Assembly: GCA_016286365.1 (NCBI GenBank) | Contig: JAEESN010000001.1 | Span: 248,001-312,000 of the forward strand | Source: Treponema sp. | GTDB taxonomy: Bacteria > Spirochaetota > Spirochaetia > Treponematales > Treponemataceae | DNA length: 64,000 nucleotides | Direction: 5' to 3' | Part shown: positions 1-64,000 of the stretch, one piece after another | How the letters are laid out: the number at the start of each line of letters is the position of its first letter | Numbering within the stretch: the stretch's first letter is position 1 | The notes under the pieces: generated by a model | Databases searched by the model: none | What the model saw: only the letters and a program-made list of their open reading frames with translations | Told to the model about the DNA's origin: nothing | Made by a program: the position numbers and the translations under genes

Positions 1-457
1 GAAAGGTGATTGCACTCGAAAGTCCCACGTGCCACATCTGATGACGGAATTGCGCAAGGATTAATTCAAGCCTTGTGTACTCAAAGCCATCCGGTTTCTG
101 AATAAGATTTTCCTGGGTGAGGGATTCAAAATATTTTTTCAGCTTGGTTTTTACAAACTCAAAATAAGACATTAATTTTTCGCGTGGAATGATGATTGAT
201 GTATCTTCCACATAGCCTTCGCGTGCACTCGAAATCACACTTAAGTTTTCAGGAATACCAAAAAGCTTTTCTCCTTCGTAGACATAGTCAGTCGGATTCA
301 TAAAAAATCTGTCCATCGAATGAAGGTAATGAAAGATATAGCGAGAGTCATTTACACCATCAAAAACCTGTTCCAAATCCGCCACCTGGATCTGAGCCTC
401 TATATTCATAAAATTGATTTCTGTCTGTTCCTTAATCTGCCTGATAATTTCGTCCAT
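1..457 (-). CDS. DinB-like four-helix protein (3' end outside window)
   Basis: The frame is open from ATG at 457 to the window edge (152 codons), so the C-terminus is missing. AGGAG sits a few bases before the ATG. The visible part runs MDEIIRQIKEQTEINF and later has QFRHQMWHVGLSSAI, which resembles the second helix of DinB-superfamily proteins, where spaced histidines bind a metal. These proteins are often thiol-dependent transferases or stress proteins, but the exact reaction cannot be told. The gene follows an acetyltransferase gene on the same strand with a 15-bp gap, so they may be cotranscribed. The family call rests on the His pattern and helical character only. Confidence 0.6.
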   Translation of the reverse strand, partial: MDEIIRQIKEQTEINFMNIEAQIQVADLEQVFDGVNDSRYIFHYLHSMDRFFMNPTDYVYEGEKLFGIPENLSVISSAREGYVEDTSIIIPREKLMSYFEFVKTKLKKYFESLTQENLIQKPDGFEYTRLELILAQFRHQMWHVGLSSAITF

Positions 458-472
458 GTTAGTCTCCTATAA

Positions 473-970
473 CTAAAGTTTATATTCTGCATATCCAACT
501 GTAAAAGGTAGATGTTCATATTTTACAGTTCCCATAAACTTAAATCCATTTTTTAAATACCATTCTTTTAATTCTGTGTGCTCATCAATAAAATCAAGAA
601 AGAGATTTTTACCACCAAGTTTACGTGCTTTCTCTTTAGCAAAATCAAGAAGCATTTTACCAAAACCCTGTTTCTGCATTTCTGGTATTACACAAAGATT
701 ATGAAGCATCCAGACATCTTTTTTCTCCGGATCTTTACTGATGGAAAAATATCCGACCAGTTTGTTTTCTCCATTTTGATTTTCTTCAAAAAGTCCGTAC
801 ATTATAAAGCCCCAGTTCCAGAAGTTCTCTAACTTTTCCATAGGCATAAAAGCATTATGTCCCGGACAGTTTTCTTTTGTAAAACCAAATTTCTGTGCAA
901 CTGTAAAAAAACAAAGATGGATAAAATCCACGCACATCGGAAGTTCTTCTTTTTTAATTAGTCTAATCAT
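473..970 (-). CDS. GNAT family N-acetyltransferase
   Basis: A 165-aa protein of standard single-domain GNAT length. The acetyl-CoA binding segment is clear in the middle (NLCVIPEMQKQGFGKMLLD), with the Q-x-x-G-x-G pyrophosphate loop, followed by KARKLGGKNLFLDF and a C-terminal NGFKFMGTVKYEH, the usual final strand pair. It transfers an acetyl group from acetyl-CoA to an amine, but nothing in the sequence defines the substrate. It lies 15 bp upstream of the DinB-like gene and just downstream of a methyltransferase gene on the same strand, so the three may form one transcript. Confidence 0.85.
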   Translation of the reverse strand: MIRLIKKEELPMCVDFIHLCFFTVAQKFGFTKENCPGHNAFMPMEKLENFWNWGFIMYGLFEENQNGENKLVGYFSISKDPEKKDVWMLHNLCVIPEMQKQGFGKMLLDFAKEKARKLGGKNLFLDFIDEHTELKEWYLKNGFKFMGTVKYEHLPFTVGYAEYKL

Positions 971-983
971 TTTTTCTTTTCCT

Positions 984-1808
984 CTATTTTTTCCTCAAAA
1001 TCCAAATCAGATTACTCTGATACTTTGCAGCGCTCATAGGGTCGTTTAAATCTTCCTTGTCACCTTTGTAACCGCGATAGATGTCCAGGACTTCAAAACC
1101 ACAAAGCTTTGCCAGAAGAAACATCTCCCAGCGATATGTCTGTCTCATCGTGAGCGGGCGGATTCTTTCTTCAATTATGTTACCTTTATCATCATAAGTT
1201 TCGAACTTCCAGTTTCCGCTCATAATCTGGGTCCAGGGATTATACGAAATTGCATTATATATTTTTTCGCGCTGGCCTTCACTGTTCACATATTCAAGAC
1301 GGAAAGAATAGTCATCGAGCTTTGTATTTATCTGCTCGGCCTGAACCTGTGGCCACGGATCAAAAGTATTGAGCGTAAGAATGCCACCAGAAACAAGATG
1401 ACGCCCAAGATTCTCCAGAGCCGCAATTTGCGATTTTTGATCAGACAGATGCATAAATCCGCTTCGTGCAATAATCACAAGAGAGTATTTTCGCCCCGCA
1501 TCAAAATCTGTCATATTCCCGGCAAAGATTCTTAAATCAAGATTTTTATCCCGCGCCTTTTTTTCACAAACCCTGCACATCTCTTCCGATAAATCAGTTC
1601 CATCAGCTAAAACCCCATGCTCGGCAAGATAGAGAAGTACAGCCCCAGTTCCACACGCCACATCGATTACGCCATCTTTTCCATATTTTTTCGCCAGCTC
1701 CAGATAAAACTCCTGAAACCCTTCATGCTTGTCAAATTCCTGATTGTACATCACATCAAGATACCTGTCATAATTTTCCGCCACATCTTTGTAATCATGC
1801 AAATCCAT
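984..1808 (-). CDS. class I SAM-dependent methyltransferase
   Basis: The protein is 274 aa from the ATG at 1808. SAM motif I is VIDVACGTGAVLLYLAEHG near residue 60, with an acidic end of strand 2 (DGTDLSEEM) and a later SLVIIARSGFMHL in the motif-IV position. The C-terminal half has the extra strands seen in small-molecule methyltransferases of the YjiC/UbiE type; the substrate is unknown. The frame stays open upstream to 1862, but that extension is translated from a repeat element (1821-1945). The start at 1808 has AAGGAGGAAAAT directly before it, so I take that one. If the upstream start is ever used, the element adds 18 residues. Confidence 0.85.
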   Translation of the reverse strand: MDLHDYKDVAENYDRYLDVMYNQEFDKHEGFQEFYLELAKKYGKDGVIDVACGTGAVLLYLAEHGVLADGTDLSEEMCRVCEKKARDKNLDLRIFAGNMTDFDAGRKYSLVIIARSGFMHLSDQKSQIAALENLGRHLVSGGILTLNTFDPWPQVQAEQINTKLDDYSFRLEYVNSEGQREKIYNAISYNPWTQIMSGNWKFETYDDKGNIIEERIRPLTMRQTYRWEMFLLAKLCGFEVLDIYRGYKGDKEDLNDPMSAAKYQSNLIWILRKK

Positions 1809-1820
1809 ATTTTCCTCCTT

Positions 1821-1945
1821 TGATGGGGGAAGTCTCCCCCTCGCTCCCAAGTCCTCACTCAAGGTTGTTTAGACAAGCTCAACAACCTTTCGCTCCGGTC
1901 TTGTCCGCTACCCCTTCCTGCGGGGACACCCCGCAACGCCCCGTC
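1821..1945. repeat. GC-rich palindromic element, copy A (intergenic)
   Basis: GC-rich block in AT-rich surroundings. One end has an inverted repeat around GGGGGAAGTCTCCCCC, the other around TGCGGGGACACCCCGCA. The reverse complement matches 40664-40763 inside gltB nearly base for base over GAAGGGGTAGYGGACAAGAC, the GGAGC that follows, and GGACTTGGGARCGAGGGGGA. The same layout recurs at 57826-57906 inside carA. Copy A carries an extra 27-bp hairpin (AAGGTTGTT...AACAACCTT). It overlaps the upstream extension of the neighbouring methyltransferase frame. Confidence 0.85.
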
Positions 1946-1960
1946 AGAATCCAACACAAA

Positions 1961-1992
1961 AAAAAACCACCTACCCGAATGGATAAGTGGTT
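1961..1992 (-). terminator. intrinsic terminator
   Basis: Read on the minus strand, AACCACTTA and TAGGTGGTT form a stem, followed by a run of T. It would end transcription coming from the nuclease-like gene at 2234-3088. The rest of 1993-2233 shows no gene. Confidence 0.6.
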
Positions 1993-2233
1993 GATTTTCC
2001 AGATTAATATTTGTTCAATCTTTTACACTTTGTATCCCGGGCAAACAAAACTCTGACCACCAGTTGTAGTGGTTTTAGTGAGAGAAGTTTTACCTGTAGT
2101 TATAAGATTGGACATCATACGAAGAAAATATCGAAAAACAGCAGGGGAGTCAAGAGGGGGAATCTCCACGATTATAATATATTTCTAGAGTTGTTATCGC
2201 CCGACGTTGCATTAGATTGAGCCCTTATTTTTT

Positions 2234-3088
2234 TTACTCTATATCGCGTTTTAAATATAACTCCACAATTTTCTCTATCGACTTTGTGTTGATGGGGCAG
2301 GCTACAGTCTCTGTTGTGATAATCAGATTTTTCCCGGGGAAGAAACCATTTTTTGCGTAAAGGGATAGTTTTTGAACAGTTCGCTCGGAATATTCTGGAT
2401 TATCCATCATCCCAAAATGCTCCCAGAAAAACTCTTCTCGTGTTTTAAGATTAAGGCACATAAAATCTGGGTGTATTGTTATTTTCTGACCTCTCTCTGC
2501 AGTCAGCTCTAATGGGTACTCATATCTGTATGGGACGTGCATTCTTGCAAGCGTATCTGCAATTATGTTTTCTGATTTTGAACGCACCAGGTCTCCACGA
2601 GCAGTGGTATAGGTTAAAGTATCTTCAGAAAATGATTTTTTTTCGTAAGAAATCTCCTGCCATTGTTTTGCATAATCTTCATCAGATAATAATACCGGAT
2701 TGATTAATCCCTGCCGCAGGATATTTAGTTTTGAAAAGATTGATTCTGCCAGATGATTTTTTTTCTGTAGATTTACGTATTTCCCAAGCGAATGATTAAG
2801 GATTTTTATCTCTTCTCTGGCAGCATTGATTATTTTTTTGTCATAATCCTTCTGGGCAATTTGTTTTGCAAGAGATTTGTTGGCAGATATAATATATTTC
2901 CCCCTGGAACTCTCTTGATTATCCCTCAAGTAGTATTGAACAGAGCCATTACTCCTTGAAATACGCAGATTCCCCGAAGGTGCATTTTTCAAAGCCTTTT
3001 CTTTTAAAGCCAGCAGGTTTGAAAGTTCAAAAATCCGGGCTTTAATTACAGATGTAATCTTTTGTTTCGAAATAATTTCAGTTTTCAT
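2234..3088 (-). CDS. conserved protein with PD-(D/E)XK nuclease-like core
   Basis: About 284 aa. The N-terminal half is basic and helical (ARIFELSNLLALKEKALKNA). The C-terminal half has SKSENIIADTLARMHV, then YRYEYPLEL, HPDF and EFFWEHFGMMDNPEY. This order (helix Glu, then Pro-Asp, then Glu plus a basic or aromatic) is like a PD-(D/E)XK fold. Proteins of this type are common and uncharacterised in gut bacteria; nuclease activity is an inference. The start is not settled: ATG codons lie at 3097 and 3088 and no Shine-Dalgarno is visible. A -10 box TATAAT at 3098-3103 abuts the first ATG, so transcription probably starts after it and 3088 is preferred. Confidence 0.6.
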   Translation of the reverse strand: MKTEIISKQKITSVIKARIFELSNLLALKEKALKNAPSGNLRISRSNGSVQYYLRDNQESSRGKYIISANKSLAKQIAQKDYDKKIINAAREEIKILNHSLGKYVNLQKKNHLAESIFSKLNILRQGLINPVLLSDEDYAKQWQEISYEKKSFSEDTLTYTTARGDLVRSKSENIIADTLARMHVPYRYEYPLELTAERGQKITIHPDFMCLNLKTREEFFWEHFGMMDNPEYSERTVQKLSLYAKNGFFPGKNLIITTETVACPINTKSIEKIVELYLKRDIE

Positions 3089-3097
3089 ATTTTTCAT

Positions 3098-3125
3098 ATT
3101 ATATATATATGCAGAGTTTTGTGAA
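3098..3125 (-). promoter_or_regulatory. sigma70-type promoter of the nuclease-like gene
   Basis: On the minus strand TTCACA (3120-3125), a 16-bp spacer and TATAAT (3098-3103). The -10 ends nine bases before the ATG at 3088, which leaves almost no leader. Confidence 0.5.
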
Positions 3126-3218
3126 AAAAGGAGTAAAACACACAAAAAAATTAATTTTTTTGTGTGTTTTTTCAGATTTAGGTCGAAGGAATGGATTTTG
3201 ACAGGTGAGTGACATGGA

Positions 3219-3947
3219 TTTTACGGACGTAATGGTCAAAAACAAAGATTTCGTCCGTAAGAAGCTGTATTTTAACCACAATTTACAGCCCAAAACTAGT
3301 TGTGTCATCAATACTTTACGGACGAAACGCCTGAAAACGATGATTTCGTCCGTAAGAAGCAGTATTTTAACCATAATTTATTATCTGAAATTTGAAGTAA
3401 TATCTGAACTTTACGGACGAAATACTCCAAAATAATTGTTTCGTCCGTAAGAAGCAGTATTTTAATCACAATTTATTGCCAGAAACTTAAAGTAATATCT
3501 GAACTTTACGGACGAAACGCCTGAAAATAGAGTTTTCGTCCGTAAGAAGCTGTATTTTAACCACTATTTATTGCTAGAAATTTGAAGTAGAATCGGCACA
3601 ATACGGACGAAATGGTAAAAAACAAAGATTTCGTCCGTAAAAAACAATATCTTATCTCAAATTTAGAGCCCGAAACCAGTTGTAACATCAATACTTTACG
3701 GACGAAATGCCTGAACACAATAATTTCGTCCGTAAGAAGTAGTATTTTACTCACAATTTACAGCCCGAAACCAGTTGTAACATCAATACTTTACGGACGA
3801 AACGCCTGAAAACGATGATTTCGTCCGTAAGAAAAGAAATTACATCTAATGTTGGGAGCCTGGAATTGGATGAAACATCGGTACTTTACGGACGAAATGC
3901 CCCAAAAAACACTTTTCGTCCGTAGAGAATGAGGTTTCGTCCGTAAA
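3219..3947. repeat. 95-bp tandem repeat array with palindromic core, 8 units
   Basis: TTTACGGACGAAA or a close variant begins at 3220, 3315, 3410, 3505, 3600, 3695, 3790 and 3885, an exact 95-bp period. In each unit it is followed after about 16 bp by its inverse TTTCGTCCGTAA, giving a palindrome with 12-bp arms. The roughly 50-bp linkers are related but diverged (AAGAAGCAGTATTTTAACCA and similar). A last lone arm ends the array near 3947. No translated frame keeps a protein-like pattern; the frames that exist are copies of the repeat. The array fills most of 3160-4064; the remainder holds nothing I can name. Confidence 0.95.
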
Positions 3948-4064
3948 AAAAATATTTTCCTCACTCCATCTCACTGTATTTCTCTTTTTTCAATCCATAA
4001 TCATAGAGAATCATTCAAATCAGCAGCAAGAATCACTGCTAAGATAAAAATACAGGAGAAAATT

Positions 4065-4487
4065 ATGGTAACAGGAATCGGTCACGCGGCATTCAATGTA
4101 AAGGATATGGAAAAAACTGTTGAGTTTTACGAGAAAACCCTGGGCTTTAAGAAAGCTTTTGATATTCCTCGGCCGGAAAACGGGGAGCCCTGGATTGTTT
4201 ATATGTATGCGGGTGGAAATCAGTTTATAGAATTATTCTACGGTGGCAAAAAGGAGAATCCTTACCGCGACGAAAATATCGGATTTTTTCATCTTTGTGT
4301 GGCAGTCGACGACATTCATGCGGCCTGGCAGAAAATCCTCGAAACAGGGGCGCCACAGGACGATCCTCCAAAGCAGGGCGCAGACTTCAACTGGCAGTGT
4401 TGGACCCACGATCCCGACGGCATAAAAATTGAGCTCATGCAGCTCGACGAACAAAGCCCCCAGATGAAGTTTATAAAATCCCGATAG
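4065..4487 (+). CDS. VOC superfamily (glyoxalase-like) protein
   Basis: A 140-aa single-module pair of beta-alpha-beta-beta-beta repeats of the vicinal oxygen chelate fold. The metal-ligand positions are occupied: His in GIGHAAFNV near the start, Glu in QFIELFYG, His in GFFHLCVAVDD and Glu in IKIELMQL. This is the pattern of lactoylglutathione lyase and related enzymes, although the reaction of this member cannot be fixed. The start ATG has ACAGGAGAAAATT before it. The gene stands alone between the repeat array and an opposing lipoprotein gene. Confidence 0.85.
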   Translation: MVTGIGHAAFNVKDMEKTVEFYEKTLGFKKAFDIPRPENGEPWIVYMYAGGNQFIELFYGGKKENPYRDENIGFFHLCVAVDDIHAAWQKILETGAPQDDPPKQGADFNWQCWTHDPDGIKIELMQLDEQSPQMKFIKSR

Positions 4488-4602
4488 TAACTGGCGCCGG
4501 CAATATCCAGGGGGCAAATTGTGTAATAGCCGGCAATCACAAGAACTATAAAAAGATTTTTTTCTCTTTTTCCTCACATAAAACAATTTTTTTCAAATTT
4601 GA

Positions 4603-5484
4603 TTAATCTTCTTTTTCAAAATATTCGACAGTAACATCCCATGGATGAAATTCTCCCTTGCGATATTTTGTAATTCTTTCGTAAACTTCAATAGGACCAT
4701 GAGCCGTAAGTTCAATTTCGTGTGTTTCTTCAATATAATTTATTGGCAGAGAGTCAATTACAATTGAATTACCAGAATCAAATTTGCTACCATATTTTCG
4801 ATTCAAATCTTTGGCGTAAAGTTCATGTAATTCTTTTTGGATTTCATATATCCTTAGACCCTTTATTTCTTCTTTGCTGGAAGCCGGGATATAAAGTTTA
4901 TAATATCCGTTCATAGGAATATTCATATTACTTTCTAAAAAATAAAAAGCAACTATCTTATCATCTTCAAGCCCATCTGTTATAAACTTTCGGATTTTTT
5001 CATAATCATCGGATTTAAATTTTTTTTGTTCAACCCGTTGTAACTTGGAAAAAATTATATCAACATCTTTTTCGTCGGGGAGGTCATACATAATCATAAT
5101 ATTATTTCCGTATTTATAATTATGCTCTTTACGGTTCATCCTGATATAAGCTTCATCAGTTTGAATATCTTTGTTTTTTACCTGATAGATCACATCTGTC
5201 TGTTCATAAGGATCCTTGATAGAAAAAACAAAACCACAGAAATTACAACAGAAAGTTTTTTGAATACGCGCTGATTTTGGGAAAGGTTTTAAAACTTCTT
5301 CCATTTTTTCTTTACCTTCCACAAAATAATATTCATCCTTCCATTTAATTAAAAAACCTTCTTCCTGCTTTTTTATACCCGAAGTTTTTCCTTCCTGAGC
5401 AGCCTCATTTTTAGTTGATGTACAGTTTACAAAAAGTACCCCAAACAACACCAGCGAAATTAATTTTCTAAAATGATTTTTCAT
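4603..5484 (-). CDS. secreted lipoprotein of unknown function
   Basis: About 293 aa. It begins with a short basic stretch (MKNHFRK), a hydrophobic segment and a lipobox ending LFVNC, so it should be lipidated at that Cys and anchored in the envelope. The mature part is rich in Lys and Glu and has no domain I recognise. The reading frame opens two codons earlier at 5490, but AAAGGAG would then touch the start codon; the ATG at 5484 has normal six-base spacing. It faces the VOC gene. Confidence 0.65.
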   Translation of the reverse strand: MKNHFRKLISLVLFGVLFVNCTSTKNEAAQEGKTSGIKKQEEGFLIKWKDEYYFVEGKEKMEEVLKPFPKSARIQKTFCCNFCGFVFSIKDPYEQTDVIYQVKNKDIQTDEAYIRMNRKEHNYKYGNNIMIMYDLPDEKDVDIIFSKLQRVEQKKFKSDDYEKIRKFITDGLEDDKIVAFYFLESNMNIPMNGYYKLYIPASSKEEIKGLRIYEIQKELHELYAKDLNRKYGSKFDSGNSIVIDSLPINYIEETHEIELTAHGPIEVYERITKYRKGEFHPWDVTVEYFEKED

Positions 5485-5580
5485 TCTCATCTCCTTTGTT
5501 TATTTTTTTATAACAAACTTAATCACCACCAGGAACTTAATCATCACAAGGGCAAAAAAGTTTGATTTATAATCTACCAT

Positions 5581-5670
5581 TCACAATGTTATCCTTCTTG
5601 AATTATCTGCGCTGGCAGATAAAGCTGAAAGTTGAAAAATTAAAAATACAAATATCAAAAATCTTTTCAT
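5581..5670 (-). pseudogene. signal-peptide-only remnant of a secreted protein gene
   Basis: A 29-codon frame reads MKRFLIFVFLIFQLSALSAS and ends ITL then TGA. It is a complete signal peptide with a cleavage-like ASA end and almost nothing after it. There is no Shine-Dalgarno. It looks like the 5' stub of a secreted-protein gene whose body was lost, although a very short exported peptide cannot be excluded. The rest of 5491-5735 has no other gene. Confidence 0.4.
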
Positions 5671-5735
5671 CTATTAATATTTTACATGCAGAATAAAAAG
5701 TAGTCTATTAAAAATATTTATGATATCATAAGAAT

Positions 5736-7532
5736 ATGCTTATAAATAAACTCAACCAGTTATATAAACCTGAGCGTATTCTCTATTATTTGGAAGTTTC
5801 TCCCGAAGAAATCAAGGCGTTTTATAATGATGTTGTACCCGAAAGCATAAATAGATATGCCAATGCTTTTGGAACTTATGATTACCCTGGAATTTTTTAT
5901 GTAGAAGCGCTCAAAAAAGAAGTGATTGGAATTGAGTTTAGACCCGATGATCCGCGCATAAAATATCCTGCAGAGCTTAAATCAATCCCGCTTGATGCAT
6001 CGTTTTTTTATTCTGTCGAAATTGATGGCGATGTAGAAATAAATTATCCTTTTATAAAAGAACTTTTTACAGAAATTGCAAAAGAAGATAATGCACACCG
6101 TCCATACAGTGATTTACGGATTAAGGATGATGTAAAAGTAATCAGTGTTTTTCACAGTTATAAAAAGAACCGCCTGCTTTATGAATGGAAGCTTTATGAT
6201 GACAGGGCAGGGCATATCATGTGTGATGATTATACTAAGTTCGAAAAAGAAGAGCTTTATAAATCAGCATTTACAGATTTAATCACAGGAAATTATAACT
6301 GGAATCATCTTGAAGCGTATCTTGAAGTTCCCGCAGACAAAGGAATTGCTGATTATGCTTTTGCACATTTTGATATAAAAGAATTCCGCGTAATAAACGA
6401 AGCTTACGGTCACATCGCAGCCAATAAGGTTTTGAGCAATATTGTAAAAGTAATGAATGAATCAGACCTGGTAATTGCAAGCGGCCGCTGTCATAACGAT
6501 AATTTTGCCATGCTCATAAAGGATATGCCCGAAGATGAGCTTGTGCAAAAGCTCCTTGATTTTTTTAATTCGCTTTCACGTCTTGAAGAAGATCCAAACT
6601 ATAAGATTTATTATAAATGCGGTGTTGTCCCGATGAAGCGTGCAATGCTTTCCGGAAACCGTGTTGCAGATTTTGCAAAAATGGCACAGGCGCTTGCAAC
6701 GAATCAGAAGCAGACCGAAGTTGTAATCTATACCGACAAAATGCACGAAGATCTTTCGTGGGGAAATTACATCAAAGCCTATGTAGAAACTGCAATCGAG
6801 CAGGATGAATTTGTTGTTTATCTTCAGCCAAAGTTTGATATTAACAGCGAGCATATAAAAGGTGCCGAAGCTTTAATCCGCTGGAACTATAAGAACAAGG
6901 AATTTTTACCGCCGTACCGTTTTATCCCGTATTTTGAAAAAGATGCTTCCATCGCTAAAATTGATGATATTGTCTTAAAGAAAGTTTGTGCCTCGCTTAA
7001 AAGATGGAAAGAGGAGGGTAAGCCACTTTATCCAATTTCCGTAAACCTTTCGCGCAGCCGGCTTTATAACGAAAATCTTATAGACAATCTTGTGAGCATA
7101 GTTGATTATTATGGCGTAGATCATAAACTGATTGATTTTGAACTGACGGAAAGCGCAACTTACGACAACATGGAACATATGATTAGTGTACTCGAAGAGC
7201 TTCGAAGCCGTGGTTTTAAAATTTCTATGGATGATTTTGGAACCGGTTATTCTTCGCTTTCTCTTCTTACCCGCATGCCGATCGACACATTAAAAATCGA
7301 CAAGAGCTTTGTAGATAACGTTGCTTCCCGGAATGAAAGAGCAGAAGATACAATCGTCCTCCGCCACATCATCACTTTGGCTAAGGAATTAAATTTTGTC
7401 TGCCTTGCCGAAGGAGCCGAAACTAAAGAGCAGGTCGACCGTCTCCGTACCTTAGGCTGCGAAGTCATCCAGGGCTACTACTACAGTAAACCAATCCCGA
7501 TTCCGGAGTATGAAGAAAAGTATTTGAGATAA
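5736..7532 (+). CDS. GGDEF-EAL protein, probable c-di-GMP phosphodiesterase
   Basis: A 598-aa cytoplasmic protein in three parts. The N-terminal ~170 residues are unassigned and may be sensory. A GGDEF-like domain follows (about 175-335) with the signature degraded to ASGRCHNDNFAM, so it should not make c-di-GMP. A C-terminal EAL domain (about 345-595) keeps the catalytic elements AEALIRW, SVNLSRSR, ELTES, DDFGTGYSSL, LKIDKSFV and LAEGAET, so c-di-GMP hydrolysis is expected. The degenerate GGDEF may act as a GTP-binding regulator, as in other hybrids. No good Shine-Dalgarno is visible at the ATG. It is monocistronic, with a minus-strand gene converging from the right. Confidence 0.9.
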   Translation: MLINKLNQLYKPERILYYLEVSPEEIKAFYNDVVPESINRYANAFGTYDYPGIFYVEALKKEVIGIEFRPDDPRIKYPAELKSIPLDASFFYSVEIDGDVEINYPFIKELFTEIAKEDNAHRPYSDLRIKDDVKVISVFHSYKKNRLLYEWKLYDDRAGHIMCDDYTKFEKEELYKSAFTDLITGNYNWNHLEAYLEVPADKGIADYAFAHFDIKEFRVINEAYGHIAANKVLSNIVKVMNESDLVIASGRCHNDNFAMLIKDMPEDELVQKLLDFFNSLSRLEEDPNYKIYYKCGVVPMKRAMLSGNRVADFAKMAQALATNQKQTEVVIYTDKMHEDLSWGNYIKAYVETAIEQDEFVVYLQPKFDINSEHIKGAEALIRWNYKNKEFLPPYRFIPYFEKDASIAKIDDIVLKKVCASLKRWKEEGKPLYPISVNLSRSRLYNENLIDNLVSIVDYYGVDHKLIDFELTESATYDNMEHMISVLEELRSRGFKISMDDFGTGYSSLSLLTRMPIDTLKIDKSFVDNVASRNERAEDTIVLRHIITLAKELNFVCLAEGAETKEQVDRLRTLGCEVIQGYYYSKPIPIPEYEEKYLR

Positions 7533-7539
7533 AAGGAAA

Positions 7540-8058
7540 TTATTTTTCTTCTTTAATTCCTTTTTCTGTCAGGAAATCTATAATCAGCTGTTGATTATGA
7601 TTGGTTGAACTGTCGAACCTGGAACCGTTTTTGTTTAAGAATGATAGTTTATCTTCGTCGATTTTTTTCCACGAAAAGATCTTTTCCCATTCAAAAAACT
7701 TTTCCATCACAATTCCATTAGCATAAAAGCCGTTATATTTTGAATATTGTTTTCTTACGATTATGTCCAGAAATGCAGGTATAAAGAATAAGACATTAAT
7801 AAAAATCAGAGGTTCTTTACTGGAAACAGCAAGAAGTACTACCAGAAGAATCATCAGAATATAATATATATATAATCCTTTTTTGATTTTTCTTGTTTCC
7901 GGGATTTTCAAAATTTCTTCCCCAAACCTGTTGATTTGTTTTTTTATGCTTCCCAATCTATAAAAGTTCACAATCATCCCGATTGACGGAATAAGAAAAA
8001 AATGAATAAAGAAAATCAGAAAAATTATGATGTGTTGATAGTTTGCTAAATTGTTCAT
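7540..8058 (-). CDS. small membrane protein, unknown function
   Basis: 172 aa with a long hydrophobic N-terminal segment (about 9-32) and two more membrane spans near 62-84 and 89-106. A charged tail follows (FEWEKIFSWKKIDEDKL). No family is recognised. Its ATG overlaps the stop codon of the upstream gene in TAATG, so the two are translationally coupled and probably work together. Confidence 0.6.
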   Translation of the reverse strand: MNNLANYQHIIIFLIFFIHFFLIPSIGMIVNFYRLGSIKKQINRFGEEILKIPETRKIKKGLYIYYILMILLVVLLAVSSKEPLIFINVLFFIPAFLDIIVRKQYSKYNGFYANGIVMEKFFEWEKIFSWKKIDEDKLSFLNKNGSRFDSSTNHNQQLIIDFLTEKGIKEEK

Positions 8059-9227
8059 TATTCTACCTTAATCTTATAGCTGACTTTTGTGTATTCTTCC
8101 CAGAGAAGTGCTGTCCAGCTATCTGTAATCATAAGGAAATTTTCTTTAGAATCTTCGTAGTATTTAGACTTCTTGGAGGTTTCACCTTTATCCTTAAATC
8201 CATATCTTTTTGAATAAAAAACAGCAATCTGATTTAATAAGTTTTTATCTGTCCCGGTTGCATAGCCAATTTCCACACCATAGAAAATGTCATAGTTTCC
8301 GAAGGCTAACTGTATATAATCAACTTTTATTCCTAAGAAATCACCATTTTCTTTTTTAAACTGTATATGGCCTTCATCCTCTTTGTCAATTGTCCATCCT
8401 TCTTCTACCATTATTGTCTTTACTTCTTCTCTTGAATAACCAAAAGGGATTCCATTAAAACTTAAAGGATCTTCTTCGAAGGTATAGACTCTATTATATT
8501 TAATGTACTTCTGTTTTTTAAAGTCAAAATCTTTTCCATTTATTACAACAAAATCATTAAAAAAGAAAAAATTCTTTTCGAATTTAATGTCCTGAATCTC
8601 GCTTGAATAAAAGCTTTGAGAAAACATTACACATTCCGAAAAAAGCAGTTTAAGATTTTTTGTCGAAAAACCAAGAAGATACATATCTGTAATTGCCATG
8701 CCGGAAGAAGAATTATTTCCTATTCCATAGAGAATGCTTTTGTCTTTGTACTTATATTTACGAAATAATATTGGAGTGTATTGTGTATATAAATAGTCGA
8801 TGGCCGTAATTTGTTTTTTCTTTGTGTCATATAGGAGAATTATATGATGCTGAATTTTTGGATGCCCGAAAACTTTTTCTGATGATTCTTTCTTTGGATG
8901 GATGGTTTCGTCACTGCGAATCTGATAATTCAAGAATAGGGTATCGTCGTGTAATTTGATGGCATTTAATATCTTATAATTTTTGAGATCTATGTAATCC
9001 GCAACAGCATCTGCAACACCTTTAGTTGAATCAACTTTCTTTAATTTAGAAACAATTTTTTTCTCAAAACTCTTGCTGGTGTAAGTCTTTAATTCCTCAT
9101 CGTCCAGTTCAATTACCTTGTCCTCAAGCAGGGAATTTATTTTATCGGTGACGGTTATAATATCTGTTGCATTTAAGACAGCAATACAGAATATTAAATT
9201 AAATAGAAAAAACAGAGTTTTTTTCAT
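8058..9227 (-). CDS. secreted protein of unknown function
   Basis: 389 aa with an N-terminal signal peptide (MKKTLFFLFNLIFCIAVLNA) and a good AAAGGAGAAGAGT before the ATG. The mature protein is rich in Lys, Asp and aromatic residues, without membrane segments or a recognised domain. It sits first of a coupled pair with the membrane protein at 7540-8058 and 20 bp after the SH3 lipoprotein gene, so the four genes from 11473 to 7540 are likely one operon of envelope proteins. Confidence 0.6.
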   Translation of the reverse strand: MKKTLFFLFNLIFCIAVLNATDIITVTDKINSLLEDKVIELDDEELKTYTSKSFEKKIVSKLKKVDSTKGVADAVADYIDLKNYKILNAIKLHDDTLFLNYQIRSDETIHPKKESSEKVFGHPKIQHHIILLYDTKKKQITAIDYLYTQYTPILFRKYKYKDKSILYGIGNNSSSGMAITDMYLLGFSTKNLKLLFSECVMFSQSFYSSEIQDIKFEKNFFFFNDFVVINGKDFDFKKQKYIKYNRVYTFEEDPLSFNGIPFGYSREEVKTIMVEEGWTIDKEDEGHIQFKKENGDFLGIKVDYIQLAFGNYDIFYGVEIGYATGTDKNLLNQIAVFYSKRYGFKDKGETSKKSKYYEDSKENFLMITDSWTALLWEEYTKVSYKIKVE

Positions 9228-9247
9228 ACTCTTCTCCTTTAATACTT

Positions 9248-10405
9248 TTATTTATACACAAAATTATATCCGAAAATAAAGCCTTTAACAGGTTCTTCTA
9301 TATAAATCCAAAGCCCGTTCACGCCATCTATGGTTTCGTAATCTTTTGTTTCGATTAAAGCAAGATAACCGTATTCATCTGGTATGATTTCATATTCACC
9401 AAGGAATTGTGATTTTGTAGTAGGTGCAGAATAAACTTTGAACTTATAATTTTTACTGTCATCATGGATGTACGATGAAATATCTATTGAAGGGAATTCA
9501 AGGCCGCAAACTCCTTCCTGTTTTTCAAGATATCCTCCAAAAACATAACCTTTTTCTGGATATGCAATTTTGTACCAGTGGCCTTCTATTTCATCTATTG
9601 CTTCGGTATCTGTGGTCTGTGCTTCGGCATATATCCATGTTCCCTGAGGAATGGTTGAAATCTCTTTTGCTGATTTTTTATTTGAAGAATCAAAAATTTT
9701 TAAAGGAGAACCGGCATCTGTTTTTACAACAAACCATGCACCATCCGTTATTTCTTCATAGGCCATTCCAAGTTCTAAATCTTCAACAGGAAGTCTTTCA
9801 AAAGCTTCCTTCTGGATGTATACGGATGAGCCTGGAACCCATTTATCTTCACTTAGTTTGAACCAGTACCAAACCTTGCTATCAAAAACCATAGGGAAGC
9901 TGCTTCTGGCAATCGCTACAAATTCACAACCCGGACCACCTATATCTTTATTTTTTGCTCCTAAATCATTTGGATTGTAAATTGGAGCATCTTTTTTGAA
10001 CATGATAAGATTTAAATCTTTGCGTTCGCCTTCATTCGGTATACAGTATCTTTCGTAAATATAATAATATTCTTGATTTTCATAAGCGGTGTATCGCCCG
10101 TCAGAAGATAAAAGTTGCGAATACCAGTTTTCTATTTTTATTTTATGCCCGGAAGCGATATCAAGTTCATCGGGTCTTCCGTCTTTACCGGGAATAATTC
10201 CTGAAAGTGTGTCCTGATGTTCATAATTATACAAAAATTGAGAGTCCTGATTATCTTCCTTAATTTCCGTAGTTGTTTCTGCCGGAATATTTTCTTTTTC
10301 AATAGTCTCTGTAGAAATAGTTTCAGGATCTTTTTTCTGTTTATTACATGATGTAACAGCCAGAACAACAAATAAAATCAGAGTGGTTAAAAAGTACTTT
10401 TTCAT
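9248..10405 (-). CDS. SH3-domain lipoprotein
   Basis: About 385 aa from the ATG at 10405, preceded by AAGAGGAAAA; the frame opens earlier but without a ribosome site. A signal peptide ends in a lipobox VLAVTSC. The C-terminal half contains bacterial SH3-like units: KSAKEISTIPQGTWIYAE through HWYKIAYPEKGYVFGGY, then a second ending WIYIEEPVKGFIFGYN. The G-x-W-x-K...G-W/Y-V-F-G-G-Y pattern is typical of SH3b domains that bind cell-wall material. It resembles three proteins inside the integron (20780, 27418, 30093), suggesting family exchange between array and chromosome. Confidence 0.75.
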   Translation of the reverse strand: MKKYFLTTLILFVVLAVTSCNKQKKDPETISTETIEKENIPAETTTEIKEDNQDSQFLYNYEHQDTLSGIIPGKDGRPDELDIASGHKIKIENWYSQLLSSDGRYTAYENQEYYYIYERYCIPNEGERKDLNLIMFKKDAPIYNPNDLGAKNKDIGGPGCEFVAIARSSFPMVFDSKVWYWFKLSEDKWVPGSSVYIQKEAFERLPVEDLELGMAYEEITDGAWFVVKTDAGSPLKIFDSSNKKSAKEISTIPQGTWIYAEAQTTDTEAIDEIEGHWYKIAYPEKGYVFGGYLEKQEGVCGLEFPSIDISSYIHDDSKNYKFKVYSAPTTKSQFLGEYEIIPDEYGYLALIETKDYETIDGVNGLWIYIEEPVKGFIFGYNFVYK

Positions 10406-10477
10406 TTTTCCTCTTATTATTATACTACATTTTTTCAAAAAAAGTATTAAACATGAAGCTTAATTACAAATAATTAT

Positions 10478-11473
10478 TTAATCACTTAACACCGCATCTA
10501 TAAGATGCATTGTATATGTCTGGGTTGTAATTCCGTCAAATATGACTTTATTGTTTTTAATATCAAATACTTTATAACAGACCGTCCAGTTATAGCCGAA
10601 AAGACCATTGCGGATAGAATCCTTAAACGGGCTGATACAAAGCGGAACTAAGAAATAATCATCGGATAAAAGAATCAGAGGACCTGCCATTGCTTCATAC
10701 CTTTGCTTGAAAGAACAAGTAACTTCTTCAGAAGTAGTCAAATCAAATATAACGCAGCTTTTTTCGTCACGTTCCCAGTATGTTACATTTCCAGTTTTAA
10801 TAACTTTAGAACCTTCACGGATTATTTTGTTGTTATACCTTGCGCCAGGATAAGACCATCCTAACTGAATCTTATTTACCTGAACTTGTCCTGTTGAACG
10901 ATTAAGTACATAATATCCGGAATCTCCAACAAATCCCCCATCTACATAAAAATAGATGAAATTATCGTCGGCATGTAAATCAGTAATGTATCTGTGCTCC
11001 CAGCCATATTCAGGGCTTTTACGGAGATCTTCCAGTTCATATAGTTTTTTTATCTGTTTTGTTCTTGAATCATATTCATAGAGAATGTGAGGTTCAGGAC
11101 TTTTTTCACAACGTTCACACCAGAAAAATGTATTTTCCGTAAAAGCTCTGAAGCTATATATTTCCTGCTCAAACTCAAATAAAACAGTTTCTTTGTTAGT
11201 GATATAATTAAGTCTGATTACTCGATACAGGTTGTCTATTTGTTCTGCAAATAAAACAGAATCTTTGTTGTTTCTGTCAAATCTTATTTCCAAAATTTTT
11301 CTATCGGTTAAGCACTTCAAATCAGAAAGTAATTCTTCCCCTTTGTAAATTGAATAATTGCTTTTTTTGAATAAATAAATAATAGAAAAATTCTTTACAT
11401 CTTTTTTTCCGCTGGCAAATGAGATATTAATTAATGAAGTGAATAAAAGTAAAATACAAATTATTTTTTTCAT
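10478..11473 (-). CDS. secreted protein of unknown function
   Basis: 331 aa beginning MKKIICILLLFTSLINISFA, a signal peptide ending at SFASG. The mature part has many beta-prone segments with recurring phrases such as HILYEYDSRTKQIKKLYEL and YYVLNRSTGQVQV, which fits a beta-propeller-like repeat protein, though the repeats are too diverged to call. An AGAAAG stretch precedes the ATG. It is the first gene of the run continuing to 7540. The 190 bp upstream (11474-11662) is AT-rich and holds nothing I can name. Confidence 0.55.
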   Translation of the reverse strand: MKKIICILLLFTSLINISFASGKKDVKNFSIIYLFKKSNYSIYKGEELLSDLKCLTDRKILEIRFDRNNKDSVLFAEQIDNLYRVIRLNYITNKETVLFEFEQEIYSFRAFTENTFFWCERCEKSPEPHILYEYDSRTKQIKKLYELEDLRKSPEYGWEHRYITDLHADDNFIYFYVDGGFVGDSGYYVLNRSTGQVQVNKIQLGWSYPGARYNNKIIREGSKVIKTGNVTYWERDEKSCVIFDLTTSEEVTCSFKQRYEAMAGPLILLSDDYFLVPLCISPFKDSIRNGLFGYNWTVCYKVFDIKNNKVIFDGITTQTYTMHLIDAVLSD

Positions 11474-11662
11474 TTTCTTTCTCCAATAACTTTTTTAAAT
11501 TATATCATAAGAAAGAAATTAAAAATGAAAAAGACATAAAAATAAAATAAGAATATTATTATTTTGTGTGATTATTTTTGAAAGAATTAATAAAAGGGTA
11601 GGTAAGTTTGATTGTTGAGTTATTTGAGGAAAATGAACAACTATTTCTTTTGAACTTTGATC

Positions 11663-12418
11663 TTAATTCTGTGTCGATAAGTATATAAACTCGTATTCCA
11701 AAGGATTTACATAACCTAAGCGCTGGGCAAGGCTGTCGGATTCTACGTTGTCTTTGTCGCAGGCCCAGATTGGTTTAATGCCCATTTTTTCAAGTTCCTG
11801 GATTGTCCTGAGGCAGAGTGCATAGGCAAAGCCGCGGTTACGGTATTCTTCAAAAGTGTAAATGCCCATTTCTGCGTATCCGCCTGATATAAAGGCGCCT
11901 TCACTTTCGCTACAAACCTTACCATTTTCTACGGCATAAAATCCAAAAGCCTTTTTAAGAAATTCTTCTTTTGAACCATAATTCTGGATGTGCCATTGTT
12001 TATAATCTTCCGGAAGCTTGTCGTATAATTCACTTGAGAATGGAAAAATATCTACCTTGCAAGGTTCTTTCTGTTCTTTTTTTCTTTCTATGTATTCAAG
12101 GCGTGTAAATGGTTTTGAAATACCTTTAAGAGGATAGTTTCCTTTTCGCTCCGGAACCCAGATTACCTGCATCCAGGTTGTTTTTACAAGTTCACTTAAA
12201 ACTTCTTCAATCCAAGTGAGGTCGGCGTCGTCAGTAACATAAGTCCAGCTCATCTCGAGCCTGCAGATTGCTTTTGTCGGGGCGTTTACATCATCAACAT
12301 AAGCTGCGCCGGGCATTTTTCCTTCAAAATAACAGCTGAGTGCAGACCAGTTTGGTTGATGTTTTTTGTAAAGCGGTTTGATTAAATCTTTTTTTTCTTC
12401 GGGTAATTGGGTGAACAT
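11663..12418 (-). CDS. GNAT family acetyltransferase
   Basis: 251 aa with the GNAT core in the C-terminal half: GAFISGGYAEMGIYTFEEYR, then NRGFAYALCLRTIQELEKMG (R-x-x-G-x-A type acetyl-CoA loop) and SDSLAQRLGYVNPLEYEF. The N-terminal ~110 residues may give a second, degenerate GNAT fold, as in FR47-like proteins. The substrate is unknown. The start has an AGGAGGT box just upstream. Confidence 0.8.
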   Translation of the reverse strand: MFTQLPEEKKDLIKPLYKKHQPNWSALSCYFEGKMPGAAYVDDVNAPTKAICRLEMSWTYVTDDADLTWIEEVLSELVKTTWMQVIWVPERKGNYPLKGISKPFTRLEYIERKKEQKEPCKVDIFPFSSELYDKLPEDYKQWHIQNYGSKEEFLKKAFGFYAVENGKVCSESEGAFISGGYAEMGIYTFEEYRNRGFAYALCLRTIQELEKMGIKPIWACDKDNVESDSLAQRLGYVNPLEYEFIYLSTQN

Positions 12419-12444
12419 GGGACCTCCTGTAATGACAATTTTTT

Positions 12445-12711
12445 TTACCAGATAATATTAAGTCTATAGGAAACAGCACATTCGCTTGGCAGGCGTTGAA
12501 CCTTGTAGCCTTTTCCTTCAAAATATTTAATTACTTCATCAAGATAGTATTTTTTGTCGTAGGTATAATGATTATAAGAATTTTCACCAAGATGTTTTTT
12601 TACTTCTATACCCCTGCAAATCTGTTCAATCTGATCTTTAGTTTCCTGAAGGGCCTTATCAAACTGTTTTTCGTGAATTGTATTGGTTCTTTTTTCCTGT
12701 ATGCTGTTCAA
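12445..12711 (-). CDS. small hypothetical protein
   Basis: A frame of about 88 residues (FDKALQETKDQIEQICRGI...SYNHYTYDKKYYLDEVIKYF) with a predicted helix-helix-strand pattern and no recognised family. The frame is open upstream to 12804 inside the 3' end of the phosphoesterase gene. However, a strong promoter (12745-12773) would start RNA near 12738, so translation should begin at the TTG at 12711 (AGAGAG upstream). The start is uncertain. Confidence 0.5.
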   Translation of the reverse strand: MNSIQEKRTNTIHEKQFDKALQETKDQIEQICRGIEVKKHLGENSYNHYTYDKKYYLDEVIKYFEGKGYKVQRLPSECAVSYRLNIIW

Positions 12712-12744
12712 TGGTAACTCTCTTAACTTTTTTGTTACATAAAT

Positions 12745-12773
12745 ATTATATGGGGTAATTTTATATTTGTAAA
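12745..12773 (-). promoter_or_regulatory. sigma70-type promoter
   Basis: TTTACA (12768-12773), 17-bp spacer, TATAAT (12745-12750) on the minus strand. It lies over the end of the phosphoesterase gene and serves the small gene at 12445-12711. Confidence 0.6.
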
Positions 12774-13720
12774 TTTTGGATTTCTTTATCTGACCATTTT
12801 TCAAAAGCCTTTTCCCATGTATCTAAAGCGTAGGGCCTTCTGTCATCACCAATTTTTTTTGCATATTGTTCTACAGAAGACAGGAAGAAATATAATTGTT
12901 CGCATGCTGTAGAAAGTTCTTTGATGATAACTTCGGTCCAGACTGTTGCTTCTTTATATTGAGTTGTCTGCTTTATAGAATTGATATATGAAGCCTTGTC
13001 AAAAGGAAGCCGCTTTTCTTCTATGCGCACCTGTCCGTCATCAGTGATTTCAAGAATTGCGTAGGGAATGCTGTCTTTAATTCCATCCAGTGGCAGCCCG
13101 CAGGAGCCGGGATTAATCAGATATACTTCTTTATCTTTTACTTTATACGACCACTGAACATGTGCATGACCAAAAATGTAAATACCTTTTTCCAACTTCG
13201 ATACGCATTTTTGAAATTCAGAATCGCAATCCCATTCATCATAAATATCTGCAAGGATTTTTTTAGGATCGATACCGGGCTCCATATTTCTTTGTGCAAC
13301 CAATGTTGAATTCCATTTGCTGAATGGATAAGGCCCCACAAATGCAACAGAAGAATGAGCCATGTGGATGGGAATACCATTACATTCAAAATCAACCTGA
13401 TGCGACTGCTTTAATAAATACTCCCGGTTTTCCTCTTTTATGTTTTTATAATTCCAATAAGAAATCTGCATCTGCCCATCTGTCCATTTTGACTGATCTT
13501 TTCCGACAAGATCTTCAAGATACTTTTCTTCATTTCCTCTTATGACATATTTATCTGGAATCGCCCTGATCATTTGCGTGCATTCATTTGGCCATGGCCC
13601 GCTGAGACAATAATCCCCCGCAAAAAGATAATGAGTAATATTTTGTTTTTTTGTATCTTCAAGCACAGCCTTGAGCGCCGGGAGATTTCCATGGATATCT
13701 GATATGATTGCGTATTTCAT
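12761..13720 (-). CDS. calcineurin-like metallophosphoesterase
   Basis: 319 aa from the ATG at 13720. The phosphoesterase motifs appear in order: DIHGN (D-x-H), GDYCLSG (G-D), RGNEE (G-N-H/E) and GHAHVQW (G-H-x-H), then INPGSCGLP, as in YfcE/MJ0936-type phosphodiesterases. It probably hydrolyses a small phosphodiester with two metal ions. The C-terminal ~90 residues form an extra helical part. The ATG overlaps the TGA of the methyltransferase frame upstream (ATGA), which supports this start over the one at 13732 and points to translational coupling before that gene broke. Confidence 0.85.
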   Translation of the reverse strand: MKYAIISDIHGNLPALKAVLEDTKKQNITHYLFAGDYCLSGPWPNECTQMIRAIPDKYVIRGNEEKYLEDLVGKDQSKWTDGQMQISYWNYKNIKEENREYLLKQSHQVDFECNGIPIHMAHSSVAFVGPYPFSKWNSTLVAQRNMEPGIDPKKILADIYDEWDCDSEFQKCVSKLEKGIYIFGHAHVQWSYKVKDKEVYLINPGSCGLPLDGIKDSIPYAILEITDDGQVRIEEKRLPFDKASYINSIKQTTQYKEATVWTEVIIKELSTACEQLYFFLSSVEQYAKKIGDDRRPYALDTWEKAFEKWSDKEIQNLQI

Positions 13721-14439
13721 TTTTTTATCCATATTCCAGTGTATTCTTTGATGATTTTTAGATGGCGTTGAATTATATCGTTCTTCATTGAATCACCAAA
13801 AAAGCCACCCATGATTCTTCCCGCTTCTTCGTGGCTGCTGAACTTATAATCAGTTTGAATTATGTGTTCTTCAAAGCCGTTGTCTGTAAGTGCTTAATAA
13901 AATTGTGCGAGATTTTCTCCGGGTGGGTTTGGGGAATCTACATTAGTTCCCAGCGTTTCAATAAAAATGACGGTATCTGCTCTTTTTGTAGTTTCATCAA
14001 TGATCATTTGAATTGTTTGATTTCTTGCTTCGTTAGCCTGGACTACCAAATGACCGAAGCTCCAACCTTCTATTATTATGTCATATTTATTTTCAAGGGA
14101 ACTTATCTGTTTGTTGTCACTAACAGCATACTCGATTTTATCTTGCCATTCAGACAGATTTTGTTTTGCTTTATCAATCATGTGTTGTGCATTATCGTAT
14201 GCAAAAACTTTTTGAACTTTATCTATGTAACTCTTGGTAACTCTGCCCGTACCTATTCCAAACTCGCCGACAATTTTATTTTTCCATTGAATGTTGGCAT
14301 TAAGAAACTTATAAAGATTGTTTTCATAATCTTCGTGATTTACTAAATCGTCGTAAAGGTTTGAGTAGTTTTGATAAACTTTAAACATATCAGACATTTT
14401 TAATTCCTTTGCGTTCCAGTGAGATTTCTTTATCTCCAT
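13717..14439 (-). pseudogene. SAM-dependent methyltransferase interrupted by one in-frame TAA
   Basis: The frame encodes a class I methyltransferase (IVGEFGIGTGRVTKSYIDK, motif I; VFAYDNAQHMIDKAK; YDIIIEGWSFGHLV). It is stopped by TAA at 13894-13896 after GENLAQFY. Translation of the same frame continues without another stop (ALTDNGFEEHIIQTDYKF...YTGIWIKK) to TGA at 13717, exactly where the next gene starts. A full-length gene of 240 sense codons is thus broken by one nonsense codon, probably from AAA or GAA. A start at 14397 with AAGGAATTAAAA before it is an alternative. The first ATG overlaps the end of the DinB-DUF3795 gene by 10 bp. Confidence 0.75.
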
Positions 14440-15485
14440 TTTTCCATAATCTTCAGACCTTCATCAATATCATCGCCGAGAACTTCCTGGATTTTTTCAA
14501 ACTTCTTTTTGGAATGCATTATATCAAGCACTCGTAATAATTCTTTTTTGCCGTATTTTTGAATGAACAGTGCCATCACCCTTATGGCGTTTGTTTCTTT
14601 CCCAAGTGAGTAAAATCCTTTTTTGCAATCATAAAGTTCGTTACATTCATAGCAGCCATCCAAACCTTTCTGTTTACAGCAGGCTGTGTTAGGACAAATG
14701 CCATCTGGCGAGCAGGTTGCAAAGGAACAGGTGTTATAAATTGTTCTGCACGAACCGCACCATTGGGTAAGGAAACAGTGGCCGCATGAAAGGCCGCAAT
14801 ATGCGATCTGGTCTACGCCTTTTTTTGCCTGCTGGCACAGCTTATTTTTGATTCGCCTCATTGCTTCTACGTGCATTATCCAGTGGCGGGAAAATGGCAT
14901 TTGAATCAGGCCTTTTATATTTTTTCCACACCAGAAATCTATAAGCCATGCTGAACTTTCATCAGGACTTACGCAATTGGTGGCGACAAGTCGAGCCCTG
15001 TCTTCGTCAGTGAAGTTCTTTTTTAAGTCTGCAAATGTGAGATTTTTTAAAAGTTCATTTGTTGAATCTATCACGGCTTTGCAATAATCATACGTTGCTT
15101 TGATATTCAGCTGCTTTGAAAAATCAATTATCTCTTCTGCGGAAAGTTCGTTTCCTGTTGTGATGATTTTTGCCTTTGTTTTTTCAAGCCAGCCATCTGT
15201 AAAAAGAATCTGGTCATCCTTCAAAATCAAAGTGTGCGCAACATTATCTTCAATGCGGAATGTATGCCAGAGCGACCAGGCAAGAGTTGTATGATGACTT
15301 CCTTCTCCATCACCAAACGGCAGCTGGTAAAATGCCTCCAGCGGAAAAGTTTTTACGATAGAAGTTATCTGCTCAAACAGCTCGGCACGCAGCTCAAGAA
15401 GAACCTTTATTCCTTCATCAAACGTCGCCTCTTTAAAAATCAGAGTCTGCATTTTTTTGTTTTTATCTGACCAGGATCTGTTCAT
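14430..15485 (-). CDS. DinB-like domain fused to Cys-rich DUF3795-like domain
   Basis: About 351 aa. The N-terminal ~220 residues have DinB-type spaced histidines (GEGSHHTTLAWSLWHTFR and PFSRHWIMHVEAM). The C-terminal part is Cys-rich, with CGLSCGHCFLTQWCGSCR, CSFATCSPDGICPNTACC and CYECNELYDCKKGFY, the pattern of DUF3795, which probably binds zinc or an iron-sulfur cluster. The frame opens at TTG 15503, but the ATG at 15485 has GAGGAT upstream. It lies between the RelE toxin gene (stop at 15490) and the methyltransferase in an overlapping run. Confidence 0.7.
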   Translation of the reverse strand: MNRSWSDKNKKMQTLIFKEATFDEGIKVLLELRAELFEQITSIVKTFPLEAFYQLPFGDGEGSHHTTLAWSLWHTFRIEDNVAHTLILKDDQILFTDGWLEKTKAKIITTGNELSAEEIIDFSKQLNIKATYDYCKAVIDSTNELLKNLTFADLKKNFTDEDRARLVATNCVSPDESSAWLIDFWCGKNIKGLIQMPFSRHWIMHVEAMRRIKNKLCQQAKKGVDQIAYCGLSCGHCFLTQWCGSCRTIYNTCSFATCSPDGICPNTACCKQKGLDGCYECNELYDCKKGFYSLGKETNAIRVMALFIQKYGKKELLRVLDIMHSKKKFEKIQEVLGDDIDEGLKIMEKWR

Positions 15486-15489
15486 TCTT

Positions 15490-15804
15490 TCATTTATCCT
15501 CAAATAAGATTCTTACAAAATCTCGTTTTGAATACATTATTCTTATTACTCTTACAATATTACCATCAATTCTATAAAAGATTGAATAATTATTTACCAG
15601 GACAAATTTATAGTCAGTAGGGAAGGGGACATATCTTTCTACGGGAATACCATCTTCTGCAAGGGTAGATAAGTTTTCATATGTTTCGACAATATTTAAA
15701 ACAGTATTATGTGCTGCAATTGGATTTTGAAGTTCATTTTCTATGTAATTTTTTATTTCGAGTAAATCTTTTGCAGCTTGAGGAGTAACCTTTACCTCAA
15801 ACAT
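15490..15804 (-). CDS. RelE/ParE family toxin
   Basis: 104 aa, full length for the family. It has MFEVKVTPQAAKDLLEIKNY, ERYVPFPTDYKFVLVNNYSI and FYRIDGNIVRVIRIMYSKRDF, the usual RelE/ParE strand pattern ending in a basic and aromatic motif. Its ATG overlaps the antitoxin stop (TAATG), giving antitoxin-first coupled expression. The target (ribosome-bound mRNA or gyrase) cannot be decided from sequence. Confidence 0.85.
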   Translation of the reverse strand: MFEVKVTPQAAKDLLEIKNYIENELQNPIAAHNTVLNIVETYENLSTLAEDGIPVERYVPFPTDYKFVLVNNYSIFYRIDGNIVRVIRIMYSKRDFVRILFEDK

Positions 15805-16055
15805 TAAAGACCTACCATTCTTCTAACATCAGCAGGATCCAACCAGCCATTCTTTGCAGCTGAATCTTCTCCTTTTTTTAATTCTGCAAAAAGGGTTTTT
15901 GTGGCTGTTAATCTTTCGTAATCTCTAATGGTAATAACAGCATAAGTGCCTCTTCCGTTTTTTGTAAGAAAAACAGGAGATTCATCTGCGACATCCTGTA
16001 ATACTTCATTGTAATTACGCAAATCAGAAACAGGTTTTATTGCTATCATAGGCAC
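15804..16055 (-). CDS. Phd/YefM family antitoxin
   Basis: 83 aa. The N-terminal MPMIAIKPVSDLRNY and FLTKNGRGTYAVITIRDYE match the DNA-binding half of Phd/YefM antitoxins; the C-terminal tail would wrap the toxin. It has a GAGGTG ribosome site. Its promoter contains a palindrome (16064-16081) that is the likely autoregulatory operator. Confidence 0.85.
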   Translation of the reverse strand: MPMIAIKPVSDLRNYNEVLQDVADESPVFLTKNGRGTYAVITIRDYERLTATKTLFAELKKGEDSAAKNGWLDPADVRRMVGL

Positions 16056-16063
16056 CTCGAATC

Positions 16064-16113
16064 TTCGTAATATTTTACGAAATAATTATCTTAAGATTTT
16101 TCTGAGTTGTCAA
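16064..16113 (-). promoter_or_regulatory. toxin-antitoxin promoter with palindromic operator
   Basis: TTGACA (16108-16113), 17-bp spacer, GATAAT (16085-16090). Just downstream lies TTCGTAA-tatt-TTACGAA (16064-16081), at the expected transcription start, as in autoregulated Phd/YefM operons. The -35 lies inside the end of the acetyltransferase gene. Confidence 0.7.
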
Positions 16114-16699
16114 GATTAATATTTTCATCTATCGAGCTTGATTTGATGGATGATGATTCTATCCAGATATACACACGCTCTTCAGTTTTTTCTGTAATTA
16201 CACCTCCATTTGCAAGTGCAACTTTTTGGGATGCAATATTATCTGAGTGTATTGTTATAAGAACTTTTTCCAAACCAATTTTTTTTGCTTCAATTAACAA
16301 CAATCTTAAGAGTTCTTTGCCATAACCCTTTCCACGATATTGAGGAGCAATTCCATAACCGATATGACCACCTGCATTACTCAAAGCTTCGGTAAGAAAA
16401 TGTCTCAGATTTCCAAATCCGACAGGAAAAGTATCGGCATAAAGCCAATAAGTTGTAGAAGGAACCTTCCAGCCATCCACAAGACATGTTTGTTCTGATT
16501 CTTTCTGTTTTGCTGCAAGCCAGGTTTTAAAATCCTCGTATGAAAGACCATTTGCTTTATTAACAAGTCCATTTTCATCTTTTGGCATTGACTGTAACAT
16601 GTTATAGATATCGTGGCCATCATCAGCGGATAGTTTTTTTAAGCGTAAGTTTACTTTGTCAGGCTTCGTATTAATTAGGCTTACAGTGTTACACTCCAT
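16091..16699 (-). CDS. GNAT family acetyltransferase
   Basis: 202 aa. The acetyl-CoA loop is IGYGIAPQYRGKGYGKELLR, with a preceding PVGFGNLRHFL strand and a following VLITIHSDNIASQKVALANGG, the usual C-terminal GNAT arrangement (RimJ/RimL-like). The substrate is unknown. Its ATG overlaps the stop of the kinase-like gene by 11 bp, so the two are coupled. Confidence 0.85.
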   Translation of the reverse strand: MECNTVSLINTKPDKVNLRLKKLSADDGHDIYNMLQSMPKDENGLVNKANGLSYEDFKTWLAAKQKESEQTCLVDGWKVPSTTYWLYADTFPVGFGNLRHFLTEALSNAGGHIGYGIAPQYRGKGYGKELLRLLLIEAKKIGLEKVLITIHSDNIASQKVALANGGVITEKTEERVYIWIESSSIKSSSIDENINLDNSEKS

Positions 16700-17291
16700 A
16701 TCGATATTCCTTTTCTTCTTTCTGATTTGCTTTGAGATTGTATTTTCCTATTACGATATCTGCAACTTCATCTGGAGAAAGATTTGTATTGTCTATTTTC
16801 AGATGATTTTCAAAAAGAATTTCTCCTTCTTCTGTATTTAGTCTGTGTCGTTGAGAATCCTTTAAGAGATTTTCTTCGCTCCATTTGGTATCTTTTTTTG
16901 AAGCCTTTCTTTCCATACGATGAGGAGTAAGATTTCTTTTAAGGCGTGTATCTAAATCTGCGCTTAGTTCAACGAAATAAAAGTTTCCACCCGAAGCTTT
17001 AAATTGATGCTCCAAAGTTTTGAGATAATTAATTTCTTCTTCTTTATCAAAAGCGGCAACATAAGTAAAAAGCAAATCTACATTATGTTTTACGGCAAGT
17101 TCAAATGCCTTTTCTCTGAAGATTGAATTGAGCTCTCTTTGCGCCGGTGTATCAAATCCAAAAATCCTGTCTGAAACTTCAATACTGTCATGATTCATCA
17201 TCAGGTTGTATTTCAGTTTATCTCTCAAACTTTCTGCGACAGTCATTTTTCCAACTGCTTGTGGTCCGCATACTACAATTAAATTTGCCAT
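16689..17291 (-). CDS. P-loop kinase-like protein
   Basis: 200 aa. It opens MANLIVVCGPQAVGKMTVAE, a Walker A loop (G-P-Q-A-V-G-K-M) typical of shikimate/gluconate-kinase-like and AAA_33 proteins. FVELSADLDTRLKRNLT and the basic HRMERKASKKDTKW form the lid-like region. The phosphate acceptor is unknown. It is the first gene beyond the last attC of the array and begins with the same 5' stem-loop as the cassettes, so it is probably the final cassette, with its own attC lost. Confidence 0.75.
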   Translation of the reverse strand: MANLIVVCGPQAVGKMTVAESLRDKLKYNLMMNHDSIEVSDRIFGFDTPAQRELNSIFREKAFELAVKHNVDLLFTYVAAFDKEEEINYLKTLEHQFKASGGNFYFVELSADLDTRLKRNLTPHRMERKASKKDTKWSEENLLKDSQRHRLNTEEGEILFENHLKIDNTNLSPDEVADIVIGKYNLKANQKEEKEYRYGV

Positions 17292-17343
17292 AATTAATCC
17301 TTTTGTTTATTAAATTAAAGAAAACCAGCTCAGTGAGCTGTGC

Positions 17344-17491
17344 GTATAACAACTGGTTGTACCTGCCTACAATCGAAGAGCCGTTAAGAAAAATGCGACA
17401 GCATTTTTTAGGCTCATCAAAATAATGGCTCGGAACAATTGATTATTCCGCAGCGGGCTTGACCCGCTGTCGGCTACGAACCTTTGTTATG
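17344..17491 (-). other. integron attC site (148 bp), distal end of array
   Basis: Outer cores GTATAACAA and TTGTTATG pair, with inner GGTT...GCCG arms and a variable hairpin CAGCGGG-TCAAG-CCCGCTG. About 90 bp of extra hairpin is nested inside (GAGCCGTTAAGAAAAATGC paired with GCATTTTTTAGGCTC). It closes the DUF2442 cassette and is the last attC seen. Confidence 0.85.
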
Positions 17492-17494
17492 TGA

Positions 17495-17734
17495 TTATTT
17501 CACTTTCACACTTTTCTCATACAGGTATTCAGGACACATATCAAGTTTTTCATTCCACATTACTGTATGATGATGTACTTTTGCAGTCATAAAATAATTG
17601 ATGTCACGTAAAGGTTCATTTATTTTATCTTCTAATAATGGAGTAAAATCGAAAACTCGTTTTTTCCCACCTTCAAAAGTGAGAAACAATTTGTAATCTT
17701 TTGTAGGTTCTACACTAATTACAGCCCATTTCAT
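17495..17734 (-). CDS. DUF2442 family protein (integron cassette)
   Basis: 79 aa starting MKWAVISVEPTKDYKLFLTF and containing KRVFDFTPLLEDKINEPLRD, the DUF2442 pattern. DUF2442 genes usually sit beside DUF4160 genes as a putative toxin-antitoxin-like pair. Here the remains of a DUF4160 gene lie directly upstream (17745-17867). AAGGAGGTCGAA precedes the ATG; the longer frame opening at 17839 lacks a ribosome site. Its attC follows at once. Confidence 0.8.
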   Translation of the reverse strand: MKWAVISVEPTKDYKLFLTFEGGKKRVFDFTPLLEDKINEPLRDINYFMTAKVHHHTVMWNEKLDMCPEYLYEKSVKVK

Positions 17735-17744
17735 TTCGACCTCC

Positions 17745-17867
17745 TTATACGAGCGGAGCGATATTACGCAAATCCATTTTCTTTGTTGCAAGTTCCCAGT
17801 TTTGCAAAAGTTCATCTCTATGAATTTCGCACCATGCAAGAATTAATCTTAATTAATTTTTTGGCAT
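17745..17867 (-). pseudogene. truncated DUF4160 gene
   Basis: Reads MPKN, an in-frame TAA (17853-17855), then LRLILAWCEIHRDELL, QNWELATKKMDLRNIAPLV and a stop. The end matches the C-terminus of DUF4160 proteins, and MP is their usual start; the middle ~45 residues are gone. GAAGGTAAA precedes the ATG. It is the broken partner of the DUF2442 gene. Confidence 0.65.
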
Positions 17868-17910
17868 TTTACCTTCTGTTTTTTTACACTTATGAATATC
17901 AATTACACAT

Positions 17911-17982
17911 TCCAATAGTTTAGATATTTAATTATATCACATTTTTAATAAAGAGACAGATAAGCTTGACTTGTCTGTCTTT
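17911..17982 (-). repeat. cassette 3'-end repeat E1 (partial)
   Basis: Just after the stop of the gene at 17985: a hairpin AGACAGACAAG-TCAAG-CTTATCTGTCT, then AAACTATTGG further on. It shares the TCAAG-loop hairpin with copies E2 to E5 but lacks the GCGGCTTTACGCCGC part. Confidence 0.45.
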
Positions 17983-17984
17983 TA

Positions 17985-18503
17985 CTAGTTTTCGATTTTA
18001 ACTAATTCAATATTATTGTTTTGCTTTCTAATTTTTGAAAATAAATCTTGTAGATGCGGATTTTGTATTAACTGTGGAAACGGAACTATTATTTCTCTTG
18101 TATTTTGGTCTTTTGCTTTTATTTCGATGGTATAACGCCAATGTCCACCACCATGAACGGTTTTACTTCTGATAAAATCACGTTTAATTTTTTTAATATC
18201 GATAAAATTTATACTTTCTATTCCTCTGAAACTTCTAATTATAAGGTGAGTATCATCATAAAAAATACATTCATAAACTTCAGTAATTATTGCAAATATA
18301 GATAAAAAAATAAAAACAATCGGAATTATCAAATACCATCTGTTTAGATGCTCTACGCATATAACAAATAGGCCAAGCAGAGATGCAATGAGAAAAAATG
18401 AATTTGCAACAATACGTGCAATGTTTTCTTTTTCTATTCCAATCTTTTCCATTTGAACTCTTAAAATACCCCCGTGTGCGAAATAATAAGTTTTTAATTG
18501 CAT
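17985..18503 (-). CDS. membrane protein with two spans (integron array)
   Basis: 172 aa with two hydrophobic segments (IVANSFFLIASLLGLFVICV and WYLIIPIVFIFLSIFAIITE). They are followed by a soluble part (DDTHLIIRSFRGIESINFID...WRYTIEIKAKDQNTREIIVP) that looks like a PH-like beta domain as in bacterial membrane PH proteins. The function is unknown. The start is either 18503, four bases after the previous stop, or an internal ATG at 18452; neither has a strong ribosome site. It probably shares a cassette with 18507-19094. Confidence 0.55.
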   Translation of the reverse strand: MQLKTYYFAHGGILRVQMEKIGIEKENIARIVANSFFLIASLLGLFVICVEHLNRWYLIIPIVFIFLSIFAIITEVYECIFYDDTHLIIRSFRGIESINFIDIKKIKRDFIRSKTVHGGGHWRYTIEIKAKDQNTREIIVPFPQLIQNPHLQDLFSKIRKQNNNIELVKIEN

Positions 18504-18506
18504 AAT

Positions 18507-19094
18507 CTAACTTTTCGCAATATGCCCAAAAACTTGAATTAAACAAAATAGTATCACAACGATTACTGTAAGAACAATATTTTTTCCTCCTTTCATAGCT
18601 AAGTATTCTCTTTGTGCTTCTAAATTATTCGGATATTTTGCTTGTGCTTCATTAAGCTTATTTTCATAACGCCGGCACATAAAATAATTGCAAAATACTC
18701 CCTGAAGGATAGGACAAAGTAAATTAAATGCTTTACTATCAAAAAAGATCGTAATAATAATTGCCAGAAAAATAGCTAATAATGCAAGTACATAATTTTT
18801 TCTGTAAAAAAGATAAAAAGGGGAAAGAAAGAAAGCCCACCAGTTCCAGGAAACTACTTTGTCATCCTCATAATTGAACATTGCTACAGTCATACGAATA
18901 AATGCTCCAGATTTAAAATCTCTGGATAATGCATTACCACTAACATAAGCAGCCAGATTCAAATCTTCATCAGAAGGGATAAACTCAGCCTTTTCCTCAT
19001 TTGCTTCTGAATTCCATTCTGAATTAGGCTCATTGCAGTCAGGACATTTGATATCCGTTGATGATAATACTCTTCCACATTTTTTACAAATCAT
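18507..19094 (-). CDS. zinc-ribbon membrane protein, DUF2628-like (integron cassette)
   Basis: 195 aa. The N-terminus is a zinc ribbon (CKKCGRVLSSTDIKCPDC), then an acidic linker. Next comes VSWNWWAFFLSPFYLFYRKN, typical of DUF2628 proteins, followed by two or three membrane segments and a second C-terminal span. The function is unknown. The ATG at 19094 has GGAGAAGAAA upstream; the frame's earlier TTG does not. Confidence 0.7.
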   Translation of the reverse strand: MICKKCGRVLSSTDIKCPDCNEPNSEWNSEANEEKAEFIPSDEDLNLAAYVSGNALSRDFKSGAFIRMTVAMFNYEDDKVVSWNWWAFFLSPFYLFYRKNYVLALLAIFLAIIITIFFDSKAFNLLCPILQGVFCNYFMCRRYENKLNEAQAKYPNNLEAQREYLAMKGGKNIVLTVIVVILFCLIQVFGHIAKS

Positions 19095-19129
19095 TTTCTT
19101 CTCCAAAAGCAGGCTAGTGTGCCTGTCTC

Positions 19130-19323
19130 CATAACAACTGGTTGAACCTGCCTACAATCGAAAAGCCGTTAAGAAAAATGCGACAGCATTTTTTAGGCTC
19201 ATCGAAACAATGGCTCGGAATAATTGATTGTTCCGCTGTCGGCTATGATGCATCGTGCGCGCAAGCGCACTAGATAATAATTTCCTTAAATGCAAACGAC
19301 CGAAGGTCGTAACCTTTGTTATG
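19130..19323 (-). other. integron attC site (194 bp, composite)
   Basis: Cores CATAACAA and TTGTTATG enclose two nested blocks. The first is the GAGCCGTTAAGAAA hairpin family (here AAGCCGTTAAGAAAA...TTTTTTAGGCTC). The second is an ~85-bp stretch with hairpins GTGCGCGCAAGCGCAC and ACGACCGAAGGTCGT, nearly identical to the attC at 21749. Confidence 0.85.
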
Positions 19324-19330
19324 TGATTAT

Positions 19331-19840
19331 TTATAAAACTAACCAGCCTATATAAAAACTGATGTTTCCATAATTTAATAATAAATAAAACCAATCTAAT
19401 TTTCTAGATTCTATTTTTATAGTAACAAAGAAGATTATAATACTGAAGATAATGAGTAAGCAGTTTAGTAAAAACAAATCGAGACTTTGTGTTCCGATTG
19501 AACAGAAAAGTGATAATACAGAAGTACCTATTAATAACACGACTTTTTCAATAATTTTCAAATTTTTACAATATTTATTTTTTATGAACATATATTTTTG
19601 CAAAACGCAAAAAATAAATAATAAAATTCCTGAAATCCAGCATTCCCAAAAACCAGACCAAGAAATTATTAATTCTATGGTAGGAATAACAAAACATATT
19701 CCGAGTATAACCTGTAATGAATTTAAAACTATTTTTAGAGGACCTAATACTTTTTCTTCATAAAACTTTTTATAAATTACTAGATCAATGATTAGAGAGA
19801 CAAACCATATTATTTTTATAATTTCATAATAAGTAAACAT
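19331..19840 (-). CDS. polytopic membrane protein (integron cassette)
   Basis: 169 aa, almost wholly hydrophobic, with about five or six membrane spans (IIWFVSLIIDLVIYKKF, IVLNSLQVILGICFVIP, WISGILLFIFCVL, and the C-terminal YGNISFYIGWLVL). No family is recognised. It follows repeat E2 without an attC in between, so it shares a cassette with the CatB-like gene or the old boundary has decayed. Its own attC lies 7 bp after the stop. Confidence 0.55.
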   Translation of the reverse strand: MFTYYEIIKIIWFVSLIIDLVIYKKFYEEKVLGPLKIVLNSLQVILGICFVIPTIELIISWSGFWECWISGILLFIFCVLQKYMFIKNKYCKNLKIIEKVVLLIGTSVLSLFCSIGTQSLDLFLLNCLLIIFSIIIFFVTIKIESRKLDWFYLLLNYGNISFYIGWLVL

Positions 19841-19873
19841 TTAAATACCTCTTTAACCGAATTATTAAATTCA

Positions 19874-19950
19874 ACAGCTTCTTCGTCCTATCCCTAAAGT
19901 TCAATTCATTTTTTCAGCAAGCTCGACTTGCTTTCTGAAATATTCAATTT
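19874..19950 (-). repeat. cassette 3'-end repeat E2
   Basis: After the CatB-like stop: hairpin TTTCAGAAAGCAAG-TCGAG-CTTGCTGAAA, then ATTGAACTTTAGGG and GACGAAGAAGCTG. Same order as E3 to E5, but without the full GTAGTACGCGGC hairpin. Confidence 0.6.
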
Positions 19951-20589
19951 TTAAATTTTATTTCGTAACACTTCTTTTACATTGTTTAGATCTGAGCAAG
20001 TTAATATTGGAATTAATGATTTTATTTCTTCAATAGATTTATCCCACCATTTTAGTTTTTCCATTATTTCTATTAATTCGTCATCAAAGCGTTTTCTTAT
20101 TTCTTTTGCTGGATTACCTATAACTACAGAATAAGGTTCTACATTTTTTCCTACAACACTGTTTGCTCCGATAATTGCGCCGTTACCAATATGCACGCCT
20201 GGAAGAATTGTTACATTTTGTCCAATCCATACATCGTTTCCAACAATAGTATCTCCCTTTAAAGGTAATTCTTTTTTATCTGGAGCAGATTGCTCCCATG
20301 TACCAAAAATGTAGAATGGATAAGTAGAAACGGCATTCATTTGATGATTTGCACCATTCATTAAAAATTCAACTCCAGCAGCAATTTGGCAGAATTTTCC
20401 GATTATTAATTTGTCGCCGATAAAGTCATAATGATGCGTAACATGTTTTTCGAAATCTTTGTCACCAAAATATGTAAAATCCCCGACAATGATGTTTGGA
20501 TTTTTTATTGATGGTTTTACATAGGTAATTGTATCAATATTTGGAATTGGGAAAATTGTATTTGGATTTGGAATTTTATTATCTTTCAT
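19951..20589 (-). CDS. CatB/Vat-type xenobiotic acetyltransferase (integron cassette)
   Basis: 212 aa, the normal size for CatB and Vat hexapeptide acyltransferases. KLIIGKFCQIAAGVEFLMNG, then ANHQMNAVSTYPF, DVWIGQNVTILPGVHIGN and SVVGKNVEPYSVVIGNPAKE are the family blocks of the left-handed beta-helix, with the catalytic His in ANHQMN. Relatives acetylate chloramphenicol or streptogramins, so a resistance role is plausible but unproven. The start at 20589 has AAGAGGAAAA upstream; the longer frame begins inside the attC. Confidence 0.85.
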   Translation of the reverse strand: MKDNKIPNPNTIFPIPNIDTITYVKPSIKNPNIIVGDFTYFGDKDFEKHVTHHYDFIGDKLIIGKFCQIAAGVEFLMNGANHQMNAVSTYPFYIFGTWEQSAPDKKELPLKGDTIVGNDVWIGQNVTILPGVHIGNGAIIGANSVVGKNVEPYSVVIGNPAKEIRKRFDDELIEIMEKLKWWDKSIEEIKSLIPILTCSDLNNVKEVLRNKI

Positions 20590-20625
20590 TTTTCCTCTTA
20601 AAAAAGCAGCCCAGTGGGCTGTCGC

Positions 20626-20772
20626 CATAACAACTGGTTGTACCTGCCTACAATCGAAGAGCCGTTAAGAAAAATGCAAAAGCATTTTTTAGGCTCATCG
20701 AAATAATGGCTCGGAACAATTGATTGTACCGCAGGCAGCTTGACTGCCTGTCGGCTACGAACCTTTGTTATG
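20626..20772 (-). other. integron attC site (147 bp)
   Basis: Cores CATAACAA and TTTGTTATG; variable hairpin GGCAG-TCAAG-CTGCC; nested GAGCCGTTAAGAAAAATGC...GCATTTTTTAGGCTC block as at 17344. Closes the cassette at 20780-21712. Confidence 0.9.
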
Positions 20773-20779
20773 TGATTAA

Positions 20780-21712
20780 CTATTCAATCCAAGTCCAGTA
20801 ATAAGTATCAGAACTATCTTTAGATGTTCTGCATTGAACCCAGAAACCTTCTTTTCCATCTTCGAAAATTATTTCTTTATCTTTGCCCATTATCGAGCCA
20901 AAATATAAAATTAATTTATCTTCTTTTGATATTGTACTGACTATTTCTGAATTAAAATCTGCCTTCTTATATATATTATAAGATTGTTTAGGATTTCTTT
21001 CATATATTCCATCATATCCTTCACTATAAGAAATACATAGCTTTACATTATTTTTAATGAATTGTTCATTTCCTTTTATCCCTTCATAAGAAATAGAAAG
21101 TTGTGATTTTTCAATATTTGATAAATCAATCCTATAGATTTTTATTCCATAAGGACCGTCATTTAACATTCTGAAACCAAGAAAAAGAATCTTTTTATCT
21201 TTTGAGATTTTATAGGAAGTGTAACATCTTGTTTCATAATTTGGACCAGACCATTCTGTTGAATAACTTAATAATTTTGTATAAGCGTTGTTATTTTCTA
21301 AATAATAATAACTATAAGTTTTTCCGCCTCTTTTGTCATAATCGAACCAGGATTCTGTAATAAGACATAATTTATTTTTATCAGAAAGAACAGGTGCTTC
21401 TCTACCAGAAAGCAGATAGCCGCCGAAAACCCAACCTTCAACGGATTTATCTTTTTTTCCTTTTTGAGGAATTGTCTTTACTTTTACCCAGTTATCATCC
21501 ATGTCATCTATTGTGTCAGAAATTCCTTCTTCAAGTAATAAAACACATGTTTCATTATCTAAAACAGTGATTACTTTAGATGAAAGATTTGAACTTTCAC
21601 GGAGTTTTAATCTAGTGTTTGTAAAAAAATATTTACTTTCAAAATATTTTTCATTTGCAAATAAATTTATTGATATAAAAAGCACAGTAATAAGTAATAC
21701 TATTCTTTTCAA
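20780..21712 (-). CDS. secreted SH3-domain protein (integron cassette), TTG start
   Basis: 310 aa. AGGAGGAAAAAAA precedes a TTG at 21712, giving (M)KRIVLLITVLFISINLFA, a good signal peptide; the longer frame is attC sequence. The mature N-terminus is an SH3b unit: TRLKLRESSNLSSKVITVLD, then NWVKVKTIPQK and VEGWVFGGYLLSG. The remaining ~200 residues are beta-rich and unassigned, ending with a second SH3-like WVQCRTS. It resembles the proteins at 27418, 30093 and 9248. It is probably periplasmic or surface-exposed and may bind peptidoglycan. Confidence 0.75.
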   Translation of the reverse strand: MKRIVLLITVLFISINLFANEKYFESKYFFTNTRLKLRESSNLSSKVITVLDNETCVLLLEEGISDTIDDMDDNWVKVKTIPQKGKKDKSVEGWVFGGYLLSGREAPVLSDKNKLCLITESWFDYDKRGGKTYSYYYLENNNAYTKLLSYSTEWSGPNYETRCYTSYKISKDKKILFLGFRMLNDGPYGIKIYRIDLSNIEKSQLSISYEGIKGNEQFIKNNVKLCISYSEGYDGIYERNPKQSYNIYKKADFNSEIVSTISKEDKLILYFGSIMGKDKEIIFEDGKEGFWVQCRTSKDSSDTYYWTWIE

Positions 21713-21748
21713 TTTTTTTCCTCCTAAGCACCCCAGTGCGGGCGTCCA

Positions 21749-21848
21749 CATAACAACTGCCTGTCGGCTACGATGCATCGTGCGCGCAAGCGCACTAGAT
21801 AATAATTTCCTTAAATGCAAACGACCGAAGGTCGTAACCTTTGTTATA
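21749..21848 (-). other. integron attC site (100 bp)
   Basis: Cores CATAACAA and TTTGTTAT, with hairpins GTGCGCGCAAGCGCAC and ACGACCGAAGGTCGT between them. About 85 bp are shared with the attC at 19130, but the TCAAG-loop hairpin is absent. Confidence 0.8.
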
Positions 21849-21947
21849 CGAAAAAATTGCTCCTCGAAATATTATACCTTATTTTTTCTTTATAAAAAGA
21901 AATTTTTATTTCGGAAGCAACGCTTTGATTTTTTTATGAACAATTCT

Positions 21948-22034
21948 AAGCGACGAAAGTCGCGTACTATCGCTACCTTGCTTCGCCCTATAGTTAGATT
22001 TAATTTTCAATCATCGGGCTTGAACCGGTGATTG
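21948..22034 (-). repeat. cassette 3'-end repeat E3
   Basis: After the stop at 22040: hairpin CAATCACCGG-TTCAAG-CCCGATGATTG, then TCTAACTATAGGG and GGTAGCGATAGTACGCGAC-TTTC-GTCGC. The ~100 bp between it and the attC are AT-rich and show no gene. Confidence 0.7.
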
Positions 22035-22039
22035 ATAAT

Positions 22040-22576
22040 TTACTTATTTACTAATTCTGTAATTTTTGCAACAAATTTATTATATTTTCTACGGCCAAAT
22101 GCATAAGATATTAAACCAATTATCAAAATAAAAAATAATGCTGGTAAAAAACCGGCAACAAAATTTTCTGAGACTGATAAAAAAAACACAATAAAATAAA
22201 GTAAAAAAGCAAGAAAACTATAACCAGGACAACCTTTTATTTTAATTTTTCTACTTTCTGGATTAATACTAATTGTTCCATGAATATTTTCAAAGTCATT
22301 ACGATAAAAACTTACAGTAATCATTTTTTTCCTGAATGCAAATGTATTTTCATCAAACATTGTTCCTTTATATTTTGAGAAACCAGGAAACGTATCAAGA
22401 GTAATTATAAAATTCTGAATTTCCTTAGAGGCTTTATTTATATTTGAAATTTCTATTTCTTTTGAAAAAATAGGAATTCCATGAAGAAAGTAATACTTGT
22501 TCCATGTTCCAGATAAAACAGTTTCTGTTATTACAATAATTAACAAAATAATTATAAATACATAAATTATATTCAT
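22040..22576 (-). CDS. membrane protein (integron cassette)
   Basis: 178 aa starting MNIIYVFIIILLIIVITETV (first span). A soluble middle follows (FIITLDTFPGFSKYKGTMFD...GTISINPESRKIKIKG), then two further spans near the C-terminus (FLAFLLYFIVFFLSVSENFV and FLPALFFILIIGLISYAF). No family is recognised. ATGGAGGGAAA before the ATG at 22576 fixes the start. Confidence 0.6.
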   Translation of the reverse strand: MNIIYVFIIILLIIVITETVLSGTWNKYYFLHGIPIFSKEIEISNINKASKEIQNFIITLDTFPGFSKYKGTMFDENTFAFRKKMITVSFYRNDFENIHGTISINPESRKIKIKGCPGYSFLAFLLYFIVFFLSVSENFVAGFLPALFFILIIGLISYAFGRRKYNKFVAKITELVNK

Positions 22577-22606
22577 TTTCCCTCCATGCACCCCAGTGCG
22601 GGCGTC

Positions 22607-22625
22607 AGCATAAGCTTTGTTATAC
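22607..22625 (-). other. collapsed attC remnant
   Basis: Only the outer halves survive: CGTATAACAAAGCTTATGC. The first arm joins straight to ATGC of the second core, so the whole interior is deleted. It separates the genes at 22748 and 22040. The 5' cassette stem-loop GACGCCCGCACTGGGGTGC follows as usual. Confidence 0.65.
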
Positions 22626-22747
22626 GATTCATTTTTCTTATAGATTATATAATCTATTTAATATTTTTATAAGAAGATAACGCTTCTTTTTTACAAACGA
22701 TGAAAAGTCGCTCAATAGGCTCTTTAAAAAATTCTTTTATCCTTTTG

Positions 22748-23341
22748 CTATACACTCATTGCTGTATCAATGAATCGTAGGGATGTATGAGGTTTCATAG
22801 TAAAAGGAAATTTGATTTCGGTTGAATAGGTATTATTTTTTATCTTATACTCAATTTCATAAGTTAGAAAACATTCTTTAGCATTATATAAGCGCCAATA
22901 AAGGTATACTTGTGTAAATGGATTTTTGTGCTTTATTTTATAAAAAGTTAGCATATCTTCTACAAGAATTGTTTCATTATCACCAAGTAACTTATATCCT
23001 AATTCTTCTCCGATATAACATGAAGAATCCAATTGTTTTTGAATCTTCAATTTCTTGGACGGAATTTCTAAAGCAAATCTTGTTATTTTTATTTCATCAG
23101 GAATTTCTTCATATGAGAAATGTAAATCACAATTTACACCATATTTATCAAAAAAAGTCCCTATATCAATGTCTATCCAACTTTCCTGATGTCTTACACT
23201 TGCAACAATATTATTTTCCAATGAAAAATCATTTTCCTTTGGATAGATTGTAAATGTCTTATTGGTGCATTTTACATAAACTAAAGAACATAAAAAAAGA
23301 GAACAAAATCCAAATAGTGTTTTTTTTACTTTTTTATTCAT
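22748..23341 (-). CDS. putative lipoprotein (integron cassette)
   Basis: 197 aa from the ATG at 23341 (AAGGAAAGAAA upstream). The N-terminus KKVKKTLFGFCSLFLCSLVY then VKC is a lipoprotein-type signal. The rest is beta-rich (IDIDIGTFFDKYGVNCDLHF, EIEYKIKNNTYSTEIKFPF) without a known domain. An AT-rich 120-bp tail follows up to the attC remnant. Confidence 0.6.
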   Translation of the reverse strand: MNKKVKKTLFGFCSLFLCSLVYVKCTNKTFTIYPKENDFSLENNIVASVRHQESWIDIDIGTFFDKYGVNCDLHFSYEEIPDEIKITRFALEIPSKKLKIQKQLDSSCYIGEELGYKLLGDNETILVEDMLTFYKIKHKNPFTQVYLYWRLYNAKECFLTYEIEYKIKNNTYSTEIKFPFTMKPHTSLRFIDTAMSV

Positions 23342-23373
23342 TTTCTTTCCTTGCGCCCCAGTGCGTGCGTCCA

Positions 23374-23437
23374 CATAACTACGCACTTAAACGGTGGCGC
23401 GGCTTGATCGGTTTGTCGGCGTTGAAGCTTTGTTATA
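23374..23437 (-). other. integron attC site (64 bp)
   Basis: Cores CATAAC and TTTGTTATA; hairpin AAACCGATCAAGCCGCGCC with a TCAAG loop. The HicB stop codon (TAA, 23433-23435) is inside the core, so the gene runs into its own recombination site. Confidence 0.8.
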
Positions 23438-23825
23438 CGAGTACAGTTTGTTTTTTTGCTAAGGCAACATGTTCTTTCTCAGAATTTTTAGCAAGAAGAT
23501 ACACGCAATATTGATTCATACTTACGCCTTCTTTTTTTGAATCTTCAGCGAGAGTTTTGTGCAAAGTTTTTGGAAGACGGAGCTTGAATTGACCAGAATA
23601 GGAATCTGCGGTTTCTGGTTCTGCAATTTCTATACCATCTTCAATAGCAGCGGTTAACCATGCTTTTTTTGCATCTTCTGCATTTGCAACGGCATTAGCA
23701 ATTGTTTCTCCGCAAGTAATACACCCTGGAAGTTCCGGATATGAAGCTACATAACCTGATTCTTCTGTATCTGGAATTATTTCCAATTTATAAGGTAATT
23801 TCATGTATTCTTCAAATGTTTTCAT
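23433..23825 (-). CDS. hicB: HicB family antitoxin (integron cassette)
   Basis: 130 aa. The N-terminal partial RNase H-like fold is clear: LEIIPDTEESGYVASYPELP then GCITCGETIANAVANAEDAK. It is followed by a ribbon-helix-helix/CopG-like C-terminus (FKLRLPKTLHKTLAEDSKKE, GVSMNQYCVYLLAKN) that binds DNA. It would neutralise HicA and repress the operon. The start is 2 bp after the HicA stop. The last codon and stop overlap the attC. Confidence 0.9.
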   Translation of the reverse strand: MKTFEEYMKLPYKLEIIPDTEESGYVASYPELPGCITCGETIANAVANAEDAKKAWLTAAIEDGIEIAEPETADSYSGQFKLRLPKTLHKTLAEDSKKEGVSMNQYCVYLLAKNSEKEHVALAKKQTVLV

Positions 23826-23826
23826 A

Positions 23827-24078
23827 TCAGTCCTCCTTGTTTTTTTCTTCGGATTCTACAATCTCTTTTACCATTTTCACATAAACAACTTTTATCGGTT
23901 CATGATTTGGAATGGTAATTGGATTACAACCGGGTTTTCTGAAAATGTAATGACTGCTTCCACCTTTCGGTTGTGAAACCGAATAGCCATAACTTTGCAG
24001 AACTTTTTTAAGTTCTACAAAACGCATGTCTTTGTCGAGGGATTTTATTTTGCTTAAAAGTTTGTCCCATTGTGCCAC
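23827..24078 (-). CDS. hicA: HicA family mRNA interferase toxin (integron cassette), GTG start
   Basis: 83 aa with the dsRNA-binding-like HicA fold: MRFVELKKVLQSYGYSVSQ, then PKGGSSHYIFRKPGCNPITI holding the catalytic His, then HEPIKVVYVKMVKEIVESEE. It cleaves mRNA when HicB is degraded. The frame is open to a TTG at 24117, but that lies upstream of a consensus promoter (24085-24113). The GTG at 24078 gives (M)AQWDKLLSKIKSLDKDMRF, the usual N-terminus of this subfamily. The GTG is six bases after the -10, so the message should be leaderless. Confidence 0.8.
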   Translation of the reverse strand: MAQWDKLLSKIKSLDKDMRFVELKKVLQSYGYSVSQPKGGSSHYIFRKPGCNPITIPNHEPIKVVYVKMVKEIVESEEKNKED

Positions 24079-24084
24079 AATTGA

Positions 24085-24113
24085 ATTATAAGTGGTGTTA
24101 TATATGGTGTCAA
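24085..24113 (-). promoter_or_regulatory. consensus promoter of hicAB
   Basis: TTGACA (24108-24113), 17-bp spacer, TATAAT (24085-24090), then TCAATT and GTG. It is a perfect sigma70 consensus and lies directly behind the stop of the AAC(3)-like gene. Confidence 0.85.
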
Positions 24114-24120
24114 GCAAATC

Positions 24121-24825
24121 TTAAGTTCTATTCTTATTCATCCAATTAACTGCAAAGTCTACAAATACTTTCTGATTGATTAATTTACATTCTGCGTTTC
24201 CTATTCTTCCTGAATGAAATACTGTTATATTATTTTGAAATTCTTTTTCAAAATCAGAACCTATTTGATTAAAATCTTCATCTTGATATACAACATCATG
24301 AAATGGAATTACTTTTCCATCGGAAAATTTATATTCTTCTGTAAAAATGACCTTTGAAGGCCATGATGCTCTGTTTTCTGCAAGATGAAGAATGGTACAG
24401 GTAGAATAGTCTGTTCCAAGAAATAATGACCATCCATTATTTTCATATAAGCGAGCAAGTGTACTTTTCTCACCGTATTCAAAAGAAAGGCTGTCTTCTG
24501 TATATTCAATATTTGATGCAATTGTTTGTTTTTGTGATCCCCATACTGCAAATCTTGCAATTATTTGATTTGTACAAATAACATCATCCTGGTTTTTGAA
24601 ATAATCATTTACGATACTTAAATGGGGTTTGTAATTACCATAAGAATTAAATGCAGGCATAACAAGAATTCCATAAGGGGATATTAATTCTTCTATACTT
24701 TCTATAAGAGTTTCAGGGCCATTATCAAGATGACCAATTTTTGAAAGTGAAACATGAAGTAGTATTTTCATGTCCTTTTCAATTCCTAATTTTTGTAATT
24801 TACTTTTTAGCTCATTCTTATTCAT
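24121..24825 (-). CDS. AAC(3)-type aminoglycoside acetyltransferase-like protein (integron cassette)
   Basis: 234 aa, slightly short for AAC(3) enzymes (about 260-280). Family blocks are present: MKILLHVSLSKIGHL, NGPETLIESIEELISPYGIL followed by VMPAF, FEYGEKSTLARLYENNGW, GTDYSTCTILHLAENRA and FHDVVYQD. It would acetylate an amino group of an aminoglycoside-like substrate using acetyl-CoA; divergent members also act on other compounds. GAGAAA precedes the ATG. It shares a cassette with hicAB, with no attC between them. Confidence 0.8.
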   Translation of the reverse strand: MNKNELKSKLQKLGIEKDMKILLHVSLSKIGHLDNGPETLIESIEELISPYGILVMPAFNSYGNYKPHLSIVNDYFKNQDDVICTNQIIARFAVWGSQKQTIASNIEYTEDSLSFEYGEKSTLARLYENNGWSLFLGTDYSTCTILHLAENRASWPSKVIFTEEYKFSDGKVIPFHDVVYQDEDFNQIGSDFEKEFQNNITVFHSGRIGNAECKLINQKVFVDFAVNWMNKNRT

Positions 24826-24863
24826 TTTTTATTTTTTCTCTAAGCGGCCCAGTGCGGGCGTCC

Positions 24864-24925
24864 GTATAACAACTGCTTAAATCGCACAGGCCTTGAGCCT
24901 GTGTCGGGTAAGAACCTTTGTTATG
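24864..24925 (-). other. integron attC site (62 bp)
   Basis: Cores GTATAACAA and TTTGTTATG; hairpin CACAGGC-TCAAG-GCCTGTG. Closes the HigBA cassette. Confidence 0.85.
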
Positions 24926-24933
24926 GGAATTTT

Positions 24934-25230
24934 TTATGCATATGCATAAGTTTTAATTTCTTCTAACTGTGGTGCAAGTTCAATCTTCGCATTTCTGATA
25001 TCGATATCATCCTGCAAAGACATAAAATAGCCGTCAGATAATCCAAAGAATTTTGCAAGTCTTAAAGAAGTATCTACAGTTATCTTTCTGCGATTATGAA
25101 GAATATCCTGAATACGGGAAGTTGGAACATTTATTGCCTGCGCCAGTTTATATGCAGAGATTCCAAGAGGAATAAGAAATTCTTCGCTGAGGATTTCTCC
25201 AATTGTTGGTGTTTCGATAAAATCAGACAT
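24934..25230 (-). CDS. higA: HigA family antitoxin (integron cassette)
   Basis: 98 aa XRE-type helix-turn-helix protein. FIETPTIGEILSEEFLIPLG, then ISAYKLAQAINVPTSRIQDI and LHNRRKITVDTSLRLAKFFG are typical of the HigA/VapI family. It represses its own promoter and binds HigB. It lies 9 bp after higB in the toxin-first order usual for this family. Confidence 0.9.
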   Translation of the reverse strand: MSDFIETPTIGEILSEEFLIPLGISAYKLAQAINVPTSRIQDILHNRRKITVDTSLRLAKFFGLSDGYFMSLQDDIDIRNAKIELAPQLEEIKTYAYA

Positions 25231-25239
25231 AATATACTC

Positions 25240-25521
25240 CTAGTGGTAATCCACAATTTCAACATTGTAATAGTGTCCGTCTTTTTCTGTAAAACAGACA
25301 CGCCACTGATCGTTTATGCGGATTGAATACTGACCTTTTCTGTCTCCCGATAATACTTCAAGCTTATTGTTTGGAGGTATTCTTAAATCGCCCACACACT
25401 TTGCATTATCTATCATCATTAGTTTTCTCAATGCAACTTTCTGAATCTGATTCGGAAGCTTTTTTGAGAATTCCTGTTTGTAGATATGCTCAGTTTCTTT
25501 ATCCGCAAAACTCTTTATCAT
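25240..25521 (-). CDS. higB: HigB family toxin (integron cassette)
   Basis: 93 aa, complete. [56 protein letters not shown] and [10 protein letters not shown] are the HigB/RelE blocks; the Arg-Trp-Arg region carries the ribosome-dependent RNase site. The ATG is six bases after a perfect -10 box, leaving no leader or Shine-Dalgarno. Confidence 0.9.
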
Positions 25522-25527
25522 TAATCA

Positions 25528-25556
25528 ATTATATCCGTGTTGCGTGTATATGTCAA
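25528..25556 (-). promoter_or_regulatory. consensus promoter of higBA
   Basis: TTGACA (25551-25556), 17-bp spacer, TATAAT (25528-25533), then TGATTA and ATG. Same geometry as the hicAB promoter. Confidence 0.9.
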
Positions 25557-25569
25557 ACAGACTTTTTTT

Positions 25570-25664
25570 AAGCTGCGTAAAGCCGCGTACTACCGCTTAT
25601 TCGTTCAAGCCATAAAGTTTAATACCTTTTTTTGCAAGCTTGACTTGAAAAAAAATATTTCTTT
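25570..25664 (-). repeat. cassette 3'-end repeat E4
   Basis: After the stop at 25665: TTTTTTTTCAAG-TCAAG-CTTGCAAAAAAA, then AAACTTTATGG and AGCGGTAGTACGCGGCTTTA followed by CGCAGC. It stands where an attC would be expected between this gene and higBA. Confidence 0.7.
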
Positions 25665-25916
25665 CTATTCTTTTATAATTTCATTGTATTCTACTAAATG
25701 GGATTTCCAGAATTTTATTTCTTCATCTGTTAAACTTCCACATTCAAAACATGGTATAACACCACATAAATAAACCCAATTATTTAATGCAAAATAAGAT
25801 AATACTTTGTATAAGTAAGTTGTATCTGTATCTTTACATTCTGGAAGTTTTATCGCCTTGAATACGGTCTCACTTTCAATTTTTTCCTTTACTTGAAGTA
25901 ACATCACATATTGCAT
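25665..25916 (-). CDS. small hypothetical protein (integron cassette)
   Basis: 83 aa from the ATG at 25916, with TTAGGAGGCACAAAT upstream. MQYVMLLQVKEKIESETVF...YFALNNWVYLCGVIPCFECG...DEEIKFWKSHLVEYNEI shows two Cys (C-F-E-C) that could bind a metal. No family is recognised. The frame opens earlier, inside the attC. Confidence 0.55.
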   Translation of the reverse strand: MQYVMLLQVKEKIESETVFKAIKLPECKDTDTTYLYKVLSYFALNNWVYLCGVIPCFECGSLTDEEIKFWKSHLVEYNEIIKE

Positions 25917-25982
25917 ATTTGTGCCTCCTAAATATGGATTTAAATACTTTTTCTTAAACAAAGCAGGCCAGTGGCCTGTCGG

Positions 25983-26111
25983 CATAACAATGAGTTAAAC
26001 CGCAAAAACGGTTCTGCCAACGGCAGAATTGGCGCAAAAGTTGCGTTGGCGTAAAGCCACGAAAAGCAACTTTTGTGACAAAGTTTTTGTCGGCTTTGAA
26101 CTTTTGTTATG
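25983..26111 (-). other. integron attC site (129 bp)
   Basis: Cores CATAACAA and TTTGTTATG enclose several nested hairpins (CTGCCAACGGCAG, AAAGTTGC...GCAACTTT). Long atypical interior. Confidence 0.8.
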
Positions 26112-26114
26112 TGA

Positions 26115-27173
26115 TTACCTATTTTCATAGCTTTTTATTATTTCTATATTATATTTGTCTGTTTCCGTCAATAAATCATCGCTATAATTTGGATTCTTTT
26201 TATACCATGTATAGCATTCCCATAAAGATTGTAAATCTACATTTTTAAATGTACGACCATGGCGAGCATAAACTGCATTTCGCATTAGACGGAGTTGTGC
26301 TTTATCCAAATCTTTTAAATCAACTTCTGTAAGTTTGGAATCTAATTTTGAAAATTTTAAACCGTTGTAAGCAAAGTAATCTTCAGGGTAATATGCATTT
26401 TTTATTTGTTCCTGTGATGCTGATGAATCATAAATATATTTTTCCTGTTGTTTATCCCAATAAAAAAATGCATAAGATGAATCATCCCCGTTTTTCACAT
26501 TCATCATATATTCCTGTTCCGTTTCCCAAGGATTATGTTCTTGATATATTTTTCCAATAATATAAGCTCTAAGCCCTCTGCGTCCGTTTACAATACAAAA
26601 CTTGATATCATTAAAGGAAATATAAAATTCTTCAGATACCCTCGGATTTTTACCTTCATAAGGATATTCATAACATTCCGTATTATTTGCTTGCAATTTT
26701 AAGCCAGGAAACAACAACTTAAAATACCCGGGATCCCATATATCCTCTACATTCTCAAGTTTACAGATTGAAACTTGATTGTATCCATTATAGCCTCTGT
26801 AAAATGCGAGCGACAAATTCAGAATATCAGGACTTTCATCAAATGTAAAATCCCCAATCAGTTCACTAGAATTTGGAATGTTAAATATATATTTTGGAAT
26901 ATTTAGTGTAGATTCACTAGTTTTTCGTGCAGATGAGGAATATAACTTTTCACCGTCAGTATAATACAAATAAAAAAAGTTATATCCTACATCTTCGACT
27001 CCTACACTGTATTTATCATCAAGTTTATAAATTACAATATAATCAGTAGTTCTTGAACCATATCCATTTGAAGCTCTATCTTCTATAATTTTTCTAAATT
27101 TAGAATCTTCTATTGAAAATAAATTAGAAACAGAAAGTAAAAAAATAATAAATTGTACAAATATTTTTTTCAT
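26115..27173 (-). CDS. secreted YARHG-domain protein (integron cassette)
   Basis: 352 aa. Signal peptide MKKIFVQFIIFLLSVSNLFS. The C-terminal ~70 residues form a YARHG domain: LRLMRNAVYARHGRTFKN, then WECYTWYKKNPNYSDDLLTE. YARHG domains occur in extracellular bacterial proteins and are thought to bind the cell wall or a related surface. The middle is beta-rich and unassigned. Its attC begins 4 bp after the stop. Confidence 0.75.
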   Translation of the reverse strand: MKKIFVQFIIFLLSVSNLFSIEDSKFRKIIEDRASNGYGSRTTDYIVIYKLDDKYSVGVEDVGYNFFYLYYTDGEKLYSSSARKTSESTLNIPKYIFNIPNSSELIGDFTFDESPDILNLSLAFYRGYNGYNQVSICKLENVEDIWDPGYFKLLFPGLKLQANNTECYEYPYEGKNPRVSEEFYISFNDIKFCIVNGRRGLRAYIIGKIYQEHNPWETEQEYMMNVKNGDDSSYAFFYWDKQQEKYIYDSSASQEQIKNAYYPEDYFAYNGLKFSKLDSKLTEVDLKDLDKAQLRLMRNAVYARHGRTFKNVDLQSLWECYTWYKKNPNYSDDLLTETDKYNIEIIKSYENR

Positions 27174-27208
27174 TCATTTTTCCTTCAGCGCCCCAGTGCG
27201 GGCGTCCA

Positions 27209-27315
27209 CATAACAACTGGTTGTACCGCAGCGGGCTTGACCCGCTGTCGGCTACAAACAATTGCTTAAACCGCAAACCGGCTTGACCGGTTTGTCGGCT
27301 TTGAAGCTTTGTTAT
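27209..27315 (-). other. fused double attC site (107 bp)
   Basis: Between cores CATAACAA and TTTGTTATG lie two complete TCAAG-loop hairpins (CAGCGGG-TCAAG-CCCGCTG and AAACCGG-TCAAG-CCGGTTT). The first belongs to the attC type at 28262 and the second to that at 29267. The inner core pair is reduced to AAACAATTGC. Confidence 0.8.
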
Positions 27316-27417
27316 GTGATATTTATTGTAATTAAGTCTTTACAAGCTAATTATATATTACGTTGTATCGTATGTAAAATATATACCAACAATTTCTTCT
27401 TCCCATTTAAATAGCTG

Positions 27418-28221
27418 TTATGGTTGTCCGTCTGTAAAAAAGAGGTTGATAATATCTTCAGGTTCAAAGTAGCCCCAGAAAAAATCCTTAAATACATACC
27501 CTTCAAAAACCCAGCCTTCTATATTTTCATATTCAATATATAGCCAACGACCTTCTCTTCCATCAATTATTTCTTTTTCATCAGTTACTTTTGTTACTGT
27601 TATCAATTTTCCGCTGTTATATTCTTCGGGAAGCTCTTCATCCTTATAGAACAAATATATTTTTTTTGTTCCGTTAGTACCAGGCTTATCCCTGACATAT
27701 AATCTTTCCCGTACATCAAACATAGTATTTTCTCGAACTTTCCTGATATTCCATTTTTGTCCCGAACTTTCAATCTGACCGACAATTGACCATCTGCCGT
27801 CTTCATATAATTCCCATTCGGTTTGAAAAGCCCTCATATAACCAGTTTGTCCATCAACTTCAACATAAAATAAAAATAAGTCAGGGTTATAATAGTGATT
27901 GCGACTTATTTTTATGATTTCTTTGATATTAATGATTTTACCAGAGCAGTCAGAAATTAAGGGAACCTCACCCCATTCTTGTATTAATGTATAATCAGAT
28001 TCATAAAGCGGAGAAAAATCTTTCCACAGGGATTTATAATCATTTGGAACATCACAATCTTCGGCCATCTTTACGGTCTGAATATGTTTTTTACGGATAA
28101 TTTGCCAATCATCGTGAATTGTATCTTCAGAAATAATAGAACCATTTCCATTGCCATAATTCTGGGCGTTTATTGACCATAAACTAAAAATCGATAAAAG
28201 AATTAAAAAAGTTTTTTTCAT
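27418..28221 (-). CDS. secreted SH3-domain protein (integron cassette)
   Basis: 267 aa. Signal peptide MKKTFLILLSIFSLWSINAQ. The C-terminal SH3b unit is RERLYVRDKPGTNGTKKIYL...GREGRWLYIEYENIEGWVFE followed by GYVF. The N-terminal half is unassigned. Likely exported, with a possible wall-binding role. The ~100 bp after the stop are AT-rich non-coding sequence before the fused attC. Confidence 0.75.
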   Translation of the reverse strand: MKKTFLILLSIFSLWSINAQNYGNGNGSIISEDTIHDDWQIIRKKHIQTVKMAEDCDVPNDYKSLWKDFSPLYESDYTLIQEWGEVPLISDCSGKIINIKEIIKISRNHYYNPDLFLFYVEVDGQTGYMRAFQTEWELYEDGRWSIVGQIESSGQKWNIRKVRENTMFDVRERLYVRDKPGTNGTKKIYLFYKDEELPEEYNSGKLITVTKVTDEKEIIDGREGRWLYIEYENIEGWVFEGYVFKDFFWGYFEPEDIINLFFTDGQP

Positions 28222-28261
28222 TTTTTATTATTTCCTTCAAGCGCCCCAGTGCGGGCGTCCA

Positions 28262-28322
28262 CATAACAATTGGTTGTACCGCAGCGGGCTTGACCCGCTG
28301 TCGGCTACGAACCTTTGTTATG
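28262..28322 (-). other. integron attC site (61 bp)
   Basis: Cores CATAACAA and TTTGTTATG; hairpin CAGCGGG-TCAAG-CCCGCTG; inner arms GGTTGTACCG/GGTTCGTAGCCG with one extrahelical base. This is a minimal, complete example of the site. Confidence 0.9.
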
Positions 28323-28430
28323 GCAATTATATTTCTTATACAGAACAAGATTTCTTAATTCCTTTTTTTCTTTTAGAATTATTCTGTATATTTTCCGAAG
28401 CTATGCTTCTATTATTATTATTTATTTTTC

Positions 28431-28526
28431 AAGCGGCGTAAAGCCGCGTACTACCGCTACCTGCGTAATCCCTAAAGTTCAATTTCATTTTAGAAAGCAA
28501 GCTTGACTTGATTTCTAAAATATTTT
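28431..28526 (-). repeat. cassette 3'-end repeat E5
   Basis: After the stop at 28527: long imperfect hairpin ATTTTAGAAATCAAG-TCAAG-CTTGCTTTCTAAAAT, then ATTGAACTTTAGGG and AGCGGTAGTACGCGGCTTTA then CGCCGC. About 110 bp of unexplained AT-rich DNA follow before the attC. Confidence 0.75.
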
Positions 28527-29231
28527 TTACAAATTAAACTTTATCTCATCTAAAATCAAAACATTATCAACCAAAATAATTTTTCCATCATTATCTAGAA
28601 TAAACATATAATCACAGCCAAAAGGAGGACAAGAAAGGTAAACAGGTATTCCTCTTGCTGTTTTCTTTTTACCATCTAGGCTAAATTCAATTAACGGGTT
28701 TGTTCGCTCTTGAAGCATAAATATAATCTGCTCGTTCAATAATTTAAATTCTAACTTTATACGTCCGTTTGTTTTTTTTCGGCTTATAATTTTATAATCA
28801 GATTCTAATAATTTTATTGTATTCCCGCATTCCGAAATCATTATTTTTTCTACAGGAAGTCTATTGGCTTTTTGATTTTTTCCTGTATTCTTGCCAATAA
28901 AATATATTCTAAATTCTTTTACTTCGTTCGCATCAATTTCAAAAAAACGAACTTTTCTATCTTTATCTGCATAACCTTTTAATTTATATGTCTCGGCAAT
29001 AAATTTATTCTTATAATCAGTTTTGAAAACTCCTTCTAATTCAAATATAATTTTGTTGTCAGCAGAATTCTTTATTGTTATCTTTTCTTCCGAAATCCAT
29101 TTGTCTTCTTCAAAATAAACATTGCAATGTGATGATTCTGATTTTACATAAACCAAATGTTCTTTAGCTTTTGAATAAGCATTTAGAGATAAAATAATAA
29201 AAACAAAACTAAGTAAAATATTTTTCTTCAT
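28527..29231 (-). CDS. secreted protein of unknown function (integron cassette)
   Basis: 234 aa with a signal peptide (MKKNILLSFVFIILSLNAYS). The mature part is basic and beta-rich (FEIDANEVKEFRIYFIGKNT, EFSLDGKKKTARGIPVYLSC), ending with a pattern like FILDNDGKIILVDNVLILDE. No domain is recognised. It may be a binding protein of the envelope. Confidence 0.55.
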   Translation of the reverse strand: MKKNILLSFVFIILSLNAYSKAKEHLVYVKSESSHCNVYFEEDKWISEEKITIKNSADNKIIFELEGVFKTDYKNKFIAETYKLKGYADKDRKVRFFEIDANEVKEFRIYFIGKNTGKNQKANRLPVEKIMISECGNTIKLLESDYKIISRKKTNGRIKLEFKLLNEQIIFMLQERTNPLIEFSLDGKKKTARGIPVYLSCPPFGCDYMFILDNDGKIILVDNVLILDEIKFNL

Positions 29232-29266
29232 TTTTCCTCAAAAAAAGCACGCCAGTGGCGTGTCGC

Positions 29267-29329
29267 CATAACAATTGCTTAAACCGCAAACCGGCTTGAT
29301 CGGTTTGTCGGCTTTGAAGCTTTGTTATG
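29267..29329 (-). other. integron attC site (63 bp)
   Basis: Cores CATAACAA and TTTGTTATG; hairpin AAACCGA-TCAAG-CCGGTTT. Closes the split-frame cassette. Confidence 0.9.
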
Positions 29330-29351
29330 TGATTTTTTATTTACAGTCATT

Positions 29352-29987
29352 TCATTGGGAAATCCAATCGTCTTCAATACTGTAAATTAAATATTCTTTT
29401 TTATTATTAAAATATTTTAATACATGATTTTCAAGAATAAAATATTCATCTTCATTTATTTGTAAAATATTATTATTCAATATGGCAAGTTCTGTTTCTT
29501 CAGCTACAACAGGAAGTCCGCTTCCATATATTTCTTTTACTACTTTAAATTCATTATCTCCTAGTTTTTTTCCGATTAAAAATCCCGTTCCTGCAGAACC
29601 AATATTAACATTTATAAGCTTGTTACTTTTTCTAAAATATTCAAAATCTTACGCCTCAGTATGAATTCCAAGTTCTGAGGTATTTTCTGATAAAAATAGA
29701 TTATCATAAAATTTTTGATATTCTTTAATAATTTTGTATCTTTTTACTCCAAAAATAATAACCGGTGAAATTAAAATTAGGATAATTATTCCAAAAATAA
29801 TTGACTTTCTAATTTTTCGCTTTTTGATATTTTTTATGAATCCATATATTGCAAAACCAAATATAAAGAGAAAAACTAAAATTTCAATTATAAGTAACCA
29901 TAGGCTTTGTTTTGAAATATAAATTGAAGTTGGTCCATCAGCTCCTCCAATAATTGATATAGCAATGGCTTCTTCTAATTGATTCAT
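29352..29987 (-). pseudogene. membrane protein gene split by one in-frame TAA (integron cassette)
   Basis: From the ATG at 29987 (GGAAGGAAAAAA upstream) the frame reads MNQLEEAIAISIIGGADGPT SIYIS, two membrane spans and a basic loop. It meets TAA at 29649-29651, then continues in the same frame (DFEYFRKSNKLINVNIGSAG TGFLIGKKLGDN...SIEDDWISQ) to TGA at 29352. The whole is 211 sense-length codons, filling the cassette. The downstream half keeps protein-like codon use, so the TAA is a recent nonsense change, a recoding site or a sequencing error. The IIGGADGPTSI motif also occurs in the beta subunit of sodium-pumping decarboxylases, although the rest of that protein is absent. Confidence 0.65.
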
Positions 29988-30023
29988 TTTTTTCCTTCCA
30001 AAGCGCCCCAGTGCGGGCGTCCA

Positions 30024-30084
30024 CATAACAACTGGTTGTACCGCAGGCAGCTTGACTGCCTGTCGGCTACGAACCTTTGTTATG
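30024..30084 (-). other. integron attC site (61 bp), first in array
   Basis: Cores CATAACAA and TTTGTTATG; hairpin CAGGCAG-TCAAG-CTGCCTG; inner arms as at 28262. Confidence 0.9.
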
Positions 30085-30092
30085 TGATTATT

Positions 30093-31280
30093 CTACTTCA
30101 AATATCCACCGTAGCACCAGCCTACGGTTCCCTTTTTTATGCTTTTTCCGTCTTTGTCTTTTGCCCCAGACTGAATCTCTATCTTTACCCAATTTGATGA
30201 AATTCCGTCGATTGTTTCTGCTTTACCGAGTTCAAGGATTTTTACTTTTGTGCCGGCTTGCATTACAGCAAGGACTTGGGTGGAGGTGGATTCGCCAGAG
30301 CGGAGTTTCAGGTTTTCAGAAACCTTCATTATTTTATTTATGGAAACCTGAGAAACATATGCGGAAGTTTCGGGTAAACCATTCCTGAGATCTGCCCATG
30401 TATGCTCCAGATTTTCTTTAATTGGTTTTAGATTTGAATGTTTTGTTTTATAATTTGAATCAATATAGGCAACCATTGAATTACACCAGGCACTGTCTGT
30501 CTTCATGAGTTCAATTATAAGTTTGAAGTCTTTCCCATTGTAAAGCCGAAGTCGATTACCATTTTGTTCTATTATAAATATGCAATTACGATTTTCTGTA
30601 AAATCAGGGAGATTGCAAAAAGAATCTCTTGAGAGAATCTTATTGTAACTATAGTAGCCAGATTGTTGACCTTCTCCAATTTCGCAATAAACATAATAAA
30701 CAGAATTTTTTTGATCTATCCCTTTTATTGGAAAAAAATAATATTGTCCCAGTATCGAATAAAAAATTAGAAAATTATGATTTATTATGACATAATGTGT
30801 ATCGCTAAGAGAAAAAGCCTCTTTATCCTTTAAACCAAAACTTTCATAAATATCAGAAAAATCTTCAATTCTTTTATTGGAAGTCAATAATTGATTATAC
30901 CATGCAGGAATCCATCTTTTTTCTTGACGATCCTTATTGTAAGTTACCATCGAATCAGGTAATCCTTCAAAATCGGAAAGAACAATATTGTCTGTAGAAA
31001 TCCAACCGTTTTCATAACCAATAAAATATTCAAAAACATCAAATGGTTCGACAGATTCATCTTGTACAGAAGCGATTTTTGAAGATTTAAATAGGACGTC
31101 TGCAGAAACATGATTAATAATTCTACCATTGCTATCATACACATTTGAATCTTTAATTACTTTGTAGCTTTTTTCAGTATAATTATCGCCTTCAGAAACT
31201 TCGTAAAAAGAATCCCAGTTTTGTGCATGTAAACTAATTGATATTATCAATAAAAAAAATTGAATTAACTTTTTTTTCAT
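30093..31280 (-). CDS. secreted SH3-domain protein (first integron cassette)
   Basis: 395 aa. Signal peptide MKKKLIQFFLLIISISLHAQ. The C-terminal SH3b unit is KVSENLKLRSGESTSTQVLA...TKVKILELGKAETIDGISSN, then WVKIE and VGWCYGGYLK. The long N-terminal region contains another diverged SH3-like part (YKVIKDSNVYDSNGRIINHV). Being first behind the predicted array promoter, it should be the best-expressed cassette. Confidence 0.75.
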   Translation of the reverse strand: MKKKLIQFFLLIISISLHAQNWDSFYEVSEGDNYTEKSYKVIKDSNVYDSNGRIINHVSADVLFKSSKIASVQDESVEPFDVFEYFIGYENGWISTDNIVLSDFEGLPDSMVTYNKDRQEKRWIPAWYNQLLTSNKRIEDFSDIYESFGLKDKEAFSLSDTHYVIINHNFLIFYSILGQYYFFPIKGIDQKNSVYYVYCEIGEGQQSGYYSYNKILSRDSFCNLPDFTENRNCIFIIEQNGNRLRLYNGKDFKLIIELMKTDSAWCNSMVAYIDSNYKTKHSNLKPIKENLEHTWADLRNGLPETSAYVSQVSINKIMKVSENLKLRSGESTSTQVLAVMQAGTKVKILELGKAETIDGISSNWVKIEIQSGAKDKDGKSIKKGTVGWCYGGYLK

Positions 31281-31320
31281 TTTCTTCCTTCCCCAAAAAG
31301 CGCCCCAGTGTGGGCGTCCA

Positions 31321-31380
31321 CATAACTACAATTTCTCCCTATCCACGGTAACGATTTTATTTCCCAAAGGGGGTCCATAT
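31321..31380 (-). other. predicted attI site
   Basis: The first cassette begins at the G-TTATGTGG junction (31321-31326), where the half-site joins sequence unlike any attC (minus: GGATAGGGAGAAATTGTAG). This side, 3' of intI, is where attI lies in inverted integrons. The exact limits are not visible. Confidence 0.5.
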
Positions 31381-31409
31381 AATCTTTTCCCATGAAAACC
31401 AATGTTTAA

Positions 31410-31437
31410 ATAATATCAGAAAATACACATTTATCAA
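31410..31437 (-). promoter_or_regulatory. candidate cassette-array promoter (Pc)
   Basis: TTGATA (31432-31437), 16-bp spacer, TATTAT (31410-31415), pointing from intI into the array about 90 bp before attI. Confidence 0.5.
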
Positions 31438-31509
31438 GGAATATTATGCGGATAGGCATAAGACTTTTCTTAGGAAAAAAATCCGCCCCCTTCATCCAAA
31501 ATATAAAAA

Positions 31510-32700
31510 TCACAACCCATCCAATGGACTTCTTACATCCTTCACGCCGCTTGGTAATACATGGGTATAAATCATTGTGGTTCGGATGTCGCTGTGGCCT
31601 AAAAGTTCCTGGACTGTACGAATATCATAACCATTTTCTAAAAGGTGTGTTGCAAATGAATGGCGAAGTGTGTGAGAGCTTGCGTTTTTCATAATCCCGG
31701 CTTCCCGCACTGCTTCTTTAACTGCACGCTGTAAAAGACTTTCATCCATGTGGTGTCGTCCCTGTTCTCCGCTTTCTTTATTTATCCATCTGTTTTTTTG
31801 TGGGAAAAGCCATTGCCAGCGGAATTCTTTTGCGAGGGAAGGGGAACGATTTTTTAAACCATCCCGCATCTGCACCTCTCCCCATCCATCCTGAATATCA
31901 CGCTGATGTATTCTTCTTACTTTTTCTATATGCTTTTTTAATTCCATCACAAGGCATAAAGGAATCATCACGCGGCGGTCTTTTGCACCTTTTCCGTATC
32001 TGATTGTGATTTCGTTTCTTTCAAAATCAACATCAAGAATCCGAAGCGTTAGAACTTCATTAAGCCTCATCCCCGTTCCGTACAAAAGTTCCACCGCAAG
32101 CTTTTTACTTCCTTCAAGATGATTGATTATCATTCTTACTTCTTCCTTTGTTAAAACAACCGGAGCTCTTCTTTTAAGCTTTGCATGAATCACATTTTCA
32201 AGCTCAGTCGGGTTTTCATTTTTTACAAAGCGAAAATAAAAGAGAAGGGCAGCAAGGGCCTGATTTTGTGTGGATGGACTCACATGTTTTTTAATTGCAA
32301 GCTCCGTTAAAAAATCATTTATTTCTTTCTGATCTTTGTGTTCGGTTTCCCTGTATCTTCTTAAAAACATAAGCACCCAGTACCGGTAGCGTTCAATTGT
32401 GTGATTACTGTAATGCTTTGTTAAAAGAAAAGTTTTTAATTTTGTAAGTTCCTCCGTGAACTCTGCATCTGAACTTACATGAAAAACGGGAACTTCGTAG
32501 TTAAATTCCTCTGTTTTGTAAAGATTGTCTAGAAGCTCTTCAACTGTTTTTTTTGAATCAGGGATCTGCCAGATTTTTTTTTCGTTATCCCACCACCGGC
32601 CTTCAATATTTCTTATTACATTGAGGACATTTTGACTAAAGCCGTTCAAAAGTGAAACTGATAATTTTTTATTGTCATATGATCTTATTATGATTGTCAT
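31510..32700 (-). CDS. intI: integron integrase IntI
   Basis: 396 aa tyrosine recombinase. Catalytic residues: Arg in YGTGMRLNEVL, Lys in GKGAKDRR, His-x-x-Arg in HTLRHSFATHLL, His in LLGHSDIRTT, Tyr in MIYTHV. The IntI-specific extra helix region is present between them (RIHQRDIQDGWGEVQMRDGL...RHHMDESLLQRAVKEAVREA). The C-terminal IRTVQELLGH and VRSPLDGL are near identical to known IntI proteins. The first ~85 residues (WWDNEKKIWQIPD) are an N-terminal extension. It catalyses attI x attC and attC x attC cassette exchange. The gene is codirectional with the array, the inverted layout seen in T. denticola. The start at 32700 lies six bases after the -10. Confidence 0.95.
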   Translation of the reverse strand: MTIIIRSYDNKKLSVSLLNGFSQNVLNVIRNIEGRWWDNEKKIWQIPDSKKTVEELLDNLYKTEEFNYEVPVFHVSSDAEFTEELTKLKTFLLTKHYSNHTIERYRYWVLMFLRRYRETEHKDQKEINDFLTELAIKKHVSPSTQNQALAALLFYFRFVKNENPTELENVIHAKLKRRAPVVLTKEEVRMIINHLEGSKKLAVELLYGTGMRLNEVLTLRILDVDFERNEITIRYGKGAKDRRVMIPLCLVMELKKHIEKVRRIHQRDIQDGWGEVQMRDGLKNRSPSLAKEFRWQWLFPQKNRWINKESGEQGRHHMDESLLQRAVKEAVREAGIMKNASSHTLRHSFATHLLENGYDIRTVQELLGHSDIRTTMIYTHVLPSGVKDVRSPLDGL

Positions 32701-32706
32701 ACTACA

Positions 32707-32736
32707 AATATAGAAATTACTTTTAAAAAACCGCAA
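32707..32736 (-). promoter_or_regulatory. candidate intI promoter
   Basis: TTGCGG (32731-32736), 18-bp spacer, TATATT (32707-32712), then six bases and ATG. No Shine-Dalgarno. No LexA-type box was recognised. Confidence 0.5.
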
Positions 32737-32785
32737 TTTTAAGCAATTATTTTTTAAATTTTCTGATTTTTTTTCTTAAAACTTA

Positions 32786-32866
32786 TTGACTCTTTTTTTT
32801 ATAAGTTGTATAAGGGTGATAACAAATGGCAATGAGGTCACAGGATATTTCTTGTGACTTTTTTTG
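32786..32866 (+). promoter_or_regulatory. amt promoter and leader hairpin
   Basis: TTGACT (32786-32791), 17-bp spacer, TATAAG (32809-32814). The RNA would start near 32821 with AACAAATGGCAATGAGGTCA, then hairpin GTCACA...TGTGAC followed by seven T. It is a short form of the leader found at asnB, gltB, gltD, purF, dapL, dapF and nadE. The hairpin ends about 155 bp before the ATG; the rest of the leader shows another hairpin, GCGCTGTA...TACAGCG. Confidence 0.65.
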
Positions 32867-33023
32867 TTTAACAGATCATCAGTTTTATCTGATGAAAATT
32901 AATCTGGCAAAGGCGCTGTATTTTCATTTTTGAATTTACAGCGTTTTTTTTTACGGCGATGATGTCGGGCATTTTGTGCACAATGTCTGATATTGTCGCT
33001 TTTTTATTTTCAGGAGGTACTCT

Positions 33024-34691
33024 ATGAATGAAGTATGGAGTGTGTGGTTTTTAATCGGCGCAGCACTTGTATTTTTTATGCAGTGCGGATTTGCAATGGT
33101 AGAAACCGGTTTTACAAGAGCGAAGAATGCAGGAAACATCATCATGAAAAACCTGATGGACTTCTGTATCGGAACTCCTATGTTTATGCTGCTCGGATTC
33201 GGGCTGATGATGAGTGAAAATTATTTCTTTGGTTTAATCGGTAAACCAAATATGCAGCTTTTTACAAATTTTGCAGAACTTGACTGGTCAAGCTTTGTAT
33301 TCAACTTAGTATTCTGTGCTACTGCCGCAACAATCGTTTCGGGTTCTATGGCAGAAAGAACTAAGTTCAGCGCATACTGTATTTATTCTGCAATCATATC
33401 TGCTGTTGTTTATCCGATCGAAGCAGGATGGGTATGGAACTCACAGGGCTGGCTTGTTGGTCTTGGCTTTGTTGACTTTGCCGGTGGTGCTGCAATCCAC
33501 TCTGTTGGTGGTACAGCTGCTTTAATCGGTGCTATATTCCTTGGTCCACGTATCGGAAAGTATGATTATGATAAGAACGGAAAAGTAACAAAGGTACACG
33601 CAATCCCAGGACACTCTTTGACTCTTGGTGCTCTTGGTACTTTCATCCTCTGGTTCGGATGGTACGGCTTCAACGGTGCTGCATGTACACAGCTTTTGGG
33701 AGTAGGTGGACTTGCTGCTGTATTCACAACAACAACAATTGCTCCTGCTGTTGCCGCTGTAACAACAATGATCTTTACATGGATTAAGAACGGTAAGCCT
33801 GATGTTTCTATGACACTCAACGCTTCTCTTGCTGGTCTTGTTGCTATCACTCCTACCTGTGCTACTGTTGATGCTCTTGGTGCAAGTATAATCGGTATTG
33901 TTGCCGGTATTATCGTAGTGCTTGTTGTTGAACTTCTTGATCTTAAGCTCCACATTGATGACCCTGTTGGTGCTGTAGCTGTTCACCTTGCAAACGGTAT
34001 CTGGGGTACTTTATCTGATGGTCTTTTCAACGTCGAAAGCGGTTTATTCTACGGCGGCGGATTAAAGCATCTTGGAGTTCAGGCTCTTGGAGAGTTTAGT
34101 ATTGTTACATGGACAACCGTATGTATGATTATCACATTCGGATTGATTAAAAAGCTGCACGGTCTTAGAGCAAGCCGCGAAGAAGAAATTGTCGGACTTG
34201 ATAAACTTGAACACGGAATTGATTCAAGTTATGCAGGATTCATCATGGCTCCTCAGGTACTCGGCGGAGATTCTTCTTCTGATGGAAGTGTTCCTATGGA
34301 AAAGGCTGTTCCTGTTGCTAAGGCTACAAGTCATCCTAAGGCTAAGTTCCACATGGTTACAATCATCACACGTCAGAGCAAGTTCGACGAGCTCAAGAGC
34401 GCAATGAACGACATCAACGTAACTGGTATGACTGTAACAAACGTTCTTGGTTGCGGGGTTCAGCACGGAAACGTACAGAAGTATCGTGGTGTAGAAATGG
34501 ATATGACTCTGTTACCAAAAGTTAAGGTTGATATCGTAGTAAGCGAAGTTCCTGTTGACCTTGTTGTAACAGCCGCTAAGGAAGTCCTTTACACCGGCCA
34601 CATCGGAGACGGAAAGATTTTCGTATACGACGTTCAGAACGTAGTTAAAGTAAGAACCGGCGAAGAAGGCTACGAAGCCCTGCAAGATTAA
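33024..34691 (+). CDS. amt: ammonium transporter fused to a PII (GlnK-like) domain
   Basis: 555 aa. Residues 1-~400 are an Amt channel with about eleven spans; conserved pieces are GGAAIHSVGGTAALIGAIFL, GPR, the pore-His segments HAIPGHSLTLGALGTFILWF and VHLANGIWGTL. After a linker, residues ~440-555 form a PII domain: FHMVTIITRQSKFDELKSAM, the T-loop GCGVQHGNVQKYRGVEM, LLPKVKVDIVV, and the C-loop IGDGKIFVYDVQNVVKVRTG. Normally Amt and GlnK are separate and GlnK plugs the channel when nitrogen is rich. Here the gate is tethered. AGGAGGTACTCT precedes the ATG. Confidence 0.95.
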   Translation: MNEVWSVWFLIGAALVFFMQCGFAMVETGFTRAKNAGNIIMKNLMDFCIGTPMFMLLGFGLMMSENYFFGLIGKPNMQLFTNFAELDWSSFVFNLVFCATAATIVSGSMAERTKFSAYCIYSAIISAVVYPIEAGWVWNSQGWLVGLGFVDFAGGAAIHSVGGTAALIGAIFLGPRIGKYDYDKNGKVTKVHAIPGHSLTLGALGTFILWFGWYGFNGAACTQLLGVGGLAAVFTTTTIAPAVAAVTTMIFTWIKNGKPDVSMTLNASLAGLVAITPTCATVDALGASIIGIVAGIIVVLVVELLDLKLHIDDPVGAVAVHLANGIWGTLSDGLFNVESGLFYGGGLKHLGVQALGEFSIVTWTTVCMIITFGLIKKLHGLRASREEEIVGLDKLEHGIDSSYAGFIMAPQVLGGDSSSDGSVPMEKAVPVAKATSHPKAKFHMVTIITRQSKFDELKSAMNDINVTGMTVTNVLGCGVQHGNVQKYRGVEMDMTLLPKVKVDIVVSEVPVDLVVTAAKEVLYTGHIGDGKIFVYDVQNVVKVRTGEEGYEALQD

Positions 34692-34698
34692 GCCTAAA

Positions 34699-34750
34699 AT
34701 AGCAAATCCGTTAAAAACGACAGTCCATCGGGACTGTCGTTTAGGATTTA
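34699..34750 (+). repeat. hairpin repeat, GTTAA...TTTAGG type
   Basis: AAATCCGTTAAAAACGACAGTCC paired with GGACTGTCGTTTAGGATTT, directly after the amt stop. It has the same asymmetric stem (GTTAA against TTTAGG) as the next copy and as the inserts inside three attC sites. Confidence 0.65.
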
Positions 34751-34786
34751 CACAAGAACGGCTAGCGAGATTTATCGAGCGGCTAA

Positions 34787-34852
34787 AATCGAAGAACCGT
34801 TAAAAAGTGAGCTGCGACAACGGGTCACTTTAGGTTCATCGAAAGAACGCCT
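34787..34852 (+). repeat. hairpin repeat, GTTAA...TTTAGG type, long copy
   Basis: ATCGAAGAACCGTTAAAAAG, TGA arm and TCACTTTAGGTTCATCGAAA. The flanks ATCGAAGA and TCATCGAAA match those of the attC inserts at 17344, 19130 and 20626. The remaining DNA of 34692-35058 holds the terminator and the asnB leader only. Confidence 0.7.
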
Positions 34853-34892
34853 GGGCGGCGAGACTATGCGAGCCGCTTGCCGTATAAACATG

Positions 34893-34921
34893 AGCTGAGG
34901 TATTTCCTCGGCTCTTTTTTT
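34893..34921 (+). terminator. intrinsic terminator after amt
   Basis: GAGCTGAGG-tattt-CCTCGGCTC followed by seven T. Confidence 0.8.
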
Positions 34922-34927
34922 ATATGA

Positions 34928-35034
34928 TTGACAAAAATTTTTGATTAAAGTATAACTAAATTATCGACAAAGAGGTCGTAGATATTGTATTTGTGCATAT
35001 CGCACAGAGCCAGTATTTACGACCTCTTTTTTTA
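34928..35034 (+). promoter_or_regulatory. asnB promoter and leader attenuator-like hairpin
   Basis: TTGACA (34928-34933), 17-bp spacer, TATAAC (34951-34956). Leader GACAAAGAGGTCGTAGA (34966-34982) pairs with TTTACGACCTCTTT, then a T run at 35027-35033. The loop contains a small hairpin TGTGC...GCACA. AGGAGG and the ATG follow only 12-25 bp later. Confidence 0.8.
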
Positions 35035-35058
35035 TTACTTGTACAGGAGGAATTGAAA

Positions 35059-36822
35059 ATGTGTGGTTTTGTAGGATGCTTCGATTTGAACAGTGGTAGT
35101 GCTCCGATTGCGGAAGGATTGAAGGAAGAACTTCGGGCACAGGTTCTGGAAATGTCTAAAAAAATACGTCATCGTGGACCGGACTGGAGCGGGGTTTATA
35201 CAGGCAATAATGCAATCTTAAGCCACGAACGTCTTTCCATTGTAGACCCTCTTTCAGGAAAGCAGCCTCTTGTAAGTGACGATGAAAAAATCATTCTGGC
35301 GGCAAACGGAGAAATCTATAATCACAAGGCAATCCGTGCAAAGTTCGAGGGAAAATATAATTTCAGAACTGGAAGTGACTGCGAAGTAATAATTCCTCTT
35401 TATAAAAAATATCGTGAATCAGGCGATTTTACCGCAATGATCGAAGAGCTTTCGGGAATCTTTGCATTTGCACTTTACGATTCTGCCCACGACACATATC
35501 TTATTGCACGCGACGAAATCGGTGTTATTCCTCTTTACCAGGGTTGGGATAAAGCCGGCCGTTATTATGTAGCAAGTGAACTTAAAGCACTCGAAGGTGA
35601 GTGCCAGACAATCGAAGAATTCCCTAATGGAAGTTATCTGTACGGTAAGGATGATGGAAAACCTGTTCGCTGGTATAAGCGTGACTGGGAATCTTATGAT
35701 GCAGTAAAAAATGCTCCAAAAGCAACAGATGAAAAGGGAGATGTAATCAATCCTGCTGTAATAGAAAAAGTTCGTAACGGACTTGAATCTGCAGTAAAAG
35801 CACAGCTTATGAGTGATGTTCCATACGGCGTTCTTCTTTCGGGAGGGCTTGATTCATCAATCATTGCTGCAGTAACACAGAAGTTCAGTAAAAAACGAAT
35901 CGAAACAGACAGTAAGGAAGCTGCATGGTGGCCACAGTTACACAGTTTTGCAGTCGGACTCGAAGGTTCTCCAGACCTCATCGCTGCACAGAAAGCGGCA
36001 GACTACATCGGAACCGTTCACCACGAAGTACACTTTACGATTCAGGAAGCACTGGATGCCTTACCTGATGTAATTTACCACATAGAAACTTACGACATCA
36101 CAACAGTTCGTGCATCTACACCGATGTACCTTCTGGCACGCGTAATCAAATCTATGGGAATTAAAATGGTTTTAAGCGGCGAGGGTAGTGATGAACTTTT
36201 TGGCGGATACCTTTACTTTCACAAGGCACCAAATGCTCAGGAGTTCCACGAGGAACTTGTCAGAAAAATGAGTAAGCTTCACCTTTACGACTGTCTTCGT
36301 GCAAACAAGTCTCTTATGGCATGGGGTGTAGAAGGTCGTGTTCCATTCCTCGATAAAGATTTTATTGATATTGCAATGGGATTAAACCCAAGCGATAAGA
36401 TGAATATCCGTCTTTCTGATGGCAAACAGAGAATGGAAAAATGGATTTTGCGTAAGGCATTTGAAGATCTTCTTCCGGAAAGCATTGCCTGGAGACAGAA
36501 GGAACAATTCAGTGATGGTGTAGGTTATAACTGGATTGATACCCTTAAAAAGATGACGGAAGAAAAAGTAAGCGATGCAGAGTTTGCACGACGCGAAAAC
36601 CGTTTCCCAGTAAATCCTCCAAAGACAAAAGAGGAATATTACTACCGCGAAATCTATTCAAGACTTTTCCCAAGCGACAGCGCAGCACGATGTGTACCAC
36701 ACGAAGCAGGAGTTGCATGTTCTACAGCAAAAGCACTTGAATGGGATGCTGCATGGAAAAACATGGACGAACCAAGCGGACGTGCCATCGGAGGCGTTCA
36801 CAACGATGCTTATAAAAAATAG
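35059..36822 (+). CDS. asnB: asparagine synthetase (glutamine-hydrolysing)
   Basis: 587 aa. It makes asparagine from aspartate, ATP and glutamine. N-terminal class II amidotransferase domain: nucleophile Cys2 in MCGFVGCF, RHRGPDWSG, SHERLSIVDPLSGKQPL, ANGEIYNH. C-terminal synthetase domain: PPi loop LLSGGLDSSIIAAV, and VLSGEGSDELFGGY. The start at 35059 (ACAGGAGGAATTGAAA) places Cys at position 2, which the enzyme needs; the longer frame from 34993 would not and is leader sequence. Confidence 0.97.
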   Translation: MCGFVGCFDLNSGSAPIAEGLKEELRAQVLEMSKKIRHRGPDWSGVYTGNNAILSHERLSIVDPLSGKQPLVSDDEKIILAANGEIYNHKAIRAKFEGKYNFRTGSDCEVIIPLYKKYRESGDFTAMIEELSGIFAFALYDSAHDTYLIARDEIGVIPLYQGWDKAGRYYVASELKALEGECQTIEEFPNGSYLYGKDDGKPVRWYKRDWESYDAVKNAPKATDEKGDVINPAVIEKVRNGLESAVKAQLMSDVPYGVLLSGGLDSSIIAAVTQKFSKKRIETDSKEAAWWPQLHSFAVGLEGSPDLIAAQKAADYIGTVHHEVHFTIQEALDALPDVIYHIETYDITTVRASTPMYLLARVIKSMGIKMVLSGEGSDELFGGYLYFHKAPNAQEFHEELVRKMSKLHLYDCLRANKSLMAWGVEGRVPFLDKDFIDIAMGLNPSDKMNIRLSDGKQRMEKWILRKAFEDLLPESIAWRQKEQFSDGVGYNWIDTLKKMTEEKVSDAEFARRENRFPVNPPKTKEEYYYREIYSRLFPSDSAARCVPHEAGVACSTAKALEWDAAWKNMDEPSGRAIGGVHNDAYKK

Positions 36823-36841
36823 TAGTTCTTTTTAGTACTAC

Positions 36842-36950
36842 TTGACTATATTTATAAAAATTTATTATTATTAAATAACTGAAAACGGCAAAGAGGTCGT
36901 AGATAAAGTTTCACTGATGGTGAAATTTTGTCTACGGCCTCTTTTTTTTC
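36842..36950 (+). promoter_or_regulatory. gltB promoter and leader attenuator-like hairpin
   Basis: TTGACT (36842-36847), 18-bp spacer, TATTAT (36866-36871). Leader GGCAAAGAGGTCGTAGA (36887-36903) pairs with TCTACGGCCTCTTT, then eight T. The inner loop forms TTTCAC-TGAT-GGTGAAA. The gltB ATG is 11 bp beyond the T run. Confidence 0.8.
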
Positions 36951-36960
36951 GAGGTTAAAA

Positions 36961-39900
36961 ATGAAAACTTTATACGAACCATCTTTTGAACATGATAACT
37001 GCGGTATTGGAGCAGTTGTAAACATTGACGGTACTAAGTCACACAAAATTGTTGATAATGCCCTTAGCATTGTTGAAAAACTTGAGCACCGTGCCGGTAA
37101 AGATGCCAGCGGTGAAACTGGTGATGGAGTTGGAATTCTTGTTCAGATAAGCCATGAGTTTTTTAAAAAGACAGCACAAGATTTTGTGGGAAACCTTGAA
37201 GAAAGAGAATACGGAATCGGACAGTTCTTTTTTCCTTCCAGCGGAGAATGTGAATCAGAAAAGAAACGCTTCGAAGCATGCGTAAAAGCAGAAAAACTTA
37301 AGTTCCTTGGCTGGCGTAAAGTTCCTGTAAATGCAGACGTTCTTGGTAAAAAAGCCCGTGACTGTATGCCGAAAATCTGGCAGGCATTCATTGAAAAACC
37401 TGAGACCTGCGAGAAAGGGATTGATTTTGACCGCCGTCTTTATATTGTACGCCGTGAATTTGAAAAGGCTGACACAACTCACAAAACCTATGTATGTTCT
37501 TTGAGTTCCCGTACAATCGTTTATAAGGGAATGTTTCTGGTTCATGAACTTCGCACTTTCTACAGCGATTTACAGTCTTCTGAATACGAATCATCTCTTG
37601 CAATCGTACATTCGCGCTTTTCTACTAATACTCAGCCAAGCTGGCAGCGCGCTCATCCAAATCGCTTTATTGCACATAACGGAGAAATCAACACAATCCG
37701 CGGAAACGTAGACAGAATGCTTGCCCGCGAAGAAACCGTAAAATCAACAAAGCTCGATAAAGCTCAGATGGAAAAAATCCTTCCTGCAGTAGATACAACC
37801 GGTTCTGACTCGGCAATGCTCGACAACACACTTGAGTTCCTTTTGATGAACGGAGTTCCTCTTCCACTTGCAGTAATGATGTGTATCCCAGAGCCATGGA
37901 AACACGACGATAACATGGTTCAGAATAAAAAAGATTTCTATCACTACTGGGCAACAATGATGGAAAGCTGGGATGGACCTGCCGCAATCTTATTCAGTGA
38001 TGGTGATATCCTTGGTGCAACACTGGACAGAAACGGACTACGCCCAAGCCGATACTACATCACAAAGGATGGAATGCTCATTTTATCGAGCGAAGTCGGT
38101 GTTCTTGATATTCCGGAAGAAAACATAAAAATAAAATCACGCCTTCAACCAGGACGCATTTTACTCGTAGATACAGTTCAGAAAAAAATAATCAGCGATG
38201 AAGAATGTAAGAACATGTATGCTTCAAGTCATCCATACGGTGAATGGCTTGATATGAATCTTGTTCACCTTGCAGACCTTAAAATTCCGAACAAAAAAAT
38301 TCCTGTATTTACACAGGACGAAAGAAACATCATGTACCGTGCGTTCGGATGGAATTACGAAGACGTAAACGAAATGATTTTACCTATGGCAAAAAATGGT
38401 GTTGAACCGACTGCAAGTATGGGTGTTGATACTCCTCTTGCCGTAATGAGCGAAAAACATCAGAGCCTTTTCAGTTATTTTAAGCAACTTTTTGCTCAGG
38501 TTACAAACCCTCCGATTGACAGTCTTCGTGAAAAAATCGTTACAGATACAACTGTCTATGTTGGAAAAGACGGAAACCTCTTAGAGCCTGTAGCTAATAA
38601 CTGCCGCGTACTCGAAATAAATAATCCGATTTTGACCGGAACTGATTTAATCAAAATTGCAGCATTAAACCAGCCGGGCTTAAAAGCAAAGACAATTTCT
38701 ATTTTATTTGAACAGAATCTGGAAGCTGCTTTGGATAATTTGTTCAAGCAGATTGATGCCGCTTATGCAGAAGGCTATAACATCATCATCTTAAGCGACC
38801 GTGGCGTAGATAAGACTTATGCCGCAATTCCTGCAATCCTTGCAACCTCCGCTGTAGAACAGTACTTAATCAGAACTAAAAAAAGAACTGCCGTTTCCAT
38901 CATCCTCGAAACTGCAGAAGTACGCGATGTTCACCAGTCGGCAATGTGTTTAAGTTATGGTGCACGTGCAATCAATCCATATCTTGCACACGAGGCAATT
39001 GCAGAACTGATTGACCAGAAGCTTTTGGACAAGGATTATCACACTGCAATCGACGATTACAACAAAGCAATCATAAACGGAATTGTAAAGATTGCTGCAA
39101 AGATGGGTATCTCTACAATCCAGTCTTACCAGTCGGCACAGATTTTTGAAGCAGTAGGAATTGCATCTGATGTTGTAGAAAAATACTTTACAAATACAGT
39201 GAGCCGTGTTGGTGGTGTGAGCCTTAAAGAAATAGAAGAAGATGTAAAATATCATCACGATCAGGGATTTGATCCAGCCGGTCTTACAGTAAACACTCAT
39301 CTTGATTCTGTCGGAAACCACAAATTACGCCGTGGACCAAATGCAGAAAGCCATCTTTATAATCCTGAAACTATCGTAGCACTCCAGCAGTCTACACGTA
39401 ACGGAGACTATGCACGCTTTAAGGAATACACTGCGTTAGTCGACGATAATGCTCATCCACACACTTTACGTGCAATGCTTGATTTTAATTTCCCTAGTGA
39501 CGGCGGCATTTCGATAGATGATGTTGAACCTGTAGAACAGATTGTTCAGCGCTTTAAGACAGGCGCTATGAGTTACGGTTCTATCAGCGAAGAAGCACAT
39601 AAGTGTATGGCTGCAGCGATGAATCATCTTCACGGAAAATCAAACTCGGGCGAAGGTGGAGAAAAACCTGTACGCCTAGGAACTGAATATAACTCTGCAA
39701 TCAAACAGGTTGCATCGGGACGTTTTGGTGTTACAGAAGAATATCTTTTAAGCGCCCGCGAAATTCAAATCAAGATGGCACAGGGAGCAAAGCCTGGAGA
39801 AGGCGGACACTTACCTGGTAAAAAAGTTTACCCATGGATTGCGAAGACAAGATACGCAACTCCTGGTGTAGCACTTATTTCGCCACCACCTCACCACGAT

Positions 39901-41559
39901 ATTTATTCTATCGAAGATTTAGCACAGCTCATATACGATCTTAAAAACGCAAACCGCGAGGCCCGCATAAGCGTAAAGCTGGTTAGCGAAGCGGGAGTCG
40001 GTACAATTGCAGCAGGTGTTGCAAAAGCCGGTGCACAGGTTATTTTGATTTCCGGTCACGACGGCGGAACTGGTGCTGCTCCAATTTCGTCTATTCACCA
40101 CGCAGGTCTTCCTTGGGAACTTGGTCTTGCAGAAACACACCAGACTTTGATCCAGAATGGTCTTCGCGGACGAGTTGTAATCGAGACAGACGGTAAACTC
40201 ATGAGCGGACGCGATGTTGTAATTGCAGCCCTCCTTGGTGCCGAAGAATTCGGTTTTGCAACAGCCCCTCTTATCACAATGGGCTGTTCAATGATGCGCG
40301 TATGCCAGCTCGATACATGTCCTTTTGGTGTTGCAACACAAAACGAAAAGCTCCGTGCAAAGTTCCCGGGAAAGCCTGAATACGTAGAAAACTTTATGAA
40401 GTTCATTGCACAGGAAATGCGTGAGCTTATGGCAAAGCTTGGCGTACACTCGGTAGAAGAACTCTGCGGAAGAACAGATTTACTCAAGCTTAAAGATAAG
40501 CAGGGATTCAAGCGTGCCGGTCTTGTAGACATGAGCCGTGTTCTTGCAACCTCGGTTTCTGAATCTTCAAAAGCCGCTTTCGGCGACTGGAAAAAAGACC
40601 GCTCGCTCTATGATTTTAAACTCGAAAAAACAATAGATGAAAAATCTCTGCTTCCGTGGTTTAACGGGGGCGTTACGGGGGCCAAGCCCCCGTTAGAAGG
40701 GGTAGTGGACAAGACCGGAGCAAAGCGAGGACTTGGGAACGAGGGGGAGACTTCCCCCATCAGAATTCAGTCGACAGACAGAACTGTGGGAACCATTCTT
40801 GGAAGCGAGATTCAGAAAAAATTCGGAAACACGCTTTCGGACGACACATATACGGTACACTTTGAAGGAGGAGCGGGACAGAGCTTTGGTGCATTTATTC
40901 CAAAGGGACTTACATTAAGACTCAAAGGAGATGCAAATGACGCATTTGGTAAGGGCTTGAGCGGTGGAAAGCTTGTTCTTACAAAACCGGAAAGCTTTGA
41001 CGGAAAAGCAGACAGCAATATCATCGTTGGTAACGTAGCTCTCTTTGGTGCAACAAGCGGTTCTGCATTTATAAACGGTGTAGCAGGGGAACGCTTCTGT
41101 GTACGTAACTCGGGAGCGACTGTCGTAGCAGAAGGATGTGGTGACCACGGTCTTGAATACATGACTGGCGGTACAGCAGTAATCCTTGGTCCTACCGGTA
41201 AAAATCTTGCTGCCGGAATGAGCGGTGGTGTTGCTTATGTTCTGGACGAAAATCATGACCTTTACAAACGCATGAACCACGAGCTTGTAAAGATGTATGC
41301 CTTAGACGATGAAACAACAACCCTGCAGGGCACAACCGACGAAGCCCGCCTTCAGAAGCTTATAAGTGAGCATGCAAAGGAAACAGGAAGTAAGCGCGCT
41401 AAAGAAATCCTTTCTGATTGGGAGCATTACAAGCTTTGTTTTAAGAAAATCATCCCGAACGATTATCTTAAAATCATGAAAGAGATTGCCCTTGAAGAAA
41501 AGGCCGGAACTGAACACGAAGAAGCAGTCCTCAACGCATTCCGAAAGGCAACTGCTTAA
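36961..41559 (+). CDS. gltB: glutamate synthase large subunit
   Basis: 1532 aa, normal length for the bacterial large subunit. It converts 2-oxoglutarate and glutamine to two glutamates with GltD. The class II amidotransferase domain begins at EHDNCGIG (Cys becomes N-terminal after propeptide cleavage). The central domain is followed by the FMN/synthase domain with SNSGEGGEKPVRLGTEYN, the [3Fe-4S] cysteines CSMMRVCQLDTCPFGVATQ and GGTGAAPISS. The C-terminal GXGXG helix contains EGGAGQSFGAF and SGGKLVL. Residues ~1235-1268 are the translated palindromic element (copy B), in the linker before the GXGXG domain. The start at 36961 has CGAGG upstream. Confidence 0.97.
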   Translation: MKTLYEPSFEHDNCGIGAVVNIDGTKSHKIVDNALSIVEKLEHRAGKDASGETGDGVGILVQISHEFFKKTAQDFVGNLEEREYGIGQFFFPSSGECESEKKRFEACVKAEKLKFLGWRKVPVNADVLGKKARDCMPKIWQAFIEKPETCEKGIDFDRRLYIVRREFEKADTTHKTYVCSLSSRTIVYKGMFLVHELRTFYSDLQSSEYESSLAIVHSRFSTNTQPSWQRAHPNRFIAHNGEINTIRGNVDRMLAREETVKSTKLDKAQMEKILPAVDTTGSDSAMLDNTLEFLLMNGVPLPLAVMMCIPEPWKHDDNMVQNKKDFYHYWATMMESWDGPAAILFSDGDILGATLDRNGLRPSRYYITKDGMLILSSEVGVLDIPEENIKIKSRLQPGRILLVDTVQKKIISDEECKNMYASSHPYGEWLDMNLVHLADLKIPNKKIPVFTQDERNIMYRAFGWNYEDVNEMILPMAKNGVEPTASMGVDTPLAVMSEKHQSLFSYFKQLFAQVTNPPIDSLREKIVTDTTVYVGKDGNLLEPVANNCRVLEINNPILTGTDLIKIAALNQPGLKAKTISILFEQNLEAALDNLFKQIDAAYAEGYNIIILSDRGVDKTYAAIPAILATSAVEQYLIRTKKRTAVSIILETAEVRDVHQSAMCLSYGARAINPYLAHEAIAELIDQKLLDKDYHTAIDDYNKAIINGIVKIAAKMGISTIQSYQSAQIFEAVGIASDVVEKYFTNTVSRVGGVSLKEIEEDVKYHHDQGFDPAGLTVNTHLDSVGNHKLRRGPNAESHLYNPETIVALQQSTRNGDYARFKEYTALVDDNAHPHTLRAMLDFNFPSDGGISIDDVEPVEQIVQRFKTGAMSYGSISEEAHKCMAAAMNHLHGKSNSGEGGEKPVRLGTEYNSAIKQVASGRFGVTEEYLLSAREIQIKMAQGAKPGEGGHLPGKKVYPWIAKTRYATPGVALISPPPHHDIYSIEDLAQLIYDLKNANREARISVKLVSEAGVGTIAAGVAKAGAQVILISGHDGGTGAAPISSIHHAGLPWELGLAETHQTLIQNGLRGRVVIETDGKLMSGRDVVIAALLGAEEFGFATAPLITMGCSMMRVCQLDTCPFGVATQNEKLRAKFPGKPEYVENFMKFIAQEMRELMAKLGVHSVEELCGRTDLLKLKDKQGFKRAGLVDMSRVLATSVSESSKAAFGDWKKDRSLYDFKLEKTIDEKSLLPWFNGGVTGAKPPLEGVVDKTGAKRGLGNEGETSPIRIQSTDRTVGTILGSEIQKKFGNTLSDDTYTVHFEGGAGQSFGAFIPKGLTLRLKGDANDAFGKGLSGGKLVLTKPESFDGKADSNIIVGNVALFGATSGSAFINGVAGERFCVRNSGATVVAEGCGDHGLEYMTGGTAVILGPTGKNLAAGMSGGVAYVLDENHDLYKRMNHELVKMYALDDETTTLQGTTDEARLQKLISEHAKETGSKRAKEILSDWEHYKLCFKKIIPNDYLKIMKEIALEEKAGTEHEEAVLNAFRKATA
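40664..40763. repeat. GC-rich palindromic element, copy B (in frame inside gltB)
   Basis: The reverse complement of copy A (1821-1945), without A's extra hairpin. It begins ACGGGGGCGTTACGGGGG and ends GAGGGGGAGACTTCCCCCAT. It is read through as about 33 residues (GGVTGAKPPLEGVVDKTGAK RGLGNEGETSP) between LLPWFN and IRIQSTDRTVG, a stretch where other GltB proteins have only a short linker. Confidence 0.85.
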
Positions 41560-41612
41560 ACTTGTCAAAACGAATAAAAAATAAACGCATAAAACCGGGT
41601 ACATAAAAACAA

Positions 41613-41656
41613 GGAGCTTTGCAGTTTTTTTTAATTGCAAGGCTCTTTTTTTTATA
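41613..41656 (+). terminator. terminator-like hairpin between gltB and the LuxR gene
   Basis: GGAGCTTTGCA...TGCAAGGCTC followed by nine T. It ends gltB transcripts; since it begins ACAAGGAGC it may also be a leader hairpin of the LuxR-type gene 15 bp further on. No clear promoter is visible between gltB and it. Confidence 0.65.
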
Positions 41657-41669
41657 ATAAAATTATTAT

Positions 41670-43079
41670 ATGCCCAATCAGCTTGTACCTGCGGAAGAAT
41701 TGCAGAATAGAGTTTCATTATTCCTTAAAGATTATTTTCTAACAGATTTTCACAAAGACCGGGATTCTTTTTACGCTCTTACACATGAAGATTTTTTAAA
41801 ATTTCCTCTTACCGTCTGCGGGGTTACATTGAATCTTTTTATGGATGGAGAGCTCGATAAAGCTGACCGGATAATTGAATCTCTTCCGGACGAGGGGCAT
41901 TTTCCTTTTATAAAAATCGGATTAAAGCTCGTACACCCAAAAATTACCTGGGAAGAATTTATAAATCTCCTTCATTATTTAAAAGAAAATAAAATCTCTT
42001 TACAGCAGGTTTCCCTGACGGCCGGAAGACCGACTCTTTTAAACGGCGTAAATGATTTTACAAGAATAGGCCCGCTTTTAAAAACTCATAAAGATTTATT
42101 TATAGAAGATTTAAGATGCCTTTATAATTCTACTGTCTGTCCTGCCATCTATAACCTTTGTCTTGCAGAATATTACTATCAGCTTAATAACTTAATAGAA
42201 TCGGAAGTACTTGTAAGCCGCACTATAAAGGAATTCGACAAGGAATCTGAACACCGTCTTTTATTTGCAGCTCTTTATCTTCAGGCAAAAATACAGCTTG
42301 CTTATGGAAAAACCGTAAGCCCGAACAGTTATATTAAAAATATCCAGAATCATATCAAGGAAAACGGACAGGCCGAATTCTCTTACAATATCGAAGCGGC
42401 AGAGGTTCTTTCCGGACTTTACGAAGGGGATTTAAAACTGATTAATAAATGGCTTAAAAACGATGCCCCCGATGAGTTTGCCGATTTTAATATGATCGAT
42501 GTTTACCGCTATATGGTTAAAATGCGCTGTTACATCATCCAGAAAAAATATACCGCTGTAATCGCTCTTGCAGAAAGACTCAGGCCTCTTTTAGAAGCAG
42601 GAAAACGCCATATTGATTTATGCGAAGTAGATCTTTTACTTGCAATCTGTTTTTACAGAAGCAGAAATAAGGATTTTGCCTTTGATGCTTTTGAGCGCTC
42701 CCTTAAAATTGCAAAAAGAAGGGAATATTTCCGCCTGATTGCAGATGAAGGTGATGCTGTCTTACACATTCTTGTTGATTATATAAAGGAAAAAGGTGAA
42801 TCTGAGTTTTTGATGAACCTTCTGGAAATGACAAGAAGTATGGCAATCATGCATCCGCTTTATCTTAAGGCAGAATTAAAAAATGATACGAACCTGACCC
42901 AGAGGGAAATAGAGATTCTAAAACTTTTGGAGCAGGGAAAACCGCGCGAAGAGATTGCAGAAATCTTTTTTATAAGCGAAAACACGGTAAACTTTCACCT
43001 TAAAAATATCTACTCAAAAATGGAAGTAAACTCCGTAACCCAGGCCATCTGGAATGCAAGAACTCTTGGAATTTTATAA
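41670..43079 (+). CDS. LuxR-family transcriptional regulator with helical-repeat N-terminus
   Basis: 469 aa. The last ~60 residues are a LuxR/NarL-type helix-turn-helix: LTQREIEILKLLEQGKPREE, then IAEIFFISENTVNFHLKNIY and SKMEVNSVTQAIW. Residues 1-400 are almost all helix with TPR-like phrasing (ALYLQAKIQLAYGKT, YIIQKKYTAVIALAERLRP, DLLLAICFYRSRNKDFAFDA), like the C-terminal repeats of MalT-type regulators but without the ATPase part. Its ligand is unknown. It sits between gltB and a large lipoprotein gene whose promoter has an 8-bp inverted repeat, a possible target. Confidence 0.8.
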   Translation: MPNQLVPAEELQNRVSLFLKDYFLTDFHKDRDSFYALTHEDFLKFPLTVCGVTLNLFMDGELDKADRIIESLPDEGHFPFIKIGLKLVHPKITWEEFINLLHYLKENKISLQQVSLTAGRPTLLNGVNDFTRIGPLLKTHKDLFIEDLRCLYNSTVCPAIYNLCLAEYYYQLNNLIESEVLVSRTIKEFDKESEHRLLFAALYLQAKIQLAYGKTVSPNSYIKNIQNHIKENGQAEFSYNIEAAEVLSGLYEGDLKLINKWLKNDAPDEFADFNMIDVYRYMVKMRCYIIQKKYTAVIALAERLRPLLEAGKRHIDLCEVDLLLAICFYRSRNKDFAFDAFERSLKIAKRREYFRLIADEGDAVLHILVDYIKEKGESEFLMNLLEMTRSMAIMHPLYLKAELKNDTNLTQREIEILKLLEQGKPREEIAEIFFISENTVNFHLKNIYSKMEVNSVTQAIWNARTLGIL

Positions 43080-43093
43080 AATTCTTTAAAAAA

Positions 43094-43109
43094 CTACCAT
43101 TTTTGGTAG
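43094..43109 (+). terminator. weak terminator-like hairpin
   Basis: CTACC-ATTTTT-GGTAG just after the LuxR stop. No T run follows, so its role is doubtful. Confidence 0.35.
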
Positions 43110-43113
43110 TGCT

Positions 43114-43149
43114 TCTCCACATAATAACACTGTATATTTATTGTGGAGA
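43114..43149 (+). promoter_or_regulatory. inverted repeat around a -10-like box
   Basis: TCTCCACA (43114-43121) and TGTGGAGA (43142-43149) flank TATATT (43133-43138). It ends 9 bp before the ATG of the lipoprotein gene. It is either an operator or a 5' hairpin that covers part of the leader. Confidence 0.5.
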
Positions 43150-43157
43150 TTTAGGGT

Positions 43158-46100
43158 ATGCTTAAAAAAATCAGTTTAAAGTTTCGTTTTTTTGCTTTAT
43201 TTACAATTATTTTTATTTTCGCTCACTTATTTACAGCCTGCGATTCACCATTTTCAAAATCAATTGATGATTATCTTAATTACTGGTCAAACACTGTTAC
43301 AATCGGTCGTTATGATGTCATTTCCGAAACAACAGTTTTAGACGGAAGAAGAAATCTTTCTGCAGTCGAACCGATTAAAATCAATCTTATTATTACAAAT
43401 CCTAATAATTATGAAATTGAACTGGAATTAGAAGGACAACCGAATTTTACAATCTATCAGACTGATGATGAAACAAAATCGGATGTTACAATAAACTATT
43501 CAAAAAAAGCAGAACTTTCCTCTGACGGTTCAATCATCACTTTAAGCGCAGAACTTCCCAACGATACAGAAAGAAAAAAACTTATGCTCGAAGGTATGTT
43601 TAAATATTTTAAACAGGGTGATACAGGAGTATATGAAGAAGAAGTTAATTATTCATATGATTTTAAACAGCTTTCTGCACCCGACAATCCAAAAAATCTA
43701 AAAAATCCTGAATATTCAGATACAGACTCATATCACACTCTTCACTTTGATATGCCTGATTCATCATATAAGAGAAATAAAGATTTAACCTACAGAATCG
43801 ACTGTTTTTCAAGCAATACTCCGGGTGATTTTTCTTTTGTTGCGACTGCAGATGTAAAGGCAGATCAGGCTAAAAAAGCAGGTTCAAAATCGAATGAATT
43901 TATCTATTATTTTGATGAGCAGGAACCTTCCCTCCAGTATGATTATGTTGTTACTGCAATAAGCCCGGAAGGAGTAAAGAGTAAAGTTGTTTCTACATCC
44001 GAAGCACTCGGATTATGCTATGTAACCGAACCGGAAATTCTTTTTGGTGATAACGGTGAATTAAACAACCTTAAAGCTAATAGAGAAGGCGATTCAAAAA
44101 CCTATGATGTCCTTGAATACACAGGAGACAGTTTTGGAATCAATGTTATAAAAACTGATTTAAGTTCTGATCTGGAAGTAAAAGTTAACGGTAAAACAGT
44201 TTCTGCTGATGCCACTCTTGAAGACGGCTTTAATAAAATCACTGCAACAGCCTCTAAAAACCGTGCACGCCCTGTAACCGTCACAAAAAATATTTATGTA
44301 GTAAAAAAACTTGTTGAACCTAAGATTAATTCAAATGCAAGTAACGAAGGCACACATAATTATCAAAACATAAATTACGACAAAATGCAGTATAGCTACC
44401 TCAAATACGAAAACTATACTTATTCTGTTGATAACAGTGTAAACAAGGATTCTGAAATAAAATTAACCATTAATAATTCTGATGCAGATTTAAGCGGAAC
44501 ACTGGAAGACGGATATTACACACTCGAGATGAATATTACAAAAGAATATTGTCGTCCTCTTACTGTAAAGAAGAATTATAAGGTCGGAATAAAACGAGTA
44601 AAGGCTAAGGTAAAAAATGATCTTCATCATTGGCATACAGATGGTGGAGCAGATGTTGATTTAATTGTTGAATTATTTATTGAATCATCAAAAAGCGATA
44701 AAGAGTCTATATATTATTGTAATGTGGAACACATAGATAATTGCCATGATTATTATAGTACAACTGATGTTACTAAAGCAGTATATCTTTATGAAAAAAC
44801 AGATAATTTTTACTTCTATACTTCTAAGGCATGGGATAGAGATGGAAAGTATCAAAGTAACTGGGATGACCTTGGAACTGTAAGTAGAGGAGATTCAAAA
44901 GCTACAAAAACCTTAAAAGAGCTTAAAGAAAATCCAAGCATTGATACAGGTGATTACAAAGGAAGTAAAGATGAACATAAAAGCCGTTACTGGGTTGATG
45001 TAATTCTTTCAGAAGAAGCAGCAGAACCTTTAATTGAATTTAATCCGGGACTTAATGGAGTTAGAGACGTTAACGGTTATGAATGTATAGAAGTTGCAGA
45101 CTCTTCATCAAAAGTTTCTTACAAGATTTCTCCACAGGACGAAGCAACTATCAGCGGTAAAATTGATGATGAATCATTTACAGGCGAAAAATCAGGTAAA
45201 CTCGGTGTTGGTACTCATAAAATTACTGTAACAAGCTCTAAGACTGGCTATACAACCTGTCAGGTTACAAAATATATAAAGGTCCTTACAACATTTAATG
45301 AACCAAATATTTACTTTTATGCAAACAATACAAATAACAGAATAGATACATCTGTATCAGAATCTTCTATAGATTCATATACAACTTATGATCTTAACCT
45401 TACTACAAGTGGAACCGGTAATGCAACATTAGAAGTTGTTGCGGGTACTGGTGAAACTGTAACAGTCGAAGATGGCAAAAATACACTCACTGCTAAAAAT
45501 GGCAGATATGAACTTGCTCTTGGACCTCATAACCTTTCGATTACTGTTTCAAAGGCAGGATATGCACCTAAAGTAATCAACAAAGATATTTATATTCTGG
45601 GTATCCTTGCTGAACCTACAGTTATTGCTAATAATGGAAGCGGTGAAACTGGCTCTGGAAACACTGAAGATGATCCAAAAATATGGAAATTCAGTTATCT
45701 GTCTGATCCTTCACTAAGTGTTTATATACAACCTGGAAATAGAGGTGATAATCCTAATACTGTTAAAGTATATCTTAATGCTACAGATGGAACTGAGTTC
45801 TCAAATCCTACATCAGGATTTTCTGTAGGTTACGATAGTGTAAAACACCTTGTAATCGTTCAGACAAGACCATACTGTAAAACAAAAATAACACATAAAT
45901 ATGTTAAAGGTATTATTAAACCGATTAAACTTATCTATCACAATGTAAGAATAACTGGTGGTCTGAAAGGGGATGCCAGAATTTGTGTTGGAGGAATTAA
46001 AGACATAGATGGTTTTGATCTTTTGGGTGAAATTAAATTTGATGGTACAACAATATGGGGTTATGGATCATCTGAATATCCTATAATTCATTCAAATTAC

Positions 46101-46412
46101 TGGGATCATTTAAATACAGATACAGATGAACGCTCTTATGAAAGAACTCTTTATTCACCTGATGATAAAATTACATTAGAAATGATTAATATGAGAAGAC
46201 GCAAAAAAGAAGGTAATTTTGGTTCACACACTCTCCAAAAGACCCTTTCTGCTATTAAAAATGTTACCGTTCCAACAGTCAGAACATATAACAGTAACAC
46301 TCTCGATCCACCTGGAGGATCTAATGGCTGGATATTCTTTACCGGACGATTAACAAATGGTAATTGTTATATGTATATGTATTTAAAATTCGAGGTAGAA
46401 GAACAAAATTAA
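43158..46412 (+). CDS. large repetitive lipoprotein
   Basis: 1084 aa. Signal with lipobox HLFTACDSP, so anchored at the Cys. The body has at least four diverged repeats, each ending in a phrase like KITATASKNRARPVTVTKNI, LEMNITKEYCRPLTVKKNYK, KITVTSSKTGYTTCQVTKYI or LSITVSKAGYAPKVINKDIY, followed by a new start LVEPKI, FNEPNI or LAEPTV. These look like Ig/fibronectin-type modules of a surface protein. The first ~150 residues also have a fibronectin-III-like pattern. The function is unknown; adhesion is a guess. TTTAGGGT precedes the ATG. Confidence 0.7.
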   Translation: MLKKISLKFRFFALFTIIFIFAHLFTACDSPFSKSIDDYLNYWSNTVTIGRYDVISETTVLDGRRNLSAVEPIKINLIITNPNNYEIELELEGQPNFTIYQTDDETKSDVTINYSKKAELSSDGSIITLSAELPNDTERKKLMLEGMFKYFKQGDTGVYEEEVNYSYDFKQLSAPDNPKNLKNPEYSDTDSYHTLHFDMPDSSYKRNKDLTYRIDCFSSNTPGDFSFVATADVKADQAKKAGSKSNEFIYYFDEQEPSLQYDYVVTAISPEGVKSKVVSTSEALGLCYVTEPEILFGDNGELNNLKANREGDSKTYDVLEYTGDSFGINVIKTDLSSDLEVKVNGKTVSADATLEDGFNKITATASKNRARPVTVTKNIYVVKKLVEPKINSNASNEGTHNYQNINYDKMQYSYLKYENYTYSVDNSVNKDSEIKLTINNSDADLSGTLEDGYYTLEMNITKEYCRPLTVKKNYKVGIKRVKAKVKNDLHHWHTDGGADVDLIVELFIESSKSDKESIYYCNVEHIDNCHDYYSTTDVTKAVYLYEKTDNFYFYTSKAWDRDGKYQSNWDDLGTVSRGDSKATKTLKELKENPSIDTGDYKGSKDEHKSRYWVDVILSEEAAEPLIEFNPGLNGVRDVNGYECIEVADSSSKVSYKISPQDEATISGKIDDESFTGEKSGKLGVGTHKITVTSSKTGYTTCQVTKYIKVLTTFNEPNIYFYANNTNNRIDTSVSESSIDSYTTYDLNLTTSGTGNATLEVVAGTGETVTVEDGKNTLTAKNGRYELALGPHNLSITVSKAGYAPKVINKDIYILGILAEPTVIANNGSGETGSGNTEDDPKIWKFSYLSDPSLSVYIQPGNRGDNPNTVKVYLNATDGTEFSNPTSGFSVGYDSVKHLVIVQTRPYCKTKITHKYVKGIIKPIKLIYHNVRITGGLKGDARICVGGIKDIDGFDLLGEIKFDGTTIWGYGSSEYPIIHSNYWDHLNTDTDERSYERTLYSPDDKITLEMINMRRRKKEGNFGSHTLQKTLSAIKNVTVPTVRTYNSNTLDPPGGSNGWIFFTGRLTNGNCYMYMYLKFEVEEQN

Positions 46413-46448
46413 TTGACTTTGTTAATCTCCAGAACTAAACTCGCGTGA

Positions 46449-46557
46449 TTGACAACAAGTCAGTTTTTCGTAATAATATAATAAATAACGACAAAGAGGT
46501 CGTAGAATAAATTTTTGTATCTGTATACAGAAGTTTAATCTACGGCCTCTTTTTTTA
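46449..46557 (+). promoter_or_regulatory. gltD promoter and leader attenuator-like hairpin
   Basis: TTGACA (46449-46454), 17-bp spacer, AATAAT (46472-46477). Leader GACAAAGAGGTCGTAGA (46490-46506) pairs with TCTACGGCCTCTTT, then seven T. An inner hairpin surrounds TGTATACAG. Confidence 0.8.
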
Positions 46558-46592
46558 TTTCCGTGATTTTTGATTTAAAAGGAGTTTTGTAT

Positions 46593-48173
46593 ATGGCAAA
46601 GCCTACAGGATTTATGGATTATAAAAGGGTAGAAAACGGCAATATTCCGCCACTGGAACGCATTACAAATTTTAAAGAGTTTCATCCAAAGCTTGACGAA
46701 AAAGCAAGACGTGAGCAGGCCGCAAGATGTATGAACTGCGGTGTTCCGATGTGTCAGAGTGCCATTAAACTTTCTGGAATGGTAACAGGATGTCCTTTGC
46801 ATAACTATATCCCCGAATGGAACGATGCTCTTTATAACGGCCAGTTTGATATGGCTGCCTGGAGACTTTTAAAAACTTCGAGCTTTCCGGAATTTACAGG
46901 TCGTGTATGCCCGGCCCTTTGCGAAAAAGCATGTAATGCCGGAAGTCCTGTGGTAAAAGAAGGTCCGGTAACTGTTCACGATAATGAACTTTTTATAATC
47001 GAAAAAGCTTTTGAAACAGGCTACATGAAGCCAGAAATTCCAGCACAGCGCTCTGGTAAAAAAATTGCTGTAATCGGAGCTGGTCCATCTGGTCTTGCGT
47101 GTGCAGACTGGCTCAACCGCCGTGGTCACAATGTTACTGTTTTTGAACGTGAAGATAAAGCTGGTGGTCTTTTAATGTACGGAATTCCTAATATGAAGCT
47201 CGACAAAAAAATTGTTGAACGAAGAATTAATCTTATGAAAGAAGAAGGGGTAGAATTCATCTTTAATGCCGATGTAGGACGCTCTTATTCAGCTTCGCAG
47301 ATTTTAAGTGATTACGATGCTGTTGCCCTCTGTTGTGGTGCAAAAAAAGCTCGTTCTCTTTCTGCTACCGGAATGGATAAGCTTAAAACAGGTAAAAAAG
47401 GTGCAGAAGGCGGAGTTATGTTTGCAGTTGATTTTCTTACTGCCGTAACAAAAAGCGTAATTGCCACAAGCGAAGCATTAGAAAAAATCGGAATCATTCC
47501 TGCAAATAAACAGATAGACCAGATGCTCGTCCAGGACTTTGGTATCGAGGTAGAAGGAAAAGATGTTGTAATTGTTGGAGGAGGGGACACAGGAAACGAT
47601 TGTACAGGTTCTGCAATCCGTCTTGGCTGTAAATCTGTTACACAGATAGAAATGATGCCATGTCCTCCTGTAGAAAGAGCCGCAAATAACCCATGGCCAC
47701 AGTGGCCAAAAGTACTTAAGGTTGATTACGGTGCAGAAGAATCAATCGAAAAGTTTGGACACGACCCTCGTGTTTACGAAACAACAGTAAAAGAAGTGAT
47801 CAGCGAAGACGGACATATAAAAGCCGTAAAAACAATCGAAGTAGAATTCAAGATGATTGACGGAAAGAGAACCTTATGCGAAAGGGAAGGTACAGAAAAA
47901 ACATTACCTTGTGATCTTCTTTTAGTTGCCGCAGGCTTTACAGGTTGCGAAGAATACACCGCACAGGCTTTTGGAACAGAGCTTGGTCCAAGGGGAACTG
48001 TTGCATCCTTTGGAGAAGATACTTCGGAGTTAGCCAGCCCAAATGGTTATGCAACAAGCGTTCCAAAAATCTTTACTGCCGGCGACATGCACCGCGGACA
48101 GTCCCTTGTAGTTTGGGCAATTGCAGAAGGCCGTGAATGTGCAAGACAGATAGATAGTTTCTTAATTAAATAA
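46593..48173 (+). CDS. gltD: glutamate synthase small subunit
   Basis: 526 aa. It supplies electrons from NAD(P)H to GltB. N-terminal iron-sulfur domain: CMNCGVPMCQS, GCPLHNYIPEWN, CPALCEKACNA. Then the FAD site KIAVIGAGPSGLACADWLNR with GREDKAGGLLMYGIPN-type follow-up, and the second nucleotide site VVIVGGGDTGNDCTGSAIR. It ends FTAGDMHRGQSLVVWAIAEG. It is 5 kb from gltB with its own promoter and leader of the same type, so the pair may be co-controlled although separated. AAGGAGTTTTGTAT precedes the ATG at 46593. Confidence 0.97.
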   Translation: MAKPTGFMDYKRVENGNIPPLERITNFKEFHPKLDEKARREQAARCMNCGVPMCQSAIKLSGMVTGCPLHNYIPEWNDALYNGQFDMAAWRLLKTSSFPEFTGRVCPALCEKACNAGSPVVKEGPVTVHDNELFIIEKAFETGYMKPEIPAQRSGKKIAVIGAGPSGLACADWLNRRGHNVTVFEREDKAGGLLMYGIPNMKLDKKIVERRINLMKEEGVEFIFNADVGRSYSASQILSDYDAVALCCGAKKARSLSATGMDKLKTGKKGAEGGVMFAVDFLTAVTKSVIATSEALEKIGIIPANKQIDQMLVQDFGIEVEGKDVVIVGGGDTGNDCTGSAIRLGCKSVTQIEMMPCPPVERAANNPWPQWPKVLKVDYGAEESIEKFGHDPRVYETTVKEVISEDGHIKAVKTIEVEFKMIDGKRTLCEREGTEKTLPCDLLLVAAGFTGCEEYTAQAFGTELGPRGTVASFGEDTSELASPNGYATSVPKIFTAGDMHRGQSLVVWAIAEGRECARQIDSFLIK

Positions 48174-48197
48174 CATTTTATTATATTTCAATAAAAT

Positions 48198-48253
48198 ACC
48201 CTATGGTAAATCAGTTTTTTGAGGTATATAATCAGTTATATACAGCATAGGGT
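48198..48253 (+). promoter_or_regulatory. inverted repeat upstream of the diguanylate cyclase gene
   Basis: ACCCTATG (48198-48205) and CATAGGGT (48246-48253) flank TATAAT-like sequence. The right arm contains the AGGG that would act as ribosome site, so folding could hide it. Confidence 0.4.
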
Positions 48254-48260
48254 AAAACTT

Positions 48261-49358
48261 TTGAAGAACAAGATTTTAAATTGTATTCTTTACGGTGGAA
48301 TTACAAAAGAAGAATACAGCGAAATTAAAACAGAAATTTTCTCGAGTAACCTGAAAAACACATTTTTCTTTTCCTGGGTTGGTTTTATTACTTATGTAAT
48401 TTTATTTTTTCAGGCATCAAATTCATCTGTTTTATCAATCATGGCAAATATCTATAAAATCAGTGCCATTTATTATCTTTCACTCGCACTTGTTTCAACA
48501 GTTTTCCGTAAATTAAAAAGAAACTTCCGGCTTTCGGCCTATATAGGAATACTTGGAGCACTCGTACTTGGAGCTGTAATCGGTATTTTTGTAAACGGGA
48601 ATGCACAGACAACAACCTTTATGGTATTTATGTTTGCAGTTCCACTTTTATTCACCGTAAGACCTGTTTATGCTTCCTTAATCATCTTTATTGCAGATGC
48701 CGTTTATATCTATCTTGTAATCACAAGGCAGACCGGAGTTATTGCTGCTCATAACCGTTCAAACGGAATCATTTATGGCATTATGAGCATTCTTTTTTCT
48801 ACCTACATGATGAATATCAAGATTAAGGGTATTGCAAACTCAAAAAATTACCGCTTTCTTATGCAGAATGATCAGCTTACAGGCTTAAATAATCGCCGGA
48901 GCTTTAATACATTTCTTGAAAAAATCAAATCAGAGAAAATCAACTGCACGATTTTAGGTTTTGATATAAACGGATTAAAAATCATAAACGACACAAAAGG
49001 TCATAAAGCCGGTGATGAACTGATTATAGCTGCTGCAATGTGTATTTCTAAAACTTTTTCTAAATATGGAAAATGTTTTCGTATTGGTGGTGATGAGTTT
49101 GTTGCAATACTGGACAAACCTGTTCCTTCCGAAAAAGATTTATGTCTTGAATTCGAAAAAAACTGTGCCTCATGGAAAAGCGAAAATATTGATGAACTTT
49201 CAATTGCTTACGGAATTGTAACTTACAGGTCAAATCTTACAAAAACAATCGAAGAAATCCTACTTGAAGTTGATGCTTTAATGTATAAAAATAAAAACGC
49301 ATTTTATTCAAAAAAAGCAAATTTAAATAAAAACTATCAGTTAAAGACAAAAAACTGA
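48261..49358 (+). CDS. membrane-bound diguanylate cyclase
   Basis: About 365 aa. Five or six membrane spans in the first ~190 residues (FFFSWVGFITYVILFFQA, IGILGALVLGAVIGIFVNG, ASLIIFIADAVYIYLVIT). Then a GGDEF domain: NDQLTGLNNRRSFNTFLE, DINGLKIINDTKGHKAGDE, and the active site RIGGDEFVAIL. It should make c-di-GMP. No inhibitory RxxD is evident before the site. Possible starts are TTG at 48219 without a ribosome site, or TTG at 48261 behind AGGG; the latter is used here, with modest certainty. Confidence 0.85.
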   Translation: MKNKILNCILYGGITKEEYSEIKTEIFSSNLKNTFFFSWVGFITYVILFFQASNSSVLSIMANIYKISAIYYLSLALVSTVFRKLKRNFRLSAYIGILGALVLGAVIGIFVNGNAQTTTFMVFMFAVPLLFTVRPVYASLIIFIADAVYIYLVITRQTGVIAAHNRSNGIIYGIMSILFSTYMMNIKIKGIANSKNYRFLMQNDQLTGLNNRRSFNTFLEKIKSEKINCTILGFDINGLKIINDTKGHKAGDELIIAAAMCISKTFSKYGKCFRIGGDEFVAILDKPVPSEKDLCLEFEKNCASWKSENIDELSIAYGIVTYRSNLTKTIEEILLEVDALMYKNKNAFYSKKANLNKNYQLKTKN

Positions 49359-49371
49359 AAATCATATGCTA

Positions 49372-49466
49372 TTGACAGCCGGCCTTTAATTGATGATAAT
49401 TAATATATGGCAAAGATGCCGCAGAATCATTCCCTGGTCGAATTATGTCTGCGGCATTTTTTATTT
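49372..49466 (+). promoter_or_regulatory. purF promoter and leader attenuator-like hairpin
   Basis: TTGACA (49372-49377), 17-bp spacer, GATAAT (49395-49400). Leader GGCAAAGATGCCGCAGA (49409-49425) pairs with TCTGCGGCATTTTT. Both arms differ from gltB by compensating changes (GTCGT to GCCGC), so the stem is kept. Confidence 0.8.
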
Positions 49467-49496
49467 TAAATTAAGTTTCAAGTTAGGGATAAAACT

Positions 49497-50936
49497 ATGG
49501 GATTTTATGATGAATGTGGTGTAGTTGGAATCTATGGAGCAGAAAACGCCGCATCTTTATGTTATTTTGCTTTAACAAGCCTTCAGCACAGAGGACAGGA
49601 AAGCGCCGGAATTGCTGTAAGCGATCATAACAAAATCAAATTACATAAAAGCACGGGTCTTGTAAGCGATGTTTTTAATTCTAATCACTTTGAAAAATTA
49701 CAGGGTGATATTGGAGTAGGGCACGTACGCTATGCTACAGCCGGCGGAAGATCCATAGAAAATGCTCAGCCATTCGTAAACTCTTTTAAAATGGGATCTA
49801 TTGCACTTTGTCATAACGGTCAGCTTGTAAACTACGAAGAATTAAAAGCCATGCTCGAAGACGGTGGAAGTACTTTTTCATCCTTGAGCGACACAGAAGT
49901 TATCTTAAAACTCATTGTAAAAAAATTCATAGAAAACGGTGGAAAGCCAGGCTCAGATAATAAAGAACATTATTACAGTAAAGAAAATCAGAAAATATTC
50001 ATAGAAGCGGTAATTCAGACTTCAAAACTGATTAAGGGCTCATTTGCACTATGTATAATGACAGAAAATATGCTGATTGGAGTAAGAGATCCATACGGAA
50101 TAAGACCGCTTTGTCTTGGTGTTTTAAATGATGAAATTTACGATGAAACTGATTCAAATAATGCTTCTAAAGGCTACATAATCACATCTGAATCCTGTGC
50201 CATAGACGCTGTGAATGCTAAGTTTGTAAGGGATATAAAACCTGGCGAAATCGTTGTAGTAACCAGAGAAGGGCTTCAATCAATTCCAAATACAGAAAAA
50301 GTATCTAAACAGACCTGTATATTTGAATACGTTTATTTTGCACGCCCTGATTCAGTTATAGATGAAATTCCTGTACAGGAAGTAAGATACAGAATGGGAG
50401 AAATCCTTGCAGAAGAATCGGCTACACAAGCTGATGTAATAATCGGGGTTCCGGACAGCGGTCTTGCAGCAGCTCTTGGATATTCAAGAAAAAGCGGAAT
50501 TCCTTACGTAACCGGCATCATAAAGAATAAATACATAGGAAGAACCTTTATTGCGCCAACTCAGAAAGAAAGAGAAAATATGGTATTTGTAAAGCTTAAT
50601 GCCATCAAAAGCGATCTTATGGGAAAGCGTGTAATAGTCATTGATGATTCAATTGTAAGAGGAACAACCAGCCGAAGACTTGTACAGATATTAAGGCGTG
50701 CAGGAGCTAAAGAAGTTCATTTTAGGGTAAGTTCGCCACCTGTAAAATTTCCATGTCATCTTGGTATAGATACTCCAAGTAAAAATGAATTAATTTCGAG
50801 CACACATGAACTTGAAGAAATCCGTAAAGAAATAGGTGCAGATTCGCTGTCTTTTATAAGCCTTGAAGGTATGATTAAAGCATTCGGTGATGACAGTTTC
50901 TGTAAGGGATGTTTTAACGGAATGTATCCTGTGTGA
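49497..50936 (+). CDS. purF: amidophosphoribosyltransferase
   Basis: 479 aa. First step of purine synthesis: PRPP and glutamine to phosphoribosylamine. A short propeptide precedes Cys7 in DECGVVGIYG; amidotransferase blocks LQHRGQESAG, GHVRYATAGG and LCHNGQLVNYEEL follow. The PRPP-binding loop is VIVIDDSIVRGTTS. Cysteines in QTCIFEYVYF, FPCHLG and FCKGCFNGMYPV match the [4Fe-4S] type seen in Bacillus. TTAGGGAT precedes the ATG. Confidence 0.97.
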   Translation: MGFYDECGVVGIYGAENAASLCYFALTSLQHRGQESAGIAVSDHNKIKLHKSTGLVSDVFNSNHFEKLQGDIGVGHVRYATAGGRSIENAQPFVNSFKMGSIALCHNGQLVNYEELKAMLEDGGSTFSSLSDTEVILKLIVKKFIENGGKPGSDNKEHYYSKENQKIFIEAVIQTSKLIKGSFALCIMTENMLIGVRDPYGIRPLCLGVLNDEIYDETDSNNASKGYIITSESCAIDAVNAKFVRDIKPGEIVVVTREGLQSIPNTEKVSKQTCIFEYVYFARPDSVIDEIPVQEVRYRMGEILAEESATQADVIIGVPDSGLAAALGYSRKSGIPYVTGIIKNKYIGRTFIAPTQKERENMVFVKLNAIKSDLMGKRVIVIDDSIVRGTTSRRLVQILRRAGAKEVHFRVSSPPVKFPCHLGIDTPSKNELISSTHELEEIRKEIGADSLSFISLEGMIKAFGDDSFCKGCFNGMYPV

Positions 50937-51237
50937 TTAAATATTCATTTTGTTATTGTTGCGTTACAGTTAGTGTAGTTATTCTTGTAATTAGTATAAG
51001 TAATAAAATTATTGTTCCAGATGTTATTGTTTCAGTCATATGTATTAAAATTTATACATATTAATATGTTTTCTTAAGTTTTTATGGGGTAAAATCAGCA
51101 TTTTTAGGCCTTAAATCCATATTATATTACTTATCATAATGTATATTCTGTCTACCAATAACCATATTATAAAGGATATCAGCCTTTTACAGCATGATAT
51201 CCCCTATAATTTATTATAAATCCTGTAAAAATTAAAA
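50937..51237. other. intergenic region between converging genes
   Basis: 301 bp of AT-rich DNA without a protein-like frame. A hairpin GGATATCA...TGATATCC at about 51174-51203 could end transcripts from both sides (purF and dapL). Nothing else is recognised. Confidence 0.5.
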
Positions 51238-52437
51238 CTATTTGCCAAACACTTTTTTAATTCTTTCTACAGCTTCTATTGTACGTTCACGGCTTCCAAA
51301 ACCTGTAAGTCTTAAATATCCTTCGCCCATTTTACCAAAACCGCTTCCCGGAGTTCCAACAACATTACATTTTTCTAAAAGCTCATCAAAGAAAGTCCAG
51401 CTTGTAAAACCTTTAGGAATCTGCATCCATACATAAGGTGAATACTGACCACCGAAGGCCTTAAAGCCTGCTTTAGTTACGCCTTCAAAAATAATACGGG
51501 CATTTTCACGGTAGAACGAAAGGTTATCCTGAATCTGTTTCTGCCCTACTTCTGAATAAACCGCTTCTGCTGCCCTCTGTGTTATATAAGAAACACCGTT
51601 AAACTTTGTTGACTGACGGCGGAACCATAATGCATTTAATTCAGTGCCGTCAAAAACAAGATTATGAGGGACGACGGTATAACCACAGCGGATTCCCGTA
51701 AAGCCTGCAGTTTTAGAAAAAGAACGAAGCTCAATTGCACAGGATTTTGCTCCTTCAATCTCGTAAATAGATTTTGGATATTTACCGTCAGTTATAAAAG
51801 CCTCGTAAGCAGAATCATAAAGAATAAGGCTTTTGTGAGAGTTTGCATAATCAACCCACTTTTTAAGATATTCCTTTGAAGCAACAGTTCCTGTAGGATT
51901 ATTCGGAAAGCAAAGATATATGATATCAGGAACTGTGTCTTGAGGCCCTGGAATTTCAGGTAAAAACTCAGTTTCTGCGCTGCACGGAAGAATGATTATT
52001 TTATCCTTACGACCGTTCATGATGTTTGTGTCGATATAAACCGGGTAAACAGGATCGCAGATTGCAACAGTATTATCGGTTGCAAAAATATCGCCTATGT
52101 TTCCACAGTCTGATTTAGCACCGTCAGAAAGGAAAATTTCATCAAGACTAAGGTCGATTCCACGTTTTTTATAATCGCATTCAAGGATTTTTTCGCGAAT
52201 AAAATCATAGCCCTGTTCAGGAGGATATCCACGGAAGGTCTTTTCGTCAGCCATTTCGTCTACAGCCTTGTGCATTGCATCGATTACAGCCGGACAAAGT
52301 GGCTTTGTAACATCACCAATCGAAAGTTTTATTACATCTGCCTCAGGATGTGCAGCAATAAACTCGCGGGTCTTTTTGTTCACGGTAGAAAAAAGATAGC
52401 TTGCTTCCAAATCTAAAAAATTTTTGTTTATTTTCAT
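51238..52437 (-). CDS. dapL: LL-diaminopimelate aminotransferase
   Basis: 399 aa, PLP-dependent fold type I. It converts tetrahydrodipicolinate to LL-diaminopimelate using glutamate as amino donor. Diagnostic pieces are [50 protein letters not shown], the PLP-lysine segment [19 protein letters not shown] and [15 protein letters not shown]. The start at 52437 has GAAGGATTTAATT upstream. Spirochaetes and some other bacteria use DapL instead of the succinylase route. It has the shared leader, so it is likely co-controlled with glutamate synthase. Confidence 0.95.
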
Positions 52438-52470
52438 AATTAAATCCTTCACAAAAAAAATGTTTAAAAC

Positions 52471-52563
52471 AAAAAAAAAGTCGCAGACACTTTTCCTCAA
52501 AAGAAAAATTTCTACGACTTCTTTGTCTGTTTATGTTTTATTATTTTAGAAGGGTTTTGTCAA
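52471..52563 (-). promoter_or_regulatory. dapL promoter and leader attenuator-like hairpin
   Basis: TTGACA (52558-52563), 17-bp spacer, TAAAAC (52535-52540). Leader GACAAAGAAGTCGTAGA (52511-52527) pairs with TCTGCGACTTTTT, followed by nine T. Confidence 0.8.
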
Positions 52564-52590
52564 GAATATAATAAAGCCTCTTTTTTATAA

Positions 52591-52637
52591 AAAAAGCAGC
52601 CTGCCTTTGATGTACATTGCACAAGGCAGACTGCTTC
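52591..52637 (-). terminator. intrinsic terminator of the DUF6273 lipoprotein gene
   Basis: GCAGTCTGCCTT...AAGGCAGGCTGC with seven T on the minus strand. Confidence 0.8.
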
Positions 52638-52658
52638 CTTAGTTTTGCAAAGTCAATT

Positions 52659-53624
52659 TTATTTTAGGCACAAAGCCGGCACAACACTTATACCATCGTT
52701 AATCACTTCGTTGGTGTAGCTCGCATAACCATCATCGCGGACGATGTGCGCGTAGTTAACAATATTATTGCGAGGAGAGCGCAGCCACCAATTACCGCCG
52801 CAGCCTTCTGTACTATTCTGGTATGCTCCATTTGCCTGTGCAAAAGCTGTTGCCATACGGATTCTTGTACTGTCATTATGCGTACCGTCTCCTTTGTACT
52901 CATTGCCTTCTGCAAATCCATAATCCGCTTTTGTTACTTCCTGCTCGCTAAGCAAAAAGATTTTATCGTTGGTTGGAGTGTCACTGGCGTATTGATTAGC
53001 TCCGTTGTTCCACAGTGTAGCATTACTGTCCGGATTTGTGCTTCTTGCATTATTTATTACTGTTGTCGCTGCAATTGCATCCTGTTCTGCTTGTGTAAAT
53101 GCTGTCTGGAAAAAGCCTTTATTTAAAAGAGTTTCATCTGCTTCTTGAGTTTCAGAATTACTTACTTTTTTCTGGTAAGAAAGTCCATTTAAATATGCAC
53201 GCACTCTGCTGTGTTCATAGTTATTCGGGTAAACAGCTGCAGTACCAATAGTTCTTTGTACACTGTAGCAATCATAATACATAAAGTTTATAAGAATATT
53301 TTCTGCAAGCAAAAGCTTTTTTCCTGGGGTAGAGGCATTGCCGTCGTGATCGTAGTTTGTCGTAAGCACACGCCATTTAATCGGTTCTACTTTATAGTAT
53401 TTTGAATTAAGTTCTGCATACCATTCGTTGTCGTCTCCCTTGTAATAAGTAAATGAACCGACAATTTTTGTCTCTGAAGTTATTGAAACAGTAGAAGCTT
53501 TTTCCGACTGCGGAAAACTTCCAAAGGTTACAATATTACCCCCGAAGCTTTCAACACCGTTTTTACATCCTGCCATACCTACAAGCAATAATGCTGCAAA
53601 TAAACCGATAATCGTCTTTTTCAT
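52659..53624 (-). CDS. DUF6273-type lipoprotein
   Basis: 321 aa. Signal MKKTIIGLFAALLLVGMAGC with the lipobox Cys. VTFGSFPQSEK, PIKWRVLTT, LLLAENIL and a C-terminal WWLRSPRNNIVNYAHIV...ISVVPALCLK are the DUF6273 pattern found in secreted proteins of gut bacteria. The function is unknown. AAGGAGGATTTTTCAGA precedes the ATG. Confidence 0.8.
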   Translation of the reverse strand: MKKTIIGLFAALLLVGMAGCKNGVESFGGNIVTFGSFPQSEKASTVSITSETKIVGSFTYYKGDDNEWYAELNSKYYKVEPIKWRVLTTNYDHDGNASTPGKKLLLAENILINFMYYDCYSVQRTIGTAAVYPNNYEHSRVRAYLNGLSYQKKVSNSETQEADETLLNKGFFQTAFTQAEQDAIAATTVINNARSTNPDSNATLWNNGANQYASDTPTNDKIFLLSEQEVTKADYGFAEGNEYKGDGTHNDSTRIRMATAFAQANGAYQNSTEGCGGNWWLRSPRNNIVNYAHIVRDDGYASYTNEVINDGISVVPALCLK

Positions 53625-53694
53625 TCTGAAAAATCCTCCTTAAAAAATTTTAAAATATAAAAAACTGCATTCCGGAAAGTGGTTAGCAAACTAC

Positions 53695-53931
53695 TTATGC
53701 AGCCGTTAATACTTTTGAAAAATCTACTACAGAAATCTGCTCCATTCGTTGTTTTGCCTGCATAATAATTTTTTCCAGTTGTTTAACAACATCTCCTGTA
53801 AAATGAATTTCATCACAAAATTCACATTTATAACAGGGAATATTTCTAATTACAAGAACGCCGTTTTCTAATTCAATTGCTTCTGATGTTGTACTCTCAT
53901 AGGTATTATTACCACATTTAATACATTTCAT
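53695..53931 (-). CDS. YgiT-type zinc-finger antitoxin-like protein
   Basis: 78 aa. CIKCGNNTYES and CYKCEFCDEIHFTG form the YgiT/MqsA zinc site; the C-terminus (VVKQLEKIIMQAKQRMEQIS) is a short helix instead of a full helix-turn-helix. It is paired with the DUF4258 gene two bases upstream, a common toxin-antitoxin-like pair. AAGGAGGTATAGTC precedes the ATG. Confidence 0.8.
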   Translation of the reverse strand: MKCIKCGNNTYESTTSEAIELENGVLVIRNIPCYKCEFCDEIHFTGDVVKQLEKIIMQAKQRMEQISVVDFSKVLTAA

Positions 53932-53933
53932 GA

Positions 53934-54248
53934 CTATACCTCCTTACGAGTTTTAAAATCCGATTCCCATTTATCTAAACCTGGTTTATATGCTGTTATT
54001 AAATATATTTTTCCCTCATCCATACTTACTACTATATGAATATATTCATTATTTATTGTAAACCCTAAAATCAAACAGCTTGGAAAAGGAAAATCTGTCG
54101 GATATTGTTCAATAATTTCGCCGTTATTAATTGCATTAATAACATCATCTACAGTTATACTACGTTCATTTAATCTTAACTGACCATGTAGTGAAATTAT
54201 AATATTTTCGCTCTTATTGATCTTTCTAAAATCCTCAATCTTATACAA
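53934..54248 (-). CDS. DUF4258 family putative toxin
   Basis: About 104 aa. ISLHGQLRLNERSITVDDVI, NNGEIIEQYPTDFPFPSCLI then LGF, and HIVVSMDEGKIYLITAYKPG match DUF4258, a RelE-like fold. The frame opens at GTG 54296, but AAGGAAAAGAAAA precedes the TTG at 54248 and a TATAAT lies just upstream of it, so 54248 is chosen. The start is uncertain. Confidence 0.7.
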   Translation of the reverse strand: MYKIEDFRKINKSENIIISLHGQLRLNERSITVDDVINAINNGEIIEQYPTDFPFPSCLILGFTINNEYIHIVVSMDEGKIYLITAYKPGLDKWESDFKTRKEV

Positions 54249-54298
54249 TTTTCTTTTCCTTATAGTCTTATTATACAACACATTCCCTTTTTCCACTA

Positions 54299-54334
54299 TA
54301 AAAAAAGAGGCCCTCTAAATGAAAGCCTCTTAAA
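54299..54334 (-). terminator. intrinsic terminator after dapF
   Basis: AAGAGGC...GGCCTCTT with a T run on the minus strand, 70 bp after the dapF stop. Confidence 0.7.
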
Positions 54335-54405
54335 TAAAAGACGCATGCCAAAGTAAATTATATACCAGAGTAATTATTGTTTTCATTGTCGAAAATCACG
54401 GAGAC

Positions 54406-55323
54406 CTATATTTCTCCACTGAATACTACCTCTGCCGGTCCTGTCATAAAGACGCTGTCACCTTCCCTGCCGCTCCATTTTATTTCAAGATCTCCCCCAA
54501 GAAGATGAACGGTAACAGGACTGTCGGCATCTACAAGATTATTCAAAATTGCGGCAACAACTGTGGCGCAGGTTCCGGTTCCGCAGGCTAAGGTTTCGCC
54601 TGTTCCACGTTCCCATACGCGCATCCAGATTGTATGACGATCTTCTACATAGGCAAACTCTGTATTTGTACGCTCGGGGAAAAAGGCATTGTTTTCAAAA
54701 AGTGGGCCTACACCAGAGACATCAAAATCCGAAGGCTTTTTGTCAATAAAAACTACTGCATGAGGGTTCCCCATAGAAACGCAGGTGATTTTATATCCGG
54801 TGCCTCCGATATTCAGGGGGTGCATGATTACATGTTTATTTTCAAAATCACAAGTCCCTTCGACATTCTCAGAAACCGCACCCAATAATTCAATATTTAC
54901 AGGAATCTTTCCGGCTTCTAAAATCGGCTTTCCCATATCAACTTTGAACCTTGTTTCCTTTTCTCCGGGCTCCCCTTTTACAACTGTCAGTATTTTTACA
55001 GCGCCCATCGATTCAACGGTAAACTCACGCGGATTATTTAAACACGCAGTATAACCTGCATCATAAACAAATTTTCCTACACAGCGGATTCCGTTTCCGC
55101 ACATCTGGCTTCGGCTTCCGTCGGCATTATACATCACCATTTCAAAATCAGCCTTCTGCCCTTTTTTGATGATTATTATTCCGTCCCCTCCTATTCCAAA
55201 ATGCCTGTCGGACAATTTAATGGCAGCCTGCTTTTCGCCTTCGGAACCGCCCGGGAATTCCTGGTTTGTGCAATCAAAATAAATATAATCATTTCCGCAG
55301 CCATGCATTTTTGTAAATTTCAT
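54406..55323 (-). CDS. dapF: diaminopimelate epimerase
   Basis: 305 aa. It interconverts LL- and meso-diaminopimelate for peptidoglycan and lysine. The two catalytic cysteines lie in MCGNGIRCVGKF and ACGTGTCATV; MHGCGNDYIYFD and FGIGGDGIIII are also typical. The start at 55323 has CGAGGTGGATTTT upstream. It has the shared leader hairpin. Confidence 0.97.
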   Translation of the reverse strand: MKFTKMHGCGNDYIYFDCTNQEFPGGSEGEKQAAIKLSDRHFGIGGDGIIIIKKGQKADFEMVMYNADGSRSQMCGNGIRCVGKFVYDAGYTACLNNPREFTVESMGAVKILTVVKGEPGEKETRFKVDMGKPILEAGKIPVNIELLGAVSENVEGTCDFENKHVIMHPLNIGGTGYKITCVSMGNPHAVVFIDKKPSDFDVSGVGPLFENNAFFPERTNTEFAYVEDRHTIWMRVWERGTGETLACGTGTCATVVAAILNNLVDADSPVTVHLLGGDLEIKWSGREGDSVFMTGPAEVVFSGEI

Positions 55324-55341
55324 AAAATCCACCTCGAAAAC

Positions 55342-55437
55342 AAAAAAGCCGCAGAAATTTACCCTGAATAAATAAGATAAATATCTGCGGCCTCTTTGCC
55401 TTTACTTTGTTTTAATATTTATGGAAAAAAGTGTCAA
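55342..55437 (-). promoter_or_regulatory. dapF promoter and leader attenuator-like hairpin
   Basis: TTGACA (55432-55437), 17-bp spacer, TAAAAC (55409-55414). Leader GGCAAAGAGGCCGCAGA (55384-55400) pairs with TTCTGCGGCTTTTTT. The -35 lies within the 5' end of the opposite gene's longest frame. Confidence 0.8.
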
Positions 55438-55480
55438 TATGGTCTATCATAAACTAAGGAATATAAATCAGAGGGATATT

Positions 55481-56359
55481 TTGACCGAAAAAATAATCAA
55501 AATTATTAAAAATAACAAATTCTTATTTTTTATAGCAGTAATCTGTACTGCATGTATTCATCAATTTACAGGTTTTACAAAGGGTTTTGAAATCTTACCC
55601 CTTATCATTTTTTTACTGGTGATTCTTGCTGTCATTTCTCCACTTTTATATTTTCTAATTCAATTAAGCTATAACTTTCACAAAAAATATAATCCAGTTT
55701 TAAGACTGAATGAATTAAACTATAAAAATGACTTTTCTATCTGTGTTTGTTTTTTTGTTCTTTTCCTTGCTATTATAATTGATATTGTACTTCCATTTTT
55801 TCAAGATATTAAATCTTTTATGCCCTTTATGATAAGTCCGATTATTTTTGCAGTTCTTCTTTCACTTATCAGAATAAAAGAAAAAAGTATAAATGAAATA
55901 CCATATGAATATGGTTATAAGATAACCAAAAGAGGACAATATTTTTCGGTGCTTGCAATTTTTTTTGGAGCAGGATGGCTTATATGTGGCGCATGCTTAT
56001 TTATACATGATGAACTTTTTAAAAGGAACGCTTACAACACAATAGGAATTGTAACGGATTATGAAGAACATAAAGAAATTGATAAAGGAAAAACCAATAA
56101 TACCTATTCTATAAAATACACCTATAAAGACAAAGATGGTAATGAACATACAAATACAGCTAATTCAGCTTCATATCCACCAGAATTTTCTATAGGTACC
56201 CAGATAACAGTTTATTACAGTAAATCGGACTACAATAAATCTATATACGAAAGTACTCTTAGAAATTTTTTAACAAACTTTTTTGCCGGAGCTGGAGCCA
56301 TTATCTTAATTTGTGGCACGATTGTTTATATCTTAATCCGAAAAAAAGAACAGAAATAA
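55481..56359 (+). CDS. DUF3592-type membrane protein
   Basis: About 292 aa. Four or five membrane spans (FLFFIAVICTACIHQF, ILPLIIFLLVILAVISPLLY, FSICVCFFVLFLAIIIDIV, FSVLAIFFGAGWLICGACLF). Then a soluble DUF3592 module (NTIGIVTDYEEHKEIDK...YSIKYTYKDKDGNEHTNTAN...GTQITVYYSKSDYN) and a last span. The function is unknown. The frame opens at 55421 over the dapF promoter; CAGAGGGATATT places the start at TTG 55481. Confidence 0.65.
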   Translation: MTEKIIKIIKNNKFLFFIAVICTACIHQFTGFTKGFEILPLIIFLLVILAVISPLLYFLIQLSYNFHKKYNPVLRLNELNYKNDFSICVCFFVLFLAIIIDIVLPFFQDIKSFMPFMISPIIFAVLLSLIRIKEKSINEIPYEYGYKITKRGQYFSVLAIFFGAGWLICGACLFIHDELFKRNAYNTIGIVTDYEEHKEIDKGKTNNTYSIKYTYKDKDGNEHTNTANSASYPPEFSIGTQITVYYSKSDYNKSIYESTLRNFLTNFFAGAGAIILICGTIVYILIRKKEQK

Positions 56360-56384
56360 CTTTTTTTTACATCCCCCTGTCATC

Positions 56385-56500
56385 TTGACGACAATTGTTA
56401 AACGCGGTATAACTTTTATGAACAAGGGCGTTCATTCAATTTGATAAACTTTCATTGTCTTTACAACGGGTGGTCAAATAGGATGAACGCCTTTATTGTA
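56385..56500 (+). promoter_or_regulatory. nadE-carAB promoter and leader hairpin
   Basis: TTGACG (56385-56390), 17-bp spacer, TATAAC (56408-56413). Leader GAACAAGGGCGTTCAT pairs with ATGAACGCCTTT (56483-56494). It has the same position and form as the seven other leaders but a diverged sequence, and the T run is broken (TTTATTGT). Confidence 0.65.
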
Positions 56501-56526
56501 TTCAGATTTAATTTTACGGAGGTCTT

Positions 56527-57333
56527 ATGTCTTACAATTTTGATGCAGAAAAAACATATAAACTCTGTGTAGAATGGATTAAAGATTGGTTTTCTAAAAA
56601 TGCTTCACCACAAACTAAGGCTGTAATTGGCATTTCGGGCGGAAAGGATTCTGCTGTAACTGCAAAACTCCTCTGCGATGCTCTTGGAAAGGACCGTGTC
56701 CAGGGAGTTTTGCTTCCAAACGGCGAACAAAAAGACATAAGCGACAGTATAAAAGTGTGTACTTTTCTTGGAATAGATTACTGTACGATTAATATCAGGG
56801 ATGCATATAAAGGCCTTACAGACGAAATTAAAAAAGATTTCCCGGATGACAAATACAGCTACAATAATTACAGCACAAACACACCAGCGCGCATCCGCAT
56901 GACTACCCTCTACGGAATTGCCGCAATTCTTGGAAATGCAATGGTTGCAAATACCTGTAATCTGAGCGAAGACATCATGGGCTACAGTACTTTTTACGGA
57001 GACAGTGCCGGAAGCTTTGCTCCTTTAAGTAAACTTACAACAGACGAAGTTGTAGCAATCGGAGACTATGCAGGACTTCCTCACGAAATCACACATAAGG
57101 CTCCAAGCGACGGAATGTGCGGAAAAACCGATGAAGATAATCTTGGATGGACTTATCACGAAGTAAATGAATTAATACGTAAAAATATAAAAGGCCCTCA
57201 TTATGAAGAGATTCTTAAAAGATGGAAAAGAAACAGATTCAAGCTCGAAATAATTCAGCTGCCTTGTTTTGTTCCGGACTTCCCTCTTTTACTAGACGAT
57301 TATCCCTGGGGAACTTTAAAGGAGCAGATGTAA
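56527..57333 (+). CDS. nadE: ammonia-dependent NAD synthetase
   Basis: 268 aa, the short form without a glutaminase domain. It amidates deamido-NAD with ammonia and ATP. ATP pyrophosphatase loop ISGGKDSAVTAKLL; NTCNLSEDIMGYSTFYGD; then PSDGMCGKTDEDNLGWTYHE. TACGGAGGTCTT precedes the ATG. Its stop is 1 bp before the carA ATG, so nadE and carA are one unit. Confidence 0.95.
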   Translation: MSYNFDAEKTYKLCVEWIKDWFSKNASPQTKAVIGISGGKDSAVTAKLLCDALGKDRVQGVLLPNGEQKDISDSIKVCTFLGIDYCTINIRDAYKGLTDEIKKDFPDDKYSYNNYSTNTPARIRMTTLYGIAAILGNAMVANTCNLSEDIMGYSTFYGDSAGSFAPLSKLTTDEVVAIGDYAGLPHEITHKAPSDGMCGKTDEDNLGWTYHEVNELIRKNIKGPHYEEILKRWKRNRFKLEIIQLPCFVPDFPLLLDDYPWGTLKEQM

Positions 57334-57334
57334 A

Positions 57335-58516
57335 ATGAGTAATGCATATCTTATTTTACAGGATGGAACTTTATTCGAAGGAAAGTCAATCGGCTTTGAA
57401 GGAACAACTATCGGCGAAACTGTCTTTACAACCGGTATGACAGGTTATCTTGAAACACTTACAGATCCAAGTTATTTCGGTCAGATTGTAACTCAGACTT
57501 TTCCGCTCATTGGAAATTATGGTGTAATCCCCGAAGATTTTGAAAGTAAAAAGCCATGGGTGAAAGGATATATCGTTCGTGAACTTTGCGATAAGCCTTC
57601 AAACTTCCGCTGCGAACAGGATTTAAATACATTCTTAAAACAACATAATATAATCGGAATCTCTGGAATCGATACACGCGCTTTGACTAAAAAACTCCGC
57701 GAATCTGGTGTTATGAACGGAATGATTATTAGCGGTGTAAATAAAAAGCCTGATGTAAATAAAAAACTTCTGGAAAAAATCAGTGAATATAAAATTGAAC
57801 GCGCTGTTGAAAAAGTAAGTAACAAAGAAGGGGAAAGCCTTCCCCTCGCTCGCACTTCGTTGCTCACTACCCCTTCTCCTAAGGGGGACACCCCCTTAAA
57901 AACCCCAAAACATATTGTCTTATGGGATTTCGGCGCCAAAGCAAATATCCAGCGGGAACTTGAAAAACGCGGGTGTAAAGTTACGGTAGTACCATATAAC
58001 ACTACAGCAGAAGAGATTTTAAAAATGCAGCCGGACGGTGTAATGCTTAGCAATGGTCCCGGTGATCCTGCAGAAAATGTAGGAATAATTCAAGAAATCA
58101 ATAAGCTTTGTGCATACAATAAAGAGCTTACCGGTTCAAGCCCAGCAAAGACAGAAGGAGTTATCTCTATATTCGGTATCTGCCTTGGTCATCAGATGCT
58201 GGCCCTTGCCCGCGGCTGCAAAACATCAAAACTTAAATATGGTCATCGCGGCGGAAATCATCCTGTAAAAGATACACAAACCGGCCGCGTTTATATCACA
58301 AGTCAGAATCACGGCTATGCTGTAGAAAACACATCTCTTCCACAGATTGCTAAGATGAGTTTTTTTAATGTAAATGACGGAACTGTAGAAGGCATAACAT
58401 ACACAGATATTCCAGCCTTCAGCGTTCAGTTCCATCCCGAAGCATGCGGTGGTCCACACGATACAAACTTTCTTTTTGATAGATTTATGCAAATGATAAA
58501 AAGGAGGATAAGCTAA
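57335..58516 (+). CDS. carA: carbamoyl phosphate synthase small subunit
   Basis: 393 aa, a little longer than usual (about 360-380). It hydrolyses glutamine and channels ammonia to CarB. N-terminal domain: GTLFEGKSIGFEGTTIGETV, DPSYFGQIVTQTFPLIGNYG. Class I amidotransferase domain with Cys in FGICLGHQMLALA and the His-Glu pair in FHPEACGGPHD. Residues ~164-191 (GESLPLARTSLLTTPSPKGD) are translated from palindromic element copy C, lying in the linker between the domains. AAAGGAGCAG precedes the start. Confidence 0.95.
   Translation: MSNAYLILQDGTLFEGKSIGFEGTTIGETVFTTGMTGYLETLTDPSYFGQIVTQTFPLIGNYGVIPEDFESKKPWVKGYIVRELCDKPSNFRCEQDLNTFLKQHNIIGISGIDTRALTKKLRESGVMNGMIISGVNKKPDVNKKLLEKISEYKIERAVEKVSNKEGESLPLARTSLLTTPSPKGDTPLKTPKHIVLWDFGAKANIQRELEKRGCKVTVVPYNTTAEEILKMQPDGVMLSNGPGDPAENVGIIQEINKLCAYNKELTGSSPAKTEGVISIFGICLGHQMLALARGCKTSKLKYGHRGGNHPVKDTQTGRVYITSQNHGYAVENTSLPQIAKMSFFNVNDGTVEGITYTDIPAFSVQFHPEACGGPHDTNFLFDRFMQMIKRRIS
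57826..57906. repeat. GC-rich palindromic element, copy C (in frame inside carA)
   Basis: GAAGGGGAAAGCCTTCCCCT then CGCTCGC, then ACTACCCCTTCTCCTAAGGG, GGACACCCCCTTA. Same order of end hairpins and inner CTCGCTC and CTACCCCTTC as copy A, same orientation as A. The frame is kept open through the whole element. Confidence 0.75.
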
Positions 58517-58547
58517 AAAACTTGCACGTTTTTAATGCTTTTCGATT

Positions 58548-60158
58548 ATGGGTTTAAATAAAGACATTCACAAAGTAATGATTATCGGTTCAGGTCCTAT
58601 CATCATCGGACAGGCCGCAGAATTTGACTACGCAGGAAACCAGGCTTGTAAGGCTTTAAAACAGCTTGGTCTTGAAGTTTGTCTTGTAAACTCAAATCCT
58701 GCTACCTTTATGACAGATCATGAAATGGCTGATGAAATTTATATGGAACCCCTCAATCTCCGTACCCTTGAAAGAATCATAGAAAAAGAAAAACCTGATT
58801 CCCTTCTTTCGACTCTCGGTGGCCAGACTGGATTAACGCTCAGCATGGAGCTTGCAAAATCAGGATTTTTAAAAAGTCACAACGTACAGCTTTTAGGAGC
58901 AAGACCTGAAACAATCGATAAGGCAGAAGACCGCCAGATGTTCAAGGACACAATGCAAGCGATCGGAGAGCCGTGCATTCCTTCAAAAGTAGTAACAACT
59001 TACGAAGATGCAGTAGATTTTGTTCATAATGAAATAGGTTTTCCTGCCATCATCCGTCCTGCATTTACCCTTGGTGGAACAGGCGGTGGAATTGTAAACA
59101 ACGACCGTGAATTAGACGAAATTGCACACAACGGACTTCACCGCTCGCCTATTCATCAGATTCTTGTAGAAAAATGTATTTCGGGCTGGAAGGAAATTGA
59201 ATTCGAAGTTATCCGCGATTCTAATTCAAACGTAATCACTGTCTGCTCAATGGAAAACTTTGACCCGGTAGGAGTTCACACAGGAGATTCAATCGTAATT
59301 GCACCGGCTGTAACTCTTGCAGATAAAGAATATCAGATGCTTCGTTCTGCCGCCTTAAACATCATAAGCGCATTAAAAATAGAAGGTGGATGTAACTGCC
59401 AGTTTGCATTAAATCCTGATAGTTTTGAATATGCAGTAATCGAAGTAAATCCTCGTGTTTCACGATCCTCTGCCCTTGCAAGTAAGGCGACAGGTTATCC
59501 TATTGCAAAAGTTGCTGCTCTCATCGCTGTTGGTTTTACACTTGATGAAATTCCAAACTTTGTAACTAAAAAAACAAAGGCCTGTTTTGAACCGGTACTT
59601 GATTATGTAGTTGTAAAAATGCCTAAATTCCCGTTTGATAAATTCGTTTATGCACAAAGAAAGCTTGGTACACAGATGAAAGCAACCGGTGAAGTTATGG
59701 CAATAGGACAGAATTTTGAAGAAGCAATTCTAAAGGCTGCACGCGGTCTTGAAGTTGGTGTAAAGGATTTAAATCTCCCCGCTTTTGAAAAAGAAGGTGA
59801 TGAAAAAATCCGTGAACGTGTAAATCAGTGTACTGACCAGAGAATCTTTGCAATCTACCAGGCCCTTAAAAGAAATCTTTTGAGCATAGATGAAATTCAT
59901 AACATAACAAAAATTGATGAATGGTTCCTTGAAAAACTGGTAAAAATTGTCCAGATGGAAAAAGAACTTTCGAACCAATCAAGCAAGTCAAAGTCAAGCG
60001 ACAATGTTGTTTCGAAAAGTTCAACTACCGCAATGCTCTACCCTCCTCGCTCATTCAAAATGGTTGATACCTGTGCCGGAGAATTTAACGCAGAAACTCC
60101 ATACTTTTATTCAACTACAAATGGCGAAAACGAAGCAGAAATGTTCATAAATGAATAA
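58548..60158 (+). CDS. carB: carbamoyl phosphate synthase large subunit, N-terminal half only
   Basis: 536 aa against about 1070 for a full CarB. It contains the first ATP-grasp half: KVMIIGSGPIIIGQAAEFDY, LLSTLGGQTGLTLSMELA, RPAFTLGGTGGGIV, IEVNPRVSRSSALASKATGY. It ends after RSFKMVDTCAGEFNAETPYF then YSTTNGENE, the exact junction where the second half normally begins (IMVLGGGPNRIGQG). No second half follows in this window. The helical oligomerisation segment before that junction is replaced by a Ser/Lys-rich stretch encoded by an inverted repeat (59964-60022). No Shine-Dalgarno lies near the ATG; AGGAGG is 41 bp upstream, across a small hairpin. Confidence 0.9.
   Translation: MGLNKDIHKVMIIGSGPIIIGQAAEFDYAGNQACKALKQLGLEVCLVNSNPATFMTDHEMADEIYMEPLNLRTLERIIEKEKPDSLLSTLGGQTGLTLSMELAKSGFLKSHNVQLLGARPETIDKAEDRQMFKDTMQAIGEPCIPSKVVTTYEDAVDFVHNEIGFPAIIRPAFTLGGTGGGIVNNDRELDEIAHNGLHRSPIHQILVEKCISGWKEIEFEVIRDSNSNVITVCSMENFDPVGVHTGDSIVIAPAVTLADKEYQMLRSAALNIISALKIEGGCNCQFALNPDSFEYAVIEVNPRVSRSSALASKATGYPIAKVAALIAVGFTLDEIPNFVTKKTKACFEPVLDYVVVKMPKFPFDKFVYAQRKLGTQMKATGEVMAIGQNFEEAILKAARGLEVGVKDLNLPAFEKEGDEKIRERVNQCTDQRIFAIYQALKRNLLSIDEIHNITKIDEWFLEKLVKIVQMEKELSNQSSKSKSSDNVVSKSSTTAMLYPPRSFKMVDTCAGEFNAETPYFYSTTNGENEAEMFINE
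59964..60022 (+). repeat. inverted repeat inside carB
   Basis: GAACTTTCGAA (59964-59974) and TTCGAAAAGTTC (60011-60022) flank a Ser/Lys-coding core with AAGCAAGTCAAAGTCAAGC. It falls where CarB homologues carry helical sequence. Confidence 0.5.
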
Positions 60159-60252
60159 ATTTTTAGCGTTTAAAAAAGACATAATTATTTGTAATATAAT
60201 TAAATAAACGATTCGTCACAAAAAAAATCAAAAAAGTAAATATTTTTTTCAT

Positions 60253-60324
60253 TACCTATTGACATAATAGGTAATAGACTGTATATTCTCATTATCAAGT
60301 AAATACCTATTAGTTTAGTAGGTA
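60253..60324 (+). promoter_or_regulatory. promoter with two palindromic operators
   Basis: TTGACA (60259-60264), 17-bp spacer, TATATT (60282-60287). TACCTATTgacatAATAGGTA (60253-60273) covers the -35, and TACCTATTagttTAGTAGGTA (60304-60324) lies just after the start point. Both arms share TACCTATT, so one dimeric repressor probably binds both. Regions 60159-60252 and 60436-60532 hold no gene. Confidence 0.75.
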
Positions 60325-60357
60325 ACTAATTTACAACCACATAACAAGGAGGCATAT

Positions 60358-60435
60358 ATGAAAATTTTCTTTCAAAAATTAGTTCGTGAAAATTTCCGAA
60401 ACGGAGTCATGTGCCTCTGTTGTCTCTCCGACTAA
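60358..60435 (+). CDS. Cys-rich leader peptide (25 aa)
   Basis: ACAAGGAGGCATAT precedes an ATG that opens 25 codons, beginning MKIFFQKLVRENF and ending MCLCCLSD then TAA. Three cysteine codons fall in four positions, just before the stop, the design of amino-acid-sensing leader peptides. The Cys stretch (TGCCTCTGTTG) is also complementary to the leader's own ribosome site (ACAAGGAGGCA), and GACCTCC further on is another possible partner. The peptide probably senses cysteine (charged tRNA) for the transporter operon 100 bp downstream. Confidence 0.65.
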   Translation: MKIFFQKLVRENFRNGVMCLCCLSD

Positions 60436-60532
60436 GCTGAAAGACCTCCAGCTATAAAACTTAATCAAACAAATAATAATCACAAAAAAAATCTGCAGGA
60501 AAAATAGTATGCAGAAAACATAAGGAGTAATT

Positions 60533-61519
60533 ATGTCTGAAAAAAGAGACTTAGTATTTAATGCTTTTAATAACAAACCTGTTGACCGTGTACCGGTTGG
60601 ATTCTGGTTTCATTACACACCGAACGAAATTCTTTCGGCTTATGATCATCCTGAATACCGTGACCTCAACATCAACGGACACAAAAACTTTGTAAAATCA
60701 TTCAAGCCTGATTTTGTAAAGCTTATGAGCGACGGATATTTCTTTGAACCGGAAACTGCAAAGCTTATCTCAAAAGCAAAAAAGGCTTCTGATTTAAGAA
60801 AGCTTGAACCTATTGCTGCAAACGATAAATGGATTAAAGACCAGGTATCGCTTGTAAAAAAACTTACTTCTTCTTTTGGAAACGAAGTTGCAACTTTCTA
60901 CAATGTCTTTGCACCAGCAACAGCATTCAAATGGTCAGCAGGAGGAGACAAAAAACTTGCAGCTTTCATTAAAGAAGATAAGGAAGCTGTAATCTATGCT
61001 CTTTCTGTAATAGCACAGAACACAGCAATTCTTGCACGCGAAGTAATCAAAACTGGAAAAGCCGATGGTATATACCTCAGCGTTCAGCAGATTCAGGATA
61101 TAAGCGTTGGTCCGGATCTTTATGCAGAAGTAATCACTCCATCTGAGCTTTCTGTACTCGTTTCTGCAAATGCAGCCGGAGGAACAAACATTCTCCACAT
61201 CTGCGGATACGAAGGTGCAAAAAACAACCTGGCAATTTTCAAAAACTATCCTGCAAAGGTAATCAACTTTGCTTCTGTTGTTGAAGGAATCTCCCTTAAA
61301 AAAGGTAAGGATATCTTTGGCGGAAAAGCAGTTATCGGTGGTTTTGAAAATACTAAGAAGGGTCTTCTTTACACAGGTTCAAAAGAAGATGTTCAGAAAG
61401 AAACTAAACGACTTATCAAAGAAGCCGGAAAGACAGGAATCATTCTTGGAGCCGATTGTACAGTTCCAAAGGATATCAGCTTTGACCGCTTTGAATGGGT
61501 TCGTGAAGCAGCAAAATAA
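60533..61519 (+). CDS. uroporphyrinogen decarboxylase-family protein
   Basis: 328 aa with the UroD/MtaA-type TIM barrel: KRDLVFNAFNNKPVDRVPVG then FWFHYT, PDFVKLMSDGYFF, ILHICGYEGAKNNLAIFKNY, GISLKKGKDIFGGKAVIGGF, GIILGADCTVPKDISFDRF. No other tetrapyrrole genes are near, and CmuA/MtaA-type relatives act in methyl or sulfur transfer, so a corrinoid or sulfur-compound role is more likely than heme synthesis. The HxCxx zinc motif of methyltransferases is partly matched by HICGYEG. TAAGGAGTAATT precedes the ATG. It is first in the transporter operon. Confidence 0.8.
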   Translation: MSEKRDLVFNAFNNKPVDRVPVGFWFHYTPNEILSAYDHPEYRDLNINGHKNFVKSFKPDFVKLMSDGYFFEPETAKLISKAKKASDLRKLEPIAANDKWIKDQVSLVKKLTSSFGNEVATFYNVFAPATAFKWSAGGDKKLAAFIKEDKEAVIYALSVIAQNTAILAREVIKTGKADGIYLSVQQIQDISVGPDLYAEVITPSELSVLVSANAAGGTNILHICGYEGAKNNLAIFKNYPAKVINFASVVEGISLKKGKDIFGGKAVIGGFENTKKGLLYTGSKEDVQKETKRLIKEAGKTGIILGADCTVPKDISFDRFEWVREAAK

Positions 61520-61568
61520 AAACAAACAAATAAATTAATCTGAGGCAGAAGCCTTAAAGGAGTAAAAT

Positions 61569-62402
61569 ATGAAATTAAACAAATCAGTAATCTTAATAGC
61601 AGGAATCTTAGCAGGAGTATCACTTTTCGGATGCTCTAAAAAATCAGAAGAAGGAAAAGTAACAAAAGTACGTGTTGCTCACACAAACTACTATGTTCCT
61701 TATGACTTTGTAAATGACAAGGGTGAATCAGACGGATTCGAAGTTGCAGTTCTTAAAGAAGTTGATAAGCTTCTTCCTGAATACGAATTTGAATACACAC
61801 CTACTTCAGATGATGATCTTCTTATTGGAGTTCTTCAGGGTAAATATGATTTTGGTACAAAGGGTGTCTGGATTACAGAAGAAAGAAAAAAGAAGTATGT
61901 ATTCCCTAAAAATCCAATCGGTGCCAGCATCATCGGTATTGTAATCAGAAGTGAAACTGCAAACGAAATCCATGATCTTCCTTCTTTTGCAAAATACTCT
62001 GGAAAGCTTGTTCCGATCGGAGCTGCTAACGCACAGTACGCTGTAGTAGAAGATTACAACAGAGAACATCCTGATGCACAGATTGACCTTATTGCAGGTG
62101 ACCAGTTTGGTGCTTCTGACGGTTACGTATGGGTAAACGAAGGACGTTACGATGCATTCTTCGACATCAAGCTTTCTTTCCAGAACAACGTATTAAAAGA
62201 CGGTGCTCCATATGCAGAATACAAAGATAAGCTTACATACATTCCTTACAAGGGAATCCCAACATGGCCTATCTTCAACAACAAGAAACAGGAACTTGCT
62301 GATGCATACGACAAAGCAATTGAAAAGCTCATTGCCGACGGAACAGTTTCCCGCCTTGCAATTGAATACTTTGGCGAAGATGTATCTGCTTTGCTTAAAT
62401 AA
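61569..62402 (+). CDS. polar amino-acid ABC transporter substrate-binding lipoprotein
   Basis: 277 aa. Lipobox GVSLFGCSKK. Family 3 binding-protein blocks: NYYVPYDFVNDKGESDGFEV, GVLQGKYDFGTKGVWITEER, LIADGTVSRLAIEYFGED. Together with the Cys-rich leader peptide and UroD-like gene, cystine or another sulfur amino acid is a reasonable ligand, but this is inferred. AAAGGAGTAAAAT precedes the ATG. Confidence 0.9.
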   Translation: MKLNKSVILIAGILAGVSLFGCSKKSEEGKVTKVRVAHTNYYVPYDFVNDKGESDGFEVAVLKEVDKLLPEYEFEYTPTSDDDLLIGVLQGKYDFGTKGVWITEERKKKYVFPKNPIGASIIGIVIRSETANEIHDLPSFAKYSGKLVPIGAANAQYAVVEDYNREHPDAQIDLIAGDQFGASDGYVWVNEGRYDAFFDIKLSFQNNVLKDGAPYAEYKDKLTYIPYKGIPTWPIFNNKKQELADAYDKAIEKLIADGTVSRLAIEYFGEDVSALLK

Positions 62403-62453
62403 ATTATTGACGGGGACCTTTGATTAATTCAAAGAGCCCCAAGGAGGAAAGCC

Positions 62454-63161
62454 ATGGACAGACCTTTTTATCCGGAGAAAATAATTTCGATAATTCCAGA
62501 GTTACTTCCATACCTTGGAGTTACTTTTGAAATCATGCTTGGAACAATTATAACAGGTCTTTTCCTTGGCTTTTTTCTTGCCAGGGGAAGACTTTCAAAA
62601 AAGAAGGTACCACGGAAAATTGCGGACTTTATTGTAAATGCTTTCCGTTGTACTCCAGCTATCGTAATGCTGTTCGTAATCTTTTACGGCCTTCCAAATC
62701 TTTTCTGGGCCATCTTTAAGATTGATATAAATGAATGGTCAAAAGGATTTTATGTAATCACCGCACTCGGACTTTTGTTCAGTGCAAGCGCATCGGAGAT
62801 AATGCGTTCAAGCTATCTTGCCGTTCCAGCAGGACAGAGAGAAGCAGCACTTACTTCAGGACTTTCGGAGAGTCAGGCGTTTACAAGAATCATGCTTCCG
62901 CAGGCGTTTTTAGTTTCCCTGCCGAATCTTGGTAACAGCGTAATTGCTTTACTAAAGGAAGGTTCCCTCGCCTTTACAATCGGACTTGTAGACGTAATGG
63001 GAAAAGGAAACCTTTTTATAAGCATGAATTTTGGTGCCTTTGCAGCAGAAACTTACATTGCACTGGCAATCATTTACTGGGTTCTGACAATTGTTATAGA
63101 ACAGATTTTTAAGTTTGCCGAAAAGAAATTTTCTAAAGGCAGAAAGGCAGTTTCTAAATAA
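62454..63161 (+). CDS. polar amino-acid ABC transporter permease
   Basis: 235 aa, HisM/GlnP type. N-terminal VTFEIMLGTIITGLFLGFFL, then FIVNAFRCTPAIVMLFVIFY, and the EAA loop AGQREAALTSGLSESQAFTR then IMLPQAF. About five spans. CCAAGGAGGAAAGCC precedes the ATG. It pairs with the next permease as a heterodimer. Confidence 0.92.
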   Translation: MDRPFYPEKIISIIPELLPYLGVTFEIMLGTIITGLFLGFFLARGRLSKKKVPRKIADFIVNAFRCTPAIVMLFVIFYGLPNLFWAIFKIDINEWSKGFYVITALGLLFSASASEIMRSSYLAVPAGQREAALTSGLSESQAFTRIMLPQAFLVSLPNLGNSVIALLKEGSLAFTIGLVDVMGKGNLFISMNFGAFAAETYIALAIIYWVLTIVIEQIFKFAEKKFSKGRKAVSK

Positions 63162-63175
63162 CTGAAGGAGATAAT

Positions 63176-63919
63176 ATGTTTGATTTTGGATATCTTACAA
63201 GAACTTTTCTGCTTTTATGGAAGGCTGTTCCGACAACACTGATTATTACTGTTGTATCTCTTGCAATAGGAAGTGTTTTAGGATTTTTTATTGCACTTGC
63301 ACGTGTAAATAAAATAAAGGTTTTGAGCCAGCTAGGCAGGGCTTATGTTTCTGTTATAAGGGGAACACCGGTAGTACTTCAGATTTTAGTTGTTTATTCG
63401 ATTGTTCCGTCTCTTTTGAATGTAATGTTCAAAAATGCCGGAAGCGACATAAATATTTTCGAGATGAATCCTATTGTCTATGCCTTTGTTGTTTTTTCAC
63501 TCAACATGGCAGGAACTCTCTCGGAGGTTTTCCGTTCCGCTATCCTTACTGTAAACCAGGGACAGCTCGAAGCGGGATACACAAGCGGCTTAACCTTTGC
63601 ACAAACTTACAGAAGGATAATTATTCCTCAGGCTCTGACAGCAGCAATTCCAAACCTTTGTAATGCAACAGTCAACCTGATTAAAAATACATCACTTGCT
63701 TTTATGATGACAGTAAAAGACATTACTGCAGTAGCAAAAATTGAAGCATCGTACGGATATAATTACCTTGAATCATATCTTGATATATTTGTGATTTATG
63801 TAATTATCTGTTCGATTGTTCAGTTTTTGTTCAAGAAATGGGAGAAAAAGAGTTCTGTGTTCAAACATGGTGTCACAGAAGAAAAGAATGCAAAGCCCGT
63901 GGCGGCTGTTCTTAAATAG
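63176..63919 (+). CDS. polar amino-acid ABC transporter permease
   Basis: 247 aa, same family as its neighbour: VPTTLIITVVSLAIGSVLGF, YVSVIRGTPVVLQILVVYSI, the EAA loop NQGQLEAGYTSGLTFAQTYR then RIIIPQAL. It starts 14 bp after the first permease (GAAGGAGATAAT). Confidence 0.92.
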   Translation: MFDFGYLTRTFLLLWKAVPTTLIITVVSLAIGSVLGFFIALARVNKIKVLSQLGRAYVSVIRGTPVVLQILVVYSIVPSLLNVMFKNAGSDINIFEMNPIVYAFVVFSLNMAGTLSEVFRSAILTVNQGQLEAGYTSGLTFAQTYRRIIIPQALTAAIPNLCNATVNLIKNTSLAFMMTVKDITAVAKIEASYGYNYLESYLDIFVIYVIICSIVQFLFKKWEKKSSVFKHGVTEEKNAKPVAAVLK

Positions 63920-63945
63920 CAAACCTTACTACAGGAGGAACAAAT

Positions 63946-64000
63946 ATGTTAAAGATAACTAACGTACATAAATCATTTGGTAAAAACGAAATATTAAAGG
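63946..64000 (+). CDS. ABC transporter ATP-binding protein (5' end only)
   Basis: 18 codons visible: MLKITNVHKSFGKNEILK, the standard start of polar amino-acid transporter ATPases (family of GlnQ/TcyN). ACAGGAGGAACAAAT precedes the ATG. The gene runs out of the window. Confidence 0.85.
   Translation, partial: MLKITNVHKSFGKNEILK

Follow-up and report, generated by a model that had tools for sequence, protein, structure and literature searches.

The window, by which we mean the whole 64,000-nucleotide stretch of a Treponema sp. contig that was analysed, contains at 3221-3946 an array of eight palindromes, each 40 bp long and composed of a 12-bp arm, a 16-bp core, and a second 12-bp arm. The arms are TTACGGACGAAA and TTTCGTCCGTAA, with a single arm substitution in each of units 1, 5, and 8. 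An exact 95-bp tandem array of palindromes with 12-bp arms had been the starting point of the original prediction, and it is borne out throughout the array, as all seven intervals between unit starts are 95 bp and all eight units have the 12+16+12 arrangement. The 95-bp period was also recovered by TRF, and the linkers are similar inside the array (285-nt windows are 64-78% identical at 95-bp shifts). The features at the locus are listed below.

2234..3097, minus strand: putative Vsr/EDxHD-like PD-(D/E)XK nuclease, 287 aa counted from the ATG at 3097, with the frame open as far as an alternative TTG start at 3145
3098..3125, minus strand: sigma-70-like promoter match, TTCACA-16-TATAAT, 11/12, directly before the nuclease gene; a consensus match only
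3135..3170, no strand: perfect 18-bp AT-rich inverted repeat, loop-free, terminator-like on the minus strand, between the array and the nuclease gene
3221..3260, no strand: palindrome unit 1, 5' arm TTACGGACGTAA
3316..3355, no strand: palindrome unit 2
3411..3450, no strand: palindrome unit 3
3506..3545, no strand: palindrome unit 4
3601..3640, no strand: palindrome unit 5, 5' arm ATACGGACGAAA
3696..3735, no strand: palindrome unit 6
3791..3830, no strand: palindrome unit 7
3886..3925, no strand: palindrome unit 8, 3' arm TTTCGTCCGTAG
3935..3946, no strand: additional 3' half-site TTTCGTCCGTAA beyond unit 8

By the consensus used for the promoter match, six promoter-type sites were found when 4.1 were expected from shuffles. 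An inverted repeat of the type at 3135-3170 was not generally present at the other loci. On its other side, the array adjoins a glyoxalase-family gene (4065-4487), whose protein is 85-87% identical to the products of Lachnospiraceae- and Treponemataceae-labelled MAG genes; this identity to both groups suggests exchange between phyla.

A search for the palindrome elsewhere, as had been proposed, found 18 matches to the exact pattern in the 2.68-Mb host genome (G000) and none to a reversed control. Of the 41 exact half-sites in this genome, 40 lie within four same-arm arrays, namely those at C29:15087 (five units, 95 bp), C29:38744 (five units, 95-96 bp), C31 (the window array, eight units, 95 bp), and C33:112377 (three units at 84 bp, which is 95 - 11). 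The exact arm-pair pattern of the window array is restricted to 2 of the 274 family genomes; BLASTN of the array against 59 relatives gave a single match outside the host genome, which we attribute to chance, and viral contigs contained no match to the exact pattern. Two other readings of the repeats were considered and rejected. The linkers are alike within the array, as opposed to unique spacers, and the gene that recurs beside the arrays encodes a nuclease other than Cas, so the array is not a CRISPR. Peptide-coding units (FTDE...FVRK) were dismissed because the frame is lost in other arm types, for example in the TTCCCGACTAAA array (judged by eye), and because a 95-bp period is not divisible by 3.

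The window array is one of a large family, mostly from Treponemataceae, in which the arms differ from relative to relative and the 40-bp architecture is kept. When 31 units from seven arrays were compared, 96.5% of arm cells paired, 6 of the 12 pairs had changed on both sides, and the pairing was lost on slides of one to three columns. The original prediction had named decayed palindromes and random copy number in relatives as grounds for its refutation; decayed palindromes were not seen in the relatives' arrays, and copy number does vary. A covariance model of the unit gave matches at E ≤ 0.1 in 109 of the 274 family genomes, many of the weaker of which may be chance, and its strong matches were mostly clustered. 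When nuclease-linked arrays were averaged, high complementarity was confined to positions ∼8.5-19.5 bp from the centre in the 42 arrays of even length and 8-19 bp in the 24 of odd length, with values of mostly 0.2-0.4 in the core and flanks; the 8-20-bp range of the palindrome finder sets this arm position partly by construction, which is not so for the drop in the core and flanks.

These palindromes are of near-constant size, and their centres lie whole helical turns apart. Distances between neighbours, collected from 87 deduplicated arrays with a finder based on complementarity alone, peak at 53, 63-64, 74, 84-85, 95, and 105-106 bp (5-10 helical turns), with multiples beyond. An open scan of periods from 6 to 20 bp gave a best period of 10.53 bp (R 0.88, phase 0.0 bp, 247 distances), and R never rose above 0.29 in 500 jittered null sets. 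Counting each distance once per array, 138 of 157 fall within 1.5 bp of a whole turn, against 44.6 expected. The deduplication dropped only lists with identical spacings and arms, and because some arrays had been fetched twice we also took a single distance per arm cluster, a stricter test in which the 12 clusters gave a median R of 0.85 (p about 2e-4). In rumen Lachnospiraceae-type genomes, all 11 distances, from five loci, fit the same helical period. Thus, the earlier proposal that 95 bp is about nine helical turns and places the palindromes on the same side of the DNA holds far beyond the window array. Single arrays combine different numbers of turns (74/84/74, 53/95/64, or 84/106), which shows that an array is not one duplicated unit.

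The original prediction found no obvious partner among the adjacent genes. This view has to be revised, as the gene at 2234-3097 on the minus strand, whose start is separated from the array by ∼120 bp, is a member of a nuclease family whose genes adjoin such arrays in many genomes. When the open reading frames near 41 array loci were clustered, one protein family, of which the window gene is a member, was found no farther than 259 bp from the array at 10 of these loci. By coordinates, the array is upstream of the nuclease gene in 9 of the 10; at L186 it is downstream. The family has no match above noise in Pfam, NCBIfam, or PHROG. Its members are predicted to have an N-terminal half made up of a helix, a beta-hairpin, and a long helix, modelled with confidence (pLDDT 91.6), followed by a C-terminal nuclease domain. 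In the AlphaFold model, residues 157-287 match I-Bth0305I, Bax1, Vsr, and VRR_NUC with Z scores of 6.3-8.2; a Foldseek search by itself returned nothing at E ≤ 0.001. The catalytic-type residues Glu-176, Asp-211, Glu-226, His-227, and Asp-232 are invariant in 10 of 10 members and stand in an order that fits the Glu, Asp, His, and Asp of I-Bth0305I, a comparison of order alone. For the N-terminal fold, Foldseek returned no match at E ≤ 0.001 and a second structural look returned generic helical or coiled-coil matches (Z ≤ 9.5), which do not establish a DNA-binding fold; the matches to Rad50 and TasH, which are of this generic coiled-coil kind, we do not read as kinship. A subset of the nucleases matches the family profile in two pieces that are split near residue 202, in frames of 322-359 aa (G224:C33:115590-116627, G238:C20:16968, G256:C244:36, G258:C222:32239, and others), where a segment has perhaps been inserted in the nuclease domain.

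Members of the family occur in 58 of the 274 family genomes, with a maximum of 12 copies per genome, and in 19 of 32 genomes reached via Lachnospiraceae-type loci (one being G287 again). Among 392 genomes drawn across the phylum, 20 contain matches, some of which are the domain alone within proteins of 840-1305 aa. Phage records contain three matches, one covering 84% of the query, and the nine plasmid and eight viral-contig matches are to the C-terminal domain only, which in the plasmids stands at the end of helicase-like proteins.

The arrays lie upstream of the nuclease family. We assembled 90 nuclease loci, 30 given by the family search and 60 chosen mainly from the top of the search list, and analysed 88 of them (L262 and L282 were left out), several of which are short frames. 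Upstream sequence of 300 bp or more was available for 82 nuclease genes. A palindrome lies in the 500 bp before the gene in 72 of them, compared with 9.75 in shuffles, and 51 have at least two like-armed palindromes there, compared with 0.05 in dinucleotide shuffles. In the downstream control, any palindrome was found for 23 of 88 genes. Ten of the 82 upstream regions have no palindrome, and three of the counted upstream cases (L278-L280) fall outside the shared module described below. In a further comparison, the nuclease is present in 24 of 27 genomes with a palindrome match at E 1e-6 or better and in 34 of the 247 others (Fisher p 1e-15, with the cut-off picked post hoc and the counts made by eye). 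At two Lachnospiraceae-type loci (L296 and L297), Treponema-like palindromes, GTACGGACTAAT, lie downstream of the nuclease gene.

The position of the array upstream of the nuclease gene suggests autoregulation. It could also mean that the array is an operator and nothing more, in which case the nuclease or another regulator would repress the gene via phased upstream operators, the module would move passively by recombination, and orphan arrays would be leftovers of lost modules or stray copies. The placement before the gene start, with the nearest palindrome centre 40-60 bp from the start in 14 of 74 cases, agrees with such a role, but the window array is upstream of the predicted promoter and does not overlap it. 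Together with the behaviour of the orphan arrays considered below, this leads us to regard an operator-only function as rather unlikely.

Type III toxin-antitoxin systems likewise have a repeat array immediately before a nuclease gene, and in the window a terminator-like hairpin lies between the two, so the array might instead be transcribed into hairpins that bind the nuclease. However, helical phasing has no role in RNA, and the array had no match above threshold in Rfam (eight were sub-threshold). An indirect sequence test likewise showed no sign of the fixed strand relative to the toxin gene that marks type III systems: the A/T asymmetry of the core is random relative to the nuclease gene (27 versus 28 of 57). 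Phasing and free core orientation point to DNA rather than RNA, and we consider an RNA-level system highly improbable.

The arms of the palindromes track the nuclease N terminus and not the catalytic domain. In partial Mantel tests with 55 nucleases, arm distance correlated with the N terminus after removal of the C terminus (r 0.37, reached by 0 of 1000 permutations), whereas the correlation with the C terminus was absent (r 0.006, 457 of 1000 permutations). The best-correlating segments, by a small margin, were those of residues 43-64, the beta-hairpin. The host genome itself has two nucleases, the one in the window and another at C5:62531, which is accompanied by an array of its own arm type, TTACATAAATTT, with 95-bp spacing. 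Near 8802 on C29 lies an orphan array with the arms of this second nuclease and 84-bp spacing. More generally, orphan arrays tend to match the arm type of the resident nuclease. For the 30 usable of 35 orphan arrays, the arm match to nuclease arrays of the same genome averaged 10.5 of 12 positions, a value reached in 0 of 2000 label permutations; 21 of the 30 match at 10 of 12 or better and 9 fall below, in a set for which the nucleases were sampled incompletely.

These data bear on the suggestion that the array is bound by a dimeric protein at a partition, nucleoid, or regulatory site. Same-face palindromes that are retained despite changed arms fit binding by a dimer well. The partition or nucleoid part of the suggestion fares poorly, as the arrays are multicopy and dispersed, vary in their arms within one genome, and do not occur at the empty sites of relatives. 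Constant palindrome size, phasing, and four same-arm arrays in one chromosome are what a core chromosome site might look like, but such a site would account neither for the nuclease association and arm co-variation nor for two arm types in one genome, each with its own nuclease, and an exact arm pair found in just 2 of 274 family genomes is unlike one. We give a partition, nucleoid, or other core site almost no weight.

Modules and orphan arrays are found at otherwise unrelated or empty loci. Two modules that are 83.9% identical (L252 and L257) are shared from -458 to 3 bp beyond the stop codon and have unrelated flanks, and two others (L279 and L280, 93.5% identical) are shared from -325 to +5/6. 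In three relatives, the site of an orphan array of G106 lacks the array, and the interval between the conserved genes differs by 337 bp; the C33 array of the host genome is missing in G003 and G238, in which the two flanking genes adjoin; and an insertion in G287, next to a duplicated SAP gene end, makes a difference of exactly 1472 bp from many relatives. No clean target-site duplication was found. The small orphan arrays are missing at empty sites without any gene trace, and the 35 orphan arrays lie between tandem (16), convergent (7), and divergent (5) genes, or in unassigned orientation (7), much as expected for random intergenic placement. Neither this lack of preference for gene upstream regions nor the absence of gene traces is expected of an array that is only an operator. 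From the orphan arrays and the empty sites, it would seem that arrays are spread by the nuclease, either directly or through repair of its cuts.

The SAP gene itself, SAP_new25, was rejected as a partner of the arrays, because two arrays abut it but few of the loci fetched from 82 SAP-matching genomes show arrays nearby; it is probably an insertion site. Isolated copies of its last 40-60 codons occur at 390-505 and 1870-1985 of a G287 locus (L073), where they flank a palindrome array, and at G001:C2:470270, G232:C70:17325, G032:C68:3, and G091:C1:3052351, so that this end of the gene appears to be a hot spot for recombination or insertion. At 6181-6921 of L070 (C33 of the host genome), the first palindrome of an orphan array continues the reading frame of a SAP-domain protein as a C-terminal extension, and the protein of relatives ends at about this point. 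Another G287 locus (L074) contains a PstB-like ABC ATPase frame with an in-frame low-complexity insertion (NGGDRGNGRNG-like, 15691-16743) and a WYL regulator frame with a repetitive Ala/Thr/Ser-rich stretch (9931-11232).

A defence or addiction module was weighed as well, in which the array would keep the nuclease inactive on the chromosome and the nuclease would attack incoming DNA or act as a toxin once the array is lost. The C-terminal ∼130 residues resemble PDC-S68, a PADLOC candidate defence protein (E 2e-30), and the occurrence of this domain at the end of plasmid helicase-like proteins is compatible with defence, as is strong purifying selection (median dN/dS of 0.14 in 46 pairs), which would also fit a host function. 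However, PDC-S68 shares the nuclease domain only, being ∼1200 aa long, whereas the window nuclease is a stand-alone protein of 287 aa with another N terminus; no other defence genes recur beside the arrays among the frames near 41 array loci; and defence alone does not explain orphan arrays in other loci. We therefore judge this function improbable.

Based on the results above, we think it likely that the window array is the DNA-binding array of the adjoining nuclease and that the two form one predicted mobile module. The reading that best fits the sequence data is that of a predicted mobile nuclease with its own phased palindromes, in double-stranded form, as binding sites, since same-face phasing, free core orientation, and co-variation of the arms with the N terminus together point to double-stranded DNA bound by a dimer. 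In the mechanism that we propose, a nuclease dimer held by the long coiled-coil helix would bind each palindrome as double-stranded DNA, with each 12-bp arm read by one N-terminal beta-hairpin across the 16-bp core. The phasing would set several dimers on one face and so allow one assembled complex, which may repress the nuclease gene, gather array copies, or both. Repair after cuts made by the nuclease would then carry arrays as well as the gene into further intergenic positions.

A search of the open-access literature, whose scope mostly excluded subscription journals and preprints, found no account of arrays like these paired with a nuclease, and this module of rumen bacteria is apparently undescribed. 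With it, a class of repeats gains a partner, a code-like correspondence between arm and protein, and a mobile context. The family provides dozens of natural pairs of nuclease and recognition site (55 analysed here) from which site choice by a small domain might be learned, as well as a clean example of selection writing the helical repeat of DNA, 10.53 bp, into genomes. How a nuclease coexists with many copies of its own site becomes testable as well.

Among known proteins, Vsr, Bax1, and VRR_NUC share the broad fold predicted for the nuclease domain (Z 6.5, 7.8, and 6.3, respectively). These nucleases have repair roles or are domains of other proteins, and to our knowledge none has palindrome arrays. 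The model also resembles the EDxHD homing endonuclease I-Bth0305I in its Vsr-like nuclease fold (92 aligned residues, Z 8.2, rmsd 3.1). A review describes I-Bth0305I as a multidomain enzyme whose target, on which it dimerises, spans almost 60 bp (PMC3943268). The nuclease described here differs in having no intron, an array of its own type of palindrome beside the gene, and a different N-terminal half, and cleavage and homing by it are putative. Should the module turn out to move by ordinary homing, it would count as a variation on a known kind of element.

By its sequence features, the module would work most like RAYT/REP, in which a Y1 tyrosine transposase is associated with extragenic palindromes, yet it lacks both of the properties that define that system. 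As described in PMC3733652, REP palindromes are short stem-loops with an unpaired GTAG or CGTC tag, those of the CGTC class having stems of 8-9 bp and loops of 4-5. No tag of this kind common to the arm types was found in the arrays examined, and the partner nuclease has no Y1 match; membership was rejected. The sole Y1 gene of the host genome (C29:76646-76969, L125) is RAYT-like and lies ∼37 kb from the nearest array of the window-array kind; it adjoins different palindromes of its own, GACAAGGGGGACA... The two systems share an enzyme gene with cognate intergenic palindromes, several types per genome, and scattered noncoding copies, and they differ in that the array module has an enzyme of another superfamily, 12-bp arms with a 16-bp core, and helix-locked phasing. 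We tentatively put forward, at somewhat less than even confidence, a candidate new class of mobile element, common to rumen Treponema and Lachnospiraceae, in which nuclease dimers would polymerise on phased palindromes and the array would serve the nuclease both as its switch and as the donor copied to new intergenic sites, a double-stranded DNA counterpart of RAYT/REP that diversifies arm by arm with its recognition domain.

Follow-up and report, generated by a model that had tools for sequence, protein, structure and literature searches.

Cysteine leader peptides have been described for the cys operons of Mycobacterium, where polycysteine ORFs occur and no intrinsic terminator was found (PMC1262725), and control by CymR and CysK is known in Firmicutes (PMC2940859; PMC3828012). 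The Treponema locus described here resembles both systems in part, as well as TnaC, SecM and SpeFL. As with the mycobacterial leaders, a short ORF with Cys codons near its stop precedes cysteine genes and no intrinsic terminator was found, but it differs from them in its strong ribosome site, an invariant core of residues other than Cys that is shared by two phyla, a Cys tail that is optional and a promoter with paired operators. With TnaC, SecM and SpeFL it shares a core that is conserved as protein while its codons are free, with Arg, Gly and Met conserved near the likely peptidyl-transferase position, and immediate stops that are mostly UGA in clostridial leaders. Its sequence differs from theirs, Cys codons usually follow the core, and its arrest and ligand are putative. 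An Rrf2 gene beside cysK and sulfur genes as targets are also found in the CymR regulon of B. subtilis and S. aureus, but here the Rrf2 protein scores under the CymR cut-off, and a leader peptide is joined to paired ACCTAYT-N5-ARTAGGT operators. In Actinobacteria, putative leader peptides that precede sulfur transporters may have a similar V-x6-G-x-[LM]-C spacing.

The window, i.e. the whole stretch of 64,000 nt that was analysed, ends within the sulfur operon (Table 1). The first gene encodes a UroD-superfamily protein in which the combination of His-x-Cys and a C-terminal Cys is what we take to be the zinc-thiol signature that marks methyltransferases of the MtaA/CmuA type and not uroporphyrinogen decarboxylase; comparison of its sequence with solved structures gave no match. 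Since this Cys signature is combined with MetC-like and PatB-like lyases and with a binding protein whose best curated match, under cut-off, is cystine-binding, it is plausible that the operon's products import and degrade a sulfur amino acid or thioether, the predicted transport substrate. The carB gene is split in two: its N-terminal half (58548-60158) ends just before the operon and its C-terminal half (L005:8762-10345) starts after cysK-rrf2, with the entire sulfur cluster between them.

Table 1. Features of the leader locus and the sulfur operon (positions in the window unless prefixed L005).
Feature	Position	Strand	Remarks
Operator 1, 21-bp palindrome TACCTATTGACATAATAGGTA (= TACCTATT-GACAT-AATAGGTA)	60253..60273		Contains the -35 hexamer
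Sigma-70-like promoter TTGACA-17-TATATT	60259..60287	+	Near-consensus, 11/12 consensus matches
Operator 2, 21-bp palindrome TACCTATTAGTTTAGTAGGTA	60304..60324		Downstream of the expected transcription start
Shine-Dalgarno AAGGAGG of the leader ORF	60346..60352	+	With the spacer, pairs as 5' strand with the Met-Cys codons
Leader ORF MKIFFQKLVRENFRNGVMCLCCLSD, 25 codons and stop	60358..60435	+	Conserved, pN/pS 0.10
Met-Cys-Leu-Cys-Cys codons AUGUGCCUCUGUUGU	60409..60424	+	Pairs as 3' strand with the leader's ribosome site
Hairpin AGCUG...CAGCU directly after the leader stop	60435..60453	+	Relatives have a covarying form
UroD-superfamily protein, resembles MtaA/CmuA methyltransferases	60533..61519	+	His222-x-Cys224 and Cys in GADCT kept in relatives
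Family 3 solute-binding lipoprotein	61569..62402	+	Best NCBIfam match cystine-binding protein, under cut-off
Amino-acid ABC permease	62454..63161	+	
Amino-acid ABC permease	63176..63919	+	
ABC ATPase gene, start	63946..64000	+	Operon runs on past the window
Operon continuation: MetC/CGL-like enzyme, PatB-like C-S lyase	L005:3946-7108		
Operators, then cysK and rrf2	L005:7123-8580		Beyond the window, after the sulfur operon

Both operators are of one type, TACCTAttN5aaTAGGTA, and their centres are 51 bp apart. The original prediction had placed palindromes over the promoter and the start region, and this holds: the -35 lies in operator 1, and operator 2 follows ~10-30 bases beyond the expected transcription start. 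The window contains 8 copies of the half-site TACCTATT, versus 2.2 expected. In the whole 2.68-Mb genome there are only five perfect 17-bp CCTAYTN5ARTAGG sites, all in three sulfur promoters, namely those of the UroD-like/ABC operon (two), cysK-rrf2 (two) and O-acetylhomoserine sulfhydrylase (OAHS; one). The OAHS promoter has a second operator with one mismatch; one-mismatch palindromes elsewhere in the genome look like background. At least one operator site was present in 103/107 non-redundant Treponema leader promoters and two sites in 61/107, usually spaced 36-51 bp apart, versus 1.7% and 0% in shuffled sequences. Among clostridial leader loci, 38/72 had one site and 11/72 had two.

A search for these palindromes near an Rrf2-type regulator had been proposed, and Rrf2-family genes are indeed linked to both the operators and the sulfur genes of this small regulon. 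The cysK transcript also encodes, directly behind cysK, an Rrf2 protein (C31:316164; 91.6 bits against Pfam Rrf2) whose best NCBIfam match is CymR at 109.1 bits, far under the equivalog cut-off of 195. A second Rrf2 protein of another type is encoded at C21:18786 of the source genome, and the Rrf2 genes within leader-OAHS operons, in Treponema (L122, L124) as well as in Clostridia (L162, L192, L203, L236, L256, L260, L267), are relatives of this type and not of the cysK-linked one. The restriction of the palindromes to sulfur promoters, together with the linked Rrf2 genes, gives good support to a predicted Rrf2 repressor of the sulfur genes; either of the two Rrf2 proteins may bind the operators.

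The second element of the promoter region is the leader peptide. The 25-codon frame with a strong ribosome site and a CLCC run was predicted correctly, but CLCC does not stand directly before the stop: the C-terminal end reads MCLCCLSD and three codons (LSD) intervene. Peptide scans against Pfam and NCBIfam, a literature search with the peptide strings, and an Rfam search of the leader region for RNA families, riboswitches and T-boxes all gave no match. Within the source genome, OAHS is also preceded by a sister leader, MKFYFEKLVRENFRNGVMRSCCLF, and in two other species the leaders MKFFFEKLVRENFRNGRMCLCCLFN and MKLFFEKLVRENFRNGRMCLCCLCN stand at the UroD loci. Conservation in relatives had been named beforehand as one of the points on which the proposal would stand or fall, and it is conserved in both Treponema and Clostridia. 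A profile search across 200 genomes of the genus found ~110 loci; outside the genus, copies occur in several other genera of the Treponemataceae and in a single distant genome of the phylum. Scanning public genomes for the pattern extended the family to Clostridia, with Oscillospiraceae, Lachnospiraceae and Christensenella among the matches listed, as are the cultured commensals T. saccharophilum and T. porcinum; the 73 clostridial loci that were read come from these listed matches, whose counts are lower bounds and whose taxonomic range is that of a sample. When the clostridial class was sampled evenly, 27/391 species had a match at E ≤ 0.001, although some of these matches are unconvincing.

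The leader usually precedes OAHS, methionine/cystine transporters or cysK. The first gene after it in Treponema (n = 109) was OAHS in 65 cases, UroD in 10, MetQ in 9, LanC-like in 5, MetC in 4, CysK in 3 and MetN in 3, and in Clostridia (n = 67) OAHS in 55 and MetQ/MetN in 9. Several copies per genome, with differing tails, are common. LanC-like proteins that come first in leader-controlled operons (L062, L073, L083, L098, L105) are mostly followed by CysK. NifH-like and NifB-like genes were also found behind leader and operators (L075, L109, L043, L050, L081), some beside cysK, and they may encode a nitrogenase-like sulfur salvage enzyme.

Members of the family are 20-25 residues long with an almost unchanging middle. 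The core FEKLVRxNFRxGxM is conserved at the protein level (pN/pS 0.10) although synonymous sites are near saturation and all six Arg codons are used. Since synonymous change is free throughout the core, it must be under selection at the level of the peptide. An amino-acid core conserved near a fixed C-terminal point is what is expected of an arrest peptide. One position behaves differently in Clostridia: 73/73 leaders (L162-L279) use CGA for the Arg that precedes the last Met, while CGA makes up only 2.2% of the Arg codons in the OAHS genes of the same loci. This invariance points to selection on the codon or the RNA exactly where a nascent-chain pause would lie. The clostridial run CGAATGTG is conserved even when it encodes a stop.

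From the single sequence, the Cys codons had been proposed to pair with the ribosome site of the leader itself, and covariation in Treponema supports this. In the predicted fold (z -2.1 for this sequence alone), GAGGCAUAU (60349-60357) pairs with AUGUGCCUC (60409-60417), extended by AUAACA/UGUUGU. The pairing covaries over 77-95 distinct loci, and the cognate duplex energy is -14.8 versus -12.8 ± 0.25 (permutation sd) for swapped partners across 95 non-redundant loci, a comparison that covers Treponema only and treats related sequences as partly independent. One base of the spacer covaries with the first position of the codon that follows Met, the combinations being A-T in 21 cases, G-C in 15, G.T in 3 and A.C in 2. 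Pairing of the Cys region with the ribosome site of the downstream gene was considered as well and is weaker than with the leader's own site. In Clostridia, CGAAUGUG shows a weak enrichment of complementarity to the stretch before the OAHS ribosome site (ACATTC in 10/55 versus 1.6) that is confounded by relatedness.

Directly after the leader stop, about a third of the Treponema leaders have a hairpin, RRCTGAAAGWYCTTTAGYY, which occurs before unrelated genes. Its stem covaries (0.437 versus 0.183 ± 0.030, with 19 doubly changed cells), in a set that was picked by form and in which related sequences count as partly independent. No terminator-like site was found on the + strand between 60436 and 60532, and none conserved among relatives was seen by eye. 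Eight clostridial loci (L164, L173, L183, L197, L199, L210, L263, L277) have a terminator-like hairpin CCGGGAGACTTTATCGGAGTCTTCCGG with a U run between promoter and leader, which is possibly a further attenuator; those that were scanned gave no Rfam match at this hairpin. Rfam searches of 16 clostridial loci returned only two T-boxes (L170 1555-1810; L210 3317-3569) and a tRNA, and neither a T-box nor a riboswitch at the leader.

The pattern of conservation bears on how the leader may act. In plain Cys-codon attenuation, scarce Cys-tRNA would stall the ribosome at CLCC and the rest of the peptide would be irrelevant. The ORF does have an excess of codons for the regulated amino acid, as in a classical attenuator: Cys accounts for 37% of the residues in Treponema tails and 24% of those in clostridial tails, and it occurs in the tail of 104/110 Treponema leaders and in 52/53 non-empty clostridial tails. 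The leader's ribosome site is moreover a pairing partner of the Cys codons, and sulfur genes lie downstream. A classical attenuator would however conserve the regulatory codons and leave the rest free, and the reverse is seen here, with the core kept and the tail variable; nor was the terminator and antiterminator expected between leader and gene found in the window. Because 20/73 clostridial leaders stop directly after Met (21/73 lack a tail Cys altogether) and 6/110 Treponema tails are free of Cys, simple attenuation is an incomplete explanation and we consider it unlikely. The Cys codons noted in the original prediction are a common but optional tail to an invariant peptide core. If the core instead bound cysteine, O-acetylserine, O-acetylhomoserine or methionine in the exit tunnel, as a metabolite-sensing arrest peptide with a secondary Cys tail, its invariance across two phyla would be accounted for, and so would the leaders that lack tail Cys yet still precede OAHS and MetQ. 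The immediate clostridial stops are UGA in 18/20 cases, which is reminiscent of TnaC, a peptide that binds tryptophan, and of RF2. But the candidate ligands are hypothetical and the Cys-rich tail would need a separate reason, and on balance metabolite sensing by the core alone appears improbable too.

Conservation at the protein level would also fit a small functional protein that acts in trans, for example on the repressor or on CysK. However, the peptide is nearly always encoded directly upstream of sulfur genes, in multiple copies per genome with different tails, and the tail may be missing. Since a trans-acting peptide needs no copy at each target, we regard this as very unlikely. Lastly, the repressor alone could regulate and the leader could be a by-product of a conserved RNA or DNA sequence. 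Operators without a leader do exist, before cysK-rrf2 in the source genome and before UroD in L010 and L011, and the clostridial run mentioned above is kept even as a stop, but the free synonymous change across the core reveals selection on the peptide and makes this reading scarcely credible.

We therefore favour a model of two layers, to which we give about an even chance: an arrest-type pause of the nascent chain at Met18 and the next codon, gated by the supply of Cys or Met, behind an Rrf2 repressor. In the first layer, an Rrf2-family (CymR/IscR-like) repressor would bind the two palindromes over the -35 and the start region and shut the promoter when sulfur is sufficient. In the second, the core FEKLVRENFRNGxM would act in the exit tunnel and bring about a pause in which Met18 occupies the peptidyl site and the next codon is usually Cys, sometimes Arg or a UGA stop. 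The length of the pause would be set by the supply of Cys-tRNA (or Met-tRNA, or a sulfur metabolite). By covering the Met-Cys codons, the paused ribosome would keep them from pairing with the ribosome site of the leader, and it would alter the RNA behind it such that the downstream operon is expressed. The operators, the regulon, the conserved peptide and the covarying helix and hairpin are observed in the sequences; we infer the Rrf2 repression, the stall with its position and ligand, and the sign and mode of its effect, which may be on translation or on Rho-dependent transcription. The gap between leader and gene ranges from ~10 to 250 nt, in Treponema often with inserted repeats. Because this distance varies, a precise RNA switch at the ribosome site of the gene is unlikely in Treponema, which leaves room for Rho-dependent or stability effects. 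Of the two-level control by cysteine or sulfur state originally proposed, the dual control is thus well supported, whereas plain Cys-codon attenuation leaves the invariant core unexplained.

The leader family is apparently undescribed in Rfam, NCBIfam, Pfam and the literature searched, and what is new is the combination with operators, the invariant core and the two-phylum range. We tentatively propose a new class of arrest-type leader peptides, common to Spirochaetota and Clostridia, that senses a sulfur metabolite or the Met-Cys pair and spreads as a cassette with its paired-operator Rrf2 promoter; we regard this as possible rather than probable. To our knowledge, few leader peptides are conserved as protein across phyla, and each of them has taught how nascent chains control ribosomes. 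The family makes a sharp prediction, a pause at the invariant Met, which in Clostridia is preceded by the rare CGA codon. If the model is true, a pause at a Met-Cys pair would let one site read both sulfur amino acids, and sulfur state would be reported from inside the ribosome. Roughly 180 sulfur-gene loci with the leader were read, and many of them belong to bacteria of the rumen and gut. This suggests that two controls, a repressor and the ribosome's reading of a leader, act on the sulfur genes of gut spirochaetes and of many gut Clostridia, and sulfur-metabolising gut microbes would thereby gain a layer of control that is absent from the family libraries searched.
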